Below are positions 1-64,000 of a stretch of DNA of 64,000 nucleotides, piece after piece. The stretch comes from Neelides folsomi (lineage: Eukaryota; Arthropoda; Collembola; Neelipleona; Neelidae). The stretch spans positions 330,898 through 394,897 of the forward strand of contig JAQGBZ010000024.1 in NCBI GenBank assembly GCA_034687125.1, read 5' to 3'. Positions within the stretch are counted from its first letter, which is position 1; each line of letters starts with the position of its first letter. The notes under the pieces are model-generated. The model searched no databases and had not been told where the DNA came from. It was given only the letters and a program-made list of their open reading frames with translations. A program made the translations under genes and the position numbers.

Positions 1-96
1 TTTTATAAATTGAATGTTGAGAGTTGTTATTATAAAAATTGATCGCATGATAAATAATTTTGTTGCATTGTAAGTTTCTATTTATACTACATCAAT

Positions 97-1078
97 TCAC
101 CGAGAACGTCGGAATGGAAATCCGTTTGGCGGTTGTGAATTTCCGTTGTAATAATTCTGAAAAGTCCGAGGCCAACAGTTGTTAAATGGCATATTATTCG
201 GAATACAGCAAGGTTGAGGGCAACAGGGCTGAGGACATGTAGGCATACAACAAGGGTTCTTTGGAACACGAACATAATTACAATTATTCAATTTCCCTTT
301 ATAACAAAATGGTAAATTGAGAGGTCGAGGAGGGCAGGACATTTGAGGATAACAACAAGTATTAGGACTTGGACAGGGACATGGGCAGGGCATTGGACAT
401 GGACATGGCACTGGACATGGACACGGACATGGGCAAGGCAGTGGACAACACTGAGGTGGGCACGGCTGAGGGCAACAAGGTTTTGGACTACAAGGATCAG
501 GACCACAAGGATCGCAACATTTGGGTGTGCAGCAAGGATTGCAAGGATCTTTGTTGCAACAAGGTTCTTTAACAATCAGCTCCTGTTTGTAGCCCACTGG
601 ATAATGCTTCAAACAAATCGTGGTTTTGTGAGAGATTTCTCCAGGTATCTTGAAACAAATGGCTCCAGTTTTACTGTCCATTGTACAACATCCAGTGTCA
701 CCTTCTTCCTGTGATTTGCCCCGACTCCCACTTTTGCTGTACGAGGCAGAATAGGCGTAATTTGACCCTGTTCCTTTAACTTCCACAGTTGGCTCTTCTT
801 CAGACTCATCATCTGAACCTGAGCCCTCATCATCATCATCTCCACTTCCGCTCTCTTCTTCTGTTCCGTCATCATCTGATTCCTCCTCTGATCCAGATCC
901 AGACCCAGACGTTTCATCTTCTTCATCAGACACTGGAGATTGTGGAGATTATTTAGATTAGGATTCGTAAATTCGTAATACATGATGAATATGGTATAGT
1001 AGGCTCTACATTGGTTGTAATCTTGGAATTGAGTTATTCAACTTTTTATGATGTCTCACTTTCTATTTTCATAGACAT
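97..1078 (-). CDS. Acidic, Cys/Pro-rich protein of unknown function (two exons)
   Basis: Proposed exons are 1060-1078 and 97-932, together 284 codons plus stop. The long exon follows an acceptor (CTCCAG) and starts TG TCT GAT GAA. The short upstream exon has ATG at 1078, reads MSMKIE and ends with A before GTGAGA, so the junction creates an in-frame ATG codon. The first 70 residues are Ser/Glu/Asp/Gly runs. A short ordinary segment follows (roughly residues 80-125, with TICLKHYPVGYKQELIV). The C-terminal half is Cys/Pro-rich with CC, PCPC and PQPCC repeats and an RRSR end. I recognise no domain. Composition resembles Cys-rich structural or sperm-type proteins, but that is only an analogy. Other-frame ORFs here are shadows of the repeats. 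The large exon is well supported; the 19-nt first exon is an inference and could instead be 5' UTR. Confidence 0.7.
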
Positions 1079-2459
1079 CCGTGTGTTTACTTGCCTATTT
1101 CATTATCATCATATTTACAGAGTGAGCTTATGAGAGTTTGGAACATTGCTACTGCATGGGACTGATAATGTTTAACTCAAATTATGCTAAATTGTTTTGA
1201 ATAGTTTTTACGAGTATTCACTTGAGTTAGATCTGGATTGTCCATTCCATAGTTAAAAAGTGAACAGATTATCGACTGCATACTACGGCAATTTCTTGTT
1301 TATTGGGGTCTCCAAAGACTGATAACTTTTACACACGCACAGCTCATAATGAGTTCTCACAATGGGAGAGACACGTTTAAAAAGTAGAAACGCGCACACC
1401 TTTCAGTTTTGTTTGTTTTCTAGGTGGTGCCGTTGGAATTAAAGTTATACAAATACAATAACCCACCAACCATATTATTTTAAATCTCAAAATAGTTGAC
1501 TTTTTAATGTTGTTTACACTCGTCTCGTTTTTACTTATAGAGCGATCGAGCGTCTTATCTCTCCATGCCAGAAAGTGCTTTATTTAACTTTATTGGCTAA
1601 TTGCTTTGAAATTACACTACATGTACAAGAATAGGATGCCTAATGCTTTTACTTGTATTCGCTCTTACGAGTGCATATTTAAATACTTAGGTTTGTATAA
1701 GAATGTTTAAATGTTTGTTTAATTAATGCATTTATCGATTATATTATTTTTATATTGATGGTAAATCTGTATTGTACCATAAATACCAGTAGTACTGTAG
1801 TACTACATACATGTATATTTATGTATGTCCATGTATTGATTATACAAATTTCTTATGTATGGTGAGGAGTATGAATCGAATAGTGTACGTGTAATGAAGT
1901 AATGATCGTATTCTTATTATTGTGGATAAAAATGCAGAGGGCATTTTGATAGTTGCGCATAAGATATAATCTCAGGTTACTAATTAACCGCTGACCTCGC
2001 TTATCTTTGTTGTTAAAAGAGCCCGCAATAAACGGTAAGAGTTGAACTGAGCACCCTCGACTCACCTAAAACACTTTGCTCTTTACTTTTACCTACTCTC
2101 TATGTATTTAGTAGGAATGGATTTCGATTTCATCATATTTCGTGCATACTAATTTTCACGATTACACTCCTCATACTTTTGATTCTGCCGTCTCCACAGT
2201 TGAAAGATATTCATATTCATATTCACGACTGATTATATTACACATCTTTTTGATTCTCTGTCAATAAATTTTATTGTGTAAATTAGGTAAATGTATATAC
2301 TTACTTTTTAAAATATTATCTTAAGAAATTTTATCCGTCCGACCCACGATGAATTGCTTTTGAATTCTTATAAAGCTATAATTTTTTCTATCAAATAAAA
2401 CTATTATATTTTCTTAGTCACTTCCAATTTTCCTTCCACTAAATCATATTATGCTATAT
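1079..2459. other. Intergenic, no gene seen
   Basis: AT-rich sequence between the Cys/Pro-rich gene and the palindromic element at 2460. Only short ORFs without protein-like composition are present. The first part may hold the promoter of the minus-strand gene ending at 97, but I see no clear TATA box. Confidence 0.5.
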
Positions 2460-2699
2460 TATACAATCTCATCGGTATGTAAGTAAACATAGGGGCTACT
2501 CTTGTTGTCATAAGAATGACCATTTATAGCATCATTTCTATGTTAAATAACAAGATTTGAATTGGGCTCTATTATTATTATTTTGAATTATTTAATTCGA
2601 AATTTTTGTTATTTAACATTAAAATGATGCTATAAATGGTCATTTTTATGGCAACAAGATTAGCCCCTATGTTTACTTACATACCGATGAGATTGTATA
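2460..2699. mobile_element. Foldback MITE with long inverted repeats
   Basis: The two ends are near-perfect inverted copies. The left end starts TATACAATCTCATCGG and the right end finishes CCGATGAGATTGTATA. The arms run inward for about 100 bases each, including the shared GTAAACATAGGGGCTA segment, and end around a short AT-rich centre. There is no ORF. The TA (or TATA) at both edges fits a Tc1/mariner-type target site, as usual for miniature inverted-repeat elements. It lies about 0.6 kb upstream of the first Rbfox coding exon. Confidence 0.8.
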
Positions 2700-3338
2700 C
2701 AAGAATTTTATATAAAACTTTTTTACATTTTAATTATGGAGAGAACACCCATTATATGAAACGGTTTTAAAAAAATGAAGTAAGAGGTTCATAAAACCTT
2801 AGAAACTTTTTGAACGGCTTTGGTTCGCATTATCCCTAAAATCAAGTAGGGAATTAAAAAGACAATGAGATTGAGTTTTGGTGGTGGTTGGTGGTGGTGG
2901 ATCTGGAACTGGGTCGATGCGAGTGTGTTTTGGGTTCCTCGGTACATTCGGAAGGAAAAGGAAAGAGACGAGAGAAGGGTGACGTCAAGGGTCGAGTTTG
3001 CCCATTGCCGATTCCCTCTATCTCAACTCAAGGGAAGTCACAGTTGAGAAGGAGCCCCAGACCACAGCGGACCTTCACGTTGGATTCTCCCAAGAGCAGA
3101 TGAGGATCCCAGACACGACTCCGACTCCCAATTGGAACAACTCCCTCCTGAAGAGGTCAACCTAAAGGAAAAGGTGGCCTACATTTAATCTACACTTTTT
3201 TAATTGTTCTCTCATGCCGTCGTGGACGTGGTGGTTATTGTGCAATTCCAAAGATTCGATTTATAATTAAAAGAGGAACCAAACCACTTTCCCTCTCTTC
3301 GCTCATTGTTGTTGGTGTTCCTTTGTGGGGAATAAAAC
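2700..3338 (+). promoter_or_regulatory. Upstream region of the first Rbfox coding exon, with a CRE-like site
   Basis: GC content rises from about 2870 to 3180 relative to the flanks, as expected for a promoter or 5' UTR. A full CRE/ATF palindrome TGACGTCA lies at 2980-2987. I see no convincing TATA box. ORFs in this stretch (from 2865) are short and Gly/Trp-rich and do not look coding. The transcription start cannot be placed. Confidence 0.35.
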
Positions 3339-3695
3339 ATGGCAATGGCCATGGCAGCTCCAGTTCTCACGTCGCAACAGACAAACAGTTCAAGTCCAAG
3401 TGTCGAGTCTCAGTTTGGAACAGAGGCAGGGCGGGGTGGTGTCGTGAACGTGGTTAAGGCCGAGGTTGGATGTATGACGATGGGAACTTTAGGCTCTGGG
3501 ATCGAATCGTCCCCGACCGCTAATGTGACGACTCTTGAATACCATCCTGACATTAACGTCGGAGTCATTGGAAGTGGGGTTGTGAAAAAACCAATGATGG
3601 TTAATGGCAGCTCCTCGACCTCACCTTCACCACCGCCGATCCTCGTTAACGGGAATGGGAACAATGTAGCATTGGGATCTCCCGGGACTCAATCG
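3339..3695 (+). CDS. Rbfox: Rbfox first coding exon, form A
   Basis: The ATG in AAACATGG opens 119 codons ending in phase 0 at a GTGAGC donor (ACT CAA TCG, then GTGAGC). The translation is Ser, Gly, Val and Asn-rich (starting [18 protein letters not shown]) with no domain. The next exon (16687) also starts in phase 0, so the join is in frame. A TGCATG lies 127 nt downstream of the donor, at 3822. The following intron is long and contains the two other candidate first exons. Confidence 0.75.
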
Positions 3696-6600
3696 GTGAG
3701 CTTTAATGATTTTAATGTCCCCACGACTCTTTGTTTTTTCCCACTTTTAATGATCATGTGCATTCCCGTGGCGTATTTATAAATTTTGTGTAGTAAGGTC
3801 GTATTCACGTATTCATCAATTTGCATGATTGTAGTATGCGGTCTACTACGTGCATAATTATGCCACAGCACATCAGATGAATACATTATGCACGTAGGAG
3901 TGATTTGATTTCTTTTCATCATTATTTCCTTCAATTTAATTCATTCTAATGGGAAAATTAGAGGAGAATTACTTGATAATAAGAAATGGCTCTTGAAACC
4001 ACTTCTTGAAAAAATATCCCAAACTCCCTAAAAACTTATTATGAGCATGAATGAGTAAGGCCTTAAAAATAGCAGGGTTGTTCGTTGTAATGCTCCTTCC
4101 ACGTAATGTAATTATTTATTGTTTAATTCTTGTCGTGTCTCAAGTATATGAGGTTGTGAATGGGCGAGAAGAAATTGATTGAAGTGATGAGAGGATAGAG
4201 GAAAAAGGATTATGTTTTGATGACCATGAGTGATTTAATTAGGATCCATTGATCAAGCCTGGGATTTCTTATCAGTAAAAGAAACCTGCCATAAGAATCC
4301 TCATCATTGTCATCATTCCCTATTCAATATTTCTCATTTTCTCCCATTCTCCTTTAGAATAATATTTTCCATTGGAGTAGGGAGCCTTCAAGAATCTGTC
4401 AATTTGCACTATCAAGGACGCATCATGCATTTTTTTCACGAAGGAATCATTGGCAAACAAAGAGGACTTACGGAGATTCTCTCAGCTCCCTTCTTTTTTG
4501 GCTTGTAAATATTAATAAACTTAAAAGACTTTGAGTGTAGACTCACATTAAATGTGTTTCGAAACTCTGTTTCATTGTTTCCCTTCTCTTGGGTCGCGTC
4601 TTCAGCTCCTTTACTTTTGAACATCACAAACGCTTGGCTTTCATGGACTCGGAACTCAGGATTCCACTTTACATATTAAGCCATGAAACAAAATGGTGTA
4701 TATTCATCAGGATCTGACAGATGAAAATTCTCTTGCAAGGTAACGTTAACCGAGAAGTACTTATAAAGAACCATTTTAAAATTTAGAGCCCAACAACCAT
4801 CTTCACTTCTCTCTGTTAATATAATATTTCTTGCGAAAATTAACTACCATATACTGCAGATAGATTCAATATAAAGTGTGCTTACTCACCTTCACTCTCA
4901 TGCTAACGTACCATAACACTTAACGATTATATAGTAAAATGTATTTATGTAAGAAACTTTACGGTCCGTATCCTTTTACATTATTTACATTTTAATTTAT
5001 TAACTTTATAAAGCACAATTAAAGGAGAAATCCTCTTGTACATGTTGTGCACGATATTATGTTGGGGAGATTTATAAATATAAAGATTTTATTAACTAAG
5101 GACTTTAAATCTTGAAATGACAAATGACCGAGGAGGAGATTTAATATCTTTCCACATCTTCAATTTACGCTCGAGTCAGTGGCAAAGCATTTACGACTGC
5201 AGACATTTATTCCACGATATAAAAATGTAATTGATGGGATTAGAATGTTAAAAATACCAAAAAATGTAAAGGACACTTTTTTGAAACCAGGATTCTTCAT
5301 TTAATAGGCCATACTCCATTTTGATAAATGAGGATTTCGTGAATAAATAATTTAGCACCTTCTAAAAAACACTTGCAAGGTATTAATCAGTTAGCTTTAA
5401 ACCAAGACATGATAAATAGTAATTGTAGGGTATTTTGGAATCAATGAAAGGGGAGGAATATTATTTATTCTCGTGGATAGTGTAAGAATCGAAAGGAGGC
5501 TCTCAACTTGTATACTTGTATCAAACGATAAATAGAGAGAAAACTTGCTTAAGATTCTTAACTTGTCATACTACTTTCTACTAACTAACTTACGATAATC
5601 AGCTCTTTTATTGCATGCATGCCTTCACCGATCGACCACCTTCAAAAGCTTGGAGACGACGAGCTCTTCGACCCTTTTGATCCGTTGGGTTCGGAGAAAC
5701 CCAGATGGCTTCGATGGCCATTCAAAGATTCCTCCCCAAAGATTTTACAAGGGACGACACTCGATACATCTGCTTCTGGTCTTTTGCTCTACCTTCTAAA
5801 AATAAGCATCTTTACAACTTCTCTCTCCCCTCCATATCCGAACCCCAAGATAATAAACCCCAATGGGATATATCCCCGAATAAAATGAACACACACACAT
5901 GAAAGATCTTCAAAGAGGAAGATGTACCAATGCTATGCTATGTATAAAGAAAATAAAGATGAACATTTTTAAAGTCTCATTTCTCCCCAATCCATCTCCC
6001 CTTCATTCCCATACATTGCATTGCCATTGAAGGAGGATTTTGGTTAGTCGATCGAGAGGCAGCGAACTGAAAGCTCCCCCTATTGCACTGCTCCTCCCCA
6101 CTGGAAAGAAAAAGAAAAGGAGAAAACGAAAGATGGCTCACATGATCAAGCTTAATCTTTTAGAGTTATTTACTGACGATGAGGAACGAGAGAAGTATCT
6201 CGCTGCGGCTTTTGCTTGGTCTTTGACCCCGCCTGGGTCATCCTCATGTTATGAGTTTTCATTTGGTCATTGGCTTTCGGTTTTAGAAAAATCGTCAAGT
6301 GACGAAGATTGGAAAAGCTACAATGAAGACATTTGGGTAAAGACGGACCATTTTCATCATTTTCATTTTCTCTTTCATCCTTTCATTTTTTGTATACAAA
6401 GTCAATTTTCAGTTAAATTTTTGATTAATCATCATTAATATTAATTAAACAGTGAACTTATTATAAAATCTAAGGGATTACATAAACATATATATTATTT
6501 TGCCTATACCTATTTATTATTGCTTTCAAATGCCTATAATTTGAGAATAATCTTTTGGATATTTATTACGAATTATTTTACTGTTTTATTCACACATTAC

Positions 6601-9600
6601 TTGAATTTAAAAATGTATCTTTATTCGTCTAAAAGATTAATGCAAATATCATTAACATAATTTTTAATTATTTACGTTTAAATATGAAAAAGGTGCAAAA
6701 AAGATGTAAACAAGATTTAACTTCGAATGATTTATTGCGAGAATTTGAGAAATAGAGGGCAGTATATTTCAGCGATAATGAAAGATACATGCACTTTTTA
6801 TTGCCACATTTTTAATACATTTAATAGGAAGGAACCGACACTTTACAGATCATCTCGCATGCTTATTATTAGCCATTATCTTCCAACATGATTCAAAGAT
6901 ACCATACATAAATATTTATAAGAGTACAATGCTAGAGATTATTATATTATTCATTTTATTACTAAATTGTCTTTGTCGGAAGATATTAACTTATCTCATT
7001 GAGATAATGAATATTTTTCTTAACATACTCTTTGAATGGGACAAATCTCATCAAAGTTTAAAACAATGATGTTTTTTACCTTTCTCGGATTAGTGCTTAA
7101 ATAATTAATTATGGCAAAGGTTTTATGAAAAATATACGGATTACTAATCTTAATGGTAAAATCCTCAACAGTAAACCTTATATTTAATATCGCGCACCCC
7201 AATATTCTTGAATTATACCAAATAATATCCAATTTTTTCACTCAATTTTTTTATATTTTATTAATTTCTTGAATGGATTGTCACTTAATGGCATTAACGG
7301 TCATTCATAAAGATTTTTATTAAAATTTTAATTTCATTGATTATTTCATTGAAGCCAATTAAAACATTAAATAATAAAAGTAAAGAGGACTATGAGCATT
7401 GGAAGCGGAATTGCGCAATGAAGGTCCCCTTTGGTCTTTGGCTACATAGAGAGGCGCGGCGAAGGGAGTTTGACTTGTGCTTGTGAGTCGGTCGGTGGTG
7501 GGAGATATGCACAGATTTCGTCTCACTCGATTCCTCGAATCCCTCCAGTTTCAGTCGAGCGGCTCAAGGAGCACCAAGTTTCCTCATTAGTCAAACCCCT
7601 TTGTTTTAAATATCCAACTTGAGTGGTGTGATTTGGGAAGTTTAATGTGTGCCGACGTTGCGAATTCATTAGCCAAACTGTGGGGTCCAGGCGCTTTCCT
7701 TTTCCCGACTTCTCAGGGAGTCCAGGGACTATACTACCCGGTAGTAAGATTCATTTTTTTCATATTTTAAAATTATAAAGCTAAAAACGATTTTGTAATA
7801 TCGGTGCATATTATTGAATTTTATATTTACGTCATATTATACTCGAAATACTGAAGTAGGTAGTAGAGTATTTGTACTAACTAAATACTAACTATCACTA
7901 AATATCGAGCTACGAGTTAGTTTTACAATGTCTACTGTGTATTAATCATACATACTCTTGTCAGGGCTTGTCATATAATTCATAATTCGACTTGTTAAAA
8001 TGGTTTATTTTTATAAAGCACAAAGACCGCTTTATTTTGATTGACTTTTTAGGCATATTTTTAATCCAGGGAGTCAGCAAGGAGTAGTGTTACAAGATAA
8101 GATATGACTAAGAACTCGATTTGGGTCCAACATGTTAAAGGGTGAATTGTTTAGATTACTTCAGCATGGCATGAAAATCGCAATTGGCATCTTCCTTTTA
8201 TTCTTACAACCTTAGGTATGTAAATTCTCCTTGAATCTCCTTTTGTGCCCTTACCCTCTTGATCTCCTATACATTTCTTATATTTTACATTCTATACTTA
8301 CTTTTAGTTAGGGTTAGTTAGTTAATATATCTTATCCACGGTTTTAGCCTCGATTAACACATTTGGGGAAACACCATATGCGCGATTGGCTCAATGGACT
8401 TTCTTTATGAAGCTCAATTTAACCCAGTTTTATCTCCGATCTACTTTAAATAGATTAGATTCCATCTTATTTATGAAAATTAAACAACTTGGTTGTACTA
8501 TTTATTTACTGATAGTTGGATTCAAGTTTATTATTTTAAAAAAAGTTTATAAAAAACTTCTGACATATTTCTTTCTTTCGGAACGAAGGACGAAGAGGAA
8601 TATTTTGACTTGTTAAATATTTTTTGTGGTAATTGAAGCTGTGGGGTGCTTGTTATCCAAAGAGCCTCCAATTTAAATTTGAAATTGATACTTTTAGTAT
8701 CTGTGTTTTAACGGTTTGGGAATAGGTTTAGAAAGGAAATGAGAGAAAATTGCTTTCATTACGAGCTAGTGTTCTGGTTTCGGAGAAATTGGAGATTGAA
8801 TGACATTCAGATACGCTTTTGATTTAAATTATAATGGGAGTAATTTGATGCATGTAAATTATTATTAAAATAAATTCTCTACTCTCCATTCTAGTTTTAT
8901 ACAATTTTATAGTTTCTTTCAGTTTACTAAATACTCTTAATGACTATTTATGCATGAAAATGTAACTATTTAATTGGATTAGTTGGATTTCAAATGTTTT
9001 GAATGTCGGCATTCAAAAAGTTTGAGCTGCGTATTATACCATATACTTACTTGGAAGCACATGAACTAAAGCATTTATAAAATTATAGTTAAGTTAATCC
9101 TTAGACCTTTGTAAGTGTTTAAGAATTTGCCCAGACTTATTTTCGGCTTTGTACCCTTCGGAGAAGAACTTGTTATTAAAGGACTTCATAGGTCACGTTT
9201 ATAAATACCAACTTTCCTAATTTAAAGTTCAAAGGGGTATTTTAATCGGTTGCACCCATAGTTGTTGGTTGGATGGATCCATTTTCTTATCTTTAACCAT
9301 CCTTGTTTCATATTTACAAACTTTGTTCAATAATTACATTTAAAGAGTATTATAAATGGCAATAGTTTTGCAAGTTTCATGAATTGCGGAGATTTTAATC
9401 ATTTCTTACTTTTTGAGTATAAAAGTGGTTCAATGATACTAACTTTGTTTTTCTTGATTAAAATAATTACATTAGCCTAACTAAACACATACATACTACT
9501 GTATACATACATTATAAGGAGTAAATATTTATTAATTTGAAATTTCGATTAATTCAGATTGTTTGAAGTTGTTTTCTTAAATTGTTGTGTTTTATCTTGC

Positions 9601-12600
9601 TTTCAATTTGCTGGCATTTATGTCAATCATTAAGTTATTATTCGAATCTTCTTTAAAGGCTGGGTGAAGTCGTTTGGAAGAAAGCTTTTGTGAAATTGAT
9701 CACACAAAAGTATACTAGTGGAAATGTGCACATGTACCATACATGTTCACTAAATAAATAAAACTATTTAATAGTATATAAGTAAGGAATAGCCAATGGT
9801 TAAGTACAAGAAGGAATAAAATAAAATAAATAAAAGGAAATGGGAAAACTGTTGGGTCGATAGAAATGCGGAAAGAAAGTGGAGAAAGAAGGGGATTTTG
9901 ACTCGGAGCAACTTTGACTCTCTTTTGGTCTCTCTGTTGTTGAAAAAAGAGGTTTTGAGCGGAAGACGTAAAGGAGGAGAGGAATAGAGAAATAGAGGAA
10001 ATGGAATAAGAGCTCTTGCGACGCCAAGTTTTTATCATCTGTCTCGTTGTCGTTTTCGTTCTCGTCTCGTAAATGATCACATCGTTCCTCTTCTCCGACC
10101 CCAACCCATTTCCTCGTCCCTCCCGGATACCTTGAGGGTAAATCCTTAAGACCCGCTCATTCAACTTCCATTTTTTATTGCTCTGGAAGCCACCCACTCA
10201 CTCGCCAGCTTCACCTCCTCCAAAGTTAAAGGAAGGGGAAAACGGGAAAATAATATTTCTCTTTTCTTAATGGGAAACTAACGGCTCTGACTTGGGCCCT
10301 TTCATTCCCAATTTAAAGAACAATTTAGGAAGACCATGAGATAATGAATGGTTTTAATTCCCTTTTTTACCCTTTTACTTGATTCTTATACTCTCTTATA
10401 CTCATTGCTAATGTACATTATGTGGTTCTAATTCTAACTAGTATGAAACAAATTAATATATAAATGTTCCGTTTAATTGAAATTTTGTATTTTATATTCA
10501 GTTGAGTCATATTTTGTTTGTCAATTACATAACATGAGTTTATTCATAAGGCTTTCATTTTGTGATTGTTTTGTGTAGGCATACATAATATTTGTTATTG
10601 TATTTGGTCATCAGAGTGAGATGTGATGGAGCCATCTGCTTAGGATCTTTAAGCTCTGCCTTAGCAAACTCCATGCTCGGAAACTTTGATCACTCGAAAA
10701 TTCATAAATATCTCCGGGTCTTAGGAATGTAAATAAGCGAGGAATGCTTAACATAGAAATAATTAGCAAGTATCTTTATTCGAATTGTGTAATCGAGATT
10801 CTCCTAACTCGCCCTGGTTTTTGATCCTGGCGAGTTGATGCAGAGTTGTAACTTTACTTCCTTTTGTCATAATTCTCCTTGAGCCCGAGTCTTAAATGGT
10901 TCTGATGCGGAAGAGGAAAGATTATAACCGAATCATCATATTCGTTCTCAATTTCATTTTCTCATTAATTCTGTCATGTGCGAGGGAGAGTCTGTGAGCT
11001 TTGAACTTAAAACCCTCTTTCACCGAAACCCTATTCAATATTCATGAATGCATGAATTCCGGGGTCTAAAGAAGGATAAAATCATTTTATTTATGAAATT
11101 GAGATGAAGCTCGGATCCCTTTGTCTTTCCTCGAGGCTAAGAACCGGATATGATCAACTTAGTCGTTTAGACTCTTCTGTACTCAACATATAATTTTCCT
11201 CCACACTTGTTAAAAGGTAAATAGAATAGGCTTCATATTTATGATTTAATTTGTTCTTGAAACATGGAGCTATGTGGTGGATCAATTTGTCAAGGCTTGT
11301 ATCACGGGTCATTAGGATTTATGTTGGATTTGGTAAAATGGAAAACTGGGCCATAACTACTGCTCCTCCCGAATGACTGAGAAAGTGTATTTGAAAGTCG
11401 GATGTGGCCGAGTTCTCCATCATTCTACGGGTTTCATATAAACCACGCGGGCCTTTCCGGTTTTCTTGAGCGTAAAGAGCAGGCGGAAGGTCTCTGAGCC
11501 AACTCAAATCGTTTATTTTACGATCCTCCCTACTTTCACCTTATTTATGGGCAAAAGATCGGATGGGAAGTTGAAACAAAGAGAGTCAGGATGGGAAAGT
11601 TTTAACTCGGCATGCCAATTCAGGTTTTTTATATTCCGCTTGGATTATCTTCAGTAAAAGCTTACTTTTTTCATATTTATTTTCGAACACCTCATCGTAT
11701 GCATACCTATAAGGGATTGGGCTTTTGGGCAGAGAGAAATTATTTAAATTGTAACTTTCTAAATGTTGGGCATTCACGATCAAACAAAAAAATTTTGTGT
11801 CAGAATGAGCAAACTTTTACTTATGCTCGATACACAAGAGATTGGAAGAAGAAAGCATTTGTTGTTTCCATTCTTTATATCATAGGTATAGTATAAATAG
11901 TTAAAACCCACTCTCTTTTCATGAGTCTTATTGTTTTCGTTTAATTTCTTTCCTTTTAATTTATTTCAATTTGAGAAGGATTTGGGTAAATATTTTACCT
12001 AGCGTTATTTCTAAAACTTTTGAAATTACTTTGGAACAGAAGGAATGAAATAGTATCTTTATTTCTTGATAAAACTTTTTAACGAGAGCTCAGTTAAAAG
12101 TTAGGATATATATTCATAGAGAAGTAAACATTAAACATGCATGGTTGTGATATCACATGGTAAGTCTTAAGCCCTGGGCTTTCAAACTTTATAAAAGATA
12201 TTAAATAGGAGAAGTTTCCTTTTAAATTAAATTTTTCTATTTGAGCTTGAATTCATGATTTATGAAGAGTTTTTTTCCTCTATCATTTTTTTTTATGCTA
12301 ACGTCGTAAAAAATTGAAAAGAAGGGGAGATGACTCCTTAAATTAAGCCCTTTTCATACTCAAACTATACAATTTTTATAAATCAACATAAATGAAATCA
12401 CTAAGTGGTATATTGAAATTCTAATGAAACCTTTCAATAATATGTGATTTGATTTTTTTCCTTATTTTTGAATTTCATTTGATTGGTTTCACAATAATTA
12501 CAATCCTTAGACTTTATTATTTTTATCATGGAACTTTCAATATGGAATGATGTATTGAAAAAATGACTTATGAAATGAAAAAGTTTTCCATTATTTAAAA

Positions 12601-15600
12601 TTGGTCCAGATGTCTTCAAAATTGAACTCATGATGAGCTTCCCACGTAGGCAACGATTAATTAAACTCTCCAACTTAAGTGCCTCTTATTTAGTTGAATC
12701 GTAAAGAATAAGTATGCTCTCGAGCTAAAATGAATCACTTCAATTTGTCGTTTATAACTAATTCCACATTCAGGATGACTGGGCTCCAACGAGTGTGAAT
12801 ATCTTTCGTCGTCGTATGGGATATGGGCAATCAAATCAAATGAGGGATTTTGAGCAGTCCCAAGAGATCCATCTAAATACAAGAGGAATGAACTCCCGGT
12901 TCACCTTTCATAATTCTCCTTCATTTTCCAACGAATGAGGAGCATTGATAACATTGATAAGAAATAATTTTACAAGACACATTCAATCAGCTTTATTATC
13001 TCTGCTCTGCTGAGATTTCTTTAAAGGGGATGTTAAGAAGGCTTCAATGCCTGGATATTCTCTTTATGACTCATGTGTGCTGTAAAGTTGTGATCTTTGA
13101 TCGTTATAAAGCAATTGATATAGCTTATATCTAGATTGTCTAAAGTTCAGAGCTTATAAATAAAATAATATATAGCTGCTTATATGTTAGTATGATGGCG
13201 AGATTCATACACATGATCCTTTCCATATGGTTGGATATATGAATTATTTCATGATGACATTACATGCAAGACACTCCTGGGTATAGATAGAGTTTATATT
13301 TAATAAAGCTGGCCAGTTCACCATCTACTTGTGCATCTGTTGAAAATTCGTTAAGCTTTGACAAGGAGGAATGGTTGATTAGATGCTGTTGGCTTATATA
13401 TTTGAATGAACTATCAATAAAGATAACATACGATGGTTTTATAAATACATCCTTGAAGGAAAAATATCCACACGTATGGGTATATTTTATTATATTCAGA
13501 TTTATTCATTCACCAAATGGTTAATCTTCATTTGATGCTTGAAGAGGAAATCAGGATGAATAATAATTTAAACAAAATGGGGGGATTTGAATAACATTTC
13601 ATCTTCCATGTTGATAATGGCCAGGGCGAAGAGCCCTCATTTTATTTAGTACTTCCAAGACTGCTTTGAGAATCAGTGAGTCGTGGATGAGCGAAGCGTA
13701 TGATTACATTATTATTACTCCTATTCCCGCTACTTTATTTCATTGTCTCTTTCCCTTTTCGGTTTGGTGTGGTGGTCGGAAATTTGTTCTTCGTATATTT
13801 GGATTTATCCTTTTGGGCCCTTCGTTACACACGGAAGTCCATGGAAGTAAGTTAGTGTCCACGAGTAAAGGGGATTTGAACGTGGGGAGAGCTAATGGAG
13901 GCTGAGGGTCGCTATTTGCATTTTACGGTCGTAGAGGACAACAATAACTTTGGAAGAAGGAGGAGGAGGAGAAGGCGAGGATTAAATTCTCTGCCAAATG
14001 ATCTCCCTTTCTCTCTCACATTATCCTGAAGAGTTGGTGAGCCGACTGCCATATTGGAAGTTGGGAAAGTTCTTTCCAGGGAAAAAACTTTTTACAGCCC
14101 ACAATCCCTCCCAACGAACCTCGTTCGGATAATTAATATTGATGCCTCGCTCCCGCCCTCGCCCAGAATGTCAATGTGGGCGAAGGAAAGTTTCTTTAAT
14201 AAGGTTATCATCACTCTTAATAAATACGTATAGACATAATGTTCGGCGGCCCTTCACATCGGAAGTGTAAAGTTCAAATTCCCTATATTGTCCTGGGCTT
14301 TTTAAGATTCTAATGGAAACATTTTTTATATAAAATCTCTCCTTTTAAGATAACTTGTCAAAGTTATTATAAAGTTAGTCAAAGCCGAGACTTAAATTAA
14401 TTAAAGGAAGTTTGAATTTCTCGAGATTAGTTCATTTCGTATGAGTGTATTTTATAATTATGTAAACTCGTCAAATTGAATTACTTCTCCATTTGTTTGT
14501 TTGTAGTCGAGGACTTTGGATATTTTATCCATTAACTCTTGATATATCATGGATTATTCATTCCCACAAATGTGATGGAAGCGCGAGGGGATTCAAATGG
14601 AAATCACAATTACCTGTGTAACTGTTAACTGTGTTTATATGTTCGTAGTTTACTTATTCTCGATTTTTATCGCGCAGTATGTGAGAATAATTGGTTCTCA
14701 ATCGTGGAAATAATTTCGAAATTAATTAAGATCGACTTAGATAAACGGACACGGAGAAGCAATTCAATTTGATCATGTAAGAAAGAAAAGGAGATTTTGT
14801 TTTGGATAGATCCAAGAAGGGAAAAAGTTGGTTTTAGATTTGGGGATTAGGAGAAATTCTTTCTTGTTCCACCTATCCATTATTTCCTTTTCCACGCTTG
14901 GTTCTTAATCCCAATTACGAGACTTATCGGACTTCAGCTGCTCACTTCCTCTTAAATTGGCCTAAGGTAGTTAAGCATTCCAGGGCCTTGTATTGTGGGG
15001 AAGATCAATGTTCTTCTGGACAGTGGGACATTTATTGAGGACGAGTCTCGATTTTTCTTCCTCTTCCCTATCCATCAATTGGAATTAGGTGAACTGTTGG
15101 AGTAAAAATAAGTAAACAAAGTTCTCTGTGTAGGAACTGCCTATATAATACTTGACGCACTTCTCCGATCGTGAAGTGTAAGTAAAGTATTCGATTACGT
15201 GTCGCACGCTTGTCCCTTTCTTAATGGGCGACTCGCGTGACAAGTTTGGGGTTCTTCAGGAGCTCAACAGCCCTACAGAAACCTTTAGAATATATATCTT
15301 TTGACGGCATTTTCCTCCTAGTGATTTTCATTTTACATATCTCTCGCCCCCTAATAATAATCTCGGCTCAAAAAGTAATTTCGCCAAAAACTCGACTCTT
15401 GCAAATTAAACGACAACTCCGGTCAGAATAACTCGGAGATATGAATGGGATCGATAAGGGTCCTAATGTATAGCATGGAAACAAATTTACGCCCAATTCC
15501 TCATGGATTTATGAATTAATGTATGAATATTTTCAAATTATAGGCTTCGTTTTATTTTACCGGATCAGAACAGTTCGGGAGTCAATGTGGGCAAGCAAGC

Positions 15601-18600
15601 TTAGCATGTTTGGAGTATATTCGAAAATTTCATAAATTACATCTGTAAAGTTGTTCAGCACAATTGTGCTGATTCAATGGAACTTTGGCAAGATCGGTTG
15701 TAATCATGTATTGGATAATTCCTTCTATGAAGAAAATTAATTTTAAGTCTCAACGACAAATGGATCAAGAATATACAAGTGATTATAAAATTGGAATGTA
15801 TCAATGTAATGGGATTATTTCTATTTTCTTGACGTTTGCTAATTGAGATGAAATTTTTTTCCTACTCTTTAGCCAATGGGAATTTGGGTAAAAACGATCT
15901 GAACTTATCCATATGCTCTTTATACCAAGAAGCAAATCATTTAAAACTACCTCTTGATGCTTAAGTGGGGGGAGCCATGCTAGATTTTATAATAAAGAAG
16001 CTTGGGAAGCGTCTTTTGCGTACAACTTTGCTCGTCAGATCAGGGTCAAATTTCTCCAAGAAATCGGATCATTTAAGGGTTCATAATGTCAAGAATGACA
16101 TTTTACTGGAAGAAAATTGATGACGAAGATTGGGAGATTTACAATAGGAAGATCTGGGTAAAATCTGGGAGGTTTTTGTACTTTTTTCATATCGGTTTGA
16201 TCATTTAAGGTATTTGTCATATACGCATTGGTGTTGGGTTACATATTCTTCTAAATGATTACTTTCATATTTGCTATAAACTCAGAACTGATTAGCAATT
16301 ATTGTTTCAAGTTCCATTTGTCCTATATAAGAATGAAGTTATAATCATTAATCATTTTCATACAATGATCATTTGACACATTATGACACAAATTGCCAAG
16401 AGTTGGAAGTTGAGGTTAAAGGGAATCAAAGGTTCTCCTTTGAAGATAAATTCATTCCTACAATTTGCATTGCTCCAACTTTTAATCATTGTATTCATTC
16501 TCTCGCCTCCTTTGTGTTGAAATTTTAATCCGACTAATGACAATCATGTGCATTCATTGATATATCCATATCCGGCTTATCATTGGATATATCCGCCCAA
16601 TTATGAGGATTTCATAAGTGGTAACAACTGTTGGGTGGAGACGTGAAGTGAAATCTCAACTAAATATTTCTTTTTATATCTTGCAGCAAACCGTACAGGC
16701 TGGGCAGATGGCCTATGCTGGAGGAGCAGGCGGAGGTCTGCAAAACGGAGACTTGTCATCTGCAGGCGTCGTTCTTCAGCAAATGAAAGTTGACAAAGAA
16801 TTGGGTCAAAATTACAGTCCAAATTCTGGAGTTGGAAGTCAGACGGTGGAGATTCAAACGGTAAGCTCTCGTACATTTAATTATCCAGAGTCGAGAATAA
16901 TGGATTTTATAATTTTAATGGGAAGAGACCGAGAGATGAACGATTGCATAATGTATGACTTTATATATGAAATTTTAGCAAACAGAGCCAGAGCCGGAGG
17001 GTGGAAATGGGCTTCTCATGGCTGGAGTCACCGTCGGTGGAATCGCACAAGGGACGTCAACGGGGACTCAGAATTCAAATGACTCAAATTGTTTGGCTAA
17101 ACACCAACCGAAACGTCTCCACGTCTCGAACATCCCATTCCGATTCAGAGATCCAGACCTTAGAGCCATGTTCGGGGTAAGATTTTTTTCTTCTTCTTTG
17201 TCCTCGCTTGATTTATGAAATCTTTGCTTTTTCGTATGCTTGGAATAGATTCGATATCCTACATAGCTCAATGTTGTACAAAATTTGTACAACACTTTTT
17301 TAATCCTAATTGTTCTATAGATTATAAAATTCTAAAATTTTCGATAAAATAGTCTTATTAAGTCTTATTGACTATTATATGAAGTTGTGGGTGTGTGAAA
17401 AGGATTTAATGTTGGATAAAAAGCCTTTTCACGCTGAATTAAGTTTTCAGCAAAAGTCGTTATTTTATAATATTTCCATCTTCTTCTGTGGCGTGGGGGA
17501 TATGAAGATCTCCTAGCGGAGTCTTTACTCACTTTGACTTCTAGTCTTGATGCATATTTCATTGAATAAATGTCCTTACCTCTCCGCCTTTACATAGAAG
17601 AAAAGTGGGAAGAAACTGAGGAATAAATTCTTCACGTTCAAACTCAACTTTTAAGCTTCATTGGTTGAAGTGCGAATTCAACCATCAAAGTTATGGAGAA
17701 AGGAGTGAGTAAGTATTTGACTCGAAGTAGGGGGGCGGAAGGAGGAGAAGAGAAATGGCCAAAAAGAGAGTCTTAGAGAAATAAAGGCTCTTAACTCGAG
17801 AGAGAAAGTGGGAGAGATATAGAATAGATAAAAATTTAAAGTGTTCTCCATAAGTGGTCTCAAAATGGTTTTATACCTGACTTCCTCTTTTAAATCTTTC
17901 CCTATTCCAAAAAATATGGAGAAATTAGAGAACAATTTATATTTCATTCCGAGATTTTACCGATCCTTTTCTTTTCTAAAAAAATAAATTCATTCTTATA
18001 ATGTGATTTTCCTAGATATTCTTTCCAATATTTTCCAAAAAATCCTAATGTCTTTTTGGAATTATATTTCAATGCTTTTATTACTACGCATGGACATGGA
18101 CCATAAATATAAAATGAAATAGTTGGGAAAGGAACATATAAATAAAAGTATGTTGAATGGGTCATATATGGAAAGATCAATTTTATTAAATGATCTGTGG
18201 AATATCTTGTTAAGCTTTTAGCTCCATTTTAGTTTCCATTTTACTCTTGGATAGTTTGGATAGATGATGAGGAAAACTGCAGGTGACTTTGGAGTGGAAG
18301 ACCATTTGGGTGTCCACTACTCTGTCAATGATCCCCATTTCCATGACGACGATGGATTGGATTTGGTTTTTATTTGGCCTCTTGAGATTTGATGAGACCA
18401 GGGGGACAGCTCGGTTGTTCTCTCCGTATTCTCAACTTTCTTGCTCTATCTCCCTTGTAATGGATTGTCTTAGGAGAAGAAGGAAAGGCTGTCAGGGAGA
18501 AATGTTCAAAATCTGCCCTAGTCCTTTTATTATTCCTTTCACCTTTTCTCTCAAGATCCATCTTCGGGTTTTCCTCCAATGGGCTCTCCTTAATCCAATC

Positions 18601-21600
18601 CACTGTGATCCTCTATGTCCTTCTCACGACCGAGACTTGGGAACATCCCATGTTTCCGAATGAGAACTGGCAGGGTCGTTTTCTCTCAAAGATGCAGATG
18701 AATTGCTCCGATTCCCTCAACCCTCCTTCCTCCTTTGTCATTCCCAATTCACATCCAGGTTCCCATATCATTTGGGCGGAATTGGGATCCTCCCGAGTTT
18801 TTATCCCTACTTTTCCAATGAAATGAAAAATGTTGTAGGGATTTATCTCTTTCAAACACAAATAAATACTTGAGACATAGAAGAGATATCAGTGAAAGTG
18901 GATTTGGTCTCATATTTCTTATTTATTTAGAGATCTCCCCTTTTATCATGCGAATAAGATTCAAAATAAACCATTTTTCCTTCCTTTTTTCTTCTGAATT
19001 TTCCGAATGAAAATGAACTTCAACGATTTTAAATTGAATGACTGGAATGGGATCAAAGACATTACTAGTATTATACTAAACTTTGAATTGGAAGTCCGTT
19101 CGGATCCTGGTGGAGTAATCCTACTGAATTGAATTTTCTCTCTCTTTCAAAAGCCTCCTTTTCCCCTTCATCCGCATATGAGAATCTCACTCTCTCTCGT
19201 TCTTGACTATTTCGAATAAACTTGAATAAAGTTCCTTTGAAAGCAAATTTTCTTCTGGTTCTCCAAAACATTTTCCTATCTGTATTGAGAAAATCAATAA
19301 TATCCTTTCAAGCGTACAAACTCTGAATATAACTATAAACTATTAAAGTGAGTAGTTCCTGAATATTACAAAAGTATATGTTGTATGTAGTTATTTTGTA
19401 TGATGTTTCCATTTATTGTTTGTGGAATATAACTAAAAGGATTCGAATGTATTAGGTTCATGAGCTATATATAAATATTTATTTTGATTGAAAGTCTTAT
19501 TGTTCTTCTGTAACTTTCTCCTGAGACAAGTGAAGATAGTTGTTTTGTCCTCTGTAACATTTGGAGTCGTCTTTAGTTTTTGGAAGAGATGTTGCAGACG
19601 AAAGTAATCTGATAAATACACAGACATTATTGTTAGCTCTTCTTATTATTTCAAAATACGCTCACTCTGCTTTTCCAACTTTTCTATTGTATGGGTATAT
19701 TTAAAGACAAAGAGATAAAAGGATGGGAGTTTCGTGCTTTGTAACATGATTGTTTTATTAACTTGTTATTTGCTATCAATTACTAAAAATGAATTCTTTT
19801 AGAGAGAATAATAAAAGTTGTTTACTAAATATATATTTTGTTTTTCTACAGCCATATGGAGCCATCTTAGACGTTGAGATCATATTTAACGAGCGAGGAT
19901 CCAAGGTATGACTTTTATTACAATTTTATAATGACAAGATTTATTTAATCGAATTTTGATTTTATATATTATAAAAGGAATGTAAACTTAATAATGTGAA
20001 TTCTAATCATAATAATGTCATTTAATCTTTTTTATAAAAGCTCCAGAGAAATTGTTATTGTAGGGTCGTTAAAATATTTAGGGTCAGTTCAAATTGATAG
20101 ACATCTCTTGATCGTGTAAATGATGTAGTTGTGCGCGAGAGCGTATAAAGTGAAAATTGAAAATATAGGAAAGTTAATAAATAAATATCTTCGAATCCTT
20201 TAGTGTGGAGGAATATTTAATAATAATATTTAATATGTGACATTCCCTTTTATATTTATACTTATTCTCCTTCACTTTACTTACCTTTTACAATCTCTTT
20301 TTCTGTAAAATTGTACTTAATGACTGACCATAAAATTCCCCCTTGACTTTGTATAGGGTTTTGGTTTCGTAACATTCGCCAATTGTTCTGATGCTGAACG
20401 AGCACGCGAGAAACTTCATGGCACTGTGGTAGAAGGGCGAAAAATTGAGGTTTGCATGACACGTATTTACTACTTTTTATATTTCTTCTAATTTTTAATA
20501 TTTGAATTTGTACATTTTTTGATGAATTGATGATGATGATGATGATGATGGGATATGTAGTACGTATTATTATACTTATTATACATATACTTATCACGTA
20601 TTTGTAAAAGCTCTTAAATAGACTTTTTTAATACTTACTCTACTTCAACTTCTATACCATACGAAAACTCAACTAATGCTACTTTCGACATTTTTTTATT
20701 TATATTTCGATCAAGTTGATAATGGTGTGATGAGCAAGCTTTATATATTATTACTCTTAAACAATGATACATTCCACTCTGGAATCTGGATGGTCAGAAA
20801 TATTGAATGATTTGAATGAGGAAGGGATCCTTGTTCAAAAAGCTTCACATTTGCTGCGAATGACTCATTTTTTTGTTTTGTTATGCCTGCATATGCCGCT
20901 TTTATTAATTCTAGCTATAGTGTATTTAGAACACGATCTTGCGAGATTAACCAGAGACCGCGTGAGAAAAACGCTGCTTTTACTACTTATATACTAAGGG
21001 AATTCGGGTATATTCGGGTTGGATCCTAACCCATTGAGAGGTCGGATTCATTTGATCTTTTATTGTAATCTGGAATCATTATTTGGCTGCATTCCTAATT
21101 GATTATATTTATAATATTATTATACGTCGAATTGCATCTTTTGGTTCGCACATACTGAAAGCACAATTTACATTGGGCTTCTGGTGTCGTCCTTTCTCTT
21201 GTTATATTTTATTTACCAAAAACGTACTTGATAATATTACATAAAAAAACTACTTCCCACTTTTCCTTCCTTTTTTATTGATTGGAATTTCACATTGAAT
21301 GGTTCTCGTTTTTACGATTTTGAGTATTTTTTATATTTTTTTAATATTGATATTGTTTCTTGTACTATTTTTCATAGCTCGATGAATGTATGCACCCGTC
21401 ATTTAAGTGTGTCATCATAAACCCTATACAATTTTTTATTATTATTACCAAAAAAAATTTCAATTTTCTTCAACTTTCTTTATTTCAATATTTGACTTTT
21501 TTTCCATTTATTGCTTTTCTCTTCAATCCACCTTTTTTTCAAATCCTATACTTCTCTATATTATAAAATTGTTGAAACTAATTTGTGAGAGTAAATAATT

Positions 21601-24600
21601 AAATTATAAGAAATAATTAAAGCCTGTTTGCCGAGGAGTTGTCGAGTTAATTTCAAGGAGAGGGCTCAAAGCGGCGGATTTATATCACTTGGCAAAAAAG
21701 AGTTTGTGCCAAGACCATTAGGCAATTTGATGATAGTTGAAATTCCGTCGCCTACGTCTTTTCCTCCCAAGACTCGTTAGCAAGTTTTGGGTGTGAGCTG
21801 GGAAAGATCTATTGAGTTACCCTCGGGCCCCTCCTATTTCACGACAAAGACAGCTGAGAGACAGTTGATGAAGATTTCTTGAGGGAATTTCATTTAATCT
21901 AGCCAGGAGTATAATATATTTTAACATGGTAGGAGTTATAAGGTCTTATTTAATGGTTAGTAAAGGTGTGTGTTATATTATAAGTAATAAGGGGGTTTTA
22001 TATAAACTATTTGTAGTCACTTGAGGGTCTTTTTGAAAAAGGGTAAGCATAAAAATCCTGACGTTCTCTTGTCTTGTCTTGGCGGACAGGGAGAGTGAAA
22101 GTCACCTGGAGAAAGTTCGAGACCCGAAGACTCGGAGGAGAATCTTCTCTGTAAGTTGAGATCAAAAGTTGTCTCCTGCTCTCCTCTTCCAAATGCTGTA
22201 CATGAGGATGAACTTTGTCTTTTGGGGGTTTGAGAGCCGATATGGTTTAATTGCCTTTTCACTCCGTCTTTCCACAAAGGAAAGAATGCTTTTAGCTAAA
22301 TTGAATCCACATCTTCTCCCTACCCAATTTCTTCTCCTAGGGTGTCTGGGAAATTTCCTTGTTTTTTGAATATTGGCTAATTTCATCCCCTTAATTCAAA
22401 GAGGAATGGCGTGGGGAGGAGATGTTGTTGGAATGGGATTCAAATCATAGAGAATGGCCTGTACTTTTTCTGCCTCCATATAGCTCTCTCTTTCTCGCTT
22501 CCCCATTTTCACCCAGAATGAGAAATGTACACGAAGATGTGGTACATTGTAGTTGAGGAAGGGGGATCGATGATGAAGATGAACCTTTTGCCACTCTACT
22601 CAATTCTCCCTACTTTCTCTACGATGAGGAATTGTGGAGGAAGTATAGAAGCTCAATGCCAGGGAAGCCTCCTTTTGTTATATAAGTACGCTAATCCTTT
22701 TTCCGACCTCGTGAAAAATCCTTTTACTACTCCTGCCGAGAAGGATCGGGAGGAAAGTTGAGAATGGAATTGAATTGACTTTTCCCTAAGCTGGAGGTAG
22801 GATAGGAATACAAGTAGAGAGTGAAACAAAGAGACACTTGATAGACTTAAATAGCTTCCCATAATGTTTCTCTATTTGGTTGAACTCCTTCGGAAAATCC
22901 TCATCAACTTTCCCTTTGTTTAAAGATTAATGATGAGTCGTTAGCGGCGTATGTGAGCTCCCTATAGATTTATCTCCTTATTAATCAACCAACACGTCTC
23001 TTTGACTTTGGCACCCCTTTTTGTTCCCTGACACCTCCGTTGGTTCATCCGGTGAGTAATGAGGATGTTGAGGAAATCTCCCGATTTCTCAGACTCAACT
23101 CACTCAATGTTATCCGACGTTTACTCATGGGAGGATGATAAATCAAAGCGACGCCAGTCTTTCATGCCATCTGATCCGTCGATCCTCTTTCCAATATCTT
23201 CCCATTTTTACTTCCATAATCCAATATACCTTCGATTAATATAGCGGAGGACGCTATGGTCGCTATTCACTTCTGCTATATAGTCAAATTGAATTATTCC
23301 ATTTTTCCTAGTCTAGTTTTTTTTTCTCAAGGAAAATCACATTCGCACTTTTCTTATGAGGAATAATATATTAGGCCTTTCATGATATGATGAATGGATT
23401 TAATAAAAACCACCAACGATGTTAGAGAAAGTAGGAATCGCATTCTTCATTTTATTCCTGTGCTATCTGCATTCGACCGTGTAGTTTTTGTGCATTGGCC
23501 GTAAAATCTTTTTTGCCACATACCACATAAATAATCAATGATACTAATTGAATTCCTATTGTTGAAAATGCTTCCATTCATTGTTGTGAAAGGTTTTTGC
23601 ATTTTTCCACCATACTTTAACATTTTTGTAGGTTTGGCTATGGTTGAGTGAAATCATATCACACAAATCTCACGATAACTTTAATGGACGTGTTAATGAG
23701 TGCATCCAATTAATGCATTTAATTTGTAATTACATTTATGAAATTATGTAGATAAATTCTAAAAAGTAGATTAACACTAAAAGAGTAATTTGTCAATAAT
23801 GTTCGCTTTTGTATACAATTATGAATTTATATTTAAAGTAACATAATGGGAATTGGGGCCAATTCATAGAATATTTTGTTTTTGATTTTGGAATGCGAGA
23901 GAGGTAAATTGTGGTTAAATTTTGATTCTGACTTGAAACCATTGCGGCAGTTCCGTCATCTTTTTAACACTAACACAATGGTGAATGACACGGTGAACCG
24001 CTTTTGTGCTTTACTGCTTCTTCTCTCATCAACCACCTTGAGGAGGTTGAGGAATTGATGGGGTGGTATGTGGGTTTTTGGATGACTGGTCTCGAACTGT
24101 TTGAATTGATGTGAAGTGGAAAGTCAAAGTAGCATTAGATGAAATGTATTCCATAGAAGTTTAAAAAAGTGAGTAATCCGCAAGAGTCTTCCGAGGCATG
24201 AACAAATTAAATGAAAATGAGAAACTCCCGCGAATGTTAACCATCATCTCTTTCTTTTTGATTCCTCCGACCCTTTAGGTGAATAATGCAACGGCCCGTG
24301 TTCAGACGAAGAAGCCACTCGCTGCTGGAATTGCCAACGGTCAGTTTCTAAATTACTTTCCCCATGCCACTCATCCTCTCTTTCAATCTGGTCAAGTCCC
24401 TTCTTGCCAATTGATTCTTATATCCTCTCTGCTTTTGGACTGTTTCTACTACTATTACAAACCGCTCTTTTCCAGCTTCTTTTTCCTATTTGCTCCCTAT
24501 CTTTGAATCAAATATTAATGGCACTGAACAGTCTCGCCCCATTAATTTCCAAACCCCCCGACGAATGGTCGATCGAGTTGATATTCATAAAACCTTAAGT

Positions 24601-27600
24601 ACTTCCATTACCCTCTTCCTATTCTATATGAACTATGAACTTATTTATTTATTCATTATCACTGGGTGGGGATCTTTATTTAAAACTTTCCAAATTCCAA
24701 AAACTCCAAATTTAAAACTTCTACCTTCGTTGTTGCGCATCTTTTTATATTATAAATTACATCATTTTGGTACAATCATTTTTAAAGTATAATCATATCC
24801 TGGAGGACATAAACATGACATGAAAATATTATATTTCCTTCAGAATTGAGAAAGATGTTGGGTCAATTCATACTTGTGTAAGTACTTAAATTAAGTTAGG
24901 TGCATTTGCATGGAAAGCGAGTTGTCACCATTTGTCAATCGAGTGAGATAAAACAGAAGATTTAGTGTGAGCTTGTGGCATCAACAACCATTTTGAGTTA
25001 CTTTGTAAAAAGCCGTGGGGGAGGAAGATTCATTCTTTTTTGAAAAAGCATATAGGAAGAGAGGGAGAAGAAGGAGGAAAGGGAGAGAGACACAAACGCG
25101 AATATTTATTCTCAACTTCCTCGTACGAACTTGGTTCGGAGAAGGAGTTTTATATCTCTGGGCATAAAAGCGGAATCTCATATGGCAAATGTAGATTTAG
25201 ATCCACTGACAGCTTTATATAGGACCCGTAAAGAGACAAGATAATTCTGCCAACTGTGCGGCATTGGTGACTCTCCATACATTACTCTCCGTTCCCTGCA
25301 GTTCCCAAAATATACACGGAGAAGTTTTGATAACGGCACATGCACTTTGTACATGTACTTATAATAGTCGATATTAAACCCTGTGTGTTATATCCCACAT
25401 TCTATAATGGTTATATACGAATTTGGGCTTTCTTCCTCTTTCATTTTTTTCTGTCTTTTTACGCTCGTCACGTCTGGGGGAACGGAGGTTGTTTCAAATC
25501 TCTTACGAGAGCCCCCCGTCTTCAAAAGACGTGATCATGTTAATTTGGATCTCTATCACACCATTTTACAACCCAAAATCTCCTGGCCGAATAAGAATTG
25601 TGGGCCTTGGCGAAGGTTCCGCTTGAACCGGAACCCCAATGAATCTCGCCTTGATTTACTCCGACCGATCGAGGGAATTCCTTATGTTCGCCCTGACTCT
25701 CCAAATTACTCCCTTTCTGTCTTCATCAAATTTATTGGGGTGGAAGATGGAAAGTTTGAATTGCTTCCTTTTGCAAATCAGTCAGGGTCTTTCGAGCTGC
25801 TAACTAACTAAACTAAAAGACCCATTTCTTGTAATTCACATTTAGCTAGTTCAACTACGCCGTGATGAATGTGAAATGATTAGAATCCTTAAATCCAAAT
25901 AAATTAAGGACATCAGCTCCAGGGATTAATATATTCGCTCATTAGTTTAGATTTGGGCATTTTTCCAAAGAGTAATACATATGCTTTTACCTTTGAACTG
26001 AGGTAAGAAAGGATGACGAAGATGATTAAAAACTAGAAACTTGTATGTAATATGAACGCAAGTTAAAAAGTCTCTCTTAGTGAAAAGACTTTTAAGACAT
26101 TTTAATTATTTACTCAGAAAGTAAAGGTTTTTCATACAAAATTCCTTGCCATTTCTAGAGGAAAGATTTAATTAGACTTTGAAAAATGGAGAAGAAAGGA
26201 GAATTTCTCCAAGCTTTAATAATGTAAAAGATGTTTTATTTTCAAAGAGATTCTGAGAGTGAGGAACACATATAGAGATGCATACTATTATGTATGGTAT
26301 CTGTTTGTATAATGTATGTAGTATTTAATGTACAATTTTGAATGTTCTTTTCTTGGTTTTTATTGTCAAAATTACTTTTTGATGTCCTTATTGCATTAAC
26401 GGAGACTAGAGTTATGGAAGGAGTGGATTAGACCCAACAGCCGCTTTTAGAGAAATGAATTGAGCAATAAATGCGAACAGGAAGGAATTAATGGTAACGA
26501 CATGGGAGGATAAAAAAGGCTGTTTAACCTTATTTTCGAAGTTTAGGAAATGAGAAGGAGAATTGAAAGGATTTCTTAAAAGAGACTCTTCTCAATTTAC
26601 ATATTTACATTTACTTTTGGACCAGAAGGAATAGAGGGAAGAGATAGAGGAAATTTTATGAGATGGCATACATCATCGAGTGGGAGGAACCCAAAGAGAT
26701 TTGAAAAGGGATTAGTCCACCAACTCCTTCTGTCTTATCTCTTGGGTAATATTTAGACCCAGGAGCTTGGAAAATGGGAGATGAAACTTTTCCAAGGAGG
26801 TTAAAAGAGAGTTGATAGAGATGCCTACTTGAGTGTGGAGGCAATTCTTTCCCATTTGGCCCATCTCCTTCATTCGGGAAAATGAAAGGTATAAATGGGG
26901 TGTGGAGGAGCGTAGTTATGTAATATACACGGATGCATAGTCCATTTCCTTTCCTTTGCATACAGCTGGGATCCTCTCCATTCCGCACAACCGAATGTGA
27001 ACCATGTCTCTCTGTGTGCGTTCGGATTCAAAAATAGTAGTTACATTTTAGTTTCAATCGGGCGGGCGTTTGGGTCTTTTGGATTATATGTAAATTCACA
27101 CGAATACTTCATATAATGCAATTTTGAATGTTTGGATGGTATGAATGGAGATAGGGAACTATACGAATAATAGTTAAAAGTATGATTATTGTATAATCTG
27201 AGGGTGTGTAATGAAATGGACGGGTGACGTATATTAGGTGTTAGTCTGCCTCAACTTCCCTGGTCTTGGTTTGGGCCAGCAGCGTCTCCTGCTGCAGCTG
27301 CCGCTCTTCCCACCAATCCTCTAGTCCTCGCTTCTAGACCGTTAAGAAGGAGGTAAGTTAGTTAAAATGGGTTCTATGCCATGTAAAACATATTTGCATG
27401 GAAGAGAAAAGATTGCCTCTCGAGAGGTTCAGAAATTGGTTCCTGGGCCCTAGACCCAAACTGGAAGGTCTGGAAAAAGAGGGAAGGGAAAGAATAATAA
27501 AATGGATCCTTGTTCATTTACGAACACTTAAAGCTCTCTCCCTCTGTTCTCACTCTAGCCTTGGCCTGGAGGAGGGTCGTCGTATTAAGGCAACATTAAG

Positions 27601-30600
27601 GGTTGTCAACCTCCCTCTTTCCTCCCCATCACTTCTCACTTGAGGCGAAGAGTGAATTTGTTTTTAAATTTTAATAACCTTCAATGTGGCCCATATGAGG
27701 GGCGTTTATTGAGATTAAAGGCTCTTTCCTATTAGCCTCAAGTGGATCGTTTGGGAAGTTGGGGAATGTCCTTTTTGGAGCTTCATTAGCCCAAATGACT
27801 CACTAAACTCGATCCATGGCGAAGAAAGGGAGTGGGAAGGACCAATTAAGGACTTTACACATTATATACATCTCTTTCACAGGACACCGACTGTTGTTAG
27901 GAAATGGTTTATTAGAAGGGGGAGAAGACCCAGAGAACGACACTTTTAATTTATTGTTGAGTAAAGGGCTAATTTATTGAGGTATTTTTATCCTCATTGT
28001 TAAATTAGGAGGGGAGTTTTATTTGATCCGCATTGCGTAGTGGGGAATATTCCTATATATGGTAAAGAAATGGAATGAGAGAGAGGTTTGGTGAAGGAAA
28101 ACTCGGGAATTCTTGGGAGCGTTGGTGGGTTTTGGGGGAAGGAATCAGGAGAGAAGGCGACGCTTTCCACTTTCGCACGTGCCCTGGCTTGAAATTCCAA
28201 AGTGAGTCCCTTTGTCACCGAATGCTTCGACTTCTCATTCAATCGCATTTTCATTTCTCACGTTTCATCCCAAACTCGGTGTTCTCCGTTTCCCTTTGCG
28301 GAGCTTCCACACCAGAGAACAAACACATTGTGGATTTTGACGCATTTTGCTCTCCTCATTTGTTAGCAAGTCTTGCTATTATAACATTTTCGATTTAAGT
28401 CCTTTGATTTATAACCACAAATTCATCATTTTCTTTTATTAATGTTGTTTTAAGTTCTTTTGAGTAATCCTCCTCCTTGTTATTTTGAGAAAACCTTTTC
28501 CAGGAGAATTCTTGTTATGTTAAATTTCATCAAGTCTGTTTTGAATTGCTTTAATATAATAATATTTACTTTGATTTATTATTACTATTCTTTGAGAGAA
28601 AAGAGAATGAATGTTTTAATCGAGACACGCTACTTTGTTTACATTATGTAAACAAATATTCTATTTTCCTCTTTAACTTTCCCTTTCTCTTCTGAAGTGG
28701 AGCATCAGAGAGAGAAAAACCCAGGGGTTTGCAACCAATCGGCCCATTTATTTTAATATATACGGAATTGAATCATGCTTTATTCATCCTTGGGCATTTT
28801 AAAAACCCATACATAAAAAGGATACACATTAAACATAAATACATAAAAGAGAGTTGCTTTTTGAAATTCACCTTTAATTCTCAGCACATTCTTTTTACAC
28901 ACCCAGACGTTTGCATTGAATGATTTGCGTTGCGGCCTTTAAAAAGCCCAAACTTCTTGCCCAATGCATGAAGAAATTGTGAATTGTTTTGATAAGAACT
29001 TTTTTTGTGTGTACACACTACTTGATGGAATTGGAATAAAATATTGGAATTTCAATAAATATTCTTTGGGTTTACATAAGATAACTATACATAAATACAT
29101 AGTGTGTGCATCCCGAGAATTTTCAAATTGCTTTCTTCGATTCAAAGTTTGATGGAATAAATATACTTTCACTTTTTCCTTTTACAATTTCTTTCCTCCC
29201 TTTCTTCCTATTATTCTCTTTGCTTGGATTGACATTATGGATTGAAAGACACTTTGAAAGTATTGGATTTTGGATTAAATAACTGAAGGGTATTTTATCC
29301 TCTTTTTTTGTTTTCTTTTTTGACCCTGTATGATTTTTTGAATGCTGACTGGATGTCTTCCGAATTCACTTAACCTGTCTCCTTCGTCTCGTGAATGAAA
29401 TAAATAAAAACAAATAGTTGGAGCAATCCGTAACGCTGCGATGCTCCAGCGTGGTCTTGCAAGCCACCGACTTGCCACTGTGGCCCATCACCACCAGTCG
29501 CCACTCGTTGGACAAAATAGCTCAGCCGCGGCGATTGCCGCCGCTGCCTTGGCACGTCAATCGTCGATCAATCTGAATGCGGCAGCTGCCAGTTTGCATG
29601 GATTGGGACCGTAAGTTGATTTATTGCCTTTTCGTCTCCTTCACCTCTTCACCTCCTTAAAATGAACTTCTTTGTACCTTCTTCTTTCACCAAGCGACTT
29701 TCACTTCTCTACCTCGTTTGCACCCGTTTGAATTCCCACCTTTGTTAGTTTGATCAACGGAACAATTTGATATTTATTACGTCTCGTTATTTACTTGTAC
29801 TTGACTTGCCGTGTTTTTTATTCTGAGAATGCCATATTTATAAGAATTTATACTTAATTAATATTTACGATAATTAAAGGCAGTTTTTTCCCATCTGTGA
29901 TCTGATAAGTATTTACAATGAGTGTGAAGCATTTTGAATTGATTATAACTACGTTTTTTAATGATTAAGTGTATCTTAACTTTTGAATGCAGATATTGGG
30001 ATGAATTATGAGCAAATATTTTCTGCATGACATGAAAATTAATCTAATGAATTTCGCCTTTCCTTTTTGCGTCCATTGAAGTGGAGGATGTTAATTGGGA
30101 GAGAGAGAGAGTCATGTGGGTTCACTCCCAGAGAAAAGACATGAGAAAAGAAGGACGTCTTGTGAATTAGATTCCACTTCCAAGTGGATCAATAGAAAGA
30201 CCAGATGATAATATAGAAAATTAAAATGGTAGAGCGGATCCTATTCTTCCCAATTCATATTTCTCTCACTTGCAAGAGACCTTACAAGAATATGAGTGGG
30301 ATGATTGGAAGCGTATAGCTGATAATTCAATAACTATTTATTACTATATGTATACCGATAGTTAATATAAGTTCTTTTTCTCCATGAAAGGAAAACTGCC
30401 GGTGAATGGCAGAGAAGAGAGTTCTTGGGCTCTCCAAGTCAGTAGGAGGGGAAATTTCTTAAAATGAATTTTATAAACGAGGTGGTAGAAATTTGAAGGA
30501 CTGGATAGGTGAAAGTTTTTAATGAGGAAGAGTCGTCAAAGGGTAAAAAATACAGGGCAAACGAACGGAACCTCTTTCGAAAGGAAATCGAAAATTTGTG

Positions 30601-33600
30601 CCATGAACGAGAGGAGCTAATCAATTTTCTTTTTCTAGCAGCGTCTACTATGATCCTTTCCTAGCCTCGGCCGCGGCTGCTGATCCAAGAGTTCAGGTAA
30701 GATTTTATTTTTCCATCCCTCGCCTTTTTTATCTTCTCTCCTTTGCCTTTGTTTGCTTGGGGGCTCTGGTCCTTGGAGCATTATAAGTATGAATTTTCTC
30801 TATGGTTTGAGAACCATGTGGGTTTGGTGAGTTCCAGAGACGGTTATTTTACACGTTTCGTCATTGTGCGCCTACTCCGAGGTCGTTGGATCCAAAGCTT
30901 ACAGTAGAAGAACTCGATCTGGGTTATTCCAGTCTCGTGTAGGAATTTTACTCTTTTCCCTCACATACGGACGGAGATATATCCGGAAAGCTGAAATACT
31001 GTTTGAGCTGAATAAATGCATAGAGGGAGATTGCAGAGTGGGATATAAAGCCACCACCACACCAGGCCTTTTCATTTCGTTTTCAGGGGAGTTTAACGAG
31101 GAAGCAATTTTAAAAGTTCCATTAGCTCAAAAATTAAACATCCTCTCATATCCGTAAGAGAAAACTGGATGTTGAACAAAAATATACAATGTCTCAACCA
31201 TTGGTTGTGTTTACACGCTCGGAAGGCATTTACTTTCCCCGCAAATACATAATGTAAGATAAATAGATCCCATGTACTAAATACAAACTACGTATGTACA
31301 AATATAAATACATCCGTTTGTGTGTTAACCTTGTAGTCTATACATTCAATTTAATATAGCGGGCGGAGAGAGCACATATAGAGTTACATTGTACAGTTAT
31401 GGTATAAGCAGCTTGCAGTTTAATGTATTACCTCGGAATAAATAATAGGATTATAGGACGCCTGGTAGTAACCCACAATGGAATCGTATGTAGGAGTAAT
31501 TTAATTCTAAGTTCTCGGAGTGTATTCGAATAACCTCCTTGGCCAATAACATTTACAGAATGGTTTTCTGAGATTGCATTCTTCTATTCCATTGGGTTGG
31601 TTCTTCTTACGAGTTTCGATTAGCCGCCTGTTTCACACTAATTTCATTTTTTAAATGGAATGACCCTCTCCTATGGTCCCCCGCCCCTCACAGCCTCAGA
31701 TCCACCACACTCATTTTAGGTCTTCCAACACGACAAAAGTTTTTGTTTTATGGAGCGAGTCCTTCATGTATTAGCTGTAGCTTTCATTAAATGAAACTTT
31801 CGTTTATTAGTTTTTGTTCGGTTTTGTTGGTCGTGCAGAGAGCAAATATGCATAGGAGATAGAATATATAGGAGACTTACTGCGGGTTGATGTAATCAGG
31901 TAGTTTTCATATTAGCGAGATTAGAAATATATTGATTAGATAATTGCAATGTATTCATCCTCCTTTAATAAATATTATGTTCACATGTTGCCTTTAGTAG
32001 ATGGGCCCTTTACCTTTTCCCCAGCCTGATAATAAAGTAATTTTATGTGTATGAACTATTACGAGGTTCTATTTAGGAAATCCATTATTTGTAGTTATAC
32101 ACAGTAAAGTATCTGGGTTCTTCGTCTCCGATCATGTTTCGCAATCATGCCGCCGTCATAAGGAGGAGTCGTAACTTTCAACAAAACAAAATTTATGGGA
32201 TAGGGGAATCCTGTCGGCGACTTCCAGAAGGTTTCCTACCAAGGATCAAGATAAATTTACTATTTATCGTTAGAGCCCCATTCAATTTCAACGAGCCGTG
32301 TCGGAGAAGGTTTATAGGATGAGGAATGACGTTAATTAAACCATTTGTTGTTGAAGATGATAGCCGACTTTGGAATAGAAATTTTATATAGAGTATGTAG
32401 GAGAAGTTTCAGAAGTAGGGTGCTATAAGAGTTGGGAGACAAATGGTTGTTTTGATCTTCGATTAGATTATTATTAAGTGAAGTTTTCTCTCTGTTGAGA
32501 AACTCGTTTAGAGGCGAAATCGAGGAGATCTGTCGCTTTTCATTTTCTCTAACAATTAAAACCATGTTTTCTTTTCATCTCTCTTCTATCTCCTGTTGGG
32601 TGTTGGGAAAGCTCGGGGAAGACTTTTCATCTTAAGGATGTCATTTCCCCTCTAGGTTTTAATGAAGGGCGAGCGAAGGATGGAGACATCAATATAATTT
32701 TATCTAATGGTTCAAAGGGATTCTTGATAGGGTTCTTCATTGGAGAGGAGTTTGGAGGAGGAAAGTGAGGTTTTAGAGAGCTGATGATGAGATCAGGTTC
32801 CTTCCGAGGCAATGTCATTAAGAGCCAAGAATTACTTTGTGGGATTTTCCTTTCACCGCCATGGCTTTGATTACAAGTTTTTCGACCCGGTCGGGTCTCC
32901 CTGGAGAGAGACCTATTAACTACGACTCTCATGTCGTGAATGCTCGCCTCCGACCGCCGACTCATTATTAATCTCCGCCCTATACGTAGTAAAAAAGATT
33001 AAAGAGAATTATAGACCCGTGGTGAATAATCGCCCATGAAATTCAGGGATTGGGTCTGACTTTGAGTGAGAGGAAAAAGGACGTCTCTTCCTCTATATAT
33101 TTATTTACATAAATTGGTTGAACTATAGGGTGTTGTGCTCAGGTTTTCTCTTTGATCCTTTCTTTGTTCCTATTATTCTCGCTTAATGGCATTCAACTCC
33201 CAAAGACCGAATTACGCATTATCTTCTCGAGTGTGTTTTATTAATTTGAAGTAGATATACTTTTAAGTAATATTACAAGGTTTTTGTTCTTATATGGTTT
33301 CATTAATTAGGCGACGTATGCTGCTGCAGCGTCTTACTCTGCCGCTGCTGCTAGAGCCGCCTATGCTGGCGCTGCGGCTGCTCAGCCAACTGGAGTTGCT
33401 GGTTTCGTACCAGGGTAAGTTCATTTCTAAATAAATATCGTATTAACCAGGATTGGCACCAACTGGAGAGACCTAATCTTCAAAGCTGTGCGAGGAGAAT
33501 AAAAGAACGGAAAGGGTTATTTAGGTCGAGGGGGGAGACGCTGAAAGTTTCAAGTTTCGGCTGATTTTCTCCTCTCCTGTGAGACTCCCTCACAAGATCC

Positions 33601-34034
33601 CTTATTCCACTTTGGGAATAAGGAGATAAATTTCTTTTTATTCCTTTCTAAGGGAAAGGAGGATTTGGCGCAGTTCCGCCATTCCTGAGTTTTTACCCAT
33701 ATGGTCAAAATCTGGGTTGATGTGTGTCTGATGGATCTGTTTCAATTACTGGATCGGAAAAATGATTTATTAGAAATGATTTACTTAAAAAGCTTTTTTT
33801 GTGCCCTTTTTTAGTTACGGGAGAGAATTTCCGGAAACATACCTGAGCCACAATATTGGTCCAGTTACTGGATACGGGGTAAATCTTCATGTTCGAAATC
33901 TATATTTTTATTTTAAACATTTTTTACCATCAGTTTTGTGTTGTCTACTTGGTTGTATTTGAGTTTAATTCTGGTTTTTTTTGTTTTAGGCGGCAGTTTA
34001 CCGAAGTGGATTTAATCGCTTTGCACCATACTAA
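3339..34034 (+). CDS. Rbfox: Rbfox / Fox-1 family RNA-binding splicing factor
   Basis: Nuclear RNA-binding protein of the Fox-1/A2BP1 family, which binds (U)GCAUG in pre-mRNA and controls alternative splicing. Exons in reading phase: 3339-3695, 16687-16860, 16979-17176, 19852-19905, 20357-20449, 24279-24339, 29418-29610, 30639-30696, 33311-33414, 33815-33878, 33990-34034. They sum to 1401 nt, 466 residues. The single RRM spans exons 3 to 6: RNP2 is in [13 protein letters not shown]1 is KGFGFVTF, and it ends at [13 protein letters not shown]. The 54-nt and 93-nt RRM exons match the sizes known in vertebrate RBFOX genes. The C-terminal half is Ala/Tyr-rich and ends in NRFAPY, the conserved C-terminal nuclear-localisation tail of the family. 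The N-terminus is Ser/Gly-rich and not conserved. Alternative first exons and a cassette exon are listed separately. One small oddity is Pro-Tyr-Gly where most relatives have Gln-Phe/Tyr-Gly at the start of the 54-nt exon. Family identity is certain; N-terminal usage is inferred. Confidence 0.93.
3696..5604. other. Rbfox intron sequence, no gene seen
   Basis: AT-rich intronic DNA downstream of first exon A. It contains TGCATG at 3822-3827 and nothing else I can support. Confidence 0.5.
5619..5888 (+). other. Possible coding segment in the Rbfox 5' intron
   Basis: An ORF of 89 codons starts [20 protein letters not shown] and stays charged and protein-like to about codon 50 (ending near FKDSSPK). 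Past that point it becomes low-complexity. There is no strong donor at the end of the good part. A second frame (from 5705) is also open across the same stretch. It could be another 5' exon of Rbfox, a decayed exon or chance. I recognise no domain. Confidence 0.25.
6133..6336 (+). CDS. Candidate Rbfox alternative first coding exon B
   Basis: The ATG at 6133 has a strong context (AAAGATGG) and opens 68 codons up to ATT TGG followed by a GTAAAG donor, ending in phase 0. That phase fits the shared Rbfox exon at 16687. The translation is acidic and well mixed ([18 protein letters not shown] near the start, [15 protein letters not shown] at the end), unlike the His/Phe-rich readthrough after the donor. 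A diverged copy lies at about 16008-16157. Upstream in the same frame is a Lys/Arg run ([10 protein letters not shown]), but its only start would be non-ATG. Whether it belongs to Rbfox or to an unrecognised gene needs transcript data. Confidence 0.4.
6337..7400. other. Intronic AT-rich stretch, nothing seen
   Basis: It begins with a CATTTT-rich low-complexity run (6343-6410) and continues as AT-rich sequence without protein-like ORFs or clear repeats. Confidence 0.4.
7645..7740 (+). CDS. Rbfox: Candidate Rbfox alternative first coding exon C
   Basis: The ATG at 7645 opens 32 codons (starting [18 protein letters not shown] and ending QGVQGLYYP) up to a GTAGTA donor in phase 0. This matches the phase of exon 16687, which continues [13 protein letters not shown]. 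Short alternative N-termini of this kind, made from separate promoters, are well known in RBFOX genes. The region upstream (7380-7640) is GC-richer than its surroundings, as expected for a promoter or 5' UTR. The ORF from 7431 there is not otherwise convincing. Confidence 0.55.
7741..16007. other. Large Rbfox 5' intron
   Basis: AT-rich intron with several TGCATG words (for example near 8844, 8952 and 11047), no more than expected by chance. GC-richer islands lie at 9850-10220, 13660-14200 and 14850-15260. The ORFs over them (160 codons on the minus strand at 9715-10197; 79 on the plus strand at 13666) are low-complexity or unlike proteins. I see no nested gene. The islands could be regulatory elements. 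Confidence 0.4.
16008..16157 (+). pseudogene. Diverged copy of the 6133-6336 exon
   Basis: Its 3' part reads [14 protein letters not shown] followed by a GTAAAA donor. This parallels [14 protein letters not shown] followed by GTAAAG at 6336. The 5' part in another frame reads [12 protein letters not shown], parallel to [13 protein letters not shown] frame change and stop codons lie between the two parts, so the copy looks broken. It sits 0.5 kb upstream of the shared Rbfox exon at 16687. Confidence 0.5.
16687..16860 (+). CDS. Rbfox: Rbfox exon 2, shared N-terminal region
   Basis: TATCTTGCAG acceptor and GTAAGC donor, both phase 0. The 58 codons are Gly/Gln/Val-rich ([17 protein letters not shown] at the start). 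All candidate first exons can join it in frame. Confidence 0.8.
16979..17176 (+). CDS. Rbfox: Rbfox exon 3, start of the RRM
   Basis: The acceptor ATTTTAG starts 66 codons ending at ATG TTC GGG before GTAAGA. It contains [18 protein letters not shown], the nearly invariant beginning of the Fox-1 RRM with RNP2. The N-terminal part is a linker rich in Thr, Gly and Gln. Confidence 0.93.
17177..19851. other. Rbfox intron within the RRM
   Basis: It holds a 23-base palindrome at 17272-17294 and a GC-richer island at 18270-18830 with ORFs up to 126 codons on both strands that I cannot link to any family. The rest is AT-rich. Confidence 0.45.
19852..19905 (+). CDS. Rbfox: Rbfox 54-nt RRM exon
   Basis: TTTCTACAG acceptor, GTATGA donor, phase 0 at both ends. 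It encodes [18 protein letters not shown], the family's second RRM segment. Length matches the 54-nt exon of vertebrate RBFOX genes. Confidence 0.93.
20357..20449 (+). CDS. Rbfox: Rbfox 93-nt RRM exon with RNP1
   Basis: TTGTATAG acceptor; phase 0 at both ends. It encodes GFGFVTF (RNP1) through VVEGRKIE. In vertebrates the matching 93-nt exon is alternatively skipped, giving an RRM-deficient, dominant-negative protein. Here the donor is a weak GTTTGC that is itself part of TGCATG at 20453-20458. Confidence 0.93.
20450..20458 (+). promoter_or_regulatory. Rbfox-binding TGCATG overlapping the exon's own 5' splice site
   Basis: The intron starts GTTTGCATGAC. The hexamer TGCATG occupies intron positions +4 to +9. 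Rbfox proteins bind UGCAUG. Binding here would compete with U1 at an already weak donor, so high Rbfox would favour skipping of its own RRM exon. The motif is seen directly; the regulation is inferred. Confidence 0.6.
20528..20550 (+). repeat. TGA trinucleotide microsatellite
   Basis: Seven uninterrupted TGA units, 79 nt downstream of the 93-nt Rbfox exon. Confidence 0.9.
20551..24278. other. Rbfox intron
   Basis: No supported gene. GC-richer islands at 21630-21860, 22020-22330 and 22500-23240 hold short ORFs (for example [18 protein letters not shown] at 23059) without family match or clear splice borders. The remainder is AT-rich. Confidence 0.4.
24279..24339 (+). CDS. Rbfox: Rbfox exon ending the RRM
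   Basis: CCTTTAG acceptor, then [20 protein letters not shown], ending after one extra G (phase 1) at GTCAGT. The [11 protein letters not shown] signature is close to the fly protein. The phase-1 end joins in frame to the exon at 29418 or to the cassette at 27280. Confidence 0.9.
24340..27237. other. Rbfox intron with one signal-peptide-like ORF
   Basis: Mostly AT-rich. A 134-codon ORF at 25407-25811 is described separately. A minus-strand ORF of 110 codons at 26656-26988 has no recognisable features. Confidence 0.4.
25407..25811 (+). other. Uncertain ORF with signal-peptide-like N-terminus inside an Rbfox intron
   Basis: The ATG is in a good context (ATAATGG). The first 24 residues ([18 protein letters not shown] and on to TSG) look like a signal peptide. 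A KRR site follows about 47 residues in, and then a non-repetitive 85-residue tail to a stop at 25811. It is longer than most chance ORFs in this AT-rich window. No family is recognised and no splice signals are evident, so it may be chance in a GC-richer patch. Confidence 0.2.
27280..27352 (+). CDS. Rbfox: Rbfox frame-shifting cassette or alternative terminal exon
   Basis: A pyrimidine-rich tract leads to GGGCCAG then CAG, a tandem acceptor (exon from 27280 or 27283). An alternative start at 27238 is also in frame. Joined to the phase-1 exon at 24339 it encodes an Ala-rich segment ([18 protein letters not shown], then PLRRR) and ends AGG AG before GTAAGT. Its phase-2 end does not fit the exon at 29418: that join stops after a few codons, and retention of the intron stops at TAA inside the donor. 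It is therefore a truncating exon, or an unseen small exon restores the frame before 29418. A TGCATG lies 43 nt downstream at 27395-27400. Confidence 0.5.
27353..29417. other. Rbfox intron
   Basis: It contains the TGCATG at 27395 and GC-richer islands at 27390-27650 and 28070-28330. ORFs over these (81 and 107 codons) have no recognisable features. A small frame-restoring exon could hide here but I could not identify one. Confidence 0.4.
29418..29610 (+). CDS. Rbfox: Rbfox C-terminal exon, Ala/His-rich
   Basis: Acceptor AAATAG at 29418, with a second AG six bases later (start 29424, same frame). With the G carried from 24339 it reads [13 protein letters not shown] or [11 protein letters not shown]. 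It continues with a His/Ala/Ser/Gln-rich stretch to HGLGP and ends in phase 2 at GTAAGT. AAxRxxALQRG-type sequence at this position is also seen in insect Rbfox proteins. An exonic TGCATG lies at 29595-29600. Confidence 0.85.
30639..30696 (+). CDS. Rbfox: Rbfox C-terminal exon with NAGNAG acceptor
   Basis: The acceptor TTCTAGCAG allows a start at 30639 ([11 protein letters not shown]) or 30642 ([10 protein letters not shown]), both in frame. It ends DPRVQ in phase 0 at GTAAGA. The YDPxLAxAxADPR segment is typical of invertebrate Rbfox C-termini. Confidence 0.87.
30697..33310. other. Rbfox intron
   Basis: AT-rich with no supported feature. A 112-codon minus-strand ORF at 32627-32965 has no family signature. 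Confidence 0.4.
33311..33414 (+). CDS. Rbfox: Rbfox C-terminal Ala/Tyr-rich exon
   Basis: AATTAG acceptor, phase 0, encoding an Ala/Tyr/Ser repeat ([18 protein letters not shown]) and then [11 protein letters not shown], ending in phase 2 at GTAAGT. Tyr-rich low-complexity C-termini in this family support self-association and splicing activation. Confidence 0.88.
33815..33878 (+). CDS. Rbfox: Rbfox penultimate exon
   Basis: TTTTTTAG acceptor. It encodes [20 protein letters not shown] and a final Gly, phase 2 in and phase 0 out, donor GTAAAT. Confidence 0.82.
33990..34034 (+). CDS. Rbfox: Rbfox last coding exon
   Basis: TGTTTTAG acceptor, then [14 protein letters not shown] and TAA. The FNRFAPY end is the invariant Fox-1 family C-terminus. 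Confidence 0.93.
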   Translation, partial: AAVYRSGFNRFAPY

Positions 34035-35497
34035 ACAAAGTTCTCGTCGACGTCGTTTATTTCAACTGAAACAAAGATTTATTGATTTCCTAATTTACTC
34101 CTTTACAAGTTTGAATTGAACAAATACTTAAGTTTCCTAAATTTGCAAATCTCACGAGAGATCTGTTTAAGATGATAATTATATTATAGAAATTATTAAT
34201 TATATTGAAGTTTAAATGTTAGAAGTGATAGGATAGAAGTTTTATGTAAAACTATTTAATTAATTGTCAAAATCTCATTCATTGTGCCAATTTACATCTT
34301 TACATATATTATTATACAATGCGTTTTGAAGCGAGAACTTCAAGATTTTCGAGAGTGAAGATGAAGCGTGTAGGATTCGGATTCTAGTTGTTCGCTGTAA
34401 GTTAAATGTTCAAATAGTTTAAAAAATTTATAACTTTTAGGATATTCTTCAAATTATTTCTCTTTTACTATTTTGTTTTCTATGAACTAGACTTATAGAT
34501 TTATTAATTTAATGAGTACTCAAATCCGAGTTTTTACGTACACGTTACGTACAATACGAGTCTTAGTCAGCCAGTATCAAATATCTTCATTTGGCTATGT
34601 AAGTTTAAGACAAATTGTTTATATAATTAAATAATAACTTCATATTTTACTTAAAAGTAAAAAGATTAACTCTATAATCACGATTGATATCATTACTATT
34701 CGAATATTGTAGGATATTAAAAAATTAACTTTATGACAAGGGCGTCAACGGGAGCTAGCGATAAAAAACAAAGGAAAAAGAACAAATTGCAACAAGCAAA
34801 ATTCTAATTTACATTACTAGATTTAAAATAATATTGTAATATCCTAGTGGTTTAGTCTTAAAGATCTGATATGTGAATCTTTGAATATTGGAAAGCTTGC
34901 ACAATGCAGCTAATTGTTAGTATTAAGATAATTATTAGGTTTATAAGGGATGTAATATCTCATTCAAAAATGAATCTCTTCAAGAAAGCTCATGATATAA
35001 ATTCACAATTAATTAACTAATTAGGTATATTTAACTCAACATTGGCAGCTAACAATGTTAGTGTTTGAAAAGAACGCAGCTCCAACATTACTGATGCAAT
35101 CACTTTGACATACCTAAACTCACTGTTAACTTAAGCTAATGAGAGGTTAATTAAGCACAATGCAAAATTGGATACTCAATAAATACCTTAATATTCTCCC
35201 CTTTTCATTTACTATTTCTTCCCCGGCTTTCAAAATAGCAATTATGATTTTCTCCCCAGTGGCATTAGGACGGAGGGATTGACGAATATTTGCAATAATG
35301 TTTAGAACTTACAACTTCACACCATAAACTAAATCCAACGAGATATTTAAATACATGCGTTAACTCACATTATGCTAATATATAATTAGACACGATATAA
35401 TACTCCATTAACTATGATATCCCTCGCATTTATTGATTTTATTTTTAATTCTTGATTCTTAGATATTGTTTCAAATACTCTTTATTATTAATACCTA
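34035..35497. other. Rbfox 3' UTR and intergenic DNA
   Basis: AT-rich, no gene seen. The start should be Rbfox 3' UTR; I could not place a convincing polyadenylation signal. Confidence 0.4.
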
Positions 35498-35872
35498 TAG
35501 TTCATTCCCAAAATCGGTGCAGGTGAGTTTGAAAAACCCGCATATAATTTCCAGATACGAATTACAATTTCACTGTTACTATTAATTGTAGTAATGCTAA
35601 TTTATATTGTTTTTGAAAATGTTTAATGTTTATTTTATATTTTGGCCTCAATTTCATTATTTTATTTTTGCATTAAAACATCAATAAAATTCAAATGCAA
35701 TGAAATGTTATTGAAATAGTTATGTATGTATTTTGTAGATGAGTAATGAATTGGTTTAAATATTGCATATGCAATACTACAATTAATTGTCACCATTAAA
35801 TTGTAATTCGTATCTCTGGAAATTATATGCGGGTTTTTCAAACTCACCTGCACCGATTTTGGGAATGAACTA
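35498..35872. mobile_element. MITE with about 75-bp terminal inverted repeats
   Basis: The left end TAGTTCATTCCCAAAATCGG is repeated inverted at the right end (finishing CGATTTTGGGAATGAACTA), with near-identity for about 75 bases. TA at both edges fits a target duplication. There is no ORF. Each repeat contains CAGGTGAGT, a perfect 5' splice-site consensus, pointing inward from either end. Confidence 0.85.
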
Positions 35873-35921
35873 TGTAGTGATAAACGTTTCCTAATTCAAT
35901 ATTTATTCTTATAAGTTTGGT

Positions 35922-36425
35922 ATAATTACTGTTTAGTGGACCAAATGAATTTGTGTATTAGTTAAGCGTTTTAGGACTAATTTGATAGTGCTGATTAGGA
36001 ATCTGGACGAATTAAGCGGCGGTCACTTATATTTAATAAGTTAGAGAAACTAATTGAGATTCCAAATTCAAATGAGCCTCCTTGTTCCTCTCCTTGTTCC
36101 TTTCCTTCCCCTGTACGAACTTTTATTTTATTTCCAATTTCACTTTTAGTTAGACCCAATTTGCAATGGACACTCAATTAAATATAAAGAACCTTTTAAA
36201 TTGGCATGATCACAAAAGGATAAAAAAATTGGTGGACCGGGCAAAGAGTAATTGTTTTTTTTAATATTATCATCTCTATTAGGCTAGGTTAGGTTAGATC
36301 TTCAATCTTCTCAATTGTATCTGACCGCCACTTAATTCATTCACATTCATAATCATCACTATCGAATTAGTCAAAAAACACTTACCTAGTACACAAATTC
36401 ATTTGGTCCACTATTCCGTAATTAT
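35922..36425. mobile_element. MITE with about 105-bp terminal inverted repeats
   Basis: The left arm 35922-36026 (with GTGGACCAAATGAATTTGTG) is matched by the inverted right arm 36321-36425 with about 80-85% identity, ending in GGCGGTCA at the inner edge. The 300-base centre has no coding sequence. It lies 50 bases from the MITE at 35498-35872 and is unrelated to it. Greater arm divergence suggests it is older. Confidence 0.8.
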
Positions 36426-37501
36426 TCCATAAGTTTCATATCTTTTAAATAATTTTGAGCATAAGTTATTCATTTAAGTAGAAATTACACGTGTTGACCT
36501 AAAGAAGAAATTGGATTTCTGATGAATGTAGTCAAGTTAGTTTTTCTAATAGCCGTTTAAAACCAATTTTTCTACTTTATAAATGTTTATCAATGTAGGA
36601 TATTTATTATAGATAAATACCACACCATATTTATAACTTTCTAAATATTAACTCGTATTAAGATTTCAAAGAGTAGATATGGAATCACTGAAGGTCTATT
36701 CTTACAGGAAAAAGTCTTCTAATTTCATGATTGTTTTCTATTGGATTAGTATCAACTATGGGTAGGTATATCGTATATTATGTATAAATGTTTCCTCACT
36801 AAATAAGTAATATTTTAATAGTCGAAGAGATTTGCATTTTATCTTAATAATACACCCATGAAGATATTTTTATTATATTATACATTAAAGTAAATGTATA
36901 AATGTCTTCAATCACTAAACTTTCTAATAAACCCATTTATTGCGCGCCATTGGAATTGGTCAACCTTCTCAAATACGAAGATTCAATTACGTAATAAGAT
37001 TTACGATTAAATTGTGTTATTGTTAATATCAATATTATGTATTAAATAGTCTATTACTCGTAATTCTTATTCTTACACAAGTTGCTCAATTATTGCCTAA
37101 GACCTAATGAGAATATTTTTTGAAGTAGTTAATGAATTATAAATGCTACACATGGAAGTTAAATTGTCAGGCACACCCACGTATGTACTTTATGTAGATA
37201 CATATTATATTTAAAATTGAACATGATAATTATTTATATATTACACTTAACTACTACGAATGACGAAAGACTTTTCTATACACTTTTGTAATAATGTTCA
37301 AAAAACTGGATATATTAAACCCAAGTCTAATTACAATTGGAAATGTTAGCTGTGAAGGATTTACATACAACTCTGTATATTAGCTGCTTTGCAAAGAAAG
37401 AATAAGTAAAAGAGAGTTTTGAACTCTTTATCCTCTCTTAGCTTTTAGATAGAGGTTGTAAACTGCCAAAGAGTAAAAGATTTGAAAAATTAAATTCACA
37501 A
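36426..37501. other. Intergenic, 3' flank of the adaptor gene
   Basis: AT-rich, no ORFs of note. TTTATT at about 36934 would read AATAAA on the minus strand and could serve the adaptor mRNA, but the distance (over 500 nt from the stop) makes this uncertain. Confidence 0.4.
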
Positions 37502-40500
37502 TCAAATGTACTCAATACTGCTCTCGTCAATCTCCGTCGTCTTCTTCTTTTTCTTTTTATCTACACGGGCATAAAGTTGGGACAAATCCGCCACATCGGC
37601 CAGAGCACTCGCCGCAACTTGTTCAGCTTCAGCAAATCCTCTTGCTTCTTCTCTTCTCAACTGAGCATAAGCAATGTCTTCATAGAAGTTCGGTTCTTCT
37701 CGTAAATCATCATGTGATTCTTTAAGTCTCTCATACGGTGGGTATTTGACTCTCTCATACATTTCATCCACACGTTCTTCCTCCTCATCGGATCCTTCAA
37801 CGAGAACGGGACCAGCAGGGAGTTTCCGAAGTTTTTCATACCCGTGTTTCTTCTCTTTGTCTACCTTGGCATAAAATGCATCTGGGTCAGCCAAACGTTC
37901 ACCAATCTCTTGATAGAAACCATTTGGAACAGCAATGGTCTGATAATGATCCATCGGTTCTTCAGGTTCTTCCTCTCGATGTTCTTCAATCTCATTGTAT
38001 GGATTGGGAGCCAAGTCGTCAATTTCTTGGTAATTGTCTTTCCCACTGCTGCTCGCCACTAAAGTCTCACTCATTGCCTCTCGAACAACTTCGAACTCGG
38101 AATAGGAAATATCAGCCTTGGACCATCGGCGAGGTTCTTCACGCACTGAGGGTGACGGAGGATTCTGACTAGAATTCGAAACAGTTGGAGTGAGCGGGGC
38201 TTTCTTCTTCTTTTTAGTGACTTGGGCGTAGAGGGGAGGTGTCGGATGAACGACCGTGCTGGTCGAGGCGATTGCTGGACTTTCGAGTGGAGAAGGAACA
38301 GGTGGAAGAGGAGAATTCGCCTCTCTTCGCTCAGGAATTGGAGTAGCGTTTGGACCGCCTATAATAACATTAACATCATTTATCATTTCATTTCAGAATA
38401 ACTACATACAGTATTTATTGATAAATTTAAAGAAAATTTACCAGCCCATGATGGGTGTCCATCTTCGCCTGAGATTCTCATATAATTATTTTCTGGATCT
38501 TCTATTGCAGCGTACATCTCCTCTGTAAACAGAGTTGAATGGATTAAATATTTAAATAACATTTACAATTTTGAGTATTATATTAATAATGTAATGTTAG
38601 AACTTTAATAATCAATACTATTTTTATTAAATGTAATATTTAAAATTACCCGAGTCATCAGAAACGGTAGCGTAATGAGAGTCATAATTCCGAGTATTTT
38701 TAACTTGACTTCTAATATTTGATAAAGGTTCCCTAACGCTAATACTCGTATATCCCCTCGAATCTTGCGAGTCTCCAGAAAAATGAACTTGAACTGGTTC
38801 ACCCTGTAAGAAATAATAAAATTCCGAAATTGTATAACTATTTGTTAATTCTGTTAATTAATTAAATCAATAAATATAATAGTCTAGTATAACACAGTTA
38901 AAAAATAATCCCGTACAGGCTGAGGTGGTCCAGGTGGTGGTGGGCCAGGATCATTACTTTGAGTTCTTCTCCACTGCCTTGCAACTCTTCTAGGCGGAAC
39001 GGGATTTTCGGGAGGGTCGGGTTCACCATTAGGGTTTAAATTCGGGGGCGGGTCATTTTCTCTCCTTCCACTTTGCGCGTAAGGTTGGGGCATGTCGTAA
39101 TTGTCCGTGTCAGTCTCTTCATCTTGCAAACTTTCATTCCTCACCCTCGCGTAAGGGTTCTCAAGTTTCTTTAATTTTGCATATGGATGATTGGACCCAT
39201 AGGTCTCGGAATCACTCGACGGTTGCGGTTCCTTCGACGTGGAAGGCTTCTCTTCTTTTGAGTATCCCACTGTGGCGTAGAGCTCCGACGTCCCATCGTG
39301 GCTCAAAACTGACGAACTTCGACGCGGAGGATTTTCAGGTGGAAGGTCAGGGAGTTGACGATGAAGCGTCGCCCTATTCAATTAAACCAATAATGAACTC
39401 GGAGAATATTGATTCACTTTAGAGAGCAGTGGTGTAAAATACAAAATGAGAGATATGAAACTAATTGTAAGTGTAATTTGTTATGAGATTAGGAGGAGGG
39501 AGGGAGAGCGATGAGAGAGAATGAAAGCGAAACGAGGAGATAGCGATGAAAGACACCTTTTGAGGGAGTCGGTGAGATGAAGGGATTCGGCGGGTGAAGG
39601 AGATTCATCCCCTTGGGAGAATTGAAGCCCTGAAGGATCTGGATGGAGATCCAACTTCACCTCTCGGTTATTATTTGATGGCCGAGGACCGAACGGAACT
39701 TCTGACGTTGAGAGAATCGTCATCCGCCCTTCGACACCAAACATCTCTTCTCTGCTTGGTCGGAGGAGAGAACAGAAAAAACGGAAGCAAATTATAATTC
39801 ATGCCGGGACGAAGCCAAATAATTCATCAAATAATATTACACAAATTATAAAAATCATAAATTAATCCACAATTGAATAAAATCTACTAATATTTAACAT
39901 GGTCATGCGGAGAAGATATTTCACTAAACTTAACTCACTATTCTTATATCATACAAATACAGGTAGTTATCTTTAATTAAATAATATTAAACTTTGAGCT
40001 ACCTCTTACAATAATACCTAATTAATGAACTTTATATTATACTTTCAAATAATTAAGGGGAAGAGTTAGCTTTAAATACGTTTCCATTTTGAACAAATAT
40101 ACGAGAGTTGGATTATTAATGTATTTAAGAGGTAAATACTTATTATCAGCATATTATAGATTATTGATATAATTAGTTTACTTACATATATTACAAATTT
40201 ATATAGATTTAGGCATATCTTCTTATCTTATGATAAAATGAAACCGAATGAATGTCTTTGATATCGAGTTTCTCGGTAAAAAATTTAAGATATGAAATTG
40301 ATTTTGTAACTTCAAATGGGAGTTAGAATTGGTCCCTGTATTTGCTTAAATTCTCATACGAGCTTCATTGTTCGTATTCAAGATGAAATTAATACTTTTT
40401 TTGTTAATCGAGGAATGATTTTTCTTTCTTTTCAAATACAGTGCATTTTACATTGTGAGTGAGACGTGACATTCATTCAGACGCCAATTTTGGCTTTTGT

Positions 40501-41434
40501 CTTAAGAAACCAATTTTGAATTACTGAAAAAATATATTTTAAATATAAGATAATACATTAAATATTAACATTTAAAATTGATATATTGTTTAAAAACGAA
40601 TTGATCGAATTATTAATTTAATTATACATGTTCATTAAAAGTGCAGAGCTCCTAATTTTAATATCATTTAAAGAATTAATAATTAATATTTTAAATTAAG
40701 AAAATTTAAGTATTTATTAAGACACCAATAATCACAATTTGCAAAACCTACAAGACTCATACATAATTTACAACGCCAAAATACTTTGCATTTATTAAAG
40801 AGCAGAGCTTTTATACCCAATCTACATACAATACTCATAGATTAGGCAAATAATAATAAATTATTAATCAACAAGATCACATTAAAGTCTACAGGTTAAC
40901 TAAAGATTAAAGTACAAAACAGTTAATGATTAAAAATAAGTGAACAAAGAATCAACTACAGTTCAACATTACAAATCTACAACACTCATAAATGACAGGA
41001 GTGACAGGTTTATATAACAAACGACATGAACACGTCAACACTACCCAAAACCAACCAAAGACAATAAAGAGTAAACAAGACCATATGATTAATGGTATAC
41101 TTAATTAGACTAATGCCCAACAAATAAGCCAATTAACTTTCCAACATATTCCGAGCAGCGAAAACCCATTAAAGTAAAGAGAGAAAAGGCGACCCGCAAC
41201 AGAAAAGAAACAGTTTGGGAGGAGAGACGTCAGAGTCGAGAAGAAGAATTGTTGTTGAGTCTAGTTGTGGTAAACGATGACGTACTTTGTGTTTGAGCGA
41301 CGGACACAGCAGTGGTTGAGGATGCATTTGAGGAGGACGAGGACTCCGATGACGAGAGGGAGGAGGAGGGTCACGAGAAGCGGCGCCGATCCGATCCTCG
41401 CCCACGCCAACTCATCCCTTGACAAGACGGCCAT
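37502..41434 (-). CDS. Single-pass membrane adaptor with many YxxPhi motifs and an ITAM (PAG/Cbp-like layout)
   Basis: Five coding exons join in phase: 41286-41434, 38917-39373, 38650-38803, 38442-38522, 37502-38358 (565 residues). An 18-residue N-terminal segment is followed by one hydrophobic helix (from PLLVTLLLPLVIGVLVLL) and juxtamembrane cysteines (KCILNHCCVRR) suited to palmitoylation. The rest is cytoplasmic: Pro-rich SH3-type stretches (PPENPVPPRR, GPPPPGPPQP), Lys runs and twenty YxxPhi motifs such as YATV, YAKL, YMRI, YAQV, YQEI and YERL. YAAIEDPENNYMRI fits the ITAM rule (acidic, YxxI, six residues, YxxI). YAKLKKLENPYARV is a near-ITAM. Short ectodomain, palmitoylation site and many tyrosines resemble vertebrate PAG1/Cbp, which recruits Csk. 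The likely role is a Src-family substrate that docks SH2 proteins at the membrane. I recognise no orthologue by sequence; function is inferred from layout. An in-frame stop lies just upstream of the ATG. Confidence 0.85.
38442..38522 (-). CDS. Adaptor exon carrying the strict ITAM
   Basis: TTTACAG acceptor and GTAAAT donor, phase 1 at both ends. This 81-nt exon encodes EEMYAAIEDPENNYMRIS and a Gly/Asp/His tail. Because it is a multiple of three with equal phases, skipping it would remove the ITAM and keep the frame. Confidence 0.85.
39374..41285. other. First intron of the adaptor gene
   Basis: It separates the membrane-anchor exon from the cytoplasmic exons. The part next to exon 2 (39480-39800) is GC-richer with no convincing coding content; the rest is very AT-rich. 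Confidence 0.5.
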
Positions 41435-41700
41435 TCTCTAAGACCCAACGAGCCCCACCGCCCATCGCCTACAAAATGAAGGAATTAAGGGATGGAATTG
41501 GAACTTTAATTAATTCCCACTCACCTCGTCTCAATCCGCTGGACCCAAGAGTCGTTGACACATTCTTGGAGTTGTAGGTCAACTTCAACCACCCGCGCCC
41601 CACTCCCTTCCCTCCATACTCATTTTTTACCTTCCTCGTCCCATCTTCTTTCTCGCCATGCCCCTTCATCCAACCCTTTTCTTTTGACATTTTTACATCA
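41435..41700 (-). promoter_or_regulatory. 5' UTR of the adaptor gene with an intron and an overlapping upstream ORF
   Basis: Reading the minus strand, GACGAG followed by GTGAGT (exon end at 41525) and TTTTGTAG followed by GCGATGG (exon start about 41469) outline a 5' UTR intron. The downstream piece holds an upstream ATG whose short ORF (MGGGARWVLENGRLVKG, stop) overlaps the main start in another frame. The GC-rich stretch to about 41690 may be the first exon; its ORF does not continue in frame after splicing. This arrangement should reduce translation of the main frame. Confidence 0.4.
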
Positions 41701-42304
41701 ATTAGATTTAATTTGATTATGTATGGTAAGACCTAAGTAAATGAACTTATTTTAATGCTACAAGTTAACGACTCGTTCAGTTACTTACACTATTCGTATC
41801 TAAACTTTAAGGACCAAGGCCATAAGTTCAATTGATATGATGTAGGATGAAATAATTTTATGAAATGATTTATAATATTTAGAATGGAGAATTTTTTTAT
41901 TGTTTAAATTGTGAATTGGGCTACAAAACTTACAAGCATATAATGGTATAAGAATTAACAGACATGATTAAGCATTTTTATATTGAAGCAATTATTCTAA
42001 TATGTAACATCTTCAATTCCTCGTTGCATTTCCATTTACTTATTTTAACAAAACCAAACATTAAGAATTTTAGTTTTAACATTACTGATTATAAGTATAA
42101 AATACAAATTGAGTATAAGAGATAGTTTTGACATTTTAATATATTTAATTAAAGTATTACAATGGGAAGGGGAAATAATTTGAAAGATCTTATACCTAAA
42201 TGTTATTCGGGTTATCGTAAAGTTATTTGTGAGTAAATTATCAATCAAAGGAAGACTTAAATGGAGAAAAAAGTGAAAAATGAAATCAAGAATTGGTAAA
42301 TGAG
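41701..42304. other. Intergenic between CCT1 and the adaptor gene
   Basis: AT-rich with no ORF of interest. It should contain the CCT1 3' UTR; TTTATT near 41896 reads AATAAA on the minus strand. Confidence 0.4.
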
Positions 42305-44644
42305 TTAATCATAATCGTCTCCACATTGGTTTCTGTTATTCTGCCTGTCCTCTGGATTCAACTTAATGAGATCATCTATCCGAAGGATCGTGATAGCAGC
42401 CTCAGTTGCGAACTTGAGACTTTTGATCTTAGAAACCGCTGGTTCCAAAACTCCAACTTCTCTGTTGTCTCTCACAGTTCCTTCGTAGAGGTCAAGGCCA
42501 TACCTGTACCAAAGATATTTTATAGTTGTTATAAATATAAATACAAATTGTCACATCACATGAAAGAATAGTTTTTTTATAAATTAATTAATATTGATTT
42601 ATAGTTTACCATTTGAGATGCTCTTGATCGGTTTTGGTCTGTGATGCATTGTGATACGCTCGAAGTTTAGCTACGAGTTCTGTAGCATCCTGAGCCGCAT
42701 TCACCGAGAGCGTCTTCGGAATCACTAAAAGAGACTTTGCAAATTCGGCAATTGCCAATTGTTCCCGAGAGCTCAATGATGTAGCGAAGTTCTCAAGATA
42801 AATGCTTAAAGCAGCTTCAACTGCACCTCCACCAGGAACAACCTTTGAAATAATTAACACAAATTAATTAAAAATTAAGATGAATCAGTAATGTTGAAAT
42901 ATATTATTACGTAAGGTATTTATTATTACCTTCTTGCTCTCACAGACTCTTTTGACAACGCAAAGAGCGTCATGAATCGATCGCTCCATTTCATCAACAT
43001 AGAAATCATTCGGACCTCTGAGAAGAATTGATGCCGCAGTTCTCGCCTTCGGCCTGTAAATAACAATTAAAAATTAGTAAAAGAGTAAACACGAAGAAAA
43101 ATAAGAAGAATATAATAATTAATGTGCAAATATAAACATTATTTAAGTTACTCTTTGATGAGGATGAGTTCATCGTCACAGATTCTTTCTTGGATAACTT
43201 CTTTAGCTTCTCCCAATGAAGAAGCTTCAAAAGTTTCCTCTCCTTCCAAATTAGCCAATGAGCCAAGAAGAGTTGCTCCAGTTGCTTTCGCGATTCTCTT
43301 CAAATCAGCCTTTTTGCACCTACGGACGGCCATTGCTCCTCCTTCGATGAAATACTAAACAAAAAATATTATTGTAAATAATCATAAAAGGTACATTGTC
43401 AACATTGTAACAAGAAATTGAATAATTTAAATACATTTTAAATCTAAACAATAAATGTGTCTGTAAACCTTGAGGCAAAGATCATCAATTCCTCCAGTGA
43501 CAAGGATGACATTTGCACCGGCAGCCAGAATCTTTAAGATCTTTTCTTTAGTCAAATCACACTCTCGTTGTCGGATCTCTTCGAGTTTGGATGGATCGGT
43601 GAGAAGGATTTGAACTCCAAGCTTCAATTTCGTCTTTTGCAATGAAAAGTCCAAGCACGCAATCTTTGCCTTCTCGATCTTCTTGGGCATCATTTGAGAA
43701 GCGACAGTGCAATTAAGAGCGTAGCCGGGAACAAGATAACTTTCCCGGGCACTTTTTCCATGAGCTTTCAAGATATTGACCGAATTGATTGGGTAAACCG
43801 AGTTTCCCTTTGAGTCCGTAAACTTGATTGCCTCACAAGCATCAACAGTCATTTTTCCAAAAAACTCAGAATCACTAAATAAATTATTCAAGTTAGTTAA
43901 AGAACAATAATTATTTTAAAATAAATTAAATATAAAACTTACGCTCCAATCAACTTGCTAGACATTGAAGTTTTCGCTGCATTGATAAGGCAATCTTTTC
44001 CAAGTTCTGCAACCGGAATGGTCAGATGGTCAGCAATGTAACGAACAGCCTCTCTTTAATTTTAAATTCAAATTATAGGATATCAAATCAAAGGATTATT
44101 ATGAAAATATTCGTATTTATGGATCATTAAAAATTCTATTACTTGCACGCAAGCCGATAACCAGCAATAATCGTCGTTGGATGAATTTTTTGCTTGACAA
44201 GTTCATCTCCATTTTTAAGAAGTTCAGCCGCAATAATGACAACGGACGTCGTCCCATCACCAACTTCCTCATCTTGCAATTGAGCAAGCTCAACAAGAAC
44301 TTTAGCCGCTGGATGGTCGACTTCGAGAAGCTTCAAAATGGTAGCTCCGTCATTCGTGATCGTCACATCCCCAATGTCATCCACGAGCATCTTGTCCAAG
44401 CCAACTGGTCCAAGAGAGCTCTTCACAATGTTGGCAATCGAAGATGCAGCCATAACTAATATAAATAGAAAAATTTACGTTTGTGTCATTTTGATTTAAA
44501 TATATGATTAATACTGGAAATAATGAAACAGAGCCGGTCTGTTTTTTCAACACGAGAATAAAAATTGAAATTACCATTCATGGACCTGACAGGGGCCCCA
44601 CTCTGTTTCGTTCCATGAAAAGAAAGAGGAATAGCGGTCGACAT
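42305..44644 (-). CDS. CCT1: T-complex protein 1 subunit alpha (CCT1), complete
   Basis: Alpha subunit of the cytosolic chaperonin CCT/TRiC, which folds actin, tubulin and other proteins using ATP. Exons: 44575-44644, 44143-44455, 43943-44053, 43469-43874, 43152-43354, 42930-43053, 42610-42842, 42305-42503. They sum to 552 residues plus stop, the usual family length. Signatures include [33 protein letters not shown], the GDGTTS nucleotide motif, [43 protein letters not shown] and [12 protein letters not shown]. The conserved alpha-type C-terminal domain runs to [10 protein letters not shown], followed by a short Asn/Asp-rich tail. All introns are short with GT-AG borders. The alpha subunit is assigned over other CCT subunits from the near-identity of the N-terminal third to animal CCT1. 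Confidence 0.97.
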
Positions 44645-45339
44645 CTTAAAGACTCAACGTGTTTAACTGGAAAGTTAAATTGAAATTAATAATCGAATTT
44701 AAATGAGAAGCCGAGAAAAGCACGAGCCGAAATCAAAGTCTGCGGCGAGGGGATTGTTCCAGAAGAGTCTTTCCCACTATTTAGTTCCGACTTTGTATCG
44801 GGGCATTTTTCTACATTTCATTTCTATGCAATATAAAGAAACAGACACAATTCCCTCAAAAGCTATCTCAATCTTATCTTCTTATCATCAACCTCAACCT
44901 GTCTCTCCGCTACAATCTCATCCATAAAACTTTCAAGAGTTATCCAAATGTATTTATGATTAATTTATCCAAGACACATCTTTATAAAATTGGTTATAAT
45001 TACGTGTATGTTATATGCATAATTGACATCATAAAAATAAATTGGAAAAAGCATGAGTCTTCTCAAAATTAAAAATATAAACGTCATTCTCATAAATTAT
45101 TGATCAAATAATATTGTAGATCAAACTCTGGAGAAGATCATTCATCATCCATATACCTGTCATTATGTCCAAACTTTGTCACAATACTCCAAATATTCCA
45201 ACTAATGAATGAATGCATAAAACACATAGTAAATGGATTGGATTTCCAAATCATAGGAAACTCTTAAGTCCTTGATGAAGATCTGTGAGGATTGGGATAG
45301 GAGTCTGAAGTTTGACGAAGGCAAGATGAAGGTGTGCTG
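44645..45339. other. Upstream region of CCT1
   Basis: The first 300 bases are moderately GC-rich and likely contain the CCT1 promoter. The 74-codon ORF at 44703 has no recognisable content. Confidence 0.4.
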
Positions 45340-45582
45340 ATGACGTATGTTCCCTACGTGTGCGGAATGTTTGCGGAGGAGGCTGCCACCTGCTCCTCGG
45401 CCTTCCGCCCTCCCCTCAACCCCTCCAAAAGGCGTAATTGGGTTTTGGGTTCGGGGGCCGCCATCGGCCCCCGGCCGTTGATCTTCCACAATCCCGTACG
45501 GCCCACACCACAACTTTCATTCCTGCTCCTCCGCTCCACCAACGCTCATCGCCCGCCCGTTCCCGCTACGCTCCCTCCTCAC
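45340..45582 (+). other. GC-rich island, possible first exon (strand uncertain)
   Basis: On the plus strand, ATG at 45340 opens 81 codons (MTYVPYVCGMFAEEAATCSS at the start) up to CTCAC followed by a GTAAGG donor in phase 0. On the minus strand, an ORF beginning MAAPEPKTQLRLLEGLRGG runs to IPHT before a GTAGGG donor. Both are open because of high GC, so composition cannot decide. It may be a promoter-linked island upstream of the IER gene, or a first exon whose partners I did not find. No domain is recognised. Confidence 0.25.
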
Positions 45583-47293
45583 GTAAGGACACCTTCAATT
45601 AATCATAACTGACCCCTAAATTAGTAAAAAACATATTCTGCATCTTAATTGGAGAAGGATCACAGAGGTGAAGAGTGAAGGAATATAGCTAGTTGGGTTA
45701 ATTGTACAAATTAGTTTTACTTAGTCGGCCCCTTTCCTTGGGATGTCACTCTTGGGGTTAGACCTCCCTCAGGCCCCCACAATGCCGACTTTCGATCAAA
45801 CGATCATGAAAATTTTGTTCATATTTCCTCAACTTTAACTAGTAATTGATCCCTAATTTATCAATTAATTGCAATTGAGGAACTTTTATTGCATAAATTA
45901 TAGGGAGTAAAGTATTATTTACTCCCTTGGTGGCATCTTAAAATTTCATCATCGTCCAAGGCTCCGGGAATAATCAGTACTGAGGATTTATATTATTCAA
46001 AAACGTATTTGAGAGTTTTGAATGTTTCGGTATCTTATCGTATTTAGGTTTATGAGAGAATTTAACAAAGTTTATTTTAATCAATTTAATTAGATCATTG
46101 AGTGACATCGTTAATAGGTTCAACATTGTGGTATGGTGGGATCATGAATGACGAAGAACGGAGAATCGTTTCACAATTAGATAATGGACCATGGTGTTAA
46201 ACAGTGTGTAGAAATCATGAAATAAAATATTATGAGACAGGGTTGAATAGCAAGGTGATTAATTTAATATTCCACCTCACTCAATCGTTTCCTCATACGA
46301 TCCATTGAACACAAGGGAGGATATTTCCAGGAGGAGTTTGGAATTACCTATCTCATCCCTGACGTCACCCACTACTCGCCTCCCCGATCGGTTAATGAAT
46401 CACTCATCCCGCTCGCTCTCCCCTGTATCTACATATATTTACTATTTACACTTATTGTATCCCCATATGCGTATGTGAAATATGCTCCAAGGACTCTTCT
46501 CTTTTGGTCCATTGCATTGATGTCCATTAGGGAGGGAGAGGGCCCTCTGTCATAAAATCGAAGGACCCTCCACGCTCCCTTCCAAATCTCTCCCTCACAT
46601 TCCAATTCTATACATTAAAATACCCTTCATTGGGCCTTTCCCCAAGCATATATTAGATTTATAAGCTCCTCTTTTCGAAGATGGAGAAGAATGTGGAGCT
46701 TCCTTCCCTTTCGACACCTTCAAGATGTCATATGCTACACTTGTTTATTTCAAAAATCCTTGTTTAGGGAAGGTCGAATCACCTTAAAATTTATTTTTGC
46801 ATCTTTTAGTGGATCAACGGAAGGAAGATGTAATATTGCGGAACACATATTTGAATAAATGTATGAAATTTATTTTAGGTACATATTAAATAATATATTT
46901 TTGAGTGATATTTACCATTCGATGGTGCTGTTGAGTTTTAATTTAAAACTTTTAAACTTGGCTTGGCTTCATTTATAATAAAGTTAGGGTTTAGGAAAAT
47001 ATTTTGTTGTTGATTTTTTGGTTTATAAATATAGGTAATGAATGAAATCTAATTTTAATTTGCCTAAAGTCAAATTTTACTAAATATTTAGATTACGTGG
47101 ATGAATTGAAATAGTTTATTTTCGCATTCTCATTCTGGCTCACATAAACTCATGCCAAATCGTACGCCCCCTTCAGTTCAGCATAGTATTGGACGGTATT
47201 GCATTATAGACTTTGTAAATATAATACACGTACATTTGCTGTACAATCATGAACGCTCGGTCATTATCACACTTTTGTAAAGTTGAGATTAAA
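45583..47293. promoter_or_regulatory. Region upstream of the IER gene, with a CRE
   Basis: No gene seen. A full CRE palindrome TGACGTCA lies at 46360-46367, about 0.93 kb before the IER start, inside a GC-richer patch (46320-46600). Immediate-early genes in animals are often driven by CRE and serum-response elements, so this is a candidate enhancer. The 5' UTR start is not identifiable. Confidence 0.3.
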
Positions 47294-48289
47294 ATGGCAA
47301 TTCCCGTTGCAGATCCACTACGAGGGCGGTGGAGCGAGAAGATGTCAGACGATGCGAAGAAAGTGATGAACTTGTCACTGAGCAAGATGGCCGAGTCGAG
47401 GAGCATTCGACGAGGGGGATCGTCGCTTCACAAACATCTCCTCATAGCTTCGGTGCTCACTAAGGCTCAACGAGCGTTCTTCGAGAACTGGTACCTGGAC
47501 ACTTCTGACACCGACTGCCCGCCTAATTCACCTTTCCCTCGGCCCATTCCTCAACAAGAAGATCCCGGCTCAGCAATCGACCCTCGATTCCTGGTGGAAG
47601 TTGAGAGCGAGAACGAGATCGACCTTCCTTCAGATATCCTCACCTGTGTTGAAAAGCTGGGAGACTTTTCTCCACCTCAACAATTTGAAGAGGAGATGCC
47701 GAACACGTTGTCTTACCTTGACCTCGACGCTCCTCCGAATAGCATTCATTATCTTAAGAGTTCCGAAGTGGTGATCGAGCCAATTCTCCTTCCAGGACCA
47801 AGTTCGGCTAAGAGACCGAGGGCATGGAGCATTGAAGACGATCATGACCAGGAACTGAACCTCCCTTCTGAATTGGGGGAAAAGTTGCGGAAGAACGGAG
47901 TGTCAGTGACTCCAAGTGGGGGAAACAACAAACGAATGCGCCTAGAGGAACCAGGGCCATTCCGAACCAAATTTGAAGATGAGGAATCGTCGTCTGATGA
48001 AGAGGACTCTTTTTTGTCCGAAGTGGGCCAGCCGTGGGAGGAGCGGAAGAGCAATAGAGACCGCCGAGTACCGTCAAGTGGATCTTGTTCCGATGACGAT
48101 GCTGAGAGCATGGAGGTCGACCAAATCACGAGTCTGGTCCAGTACTTCTCATTGAAGGCGAAAGGGAAGGGGATGGTCCGCTCTCTCTCCTCCCCTGACC
48201 TCTGCAATCGCCCTGAGGCTCCTGACCCGCCAAGTGAATTCTTTGGCCCTCATTTACTTCAGCATCGCGTCCTCACGATGACCGTCTGA
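47294..48289 (+). CDS. Immediate early response (IER2/IER5-like) protein, intronless
   Basis: A single uninterrupted frame of 331 residues. Near the N-terminus AKKVMNLSLSKMAESRS and RRGGSSLHKHLLIASVLT match the conserved IER domain (in IER5 the corresponding order is a hydrophobic helix, RRGG-type turn, LHKNLLVS). Next come a Pro/Glu-rich middle, KRPR and KRMR basic clusters that may act as nuclear localisation signals, and an acidic Ser block (ESSSDEEDS). The C-terminal AESMEVDQITSLVQYF parallels the AEEMET-xNVANLIS motif of IER5. Family members are nuclear, rapidly induced by growth factors or stress, and IER5 links PP2A to HSF1 and other substrates. I chose ATG 47294 (AAAATGG context). An in-frame ATG at 47249 adds 15 residues, and ATG 47342 gives a start close to vertebrate proteins. 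Lack of introns is typical for this family. Confidence 0.82.
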   Translation: MAIPVADPLRGRWSEKMSDDAKKVMNLSLSKMAESRSIRRGGSSLHKHLLIASVLTKAQRAFFENWYLDTSDTDCPPNSPFPRPIPQQEDPGSAIDPRFLVEVESENEIDLPSDILTCVEKLGDFSPPQQFEEEMPNTLSYLDLDAPPNSIHYLKSSEVVIEPILLPGPSSAKRPRAWSIEDDHDQELNLPSELGEKLRKNGVSVTPSGGNNKRMRLEEPGPFRTKFEDEESSSDEEDSFLSEVGQPWEERKSNRDRRVPSSGSCSDDDAESMEVDQITSLVQYFSLKAKGKGMVRSLSSPDLCNRPEAPDPPSEFFGPHLLQHRVLTMTV

Positions 48290-51200
48290 GTCGCTGGTAA
48301 GACTCTTCGCCAATCTCTCAAATGCATCAACGAGGTTCCGAACGGCACTAAATATTATACTGGACCCGGATTATCACATACCATACATATTCTCGTAATT
48401 TTGTTCTAAAACCCATTTCCCATAAATGGAAGGATAGATTAGAATTGAGTATGTAACTAAATAACTATAAGTAATTGAGAAATTGAGATTTGGAATTAGG
48501 TTCCAGAAAGTAATGAAACAAATCAAATACTTTATAATTGTATCGAATATTATAAATATTGTGTCTTAAAATCATTAGTGACTTTTTTTAGTTAATAAGA
48601 AATAATTATGAAAATCGAGTACATAATTTGTAATTTGATATCTAGCTTTATAAAATTAAAATTATTATAATATTTATGATATCGACTTATAAATTAAATG
48701 AGGCCTTATAAGGTAATTTATTATTTGCAAATCAGTGATGGGGGATGTTGGCAAGTTATTAAAGAATCACAGCTATCTAATTTCAGAAAAAAGAATCTGT
48801 TGATAGTTAAAGCTAAAAGCAAATATGAGCAATATTTATTAAGATAATATTCCGAAAAGGGTATTTAAATGTTTGGAGGAAATTTTACTCGACTGAACAA
48901 TTCAGATACCTGGCGTCTTTAAGCGACATAAAACGAGACTTTGTTTGCCTCACGTGCCTAAAACAATGTGAGAAAACTTGTTAGAAATTTTAAAATAACT
49001 ATCGGTGTTTTTCAAAGTGTCGGGTCTGGTTTTCAATCTTAATTAACCATATTTATATATTTCGTACGACTTTCTTCATCTTTCCTTTTTAAATATCAAG
49101 GTGTTTCATTGTCTGTTTCATTCAAATTTTTACATAATTTGAGGCTACTAATTTATCATGTCTAAAAATATAATGGGAGTTAAAAATAATTAATTATAAA
49201 AATAACATTTCAATAACAATTTCTTCGTCTTTCTTTATTGTTTAAAAAGTGTTTAAAATGTGAATAGCCCAAAAACGAAAGTATAAATTATAATTGGGAC
49301 AATTTTGATATTATATATCCCATTGTAATTAATGCACATTGTTTATTGGAAGATTTTTGCTAATTGAAATATCAGTAATTGATGATTAAATATGATTCTG
49401 CCTTATTATAAGGGTCAAAGATATTTTTGAGTATTTATAATAATACAATTTACCTGGGCTGGAAATGTTTCAGGATCTTTTTTCGTTACAAAATAGTGTA
49501 AAAACTATGAGAAAGGAGAGGTAGGTCTCTTTAAATGTGTTCTTCAACAAATACGATTAACTTTAGTAAAGTTTATTCTTAATTGAGCTACATTAGGTAA
49601 TATTAGTTTACATATAAAGTGTCACTATTTATTCAATTAATATATAGATTTAAGTTAATTGCGAACATTTAAATGAAAGATAATTAATTCGTTATTAAAG
49701 CTGATTTATAGAATTGACTATGGTTTTAGCTTTTTTTTTGTTATAGTGTAAGATGATTATTGATAATTATATTAAAAAAATGCTATTTTAACCAAATCTA
49801 TTGAACTTAATAGAGAATTAAAGCAATAAGCAAATCGAAATTTGACAAGCAAATTATATAAGTAATAATTATTATATGCAAAGAGGATGTTGAGACATGT
49901 TTTAATTGAGTAATATGTAAGTGATTGTTTCAAGATCACTTCGTTGCTCGTGCTATCGCGTTTATAGTTTTTAATAAATAAAATGAAATGCTTTGTGTGG
50001 GCTGGTATAATTTTCCTTTTGAAAACTCCTCCAGTTGTGCCCTTGAGTTGTGCTTCCGTAAAAGCTGGCATCTGTCCGAATTATAAATATGATGAGAGGA
50101 TAGGAAGATATACAAAGCACTTTATTTTTATTTAGTGGCCGGTCTCAGCAAATATTTGAGGTATTTTGAAAAGGGAAACTTATGATGTTTTACTTTTTCT
50201 ATCGTATATTAAATCTATGTTCAGCATAAAGTATATAGTACATTATTCATTATATTATTAAATATAACACTTACATTTTCACAAATTATCTTTATACCTT
50301 AAATAATTACAATTACATAGGATTAAATAAACAATCTACAAATATAAATAGGATTTAAATATAATGAACAAGTGTAATGATACTTATGTAAAGAAGTTTA
50401 AATATATTATAGGATAGTTTAATACGTCATGAGCTAGTAGCTCATTTATTTTGTATTTTTTATAAATTTACAAAATGAAAACTTGTGGGCTAGAGAGTAA
50501 AAAATGAATTATCAAGCTCTGTCACGTTGTAAATGCTATACATATTATATGAGTGAACTAATCAAAAATGTTGTACTGTATACCTAATGTATAGATTTTT
50601 TGTTTTTTATTATATTTTATAAATATATTTAAGGGGACCCTTTTATTAAAGTTAATCTAAAATTCTTTAAAAGCCTACTTTTTAATTGTATTGAGTGCTG
50701 TATGAATAGTATAATTGTACTAAAAATATAGCTATTATTCAGTAAGCCGAATTGTAGGTTTTGAATTTGTACTGGCCTAAAGATGTAAGAAGGTTAGAAA
50801 TAAACATTAAAAGTACGAGTGCCACTTTGGTCCTCTTCCTCTCACGTGAATCATTTTTTGATATAAATACAAAAGAAGAGAAAGTTGTTTTATTATTATA
50901 TTATACTTTATACACACACCAGATTCCTATTAAATGTCTATATATATATATATATATATATGCGAACTTTACTAAAGAAAACTAAAATACCGTTAAACTA
51001 TGCCTTATCTATATTTAATATTAAATGTGCTAAAATATTCATACTTATATTTGAGGTATAGATGTCTGAATTGTTACTCCAACTATACCATTAATAATCC
51101 TTGTGTAAAATGGATAAAATATTATATTTACTACATAAATACTTACATTTTGAAATATGATAAATGAAAAATGAAAAAAATTATTCCTAAATAGTATTTT

Positions 51201-51630
51201 AGATTTCTTTACTTGTATGCATAAACTTAATTCAATTATTTAAGAGAAGCATTACATTTAATTATATACTTATTTATGATATAAATACAATAATTTAATT
51301 ATTATAATAACTCAATTAGAGTTTTTGACTCAAGAACTCAATATTTCAATCCTCTATTGAATAAAAGTTGTATTCGAATCTGACGGTCTTCTCATTTCCT
51401 GGGAGCATGAGGATGGGCATGAGATGTGGATGGACTTCCGGTTTACAATTGAGCAATCATCATTTCACTACAACACACTCCTGCCCGATTCAATAAACGC
51501 GAACAAGTAGGAGATAGGAAAGGGAGTGTGGATGAGGTCCATAGGGTTTTAATACATCTGATTTTGCAAGACTTTGTTGGCTCACCTCCCCTCGTCGTCG
51601 TCCATTCTCTCAGGGTAGGAGTATAATATG
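48290..51630. other. Gene-poor AT-rich stretch
   Basis: After the IER 3' UTR there is no coding signal. A perfect CArg-type word CCTTATAAGG lies at 48704-48713. A TA microsatellite lies at 50939-50961. Nothing else is supportable. Confidence 0.5.
50939..50961. repeat. TA dinucleotide microsatellite
   Basis: Eleven and a half uninterrupted TA units. Confidence 0.9.
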
Positions 51631-52210
51631 TACAGGGAGGGCCATAAGTATCTTTCTTTTTTTAATCAGCTCGTATCTCTTTTAATCTTTGATCAATTTT
51701 TCTAACATTTGGCAATGGTAATGCTTATATATTATATAATATATTCAGTAACGTTATTTTGTCACTTGAGCTCCATCAGCTTCGATGCAGCGTTGCAAAC
51801 ACAAACAAACGACAGCTTCACATGCACGTTTGCACATAGCAACCTGAACTTCTGCAAACGCTTTGACTATTCCAGCCTGATTTCAGCAAGTGTTGGTGGA
51901 ATCTTGGCGTAAACCTTGCATTTGACAAAACCCCATAAAAAGAAGTCCAAGAGAGTGAGATCTGGAGAGTGTGGAGGACATGGAAAACCGCCTCGTCGGA
52001 CCCTGTCCTATCCATCGCGTTCCAAAGTTCGCGCTTTCTCAAAGAAAAGTAGCTGTCGTTTATTTATGCTTTGACCAAATCAGTTTTTAGTTTGCTTCAT
52101 TGTAGATGGATATATTTAACATAAATCGCCGATGTTTAAAGATTTTTATCTTTAATCACATTAAAATGGTTGCCCCTAAAAAAAGAAAGATACTTATGGC
52201 CCTCACTGTA
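51631..52210 (-). mobile_element. Internally deleted Tc1/mariner-type transposon
   Basis: 34-base terminal inverted repeats with one mismatch face each other. They start TACAGGGAGGGCCATAAGTA on the left and, read inverted, TACAGTGAGGGCCATAAGTA on the right. TA at both edges matches the superfamily's target site. The interior keeps only the C-terminal part of a mariner-family transposase on the minus strand. The element is non-autonomous. Confidence 0.88.
51768..51998 (-). pseudogene. C-terminal relic of a mariner-type transposase
   Basis: The minus strand reads CPPHSPDLTLLDFFLWGFVK, the block around the third catalytic Asp of mariner DDD transposases. It continues KVYAKIPPTLAEIRLE to a stop. 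A shifted frame then gives IVKAFAEVQVAMCKRACEAV and the usual C-terminal end. The first two catalytic Asp regions are missing and there is at least one frameshift, so it cannot encode an active enzyme. Confidence 0.85.
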
Positions 52211-55200
52211 GAAGAGAATAACAATCGAATCTTTCTCGGCCGTGGCCTCATTAAAAGGCCAATCAATGAATCCTACTACTCTTTCACATAGTATTTTAAT
52301 AGTACTATCAATGAACTCTCTTACCCCGCTCTCAGGCCACCTTCCCTTCAAACCTCTCAAGATTATTTTTTTTATCTACATATATATTACATAGTTTTTT
52401 GAACAATATAAATTTGTTTTGAGCTGTGAGGGTAGGTCTGTGTATAGGGTCAATTGAATTGAACAAAGTTTAGTTAAGTCTAAATATACTTCCACGCTAT
52501 AATCTCATTCTTCATGCTATCAAGCCATGATCAGCTTCTACGCATTTTTTGGAAAAGAATCTTAAGGTCGCACGAGTCGCTGGTTATTTCACTATCTGTA
52601 GTCTGTACATTGGATCTTGCTAAAAGTTCATTAAAAATATTGGAGGAGAAAATTTTGAATTTATGAATACATATGAACTATTTATACAAATTGGAGGGCA
52701 ATGGAGGGTTAAAGAATTGTATACATAATATAGTATTTACGTGAAATGCAAAATCTAAATAATATGTCAACAACGTATTGTGATTACATTGGTGATCATA
52801 TGACGCAAGATGAGATATTTGGAAAGTCGAGATGCATCTATATATTAGTAGCGTAAAAAACATTGATAATTTGTATAGCCTCTTCATCAAACCTGTGTTA
52901 TCATTATCCTGTGACAGTATGCCTTTATAAATTATCAAGTTTTAATTTATAAGTTGAGTCGCAGAAAGCTAATTCGACTCGCGGGGAACACGAGTGGCTT
53001 TATGACGAGATGCACCCATTTAAATGTATCTATTACATGGATTGGGATTCGTTACGGGTTACGGGAAGGAAAGGAATGAACTTGAGCTTCATCTAACACG
53101 AGCTCTTGAGCATATTTATAGGTGAAGTTAGTTATAGATAGACTCATCGACTCAATAGATTCGCATAGGAGACCTTCCAACACGTGAGACTCACAAGTGA
53201 AGTGTCTTATAATAAAGTAAAGCGAGTGTAAAGGTCATACATTACGTCACCCTCGGTGTTAATATTAATAAATATAGAATATGGCAAATGAGTATTCCAC
53301 CACACCGAGTACCACGTGAAAATTATGAAATGAAAATTCTTATGCATATTCGTAATATACCAATGGTAAAGACAAAATTGTTGAATTATACAAGTAAATG
53401 TTAACTAAAATAATTTTTTTGTTTAATAATTAATTATTAATTAAATACTTTACATTTACATACTGGTAATATGGTAGTAATATGTAGTATGAAATATAGT
53501 TCATTCGCGATCTTTATGCATTTATGATTAAATTGTGATAGTTTTGTATTTATAAAGGAGTAATCTATGTTTGAACATAGAAATGTTTGTTGATACAAGT
53601 TCAAATTCTTTATTTAAGAATCTTCACACTCACAAGACTGCAAAATTTATAACTGAATCATACGATGATACGTACATCATGATATAATTTAATAAGATGG
53701 TTGTATATACGATAGTTTATATAGTCGTCACCTCCTGTTATTTCTTTACATCTTCTTGCTATGTTCATTTCAGAAAATATAAAGAAAAAGACGAACGCAT
53801 GATAAATTTTAATTGAGTCTTCTAATAATATTTATAATGAAACCTCAGTCGTAAAATAAGTTTTATGGCAAATTGATAAATAAATGTTTTGGTTTTCAAT
53901 GATTTTTCAACTTTGAGTGTGTGTGACAAAGAAAAGGACAATATAATTGTTCAGCATGGAAAGTTTCACTATTTGGAAGAGTGGAATAGATTTTTATAGA
54001 GTTCCCTGGAAAGCTTTGGACAAAATAAATTTTCCTGGAGAGATCCCTGAAATCCCGAATGGATTTCTCTAGGAGGAGCGATGACGGTGGACCGACTGAT
54101 TGAGGTTTTAGGCTCACTATCTTGCCCTTTGGTTTCGGGTGAATGAGTCCTGAGGTTGGATATAAGCTTTGTACATATACAGTATATGTGGAGATATTGG
54201 AGCTGCCCGAACCCGGGTTTGGTTGTCCATTCACCACTGACGTCATTCGTTCCCTTTCCCTTTCTCCGTTGTCGTCATCCTGGAAGTATTATGATGATTA
54301 CTGTGGAAGTAGCTCCAGGAAACCACGCATTGTTCAACCCGGCTTTCTCCCTCCAATCATATGTATAGATCTCACTATTACGCAAATGGTTCTCTTCTCT
54401 TCATATCTATTCACAATATTCTCTTATCTCTATCTTCCTTCGAAGATGCTTCTTTGCACAAGCCTATTGAGAGGTTTACAGATGCATTCTGGGAAAAATT
54501 TTAAATAGTTTGTTTTGTGCAAATATCATCTTATCAAATACCAATTTATGCAGTACTGTATTAAATATTTTTATAATACACTTATGGTATAGAGTACATT
54601 TACCTATAGTAGGATATGTAATTCATATTTGCTATAATATATTCTTCTCGATCAAAACAAAATGATGAGTCTTTGTTTAATGAAAGTGAAACCTTGAGTG
54701 AAAATAGAAAACTCCCCCCTTTCGTCTCCCGGCTCTCCCGCCTTCTCAAATTCTTGCTTATTATCTCTCCAACGTATAGAAAAGTTATTCGAGGATTTGT
54801 TAGAAAGAAGAACGACGCGTGTTGGAGGTTTTTGACAAAATTGATTAGTAGGAGGTTCCTCTTGAAAGGAGCTAATGGAGATTCCTCACTTTGATTTGAC
54901 TATGAACAAGATGGTGACATTTCCAATTTAGCAATATACCATTCTTATTCAAAGATAATTGATCTGTTATCTCTCATCACTCCTTTACTGAGAATGGAAA
55001 TGAATAGAAATAGAATCGAGTCATGTAAACATTTTGTGATTGAAAATCATATTGAAGAGTTCGTAATATTTATAAATATTTATTGGGTGCAATATCAAAA
55101 AGCGAATGAATGATTGCTCTCTTTCTTTGGTTCAACTCGTGTTAATCTATTCAATGATCCATATCTCAATTGAAGCGAGTGAGTGTTTCCCGTCTTATGG

Positions 55201-58200
55201 TTTACTCCTCATGTCCTCGTCGTCATTCTGCCTTCAACTGGAAATTTATGTGCATATCAAATTTTTTGGTGGATTTATTATTTTATTTTATATTGCTTAT
55301 CTCGGTTTTAACAAGAGTCATTTGAATTACCAATGTCAAGTTCGTCCTTTAAGTAAAGGAAGTTTCCGACAAGAGGAAATTGGATAGTCTTAAAAAGCTC
55401 CATACTATGGCGTTAATATCTCCACGACCATCCGCACCCATGACGTCGTGAATAAATGGAATGCGGATTCACGAGCCGGATCTTTTGTAATCCCTGTAAT
55501 AGTAAAGTGATAGGGCCAATCAAAGGCTAATTTTTTTGATTTTTTATCTTACGCACAAAAATGAAAGTAGAAAAAATGTTACACATCGGAGTGACTTTGA
55601 AAAGTCTTCTGTTCTATTTGATTGATTGATGAGAATTAAGTTCATTATGGATAATTTACCTAATATGGTATTTATGGAATATTTATTAAGAATTAAGAAT
55701 GTTATTTCGAATAATATTCTTTAAAAGTTTTGTCAAATATAAAAATATTTGGTGTAAGTTCATTATATTGAAATCGTAATTTTGCAAAAGCCGCTAATGA
55801 ATAGAGAATCACTAACTTTTAAAACATTGTTTTCTACTGGATTGGGTCATTAAACGCATTAATAATAAAAGTGAAATGAATTACAATTATTTTGCTTTTA
55901 TCAAATATTTGATTTCAAGTTTTCTCTATGTAATTATTTATAAATAATAATTCCCGATGCGTAACTTTTCATACTGTATTAAAGTTCAAAATTGTAGCTC
56001 GTTGACTGAACACGAGAACTTTCGTTGACAGAGGAGGCATGAAATAGGGAAAATTTGTAAAGGTTGTAATGCATCACAATTAAAGGTATGAATGTTTTAA
56101 ATTGGAGGAAAGAGAGGATGAGGAAAATGAATAGAGGAATCTGGTGCAATAATTGGTCTTTTATCGAGGTTAAAAAGAGAGTTGGAAAGTGGGACAGGTT
56201 GGGCCGATCGGCGTGTGGTTCCTTTCAGCGTGTGTGTATCATCCATCCTAAACCAAAGCTTGGCTTCCAGAACAACACAACTTACCATTATTCTTCAAGA
56301 CGTTCAAGATGAAGAACTTTATTCTTGTGTTCAAGGACATCACCACACGATGTTTCCCCCAAAAATCACCATTTTACAAATACTACATGATATTTTCAAT
56401 ATTAATTTTAATATCCAACATCAATTTAATTATATTCAGTTAGCATAATCAACTTGATGTTTATTTTTAATGTGAGTTTTAATTCTTCTTCAATTCAGCA
56501 TATTATTGAAGTATCAACTTAATGTTAGCATTTAGCATTATTAATACATGTTAAATTAATAATTAAATATTGATCAATGATCAGGAGTTTAAAGTTGAAT
56601 GGCTTTGCTTTGTATAAGAAACCTTTATACTTACTTTATCGATATGAGTATTTGTAATACCATAAAATTATATTTTTAATGCTTTATCATTAATCTCGGA
56701 AAAGGTTCAAGCAAAATGAGTGATTTTATTGAGTTAGGGAGTACGTGAGGTGAGCCAATGAAGAAAATGAAGATACCTTGCGTCATGACACGAAGAAATG
56801 ACGATAGTTAAGTTTATTTCTGGAATCAAAACCTCGATAAAAATATTTATACAAGTAACCAGTGAATATGGTATTATTTATGCAGTGTAATTTACATCTT
56901 CTGCATACATAATATCCAGAAATATAAAAGGTAATTTAATTACATGTTCCATACAAGAAATATTGAAATAAGCAGAGATTGAAAGGAAAAGATGAGTTGG
57001 TTAAATAAATAAAATCTTCCGAGTTTGTGTATTATTAGTTTTATGACCATAATACGGATTTTCTTAATGTAAGATGAGGAGTCGTGGGTGTTGTTGACGA
57101 AATTAGAGATCTTTTCTTAGGGGAGGTGGCGGGGGTTCCTTTAGGCCACTGGCCTTTCTCCCTTGCAAATTCGAGGCAAAAAATCAACCTACTTTCAACT
57201 CTCGCACAAAGTTACACTCTTTCGCAGATACAAGGGAGGGTCAACGACTCGAAGAATGAGCCATCATGAGCAGCAGCCACCGCCTCCCCTTTCCCCAATC
57301 CCTTCTCTCTGCTCTTGGATGTTAATAAGGTTGATTATATAGGATATTATATAACAACATGACACACGCCTGCCATGTCCTCGCAATTCCCAACTTCACA
57401 AATCTCTCCACATTTTTCTGATGATTGGAATTATTATTGCACAAATATCATCAATGTTGGGATTGAGGTGCATTAAGGTATAAATGCATTTTTGAAGGTC
57501 TCATCACCCAAAGACCTTTATCTGTATAGTAGATCTCTTCACAGAAATGCAATCGTGGTAATGCATAGTTTAAGCAAATCTGAAGTATAAAGAAAAATTA
57601 TTTGTAATGTAAATACACAATTACACCTAGAGGTACACATATGAATTGCACATACAATAATTGAAATTTGTAAAGCATAATCGTTTTGCTCCTTATTGAA
57701 TGAATGCACTCTAACAATTGACATGTTGGTGCAAACTAGCAAAGGAGAGATGTATTTAAAGTACATCTCATCTCGAGATGATGGGAGTAAACAGAAGCAA
57801 TTGATTCACAAGTGCATGGATGACAACCCTAACGCTTGATTAAACTACTTAAAGTAAAGATTTAACTAATCAGCACCACGGAAAGTTTATTGCGTAGGTT
57901 TAAATGCACTTTACAAATGTACAGTATTTAAATGTGATTACTTCGTTAAATTATTCATTCGTTTTCTTTACATTTAGCTAATCTATTCATATATGGATCA
58001 TATTCGACTAATTAATTACCATAAATTAGTATTTTAAAACTACATAAAAATTTAATTAGAATAAAAATATGCATTAGGTACAAATAAAGAATTTAAGGAG
58101 AAAGGAAATGCTCTCATTATTAATAATTATGTAACTTTCAATAATTTTTCTTATATGGTAAATGTATGTATTTGTTTATAATTCTTAGTAATTTCAATAA

Positions 58201-59165
58201 ATACTCTTACTTTTAGTTCTATATAATATCTAACATTAACAAATAAGTATGTAGCATATAACATACCTGGTACTGGTACATAATATGTATCTGCATAAAT
58301 AAGTAATAGAGACATAGAAAAGTTAGGGTATTTTGTTGTCTTTTTGCAATAATAATAATTTGAGTTAATTGAGTAGAACAGACATTTTATACTCCTATGA
58401 TTGTATTTTTATTATATATTAAACATGATTCAAGATAATTTTCAATGATATCTATAATGGACATTGACTGACAACGAGTGTAACAATCAATTCAACAACA
58501 CTCAAATAAATAAAATATACAACTACAATATGTGCATTATACTACCATAATTATAATTTACATATAAAATAAATTATTGTGACAAGTAATATTAATTATC
58601 TTATTGTGCATAAAATGATATCCTTGAGTATTTCGATGCTTGTTTCAATTTAAGATATAAATACAATAATCTCATCAATGATAGGAGTAAACTTGGAGTG
58701 ATCGGAGACTCAAAAGCAAATCGTGTAGATCTGCAGAATTGGGAATGGATTTGGATGAAAGTCAGGTCGAACAAAATAAATTGTAGAGTGGGTAAATAAA
58801 TATTAAATTAGAGATAGGTGGAAGAGTGGTTGTGCATTTATAATGGACTTGTCTCGTACGGATGCGTTGGTCCGTCACCCGAAACTGTTCCCGTTCACTT
58901 ACCCTGCTTCCGCCTCAATTCTCCAAAACCCTCCTCAATAGCGTTGTCGAGTTGTCGCTCTTTTCGCAATAGATCCTTCATTGGAAGTTATTAGGCTATG
59001 TAATCTACCAAACTTACCTTCAAAAATATCAACTAAAAATACCCACGAAGGCCGTGTGAATTTTTAGTTGATCCACTTTGCTCCCAATCTTAATTTTATT
59101 AACCCCTACTTGGACAATTTTTGCGGTTATTTATAATTCATATATAGGTATATGTATTATGGATT
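52211..59165. other. Long gene-poor stretch between the IER and PTPA genes
   Basis: Only scattered GC-richer patches interrupt AT-rich DNA: 54040-54370 (ORFs on both strands, with a CRE palindrome at 54238-54245), 55100-55520, 57080-57320 and 58840-58960. The last contains a donor-like GCAGGGTAAGT on the minus strand. None gives a recognisable protein or a convincing exon pair. They could be regulatory elements or untranslated first exons. Confidence 0.4.
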
Positions 59166-59248
59166 TACTCCCTGAGTGCACAATAGAATAGAAAATGGGA
59201 AGGGAGCCCAAACCAAGATTTTCTATTCTATTGTGCACTCAGGGAGTA
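59166..59248. repeat. Perfect 31-bp inverted repeat (hairpin, 21-nt loop)
   Basis: The left arm 59166-59196 (starting TACTCCCTGAGTGCACAATA) is exactly reverse-complemented at 59218-59248. The 21-base spacer is purine-rich. The TA edges and snap-back form resemble the end of a foldback element, but transcription through it would give a stable hairpin. It lies about 360 nt beyond the PTPA stop codon. Confidence 0.9.
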
Positions 59249-59608
59249 GGTATGTATAATAATCTGATTTTTATATTGTCATCAATTAATCTAAATGTAA
59301 TGTAATTGTTATCTCATTCTTATTCCATTTAAATTAATAATTTAAAAACATTAAAATTATAATATTTGCTCATAAATATTAGGGTCGATTTGAAGTGAGG
59401 AATAAAACAATATATAATTTAAGTAAAAACTTACTTTCCACTTTAATATTTATTGTTAATTAATTGATTCAACATGGAACGAATAGGTAACACATATATA
59501 TATATATATGTAATTTGCAATGTTGTTAGAAAAAGTTGCGCACAATCGAAAGCAAATAATAAAGTATTATAAGTGCGATGAGAGCACTAATTAACCGTGA
59601 ATAAGATT

Positions 59609-60876
59609 TTAAGTGGGCGGAGGAAGATGGAAATTTGGAGGTAATCTTCCAGGACCCATGCGAGCTCGGAAATTTGGACGCTTCAAGGCGTCAAAAGGTT
59701 CAATCGAGAAAAGCGATCCAAATACTGTGTGTTGTATGACCGGGAATTTGGCAAGGACCTCCGCTTTGTACATCTTCAAAAGACCCTGGTTCACCTTTGT
59801 CCAACTCGGGATTCCGCTGATATTCCAAAGTTGATTCGAATGTTCGTGGAAAGGACCAGTCTTCACCTGCATGATGTACTTGATACATGCGAGGAAGAGA
59901 TAATCTTCATGTTGTTTTTCGAGAATATTTTCATCAATAAACTTTGGAGGGTCAATTGTTCCATGCCCTGCAATAATATATATTTTTTGTCATGAACTAT
60001 TAAAATATTTACTTTTAATTATTTCAAAAGACATTTTATTTTTAATAAAATATATTAAAACAAATATTACCCAAAAGTTGACTGCTTCCCCAAATGAATG
60101 GTACAAACTGAAAATCGTCGAGACTCCACACTCCATGACTTCCAGCAGGTTCCATATTATACGCAGTTTGCAACTTCCTCACGAGTCTCATGTATCTGTC
60201 AAAGATCTTGTTCACAGCCCCCATTTTGTCATCAACTGAGGCAACGTCAAGAACTCCAATGCGAAAGAGACAATACATAAAGATAATGAAGGACATTTCA
60301 TGACCACTTCCATAGTCAATACGAGTACTGTTCCCCATTGACTCAACAAGGTAAACTTCAATCTCTTCAATCGACTTGTGAAATTCTTCCTTCAGAGCTT
60401 CCCTTAAAAGTTCTCCAGCTGACTCTTTTAGTTTGAGATACCATTGGGCAAAGGCTTTATTGCCAAACCTCTGAGGTTGCTCGATTGGAGGTGTTTCGTC
60501 AATCATCTTGTCCAATTTGTCTAAGAGATTCATGATTGACTCGACGCCAATTGAAAGTGCAATCGGTGTTGAATTGGCTTTCCCTCTCACTGCTTCGTTC
60601 ATGCTTTCGACAAACCCCACATATTCCTATTATGACCCAAATATTAATGGATTCGATTTTTATTAAATTAATCAATGTCAAATGAATATAATATTATTGA
60701 AATCACATGCCTGATATGCTTCGCATTTTTCCCATTTTTCCATTTCACCGGTAATGAGGATCTCCCTTTTGGGAATCTTGTACTCATGATCTGCGGCTAA
60801 ATGAAATATATATTATTGTAATTTTTGAAAAATTTGTAATAAAGATAGCAGCAAAGATGAACTTACCAACTGCCAT
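59609..60876 (-). CDS. PTPA: Serine/threonine-protein phosphatase 2A activator (PTPA), complete
   Basis: Peptidyl-prolyl isomerase-like activator that restores the active, metal-loaded state of the PP2A catalytic subunit in cytosol and nucleus. Exons: 60867-60876 (MAV plus one base), 60711-60796, 60071-60626, 59609-59967; together 336 residues, near the usual length. Signatures in order: EILITGEMEKWEKCEAYQEY at the N-terminus, DETPPIEQPQRFGNKAFAQW, ESMGNSTRIDYGSGHEMSF, MEPAGSHGVWSLDDFQFVPF with IWGSSQLLG, TGPFHEHSNQLWNISGIPSW, and KVNQGLLKMYKAEVLAKFPV with IQH. A Pro/Arg-rich tail ends in PPPT. The second intron appears to use a GC donor (CAG then GCATGT); the join is fixed by the protein sequence. 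It is transcribed divergently from the peroxiredoxin gene 0.6 kb away. Confidence 0.96.
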
Positions 60877-61459
60877 GTTGAATAAAAGAGTAATGGTCAA
60901 TTAATTGCTAATTGACTTTGAATTCAATTGACTTTCCCCAAATCACAATTATCGAATTTGTATGAAGTGCAGATTTGAAATTGGCGAATTTCACTCATTA
61001 TTTGTCTTTCTCCAATAACAAGTGAGGGGTTGGTGTTTTGTAGAAGCCGATCCACTCGTCCACTCCACGTATCCATTCAATCCAGGATAGGAATAGGAGT
61101 GGTGAACATTTCCAGTGACAGCCACAGATTTATATCTTTGGCCTTGGCTTTTAATTGGAATCTTTATTCAACTTTCAAGTGTCATCTTCCAATTTGACCA
61201 TTTCTCACTAGCTTATTTGTGGCTAGTTCATTCCAGACCATTCAAGGGTCACATTCAATCTCCTTTCAGTTTATTTGATTTTGAGGTGAGCAATAAGTTT
61301 TAAATTATAAAGTTTTATGCAAATTACTCGTTGATTTATTCTTTCATATTTGGACTAACTGGAAGAACTGTGGTTAATATCATAATCATAATATTTAAAT
61401 TGTTATATTACAATAAATGATTGTTATAAAATAATTCACAGAATACCACAACGAGAAAA
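60877..61459. promoter_or_regulatory. Shared upstream region of PTPA and the 1-Cys peroxiredoxin
   Basis: A 583-bp gap separates two divergent start codons, so both promoters must lie here unless 5' UTR introns extend further. A GC-richer core is at about 61020-61280. A 62-codon ORF at 61115 is not convincing; GAG followed by GTGAGC near its end could be a 5' UTR donor for the peroxiredoxin gene. Confidence 0.4.
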
Positions 61460-62786
61460 ATGAGGCTAGGAGACACATTCCCGAATTTCAAGGCTCAAAC
61501 TACCATTGGTACTTACCATTTAGTGCTTTAAAACTAAAACACAGTTATTTTCAAAGATTCTATAATATAATATTTTTAACCGAATAAATAATATTGGATC
61601 ATTCAATTATGACTTGATTTTGATTAGGGGAAATCGATTTTTACGACTGGCTCGGAGATTCGTGAGTGATTTACATTTTGTGCATACTGATTCCTTATAT
61701 CATGTTATGTTTAACAATTAATTTAACATTAATCATTTTTATACTTCTAGATGGGGCATTCTCTTTTCACATCCTGCTGATTACACTCCTGTTTGCACTA
61801 CAGAATTGGGAAGAGCTGCAAATTACTACCCGAAATTTGTTGAACGGGGAGTGAAGGTTAATTAACTTTTGTATACCTGTATTAACTTATTATTACCCAT
61901 CCGGATTAATTTTATCAATTAATGAAAATTATTTAAATGCAATACATATAACTCTAAATATATTTTTTAGCTCATTGCTTTGTCCTGTGACAACATCGAA
62001 TCACATCATGGATGGGTCAAAGTAAGTCTAATTTTAATAAACTTATTTATGAATCTTTATAAAAGGTTGATTAATTCATCAACTAATGGTATTAACAGGA
62101 CATCAAGTCATACTGCCCTGAACTTCGGAACAAAGATTTTCCATTCCCACTCATTGCCGATGACAAACGAGAATTGGCCACTTTATTCGGAATGCTCGAC
62201 CCTGATGAGAAAGATGCTGCAGGAATGCCAATGACTTGTCGCTCTCTTTTCATTATCGGACCAGACAAGAAATTGAAACTTTCCATTCTTTATCCTGCGT
62301 CAACTGGTCGAAGCTTCGATGAAGTAATTGAAAAAAATATTAATAAATATATATCATCATTAAACACATTATCAATATTATTAATTTATGTATCAACCTT
62401 TTAAAGATTTTAAACATATTTATCATAATAATTTATTAGGTTTTACGAGTCGTCGACTCTCTTCACTTGACTGTTAAGCGCAAGGTAGCAACACCCGCAG
62501 ATTGGAAGGTAACTAATTGCAATTGTTATCAAAATGCAAAATCGAGTACTATTAGTATAACGATTAAACAAAACATGTCTAATAATGTGCTAACTCTTAG
62601 AATATGAAAGCTGTTATTGATTTGTATATTGTTTTAATTTTATAGCCTGGAAATCACTGTATGATTTTGCCAACATTGACTAAAGAAGAAGTGGCTGCAA
62701 ATTTCCCTGAAGAAGTCACCATTGTTGCAATGCCTTCTGGGAAGGAATACGTCCGTCATGTCACTCTTGACCCAAACAGCAACTAA
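61460..62786 (+). CDS. 1-Cys peroxiredoxin (PRDX6 type), complete
   Basis: Reduces hydrogen peroxide and lipid hydroperoxides. Exons: 61460-61508, 61628-61661, 61751-61856, 61971-62021, 62099-62323, 62440-62508, 62646-62786; 675 nt, 224 residues, matching the family length. The peroxidatic site is HPADYTPVCTTE with Cys43, supported by Thr40 and Arg128. Downstream GMLDPDEKDAAGMPMTCRS, IIGPDKKLKLSILYPASTGR and ATPADWKPGNHCMILPT are typical 1-Cys features. The GDSWG motif (Ser28) and Asp136 match two residues of the mammalian PRDX6 phospholipase triad, but the histidine (His26 in mammals) is Tyr22 here. Acidic calcium-independent phospholipase activity is therefore doubtful. AATAAA signals at 62884 and 62910 follow the stop. 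Confidence 0.97.
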
Positions 62787-62909
62787 GAACATATAACTTT
62801 TGATACATGGAATTATTACAGGTTTTTTGGAAATGGTTTTGGTTTCAGATTATACTAATATGATAAAAATTATCATTTTTGTTAATAAATTGCTGTTATT
62901 TGGTCAATC

Positions 62910-62915
62910 AATAAA
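62910..62915 (+). terminator. Polyadenylation signal of the peroxiredoxin gene
   Basis: AATAAA, 124 nt after the stop codon, followed by a TTTCTGCTTTCTTGT stretch. A second AATAAA lies at 62884-62889. Confidence 0.6.
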
Positions 62916-63129
62916 ACTTTAAGAGTTTCTGCTTTCTTGTATTTTATTATTAAACATACTCAGTACCAAATTAGAAATACCCATTTAGTTTCATGAATAA
63001 CGTAAATCTTTAAAGTCATCAAACTTTCTATGATGTATTATTAAAACACGATTAATACATTTGCGAATTTGCATGCCTTACCTAGATTAAAGCTGAGTGA
63101 GTGATGTGGCTGTGTAACATAATTATTGT

Positions 63130-63810
63130 GGATCCCAATTAACCTGACATTTAAAAATAACTTTGACATTAAGTAACATTGACATTAAATTAATTAAAAG
63201 TTGACATCACACTTTAAGTAAATGTTACATTATGTATTTTTCTTAAAAGGATGGTAGCTTTATGGATTAGTAAGAACAGTCACGAGTTATATTATATATG
63301 TAGTAAATTCATTTAAAACATATTTAAAAACAATGTTACCATCTCTTCAAAACTATTCATCGGAATCTGATGAAGAAAATGAAGAGCCAAAGTTAAATAA
63401 AATTAAAAGAAGTTTTAATTGAACTCTGATACATTAATTTGTAAATATTACTGAAGCTAAAGTTTACTTTCAAAATGAAGATTTGTGGAGATGTAATATC
63501 AAGTATCGTACAGAAGGAGGCGAGAAAATAACTTATTTGTGTAAAGTATCTCGTCAATGAGAAAAATTGTAATTGTTTTTAAAACAATTAAGACACTAGA
63601 ACTTTTTAAAACAGAATCGTTTCACAATCATGAGCCAAAGATTAAAACCAACTGGCTTAAGTGGTGTAGTTAAGATTAAAATTGAGGAATTGTTCAAATT
63701 AATTTGTAATGTCAGAATTAATTAATTAAATGTCAATGTCTGAAGTTTCAAATGTCAAAAATATTTAATTCTTGTCAATTGAATTTATTTTAATGTCATT
63801 TTAACTTATT
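63130..63810 (+). mobile_element. Decayed transposon with TGACATT subterminal repeats and a FLYWCH-like relic
   Basis: The left side (63140-63220) has four TGACATT or TGACATC words. The right side (63705-63800) has several AATGTCA or near matches, in inverted orientation. Between them, in broken frames, lie YFQNEDLWRCNIKYRTEGGE and ITYLCKVSRQ (63463-63560), then ELFKTESFHNHEPK (about 63600-63640). This order of Trp-Arg-Cys, Cys and a late His-x-His recalls FLYWCH-type zinc fingers, which occur in or derive from Mutator-like elements. Stops and frameshifts make it inactive. Exact ends are uncertain. Confidence 0.45.
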
Positions 63811-64000
63811 CCAATATCAAAATAATATTAAGCCAATTATTATTCATACATACTCGTATTTTCATAATAAAGTGAAAATGAAAAGCATATGGCTTTGAAA
63901 AATTTAAACTGGGCTGACTCGGTTGTTAATTTTATTTTAAGCGTTTCTAGTGGTATTAATTATTTAACAATTTTTTAAAATTCTTCATAAAAATTATATG
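63811..64000. other. AT-rich window end, nothing seen
   Basis: No ORF or repeat that I can support. Confidence 0.4.

Follow-up and report, generated by a model that had tools for sequence, protein, structure and literature searches.

A tyrosine-rich, probably single-pass membrane adaptor encoded in the genome of the collembolan Neelides folsomi

The adaptor locus and its predicted protein

The stretch of DNA analyzed here (the window) comprises 64,000 nucleotides of contig JAQGBZ010000024.1 in the Neelides folsomi assembly GCA_034687125.1 (positions 330,898 to 394,897 of the forward strand). Its minus strand carries a spliced gene with an ATG at 41434 and the end of its stop codon at 37502 (window coordinates), which we model as six coding exons separated by five GT-AG introns. 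Phase is kept throughout, and the joined frame contains 630 codons plus the stop codon. The initial annotation had described five exons in consistent phase; the phase stands, whereas the count must be raised to six coding exons in the joined model. The exons and a candidate leader intron are as follows.

41469..41524, minus strand: candidate 5' leader intron of 56 bases, ACGAG^GTGAGT ... TTTTGTAG^GCG, proposed from its splice-site sequence
41286..41434, minus strand: coding exon 1, 149 bases, with the ATG, an N-terminus of about 16 residues, the membrane helix and the juxtamembrane cysteines; donor GTACGT, phase 2
39557..39751, minus strand: coding exon 2, 195 bases, keeping phase between acceptor GCAG and a weak donor, GTGTCT
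38917..39373, minus strand: coding exon 3, 457 bases, proline-rich, with 3 YxxPhi sites; acceptor GAATAG, pyrimidine tract poor
38650..38803, minus strand: coding exon 4, 154 bases
38442..38522, minus strand: coding exon 5, 81 bases
37502..38358, minus strand: coding exon 6, 857 bases including the stop codon, with 13 YxxPhi sites

The weakest splice joints of this model are the donor of exon 2 and the acceptor of exon 3. Because an in-frame TAG lies two codons 5' of the ATG, the ectodomain comprises about 16 residues, barring another spliced 5' coding exon; the predicted 56-base leader intron is possible, judging by its splice sites. GC content is 0.59, 0.44, and 0.43 at the first, second, and third codon positions of the coding sequence, 0.16 to 0.37 in the five introns, and 0.347 in the window. 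The gene is single-copy: a search of its own genome (a 75.1-Mb assembly in 840 contigs) with the protein, at E up to 1, returned six matches, every one at the gene's own locus, and no paralogue was found besides its own exons.

Several other open reading frames in the window were recognized by eye. Upstream of the adaptor gene, at 42305-43915 on the minus strand, there are frames resembling exons of a CCT/TCP-1 chaperonin subunit; a 354-residue frame at 47225-48289 (plus strand) is SERTA-domain-like, and a 194-residue frame at 60042-60626 (minus strand) looks like the PP2A activator PTPA. A 283-residue frame at 97-948 (minus strand) has a long acidic and serine-rich stretch and a Cys-Pro-rich end (CPCPCPCP). 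On the mitochondrial contig of 15,157 bases, the gene order, with cox1-trnL(UUR)-cox2 and with trnI-trnQ-trnM before nd2, is that of Pancrustacea (crustaceans and hexapods).

Based on its predicted sequence, the product of the spliced gene is probably a single-pass membrane adaptor that is palmitoylated near its helix. Three elements of its anatomy can be placed on the exon model, from which the helix coordinates were computed.

41330..41386, minus strand: membrane helix, residues 17-35, mean hydropathy 2.79
41306..41326, minus strand: juxtamembrane CxxxxCC, residues 37-43, palmitoylation-like, the modification being putative
39334..39360, minus strand: RQLPDLPPE, residues 120-128, a class I SH3 ligand pattern ([RK]xxPxxP)

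There is only one membrane helix, as the best 19-residue stretch of the tail reaches a hydropathy of 0.89 vs. 2.79 in the helix, and positive charges lie on its C-terminal side. The cysteines at 37, 42, and 43, all adjoining the helix, are the sole cysteines of the protein. Thus, with the ATG at 41434 assumed, the exon model, hydropathy, and cysteine positions bear out the short ectodomain, single helix, and juxtamembrane cysteines described in the initial annotation. Proline and glutamate each make up 12% of the 584-residue tail and serine 10%; the tail contains 27 tyrosines and ends in IEYI. A Pfam search with the joined protein found no family, even at E up to 10. A PDB sequence search gave a single match (E 0.88) to a low-complexity-like stretch, which we take as chance.

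An excess of YxxPhi motifs in the tail

The YxxPhi motif (Phi being L, I, V, M, or F) occurs at exactly 20 of the 27 tyrosines, the number given earlier for this locus, whereas 20,000 composition shuffles yield a mean of 4.45 such motifs and a maximum of 14. The Phi excess sits at position +3 (20 tyrosines), with none at +1, +2, and +4 (2, 1, and 0, respectively) and some at -1 (8). Alanine follows 10 of the 27 tyrosines directly, against a residue frequency of 0.063 (P = 3e-6), and nine sites read YAx[VIL]. The gene is real, and so is its surplus of tyrosine motifs. Classed by general SH2 and SH3 preferences, and as patterns only, 8 of the 27 tyrosines fit the Csk type and 5 the Src type; YAxV also suits SH2 domains other than that of Csk. 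Neither YxN nor YxxM occurs at any of the 27, although the absence of YxN is not significant in itself, 1.34 being expected by chance. Three copies of [LF]YA[QKR]V[TD]K[KE]KK are found in exon 6.

A putative dock for Src and Csk, and its alternatives

The genome contains 31 SH2 profile matches at E up to 0.001, and 40, in 28 loci, at E up to 10. We inspected the open reading frames of 30 matches from the stricter search together with those at C237 and C221, the remaining eight matches adjoining ones already inspected, and named the gene types by eye rather than with any tool. Among the matches listed, a kinase match adjoins SH2 at five loci, which appear by eye to be of the Src, Csk, Abl, Fer, and Tec types; the Src-type frame lies at C88, the Csk-type at C6, and an SHP2-type at C252. 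The non-kinase types recognized in the same way are SHP2, RasGAP, PLC-gamma (two), p85, Nck, Grb2, Crk (two), Vav, SH2B, tensin, STAT, and SOCS, and the matches at C459, C242, and C237 were given no type name. By eye, the two PLC-gamma-like loci, L028 (C98) and L038 (C261), are separate and have SH2-SH2-SH3 frames. In a tyrosine-kinase profile search of the genome (132 of 503 candidates scored), dozens of the matches listed, on many contigs (e.g., C563, C532, C361, and C206), cover approximately positions 162-236 of PF07714 and resemble each other in exon arrangement; a single kinase family may have expanded here.

The genome thus named by eye contains genes of the Src, Csk, and SHP2 types, and the tail has fitting tyrosines. 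We hypothesize, with a probability of about 0.55 and by analogy, that the protein is a functional counterpart of vertebrate PAG/Cbp and provides a Src-family kinase with a negative-feedback dock. An active Src-type kinase would place its SH3 domain on RQLPDLPPE and phosphorylate the tail, and sites of the YQEI, YNEI, and YEDI type would retain it through its SH2 domain. Sites of the YAxV type (YATV, YARV, YAQV, and YAKV) would recruit Csk, which would then phosphorylate the C-tail of Src and shut it down, and an SHP2-type phosphatase would reset the scaffold, perhaps bound through neighboring site pairs spaced x6-7. In this scheme we infer palmitoylation and phosphorylation, all of the binding, and which way regulation runs. 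Several papers describe corresponding steps in vertebrates: binding of the Csk SH2 domain to phosphorylated CBP/PAG activates Csk and takes it to rafts (PMC10016382; PMC10312003), Fyn phosphorylates PAG Tyr317 and so recruits Csk (PMC3469622), and SHP2 dephosphorylates the same tyrosine (PMC7464719).

The alternative that survives best, which we nevertheless consider rather unlikely, is a general docking scaffold (Gab/Dos- or IRS-like, plus a helix) for the tandem-SH2 enzymes SHP2, PLC-gamma, PI3K p85, and RasGAP, in which the x6-7 pairs would be the functional units and Csk would be one client. At the classical spacing of x6-8 there are 6 neighboring YxxPhi pairs vs. 1.95 expected (P = 0.007; 0.010 with local density kept), and frames with two SH2 domains of the SHP2, RasGAP, PLC-gamma (two loci), and p85 types were seen by eye. 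However, over the range x6-12 the 7 neighboring pairs vs. 4.2 expected are not significant (P = 0.09; 0.11 with local density kept), YxxM sites of the p85 type are lacking, some of the close pairs resemble internal duplicates (ENPYA[KR]), and SHP2 usually prefers a wider spacing than x6-7. For the spacings 6 and 7 alone, values chosen post hoc, P is about 0.001. The paired spacing of the sites may matter a little.

A different proposal is that the protein is in truth an ITAM adaptor, whose paired sites would recruit a Syk/Shark-type kinase and activate signaling in the way that fly Draper signals through Shark. We find this quite improbable. Three pairs in the tail fit the strict pattern Y..[LI]-x6-12-Y..[LI], each with an acidic residue at -2, which is aspartate in the second and third pairs.

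38473..38514, minus strand: YAAIEDPENNYMRI, YAAI-x6-YMRI, residues 322-335
37988..38032, minus strand: YQEIDDLAPNPYNEI, YQEI-x7-YNEI, residues 455-469
37904..37945, minus strand: YQTIAVPNGFYQEI, YQTI-x6-YQEI, residues 484-497

The first pair is the one that the initial annotation had singled out as a strict ITAM; it is present with its acidic residue, but it is not alone, the other two having been missed, and the near matches YAKL-x6-YARV and YAKV-x7-YEKL both exist as described. The pattern typical of ITAM adaptors, [DE]x0-2 YxxL/I x6-12 YxxL/I, is thus found in three copies, with 1.55 expected from site density. Plain composition shuffles rarely produce three ITAMs (4 of 20,000), a rarity that follows from the high density of YxxPhi: when the 20 sites are placed randomly (50,000 trials), the mean is 1.55 ITAMs, with at least one in 83% of the trials and at least three in 18%. 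Since random placement yields ITAMs so readily, the strict ITAM is no separate signal, and we dropped its spacing, which site density accounts for, both as evidence in itself and as the special feature it had been thought to be.

The recruitment of a Syk/ZAP-70-type kinase suggested earlier also finds little in the genome to build on. With exons searched singly, so that an intron-split gene may escape, no SH2-SH2-kinase (Syk/Shark type) was recognized among the 40 SH2 matches in 28 loci at E up to 10, and a human SYK query, its sequence checked against the PDB, met no SH2 domain outside the Src- and Csk-type loci among the 83 of 244 candidates scored. The ITAM therefore has no identified reader in this genome. 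Two kinases with high SYK identity, at C37 and C4, were set aside as they look by eye like EGF-receptor and Eph types. One paper reports that, among invertebrates, vertebrate-like Syk is confined to those with CARD-CC/Bcl10, and that Ecdysozoa are without Bcl10 (PMC5978004). A Src42A-Draper-Shark axis does exist in Drosophila, according to another study (PMC4503800), and by analogy Shark is the kinase to be expected in an arthropod.

Similarly improbable is that the helix exon is part of a different transcript, the main product being a cytosolic tyrosine-rich adaptor that starts in exon 2 or later, for which in-frame ATGs are available in exon 2, intron 1 is the longest of the five (1534 bases), and the candidate leader intron leaves the 5' end unsettled, but against which exon 1 joins exon 2 in phase at GTACGT and has a GC content of 0.59 and a GC3 of 0.78.

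Comparison with known adaptors

Among known systems, LAT (linker for activation of T cells, PF15234) shares with the protein a short N-terminus, a helix, juxtamembrane cysteines, and tail tyrosines. However, in human LAT 5 of the 10 tail tyrosines are YxN (Grb2-type) and none is Csk- or Src-type, whereas no YxN occurs here, and the alignment to LAT is no better than shuffles (254 of 300 and 278 of 300 equal it); the LAT-type reading was therefore rejected. Draper-I with Shark offers strict ITAM spacing and an expected upstream Src-type kinase, as here, but differs in that no Shark-type kinase was recognized in this genome and that the present protein has many more sites. Moreover, Draper is itself a receptor, and its ectodomain is large. 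The Gab/Dos docking proteins are likewise tyrosine-rich unfolded scaffolds with SH2 and SH3 docking sites; they carry a PH domain and are without a membrane helix, whereas the protein described here has a helix and no PH or other Pfam match.

The closest likeness is to PAG1. Both proteins have a short N-terminus, one helix, cysteines beside it, and a long tail without recognized domains, and both have Csk-type and Src-type sites and no YxN. A Src-family SH3 ligand near the membrane, a mark of PAG/Cbp, is found here as a pattern (RQLPDLP at 120), and RQLPDLPPE resembles RELPRIPPE at 131 of PAG1 (RxLPx[IL]PPE at a nearly equal residue number), the stretch of PAG1 used by the Fyn SH3 domain. The human PAG1 sequence used for comparison scores 752 bits to PF15347 in the same Pfam library. 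Its 10 tyrosines include 4 Csk-type, 1 Src-type, no YxN, and no YxxM sites, vs. 8, 5, 0, and 0 of 27 here. The two differ in length (432 residues vs. 630 here), in tail tyrosines (10 vs. 27), in cysteine pattern (CSSC vs. CxxxxCC), and at the C-terminus (ITRL vs. IEYI).

The alignment to PAG1 is weak. The best ungapped 10-mer match to PAG1, RQLPDLPPEN (120) with RELPRIPPES (131), is equaled by 17 of 300 shuffles, and the next include PAG1 YASVDRNKK-type with YAKVDKEKK here. The gapped tail alignment scores 87, equaled by 159 of 3000 shuffled tails; with the helix kept in place the score is 98, equaled by 28 of 3000 shuffles (36 of 3000 with longer tokens). Shuffling block order equals the real alignment in 203 of 3000 trials, and shuffling PAG1 instead does so in 59 of 3000. 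A figure of 0 of 300 obtained with the helix also shuffled is inflated by the helix itself. When the nine SH3-ligand residues are masked, the score falls to 70, equaled by 1050 of 3000 shuffles, and exons 3, 4-5, and 6 aligned singly are equaled by 104, 168, and 44 of 300. The PAG model (PF15347) does not match the joined protein at E up to 10, and gave no match in the whole genome, in a search in which no control matched either. The PAG/Cbp-like layout noted in the initial annotation is thus upheld as a likeness of build and not as membership of the family. Among prokaryote genomes and in IMG/VR, 77 stretches resembling exon 3 and 106 pattern stretches for exon 6, respectively, were found and none was confirmed, which says little because animals fall outside the scope of both collections. 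The accessible parts of the literature searched describe no invertebrate PAG, which does not prove its absence from print.

Given one short motif and the layout, homology to PAG1 is possible, and a PAG1-like function is the best reading of the protein as predicted. More tentatively, and with considerable doubt, we suggest that arthropods may have a Csk-recruiting membrane adaptor enlarged to 20 docking sites, either a fast-evolving PAG1 orthologue or the same design arrived at independently, which would work with no more than Src, Csk, and SHP2 in a lineage possibly devoid of Syk/Shark. In vertebrates it is adaptors like PAG1 that give Csk access to Src at the membrane. If the gene plays this part in arthropods, the membrane brake that Csk puts on Src could be tested in one of them, and comparing the protein with PAG1 would tell an ancient design from a reinvention.
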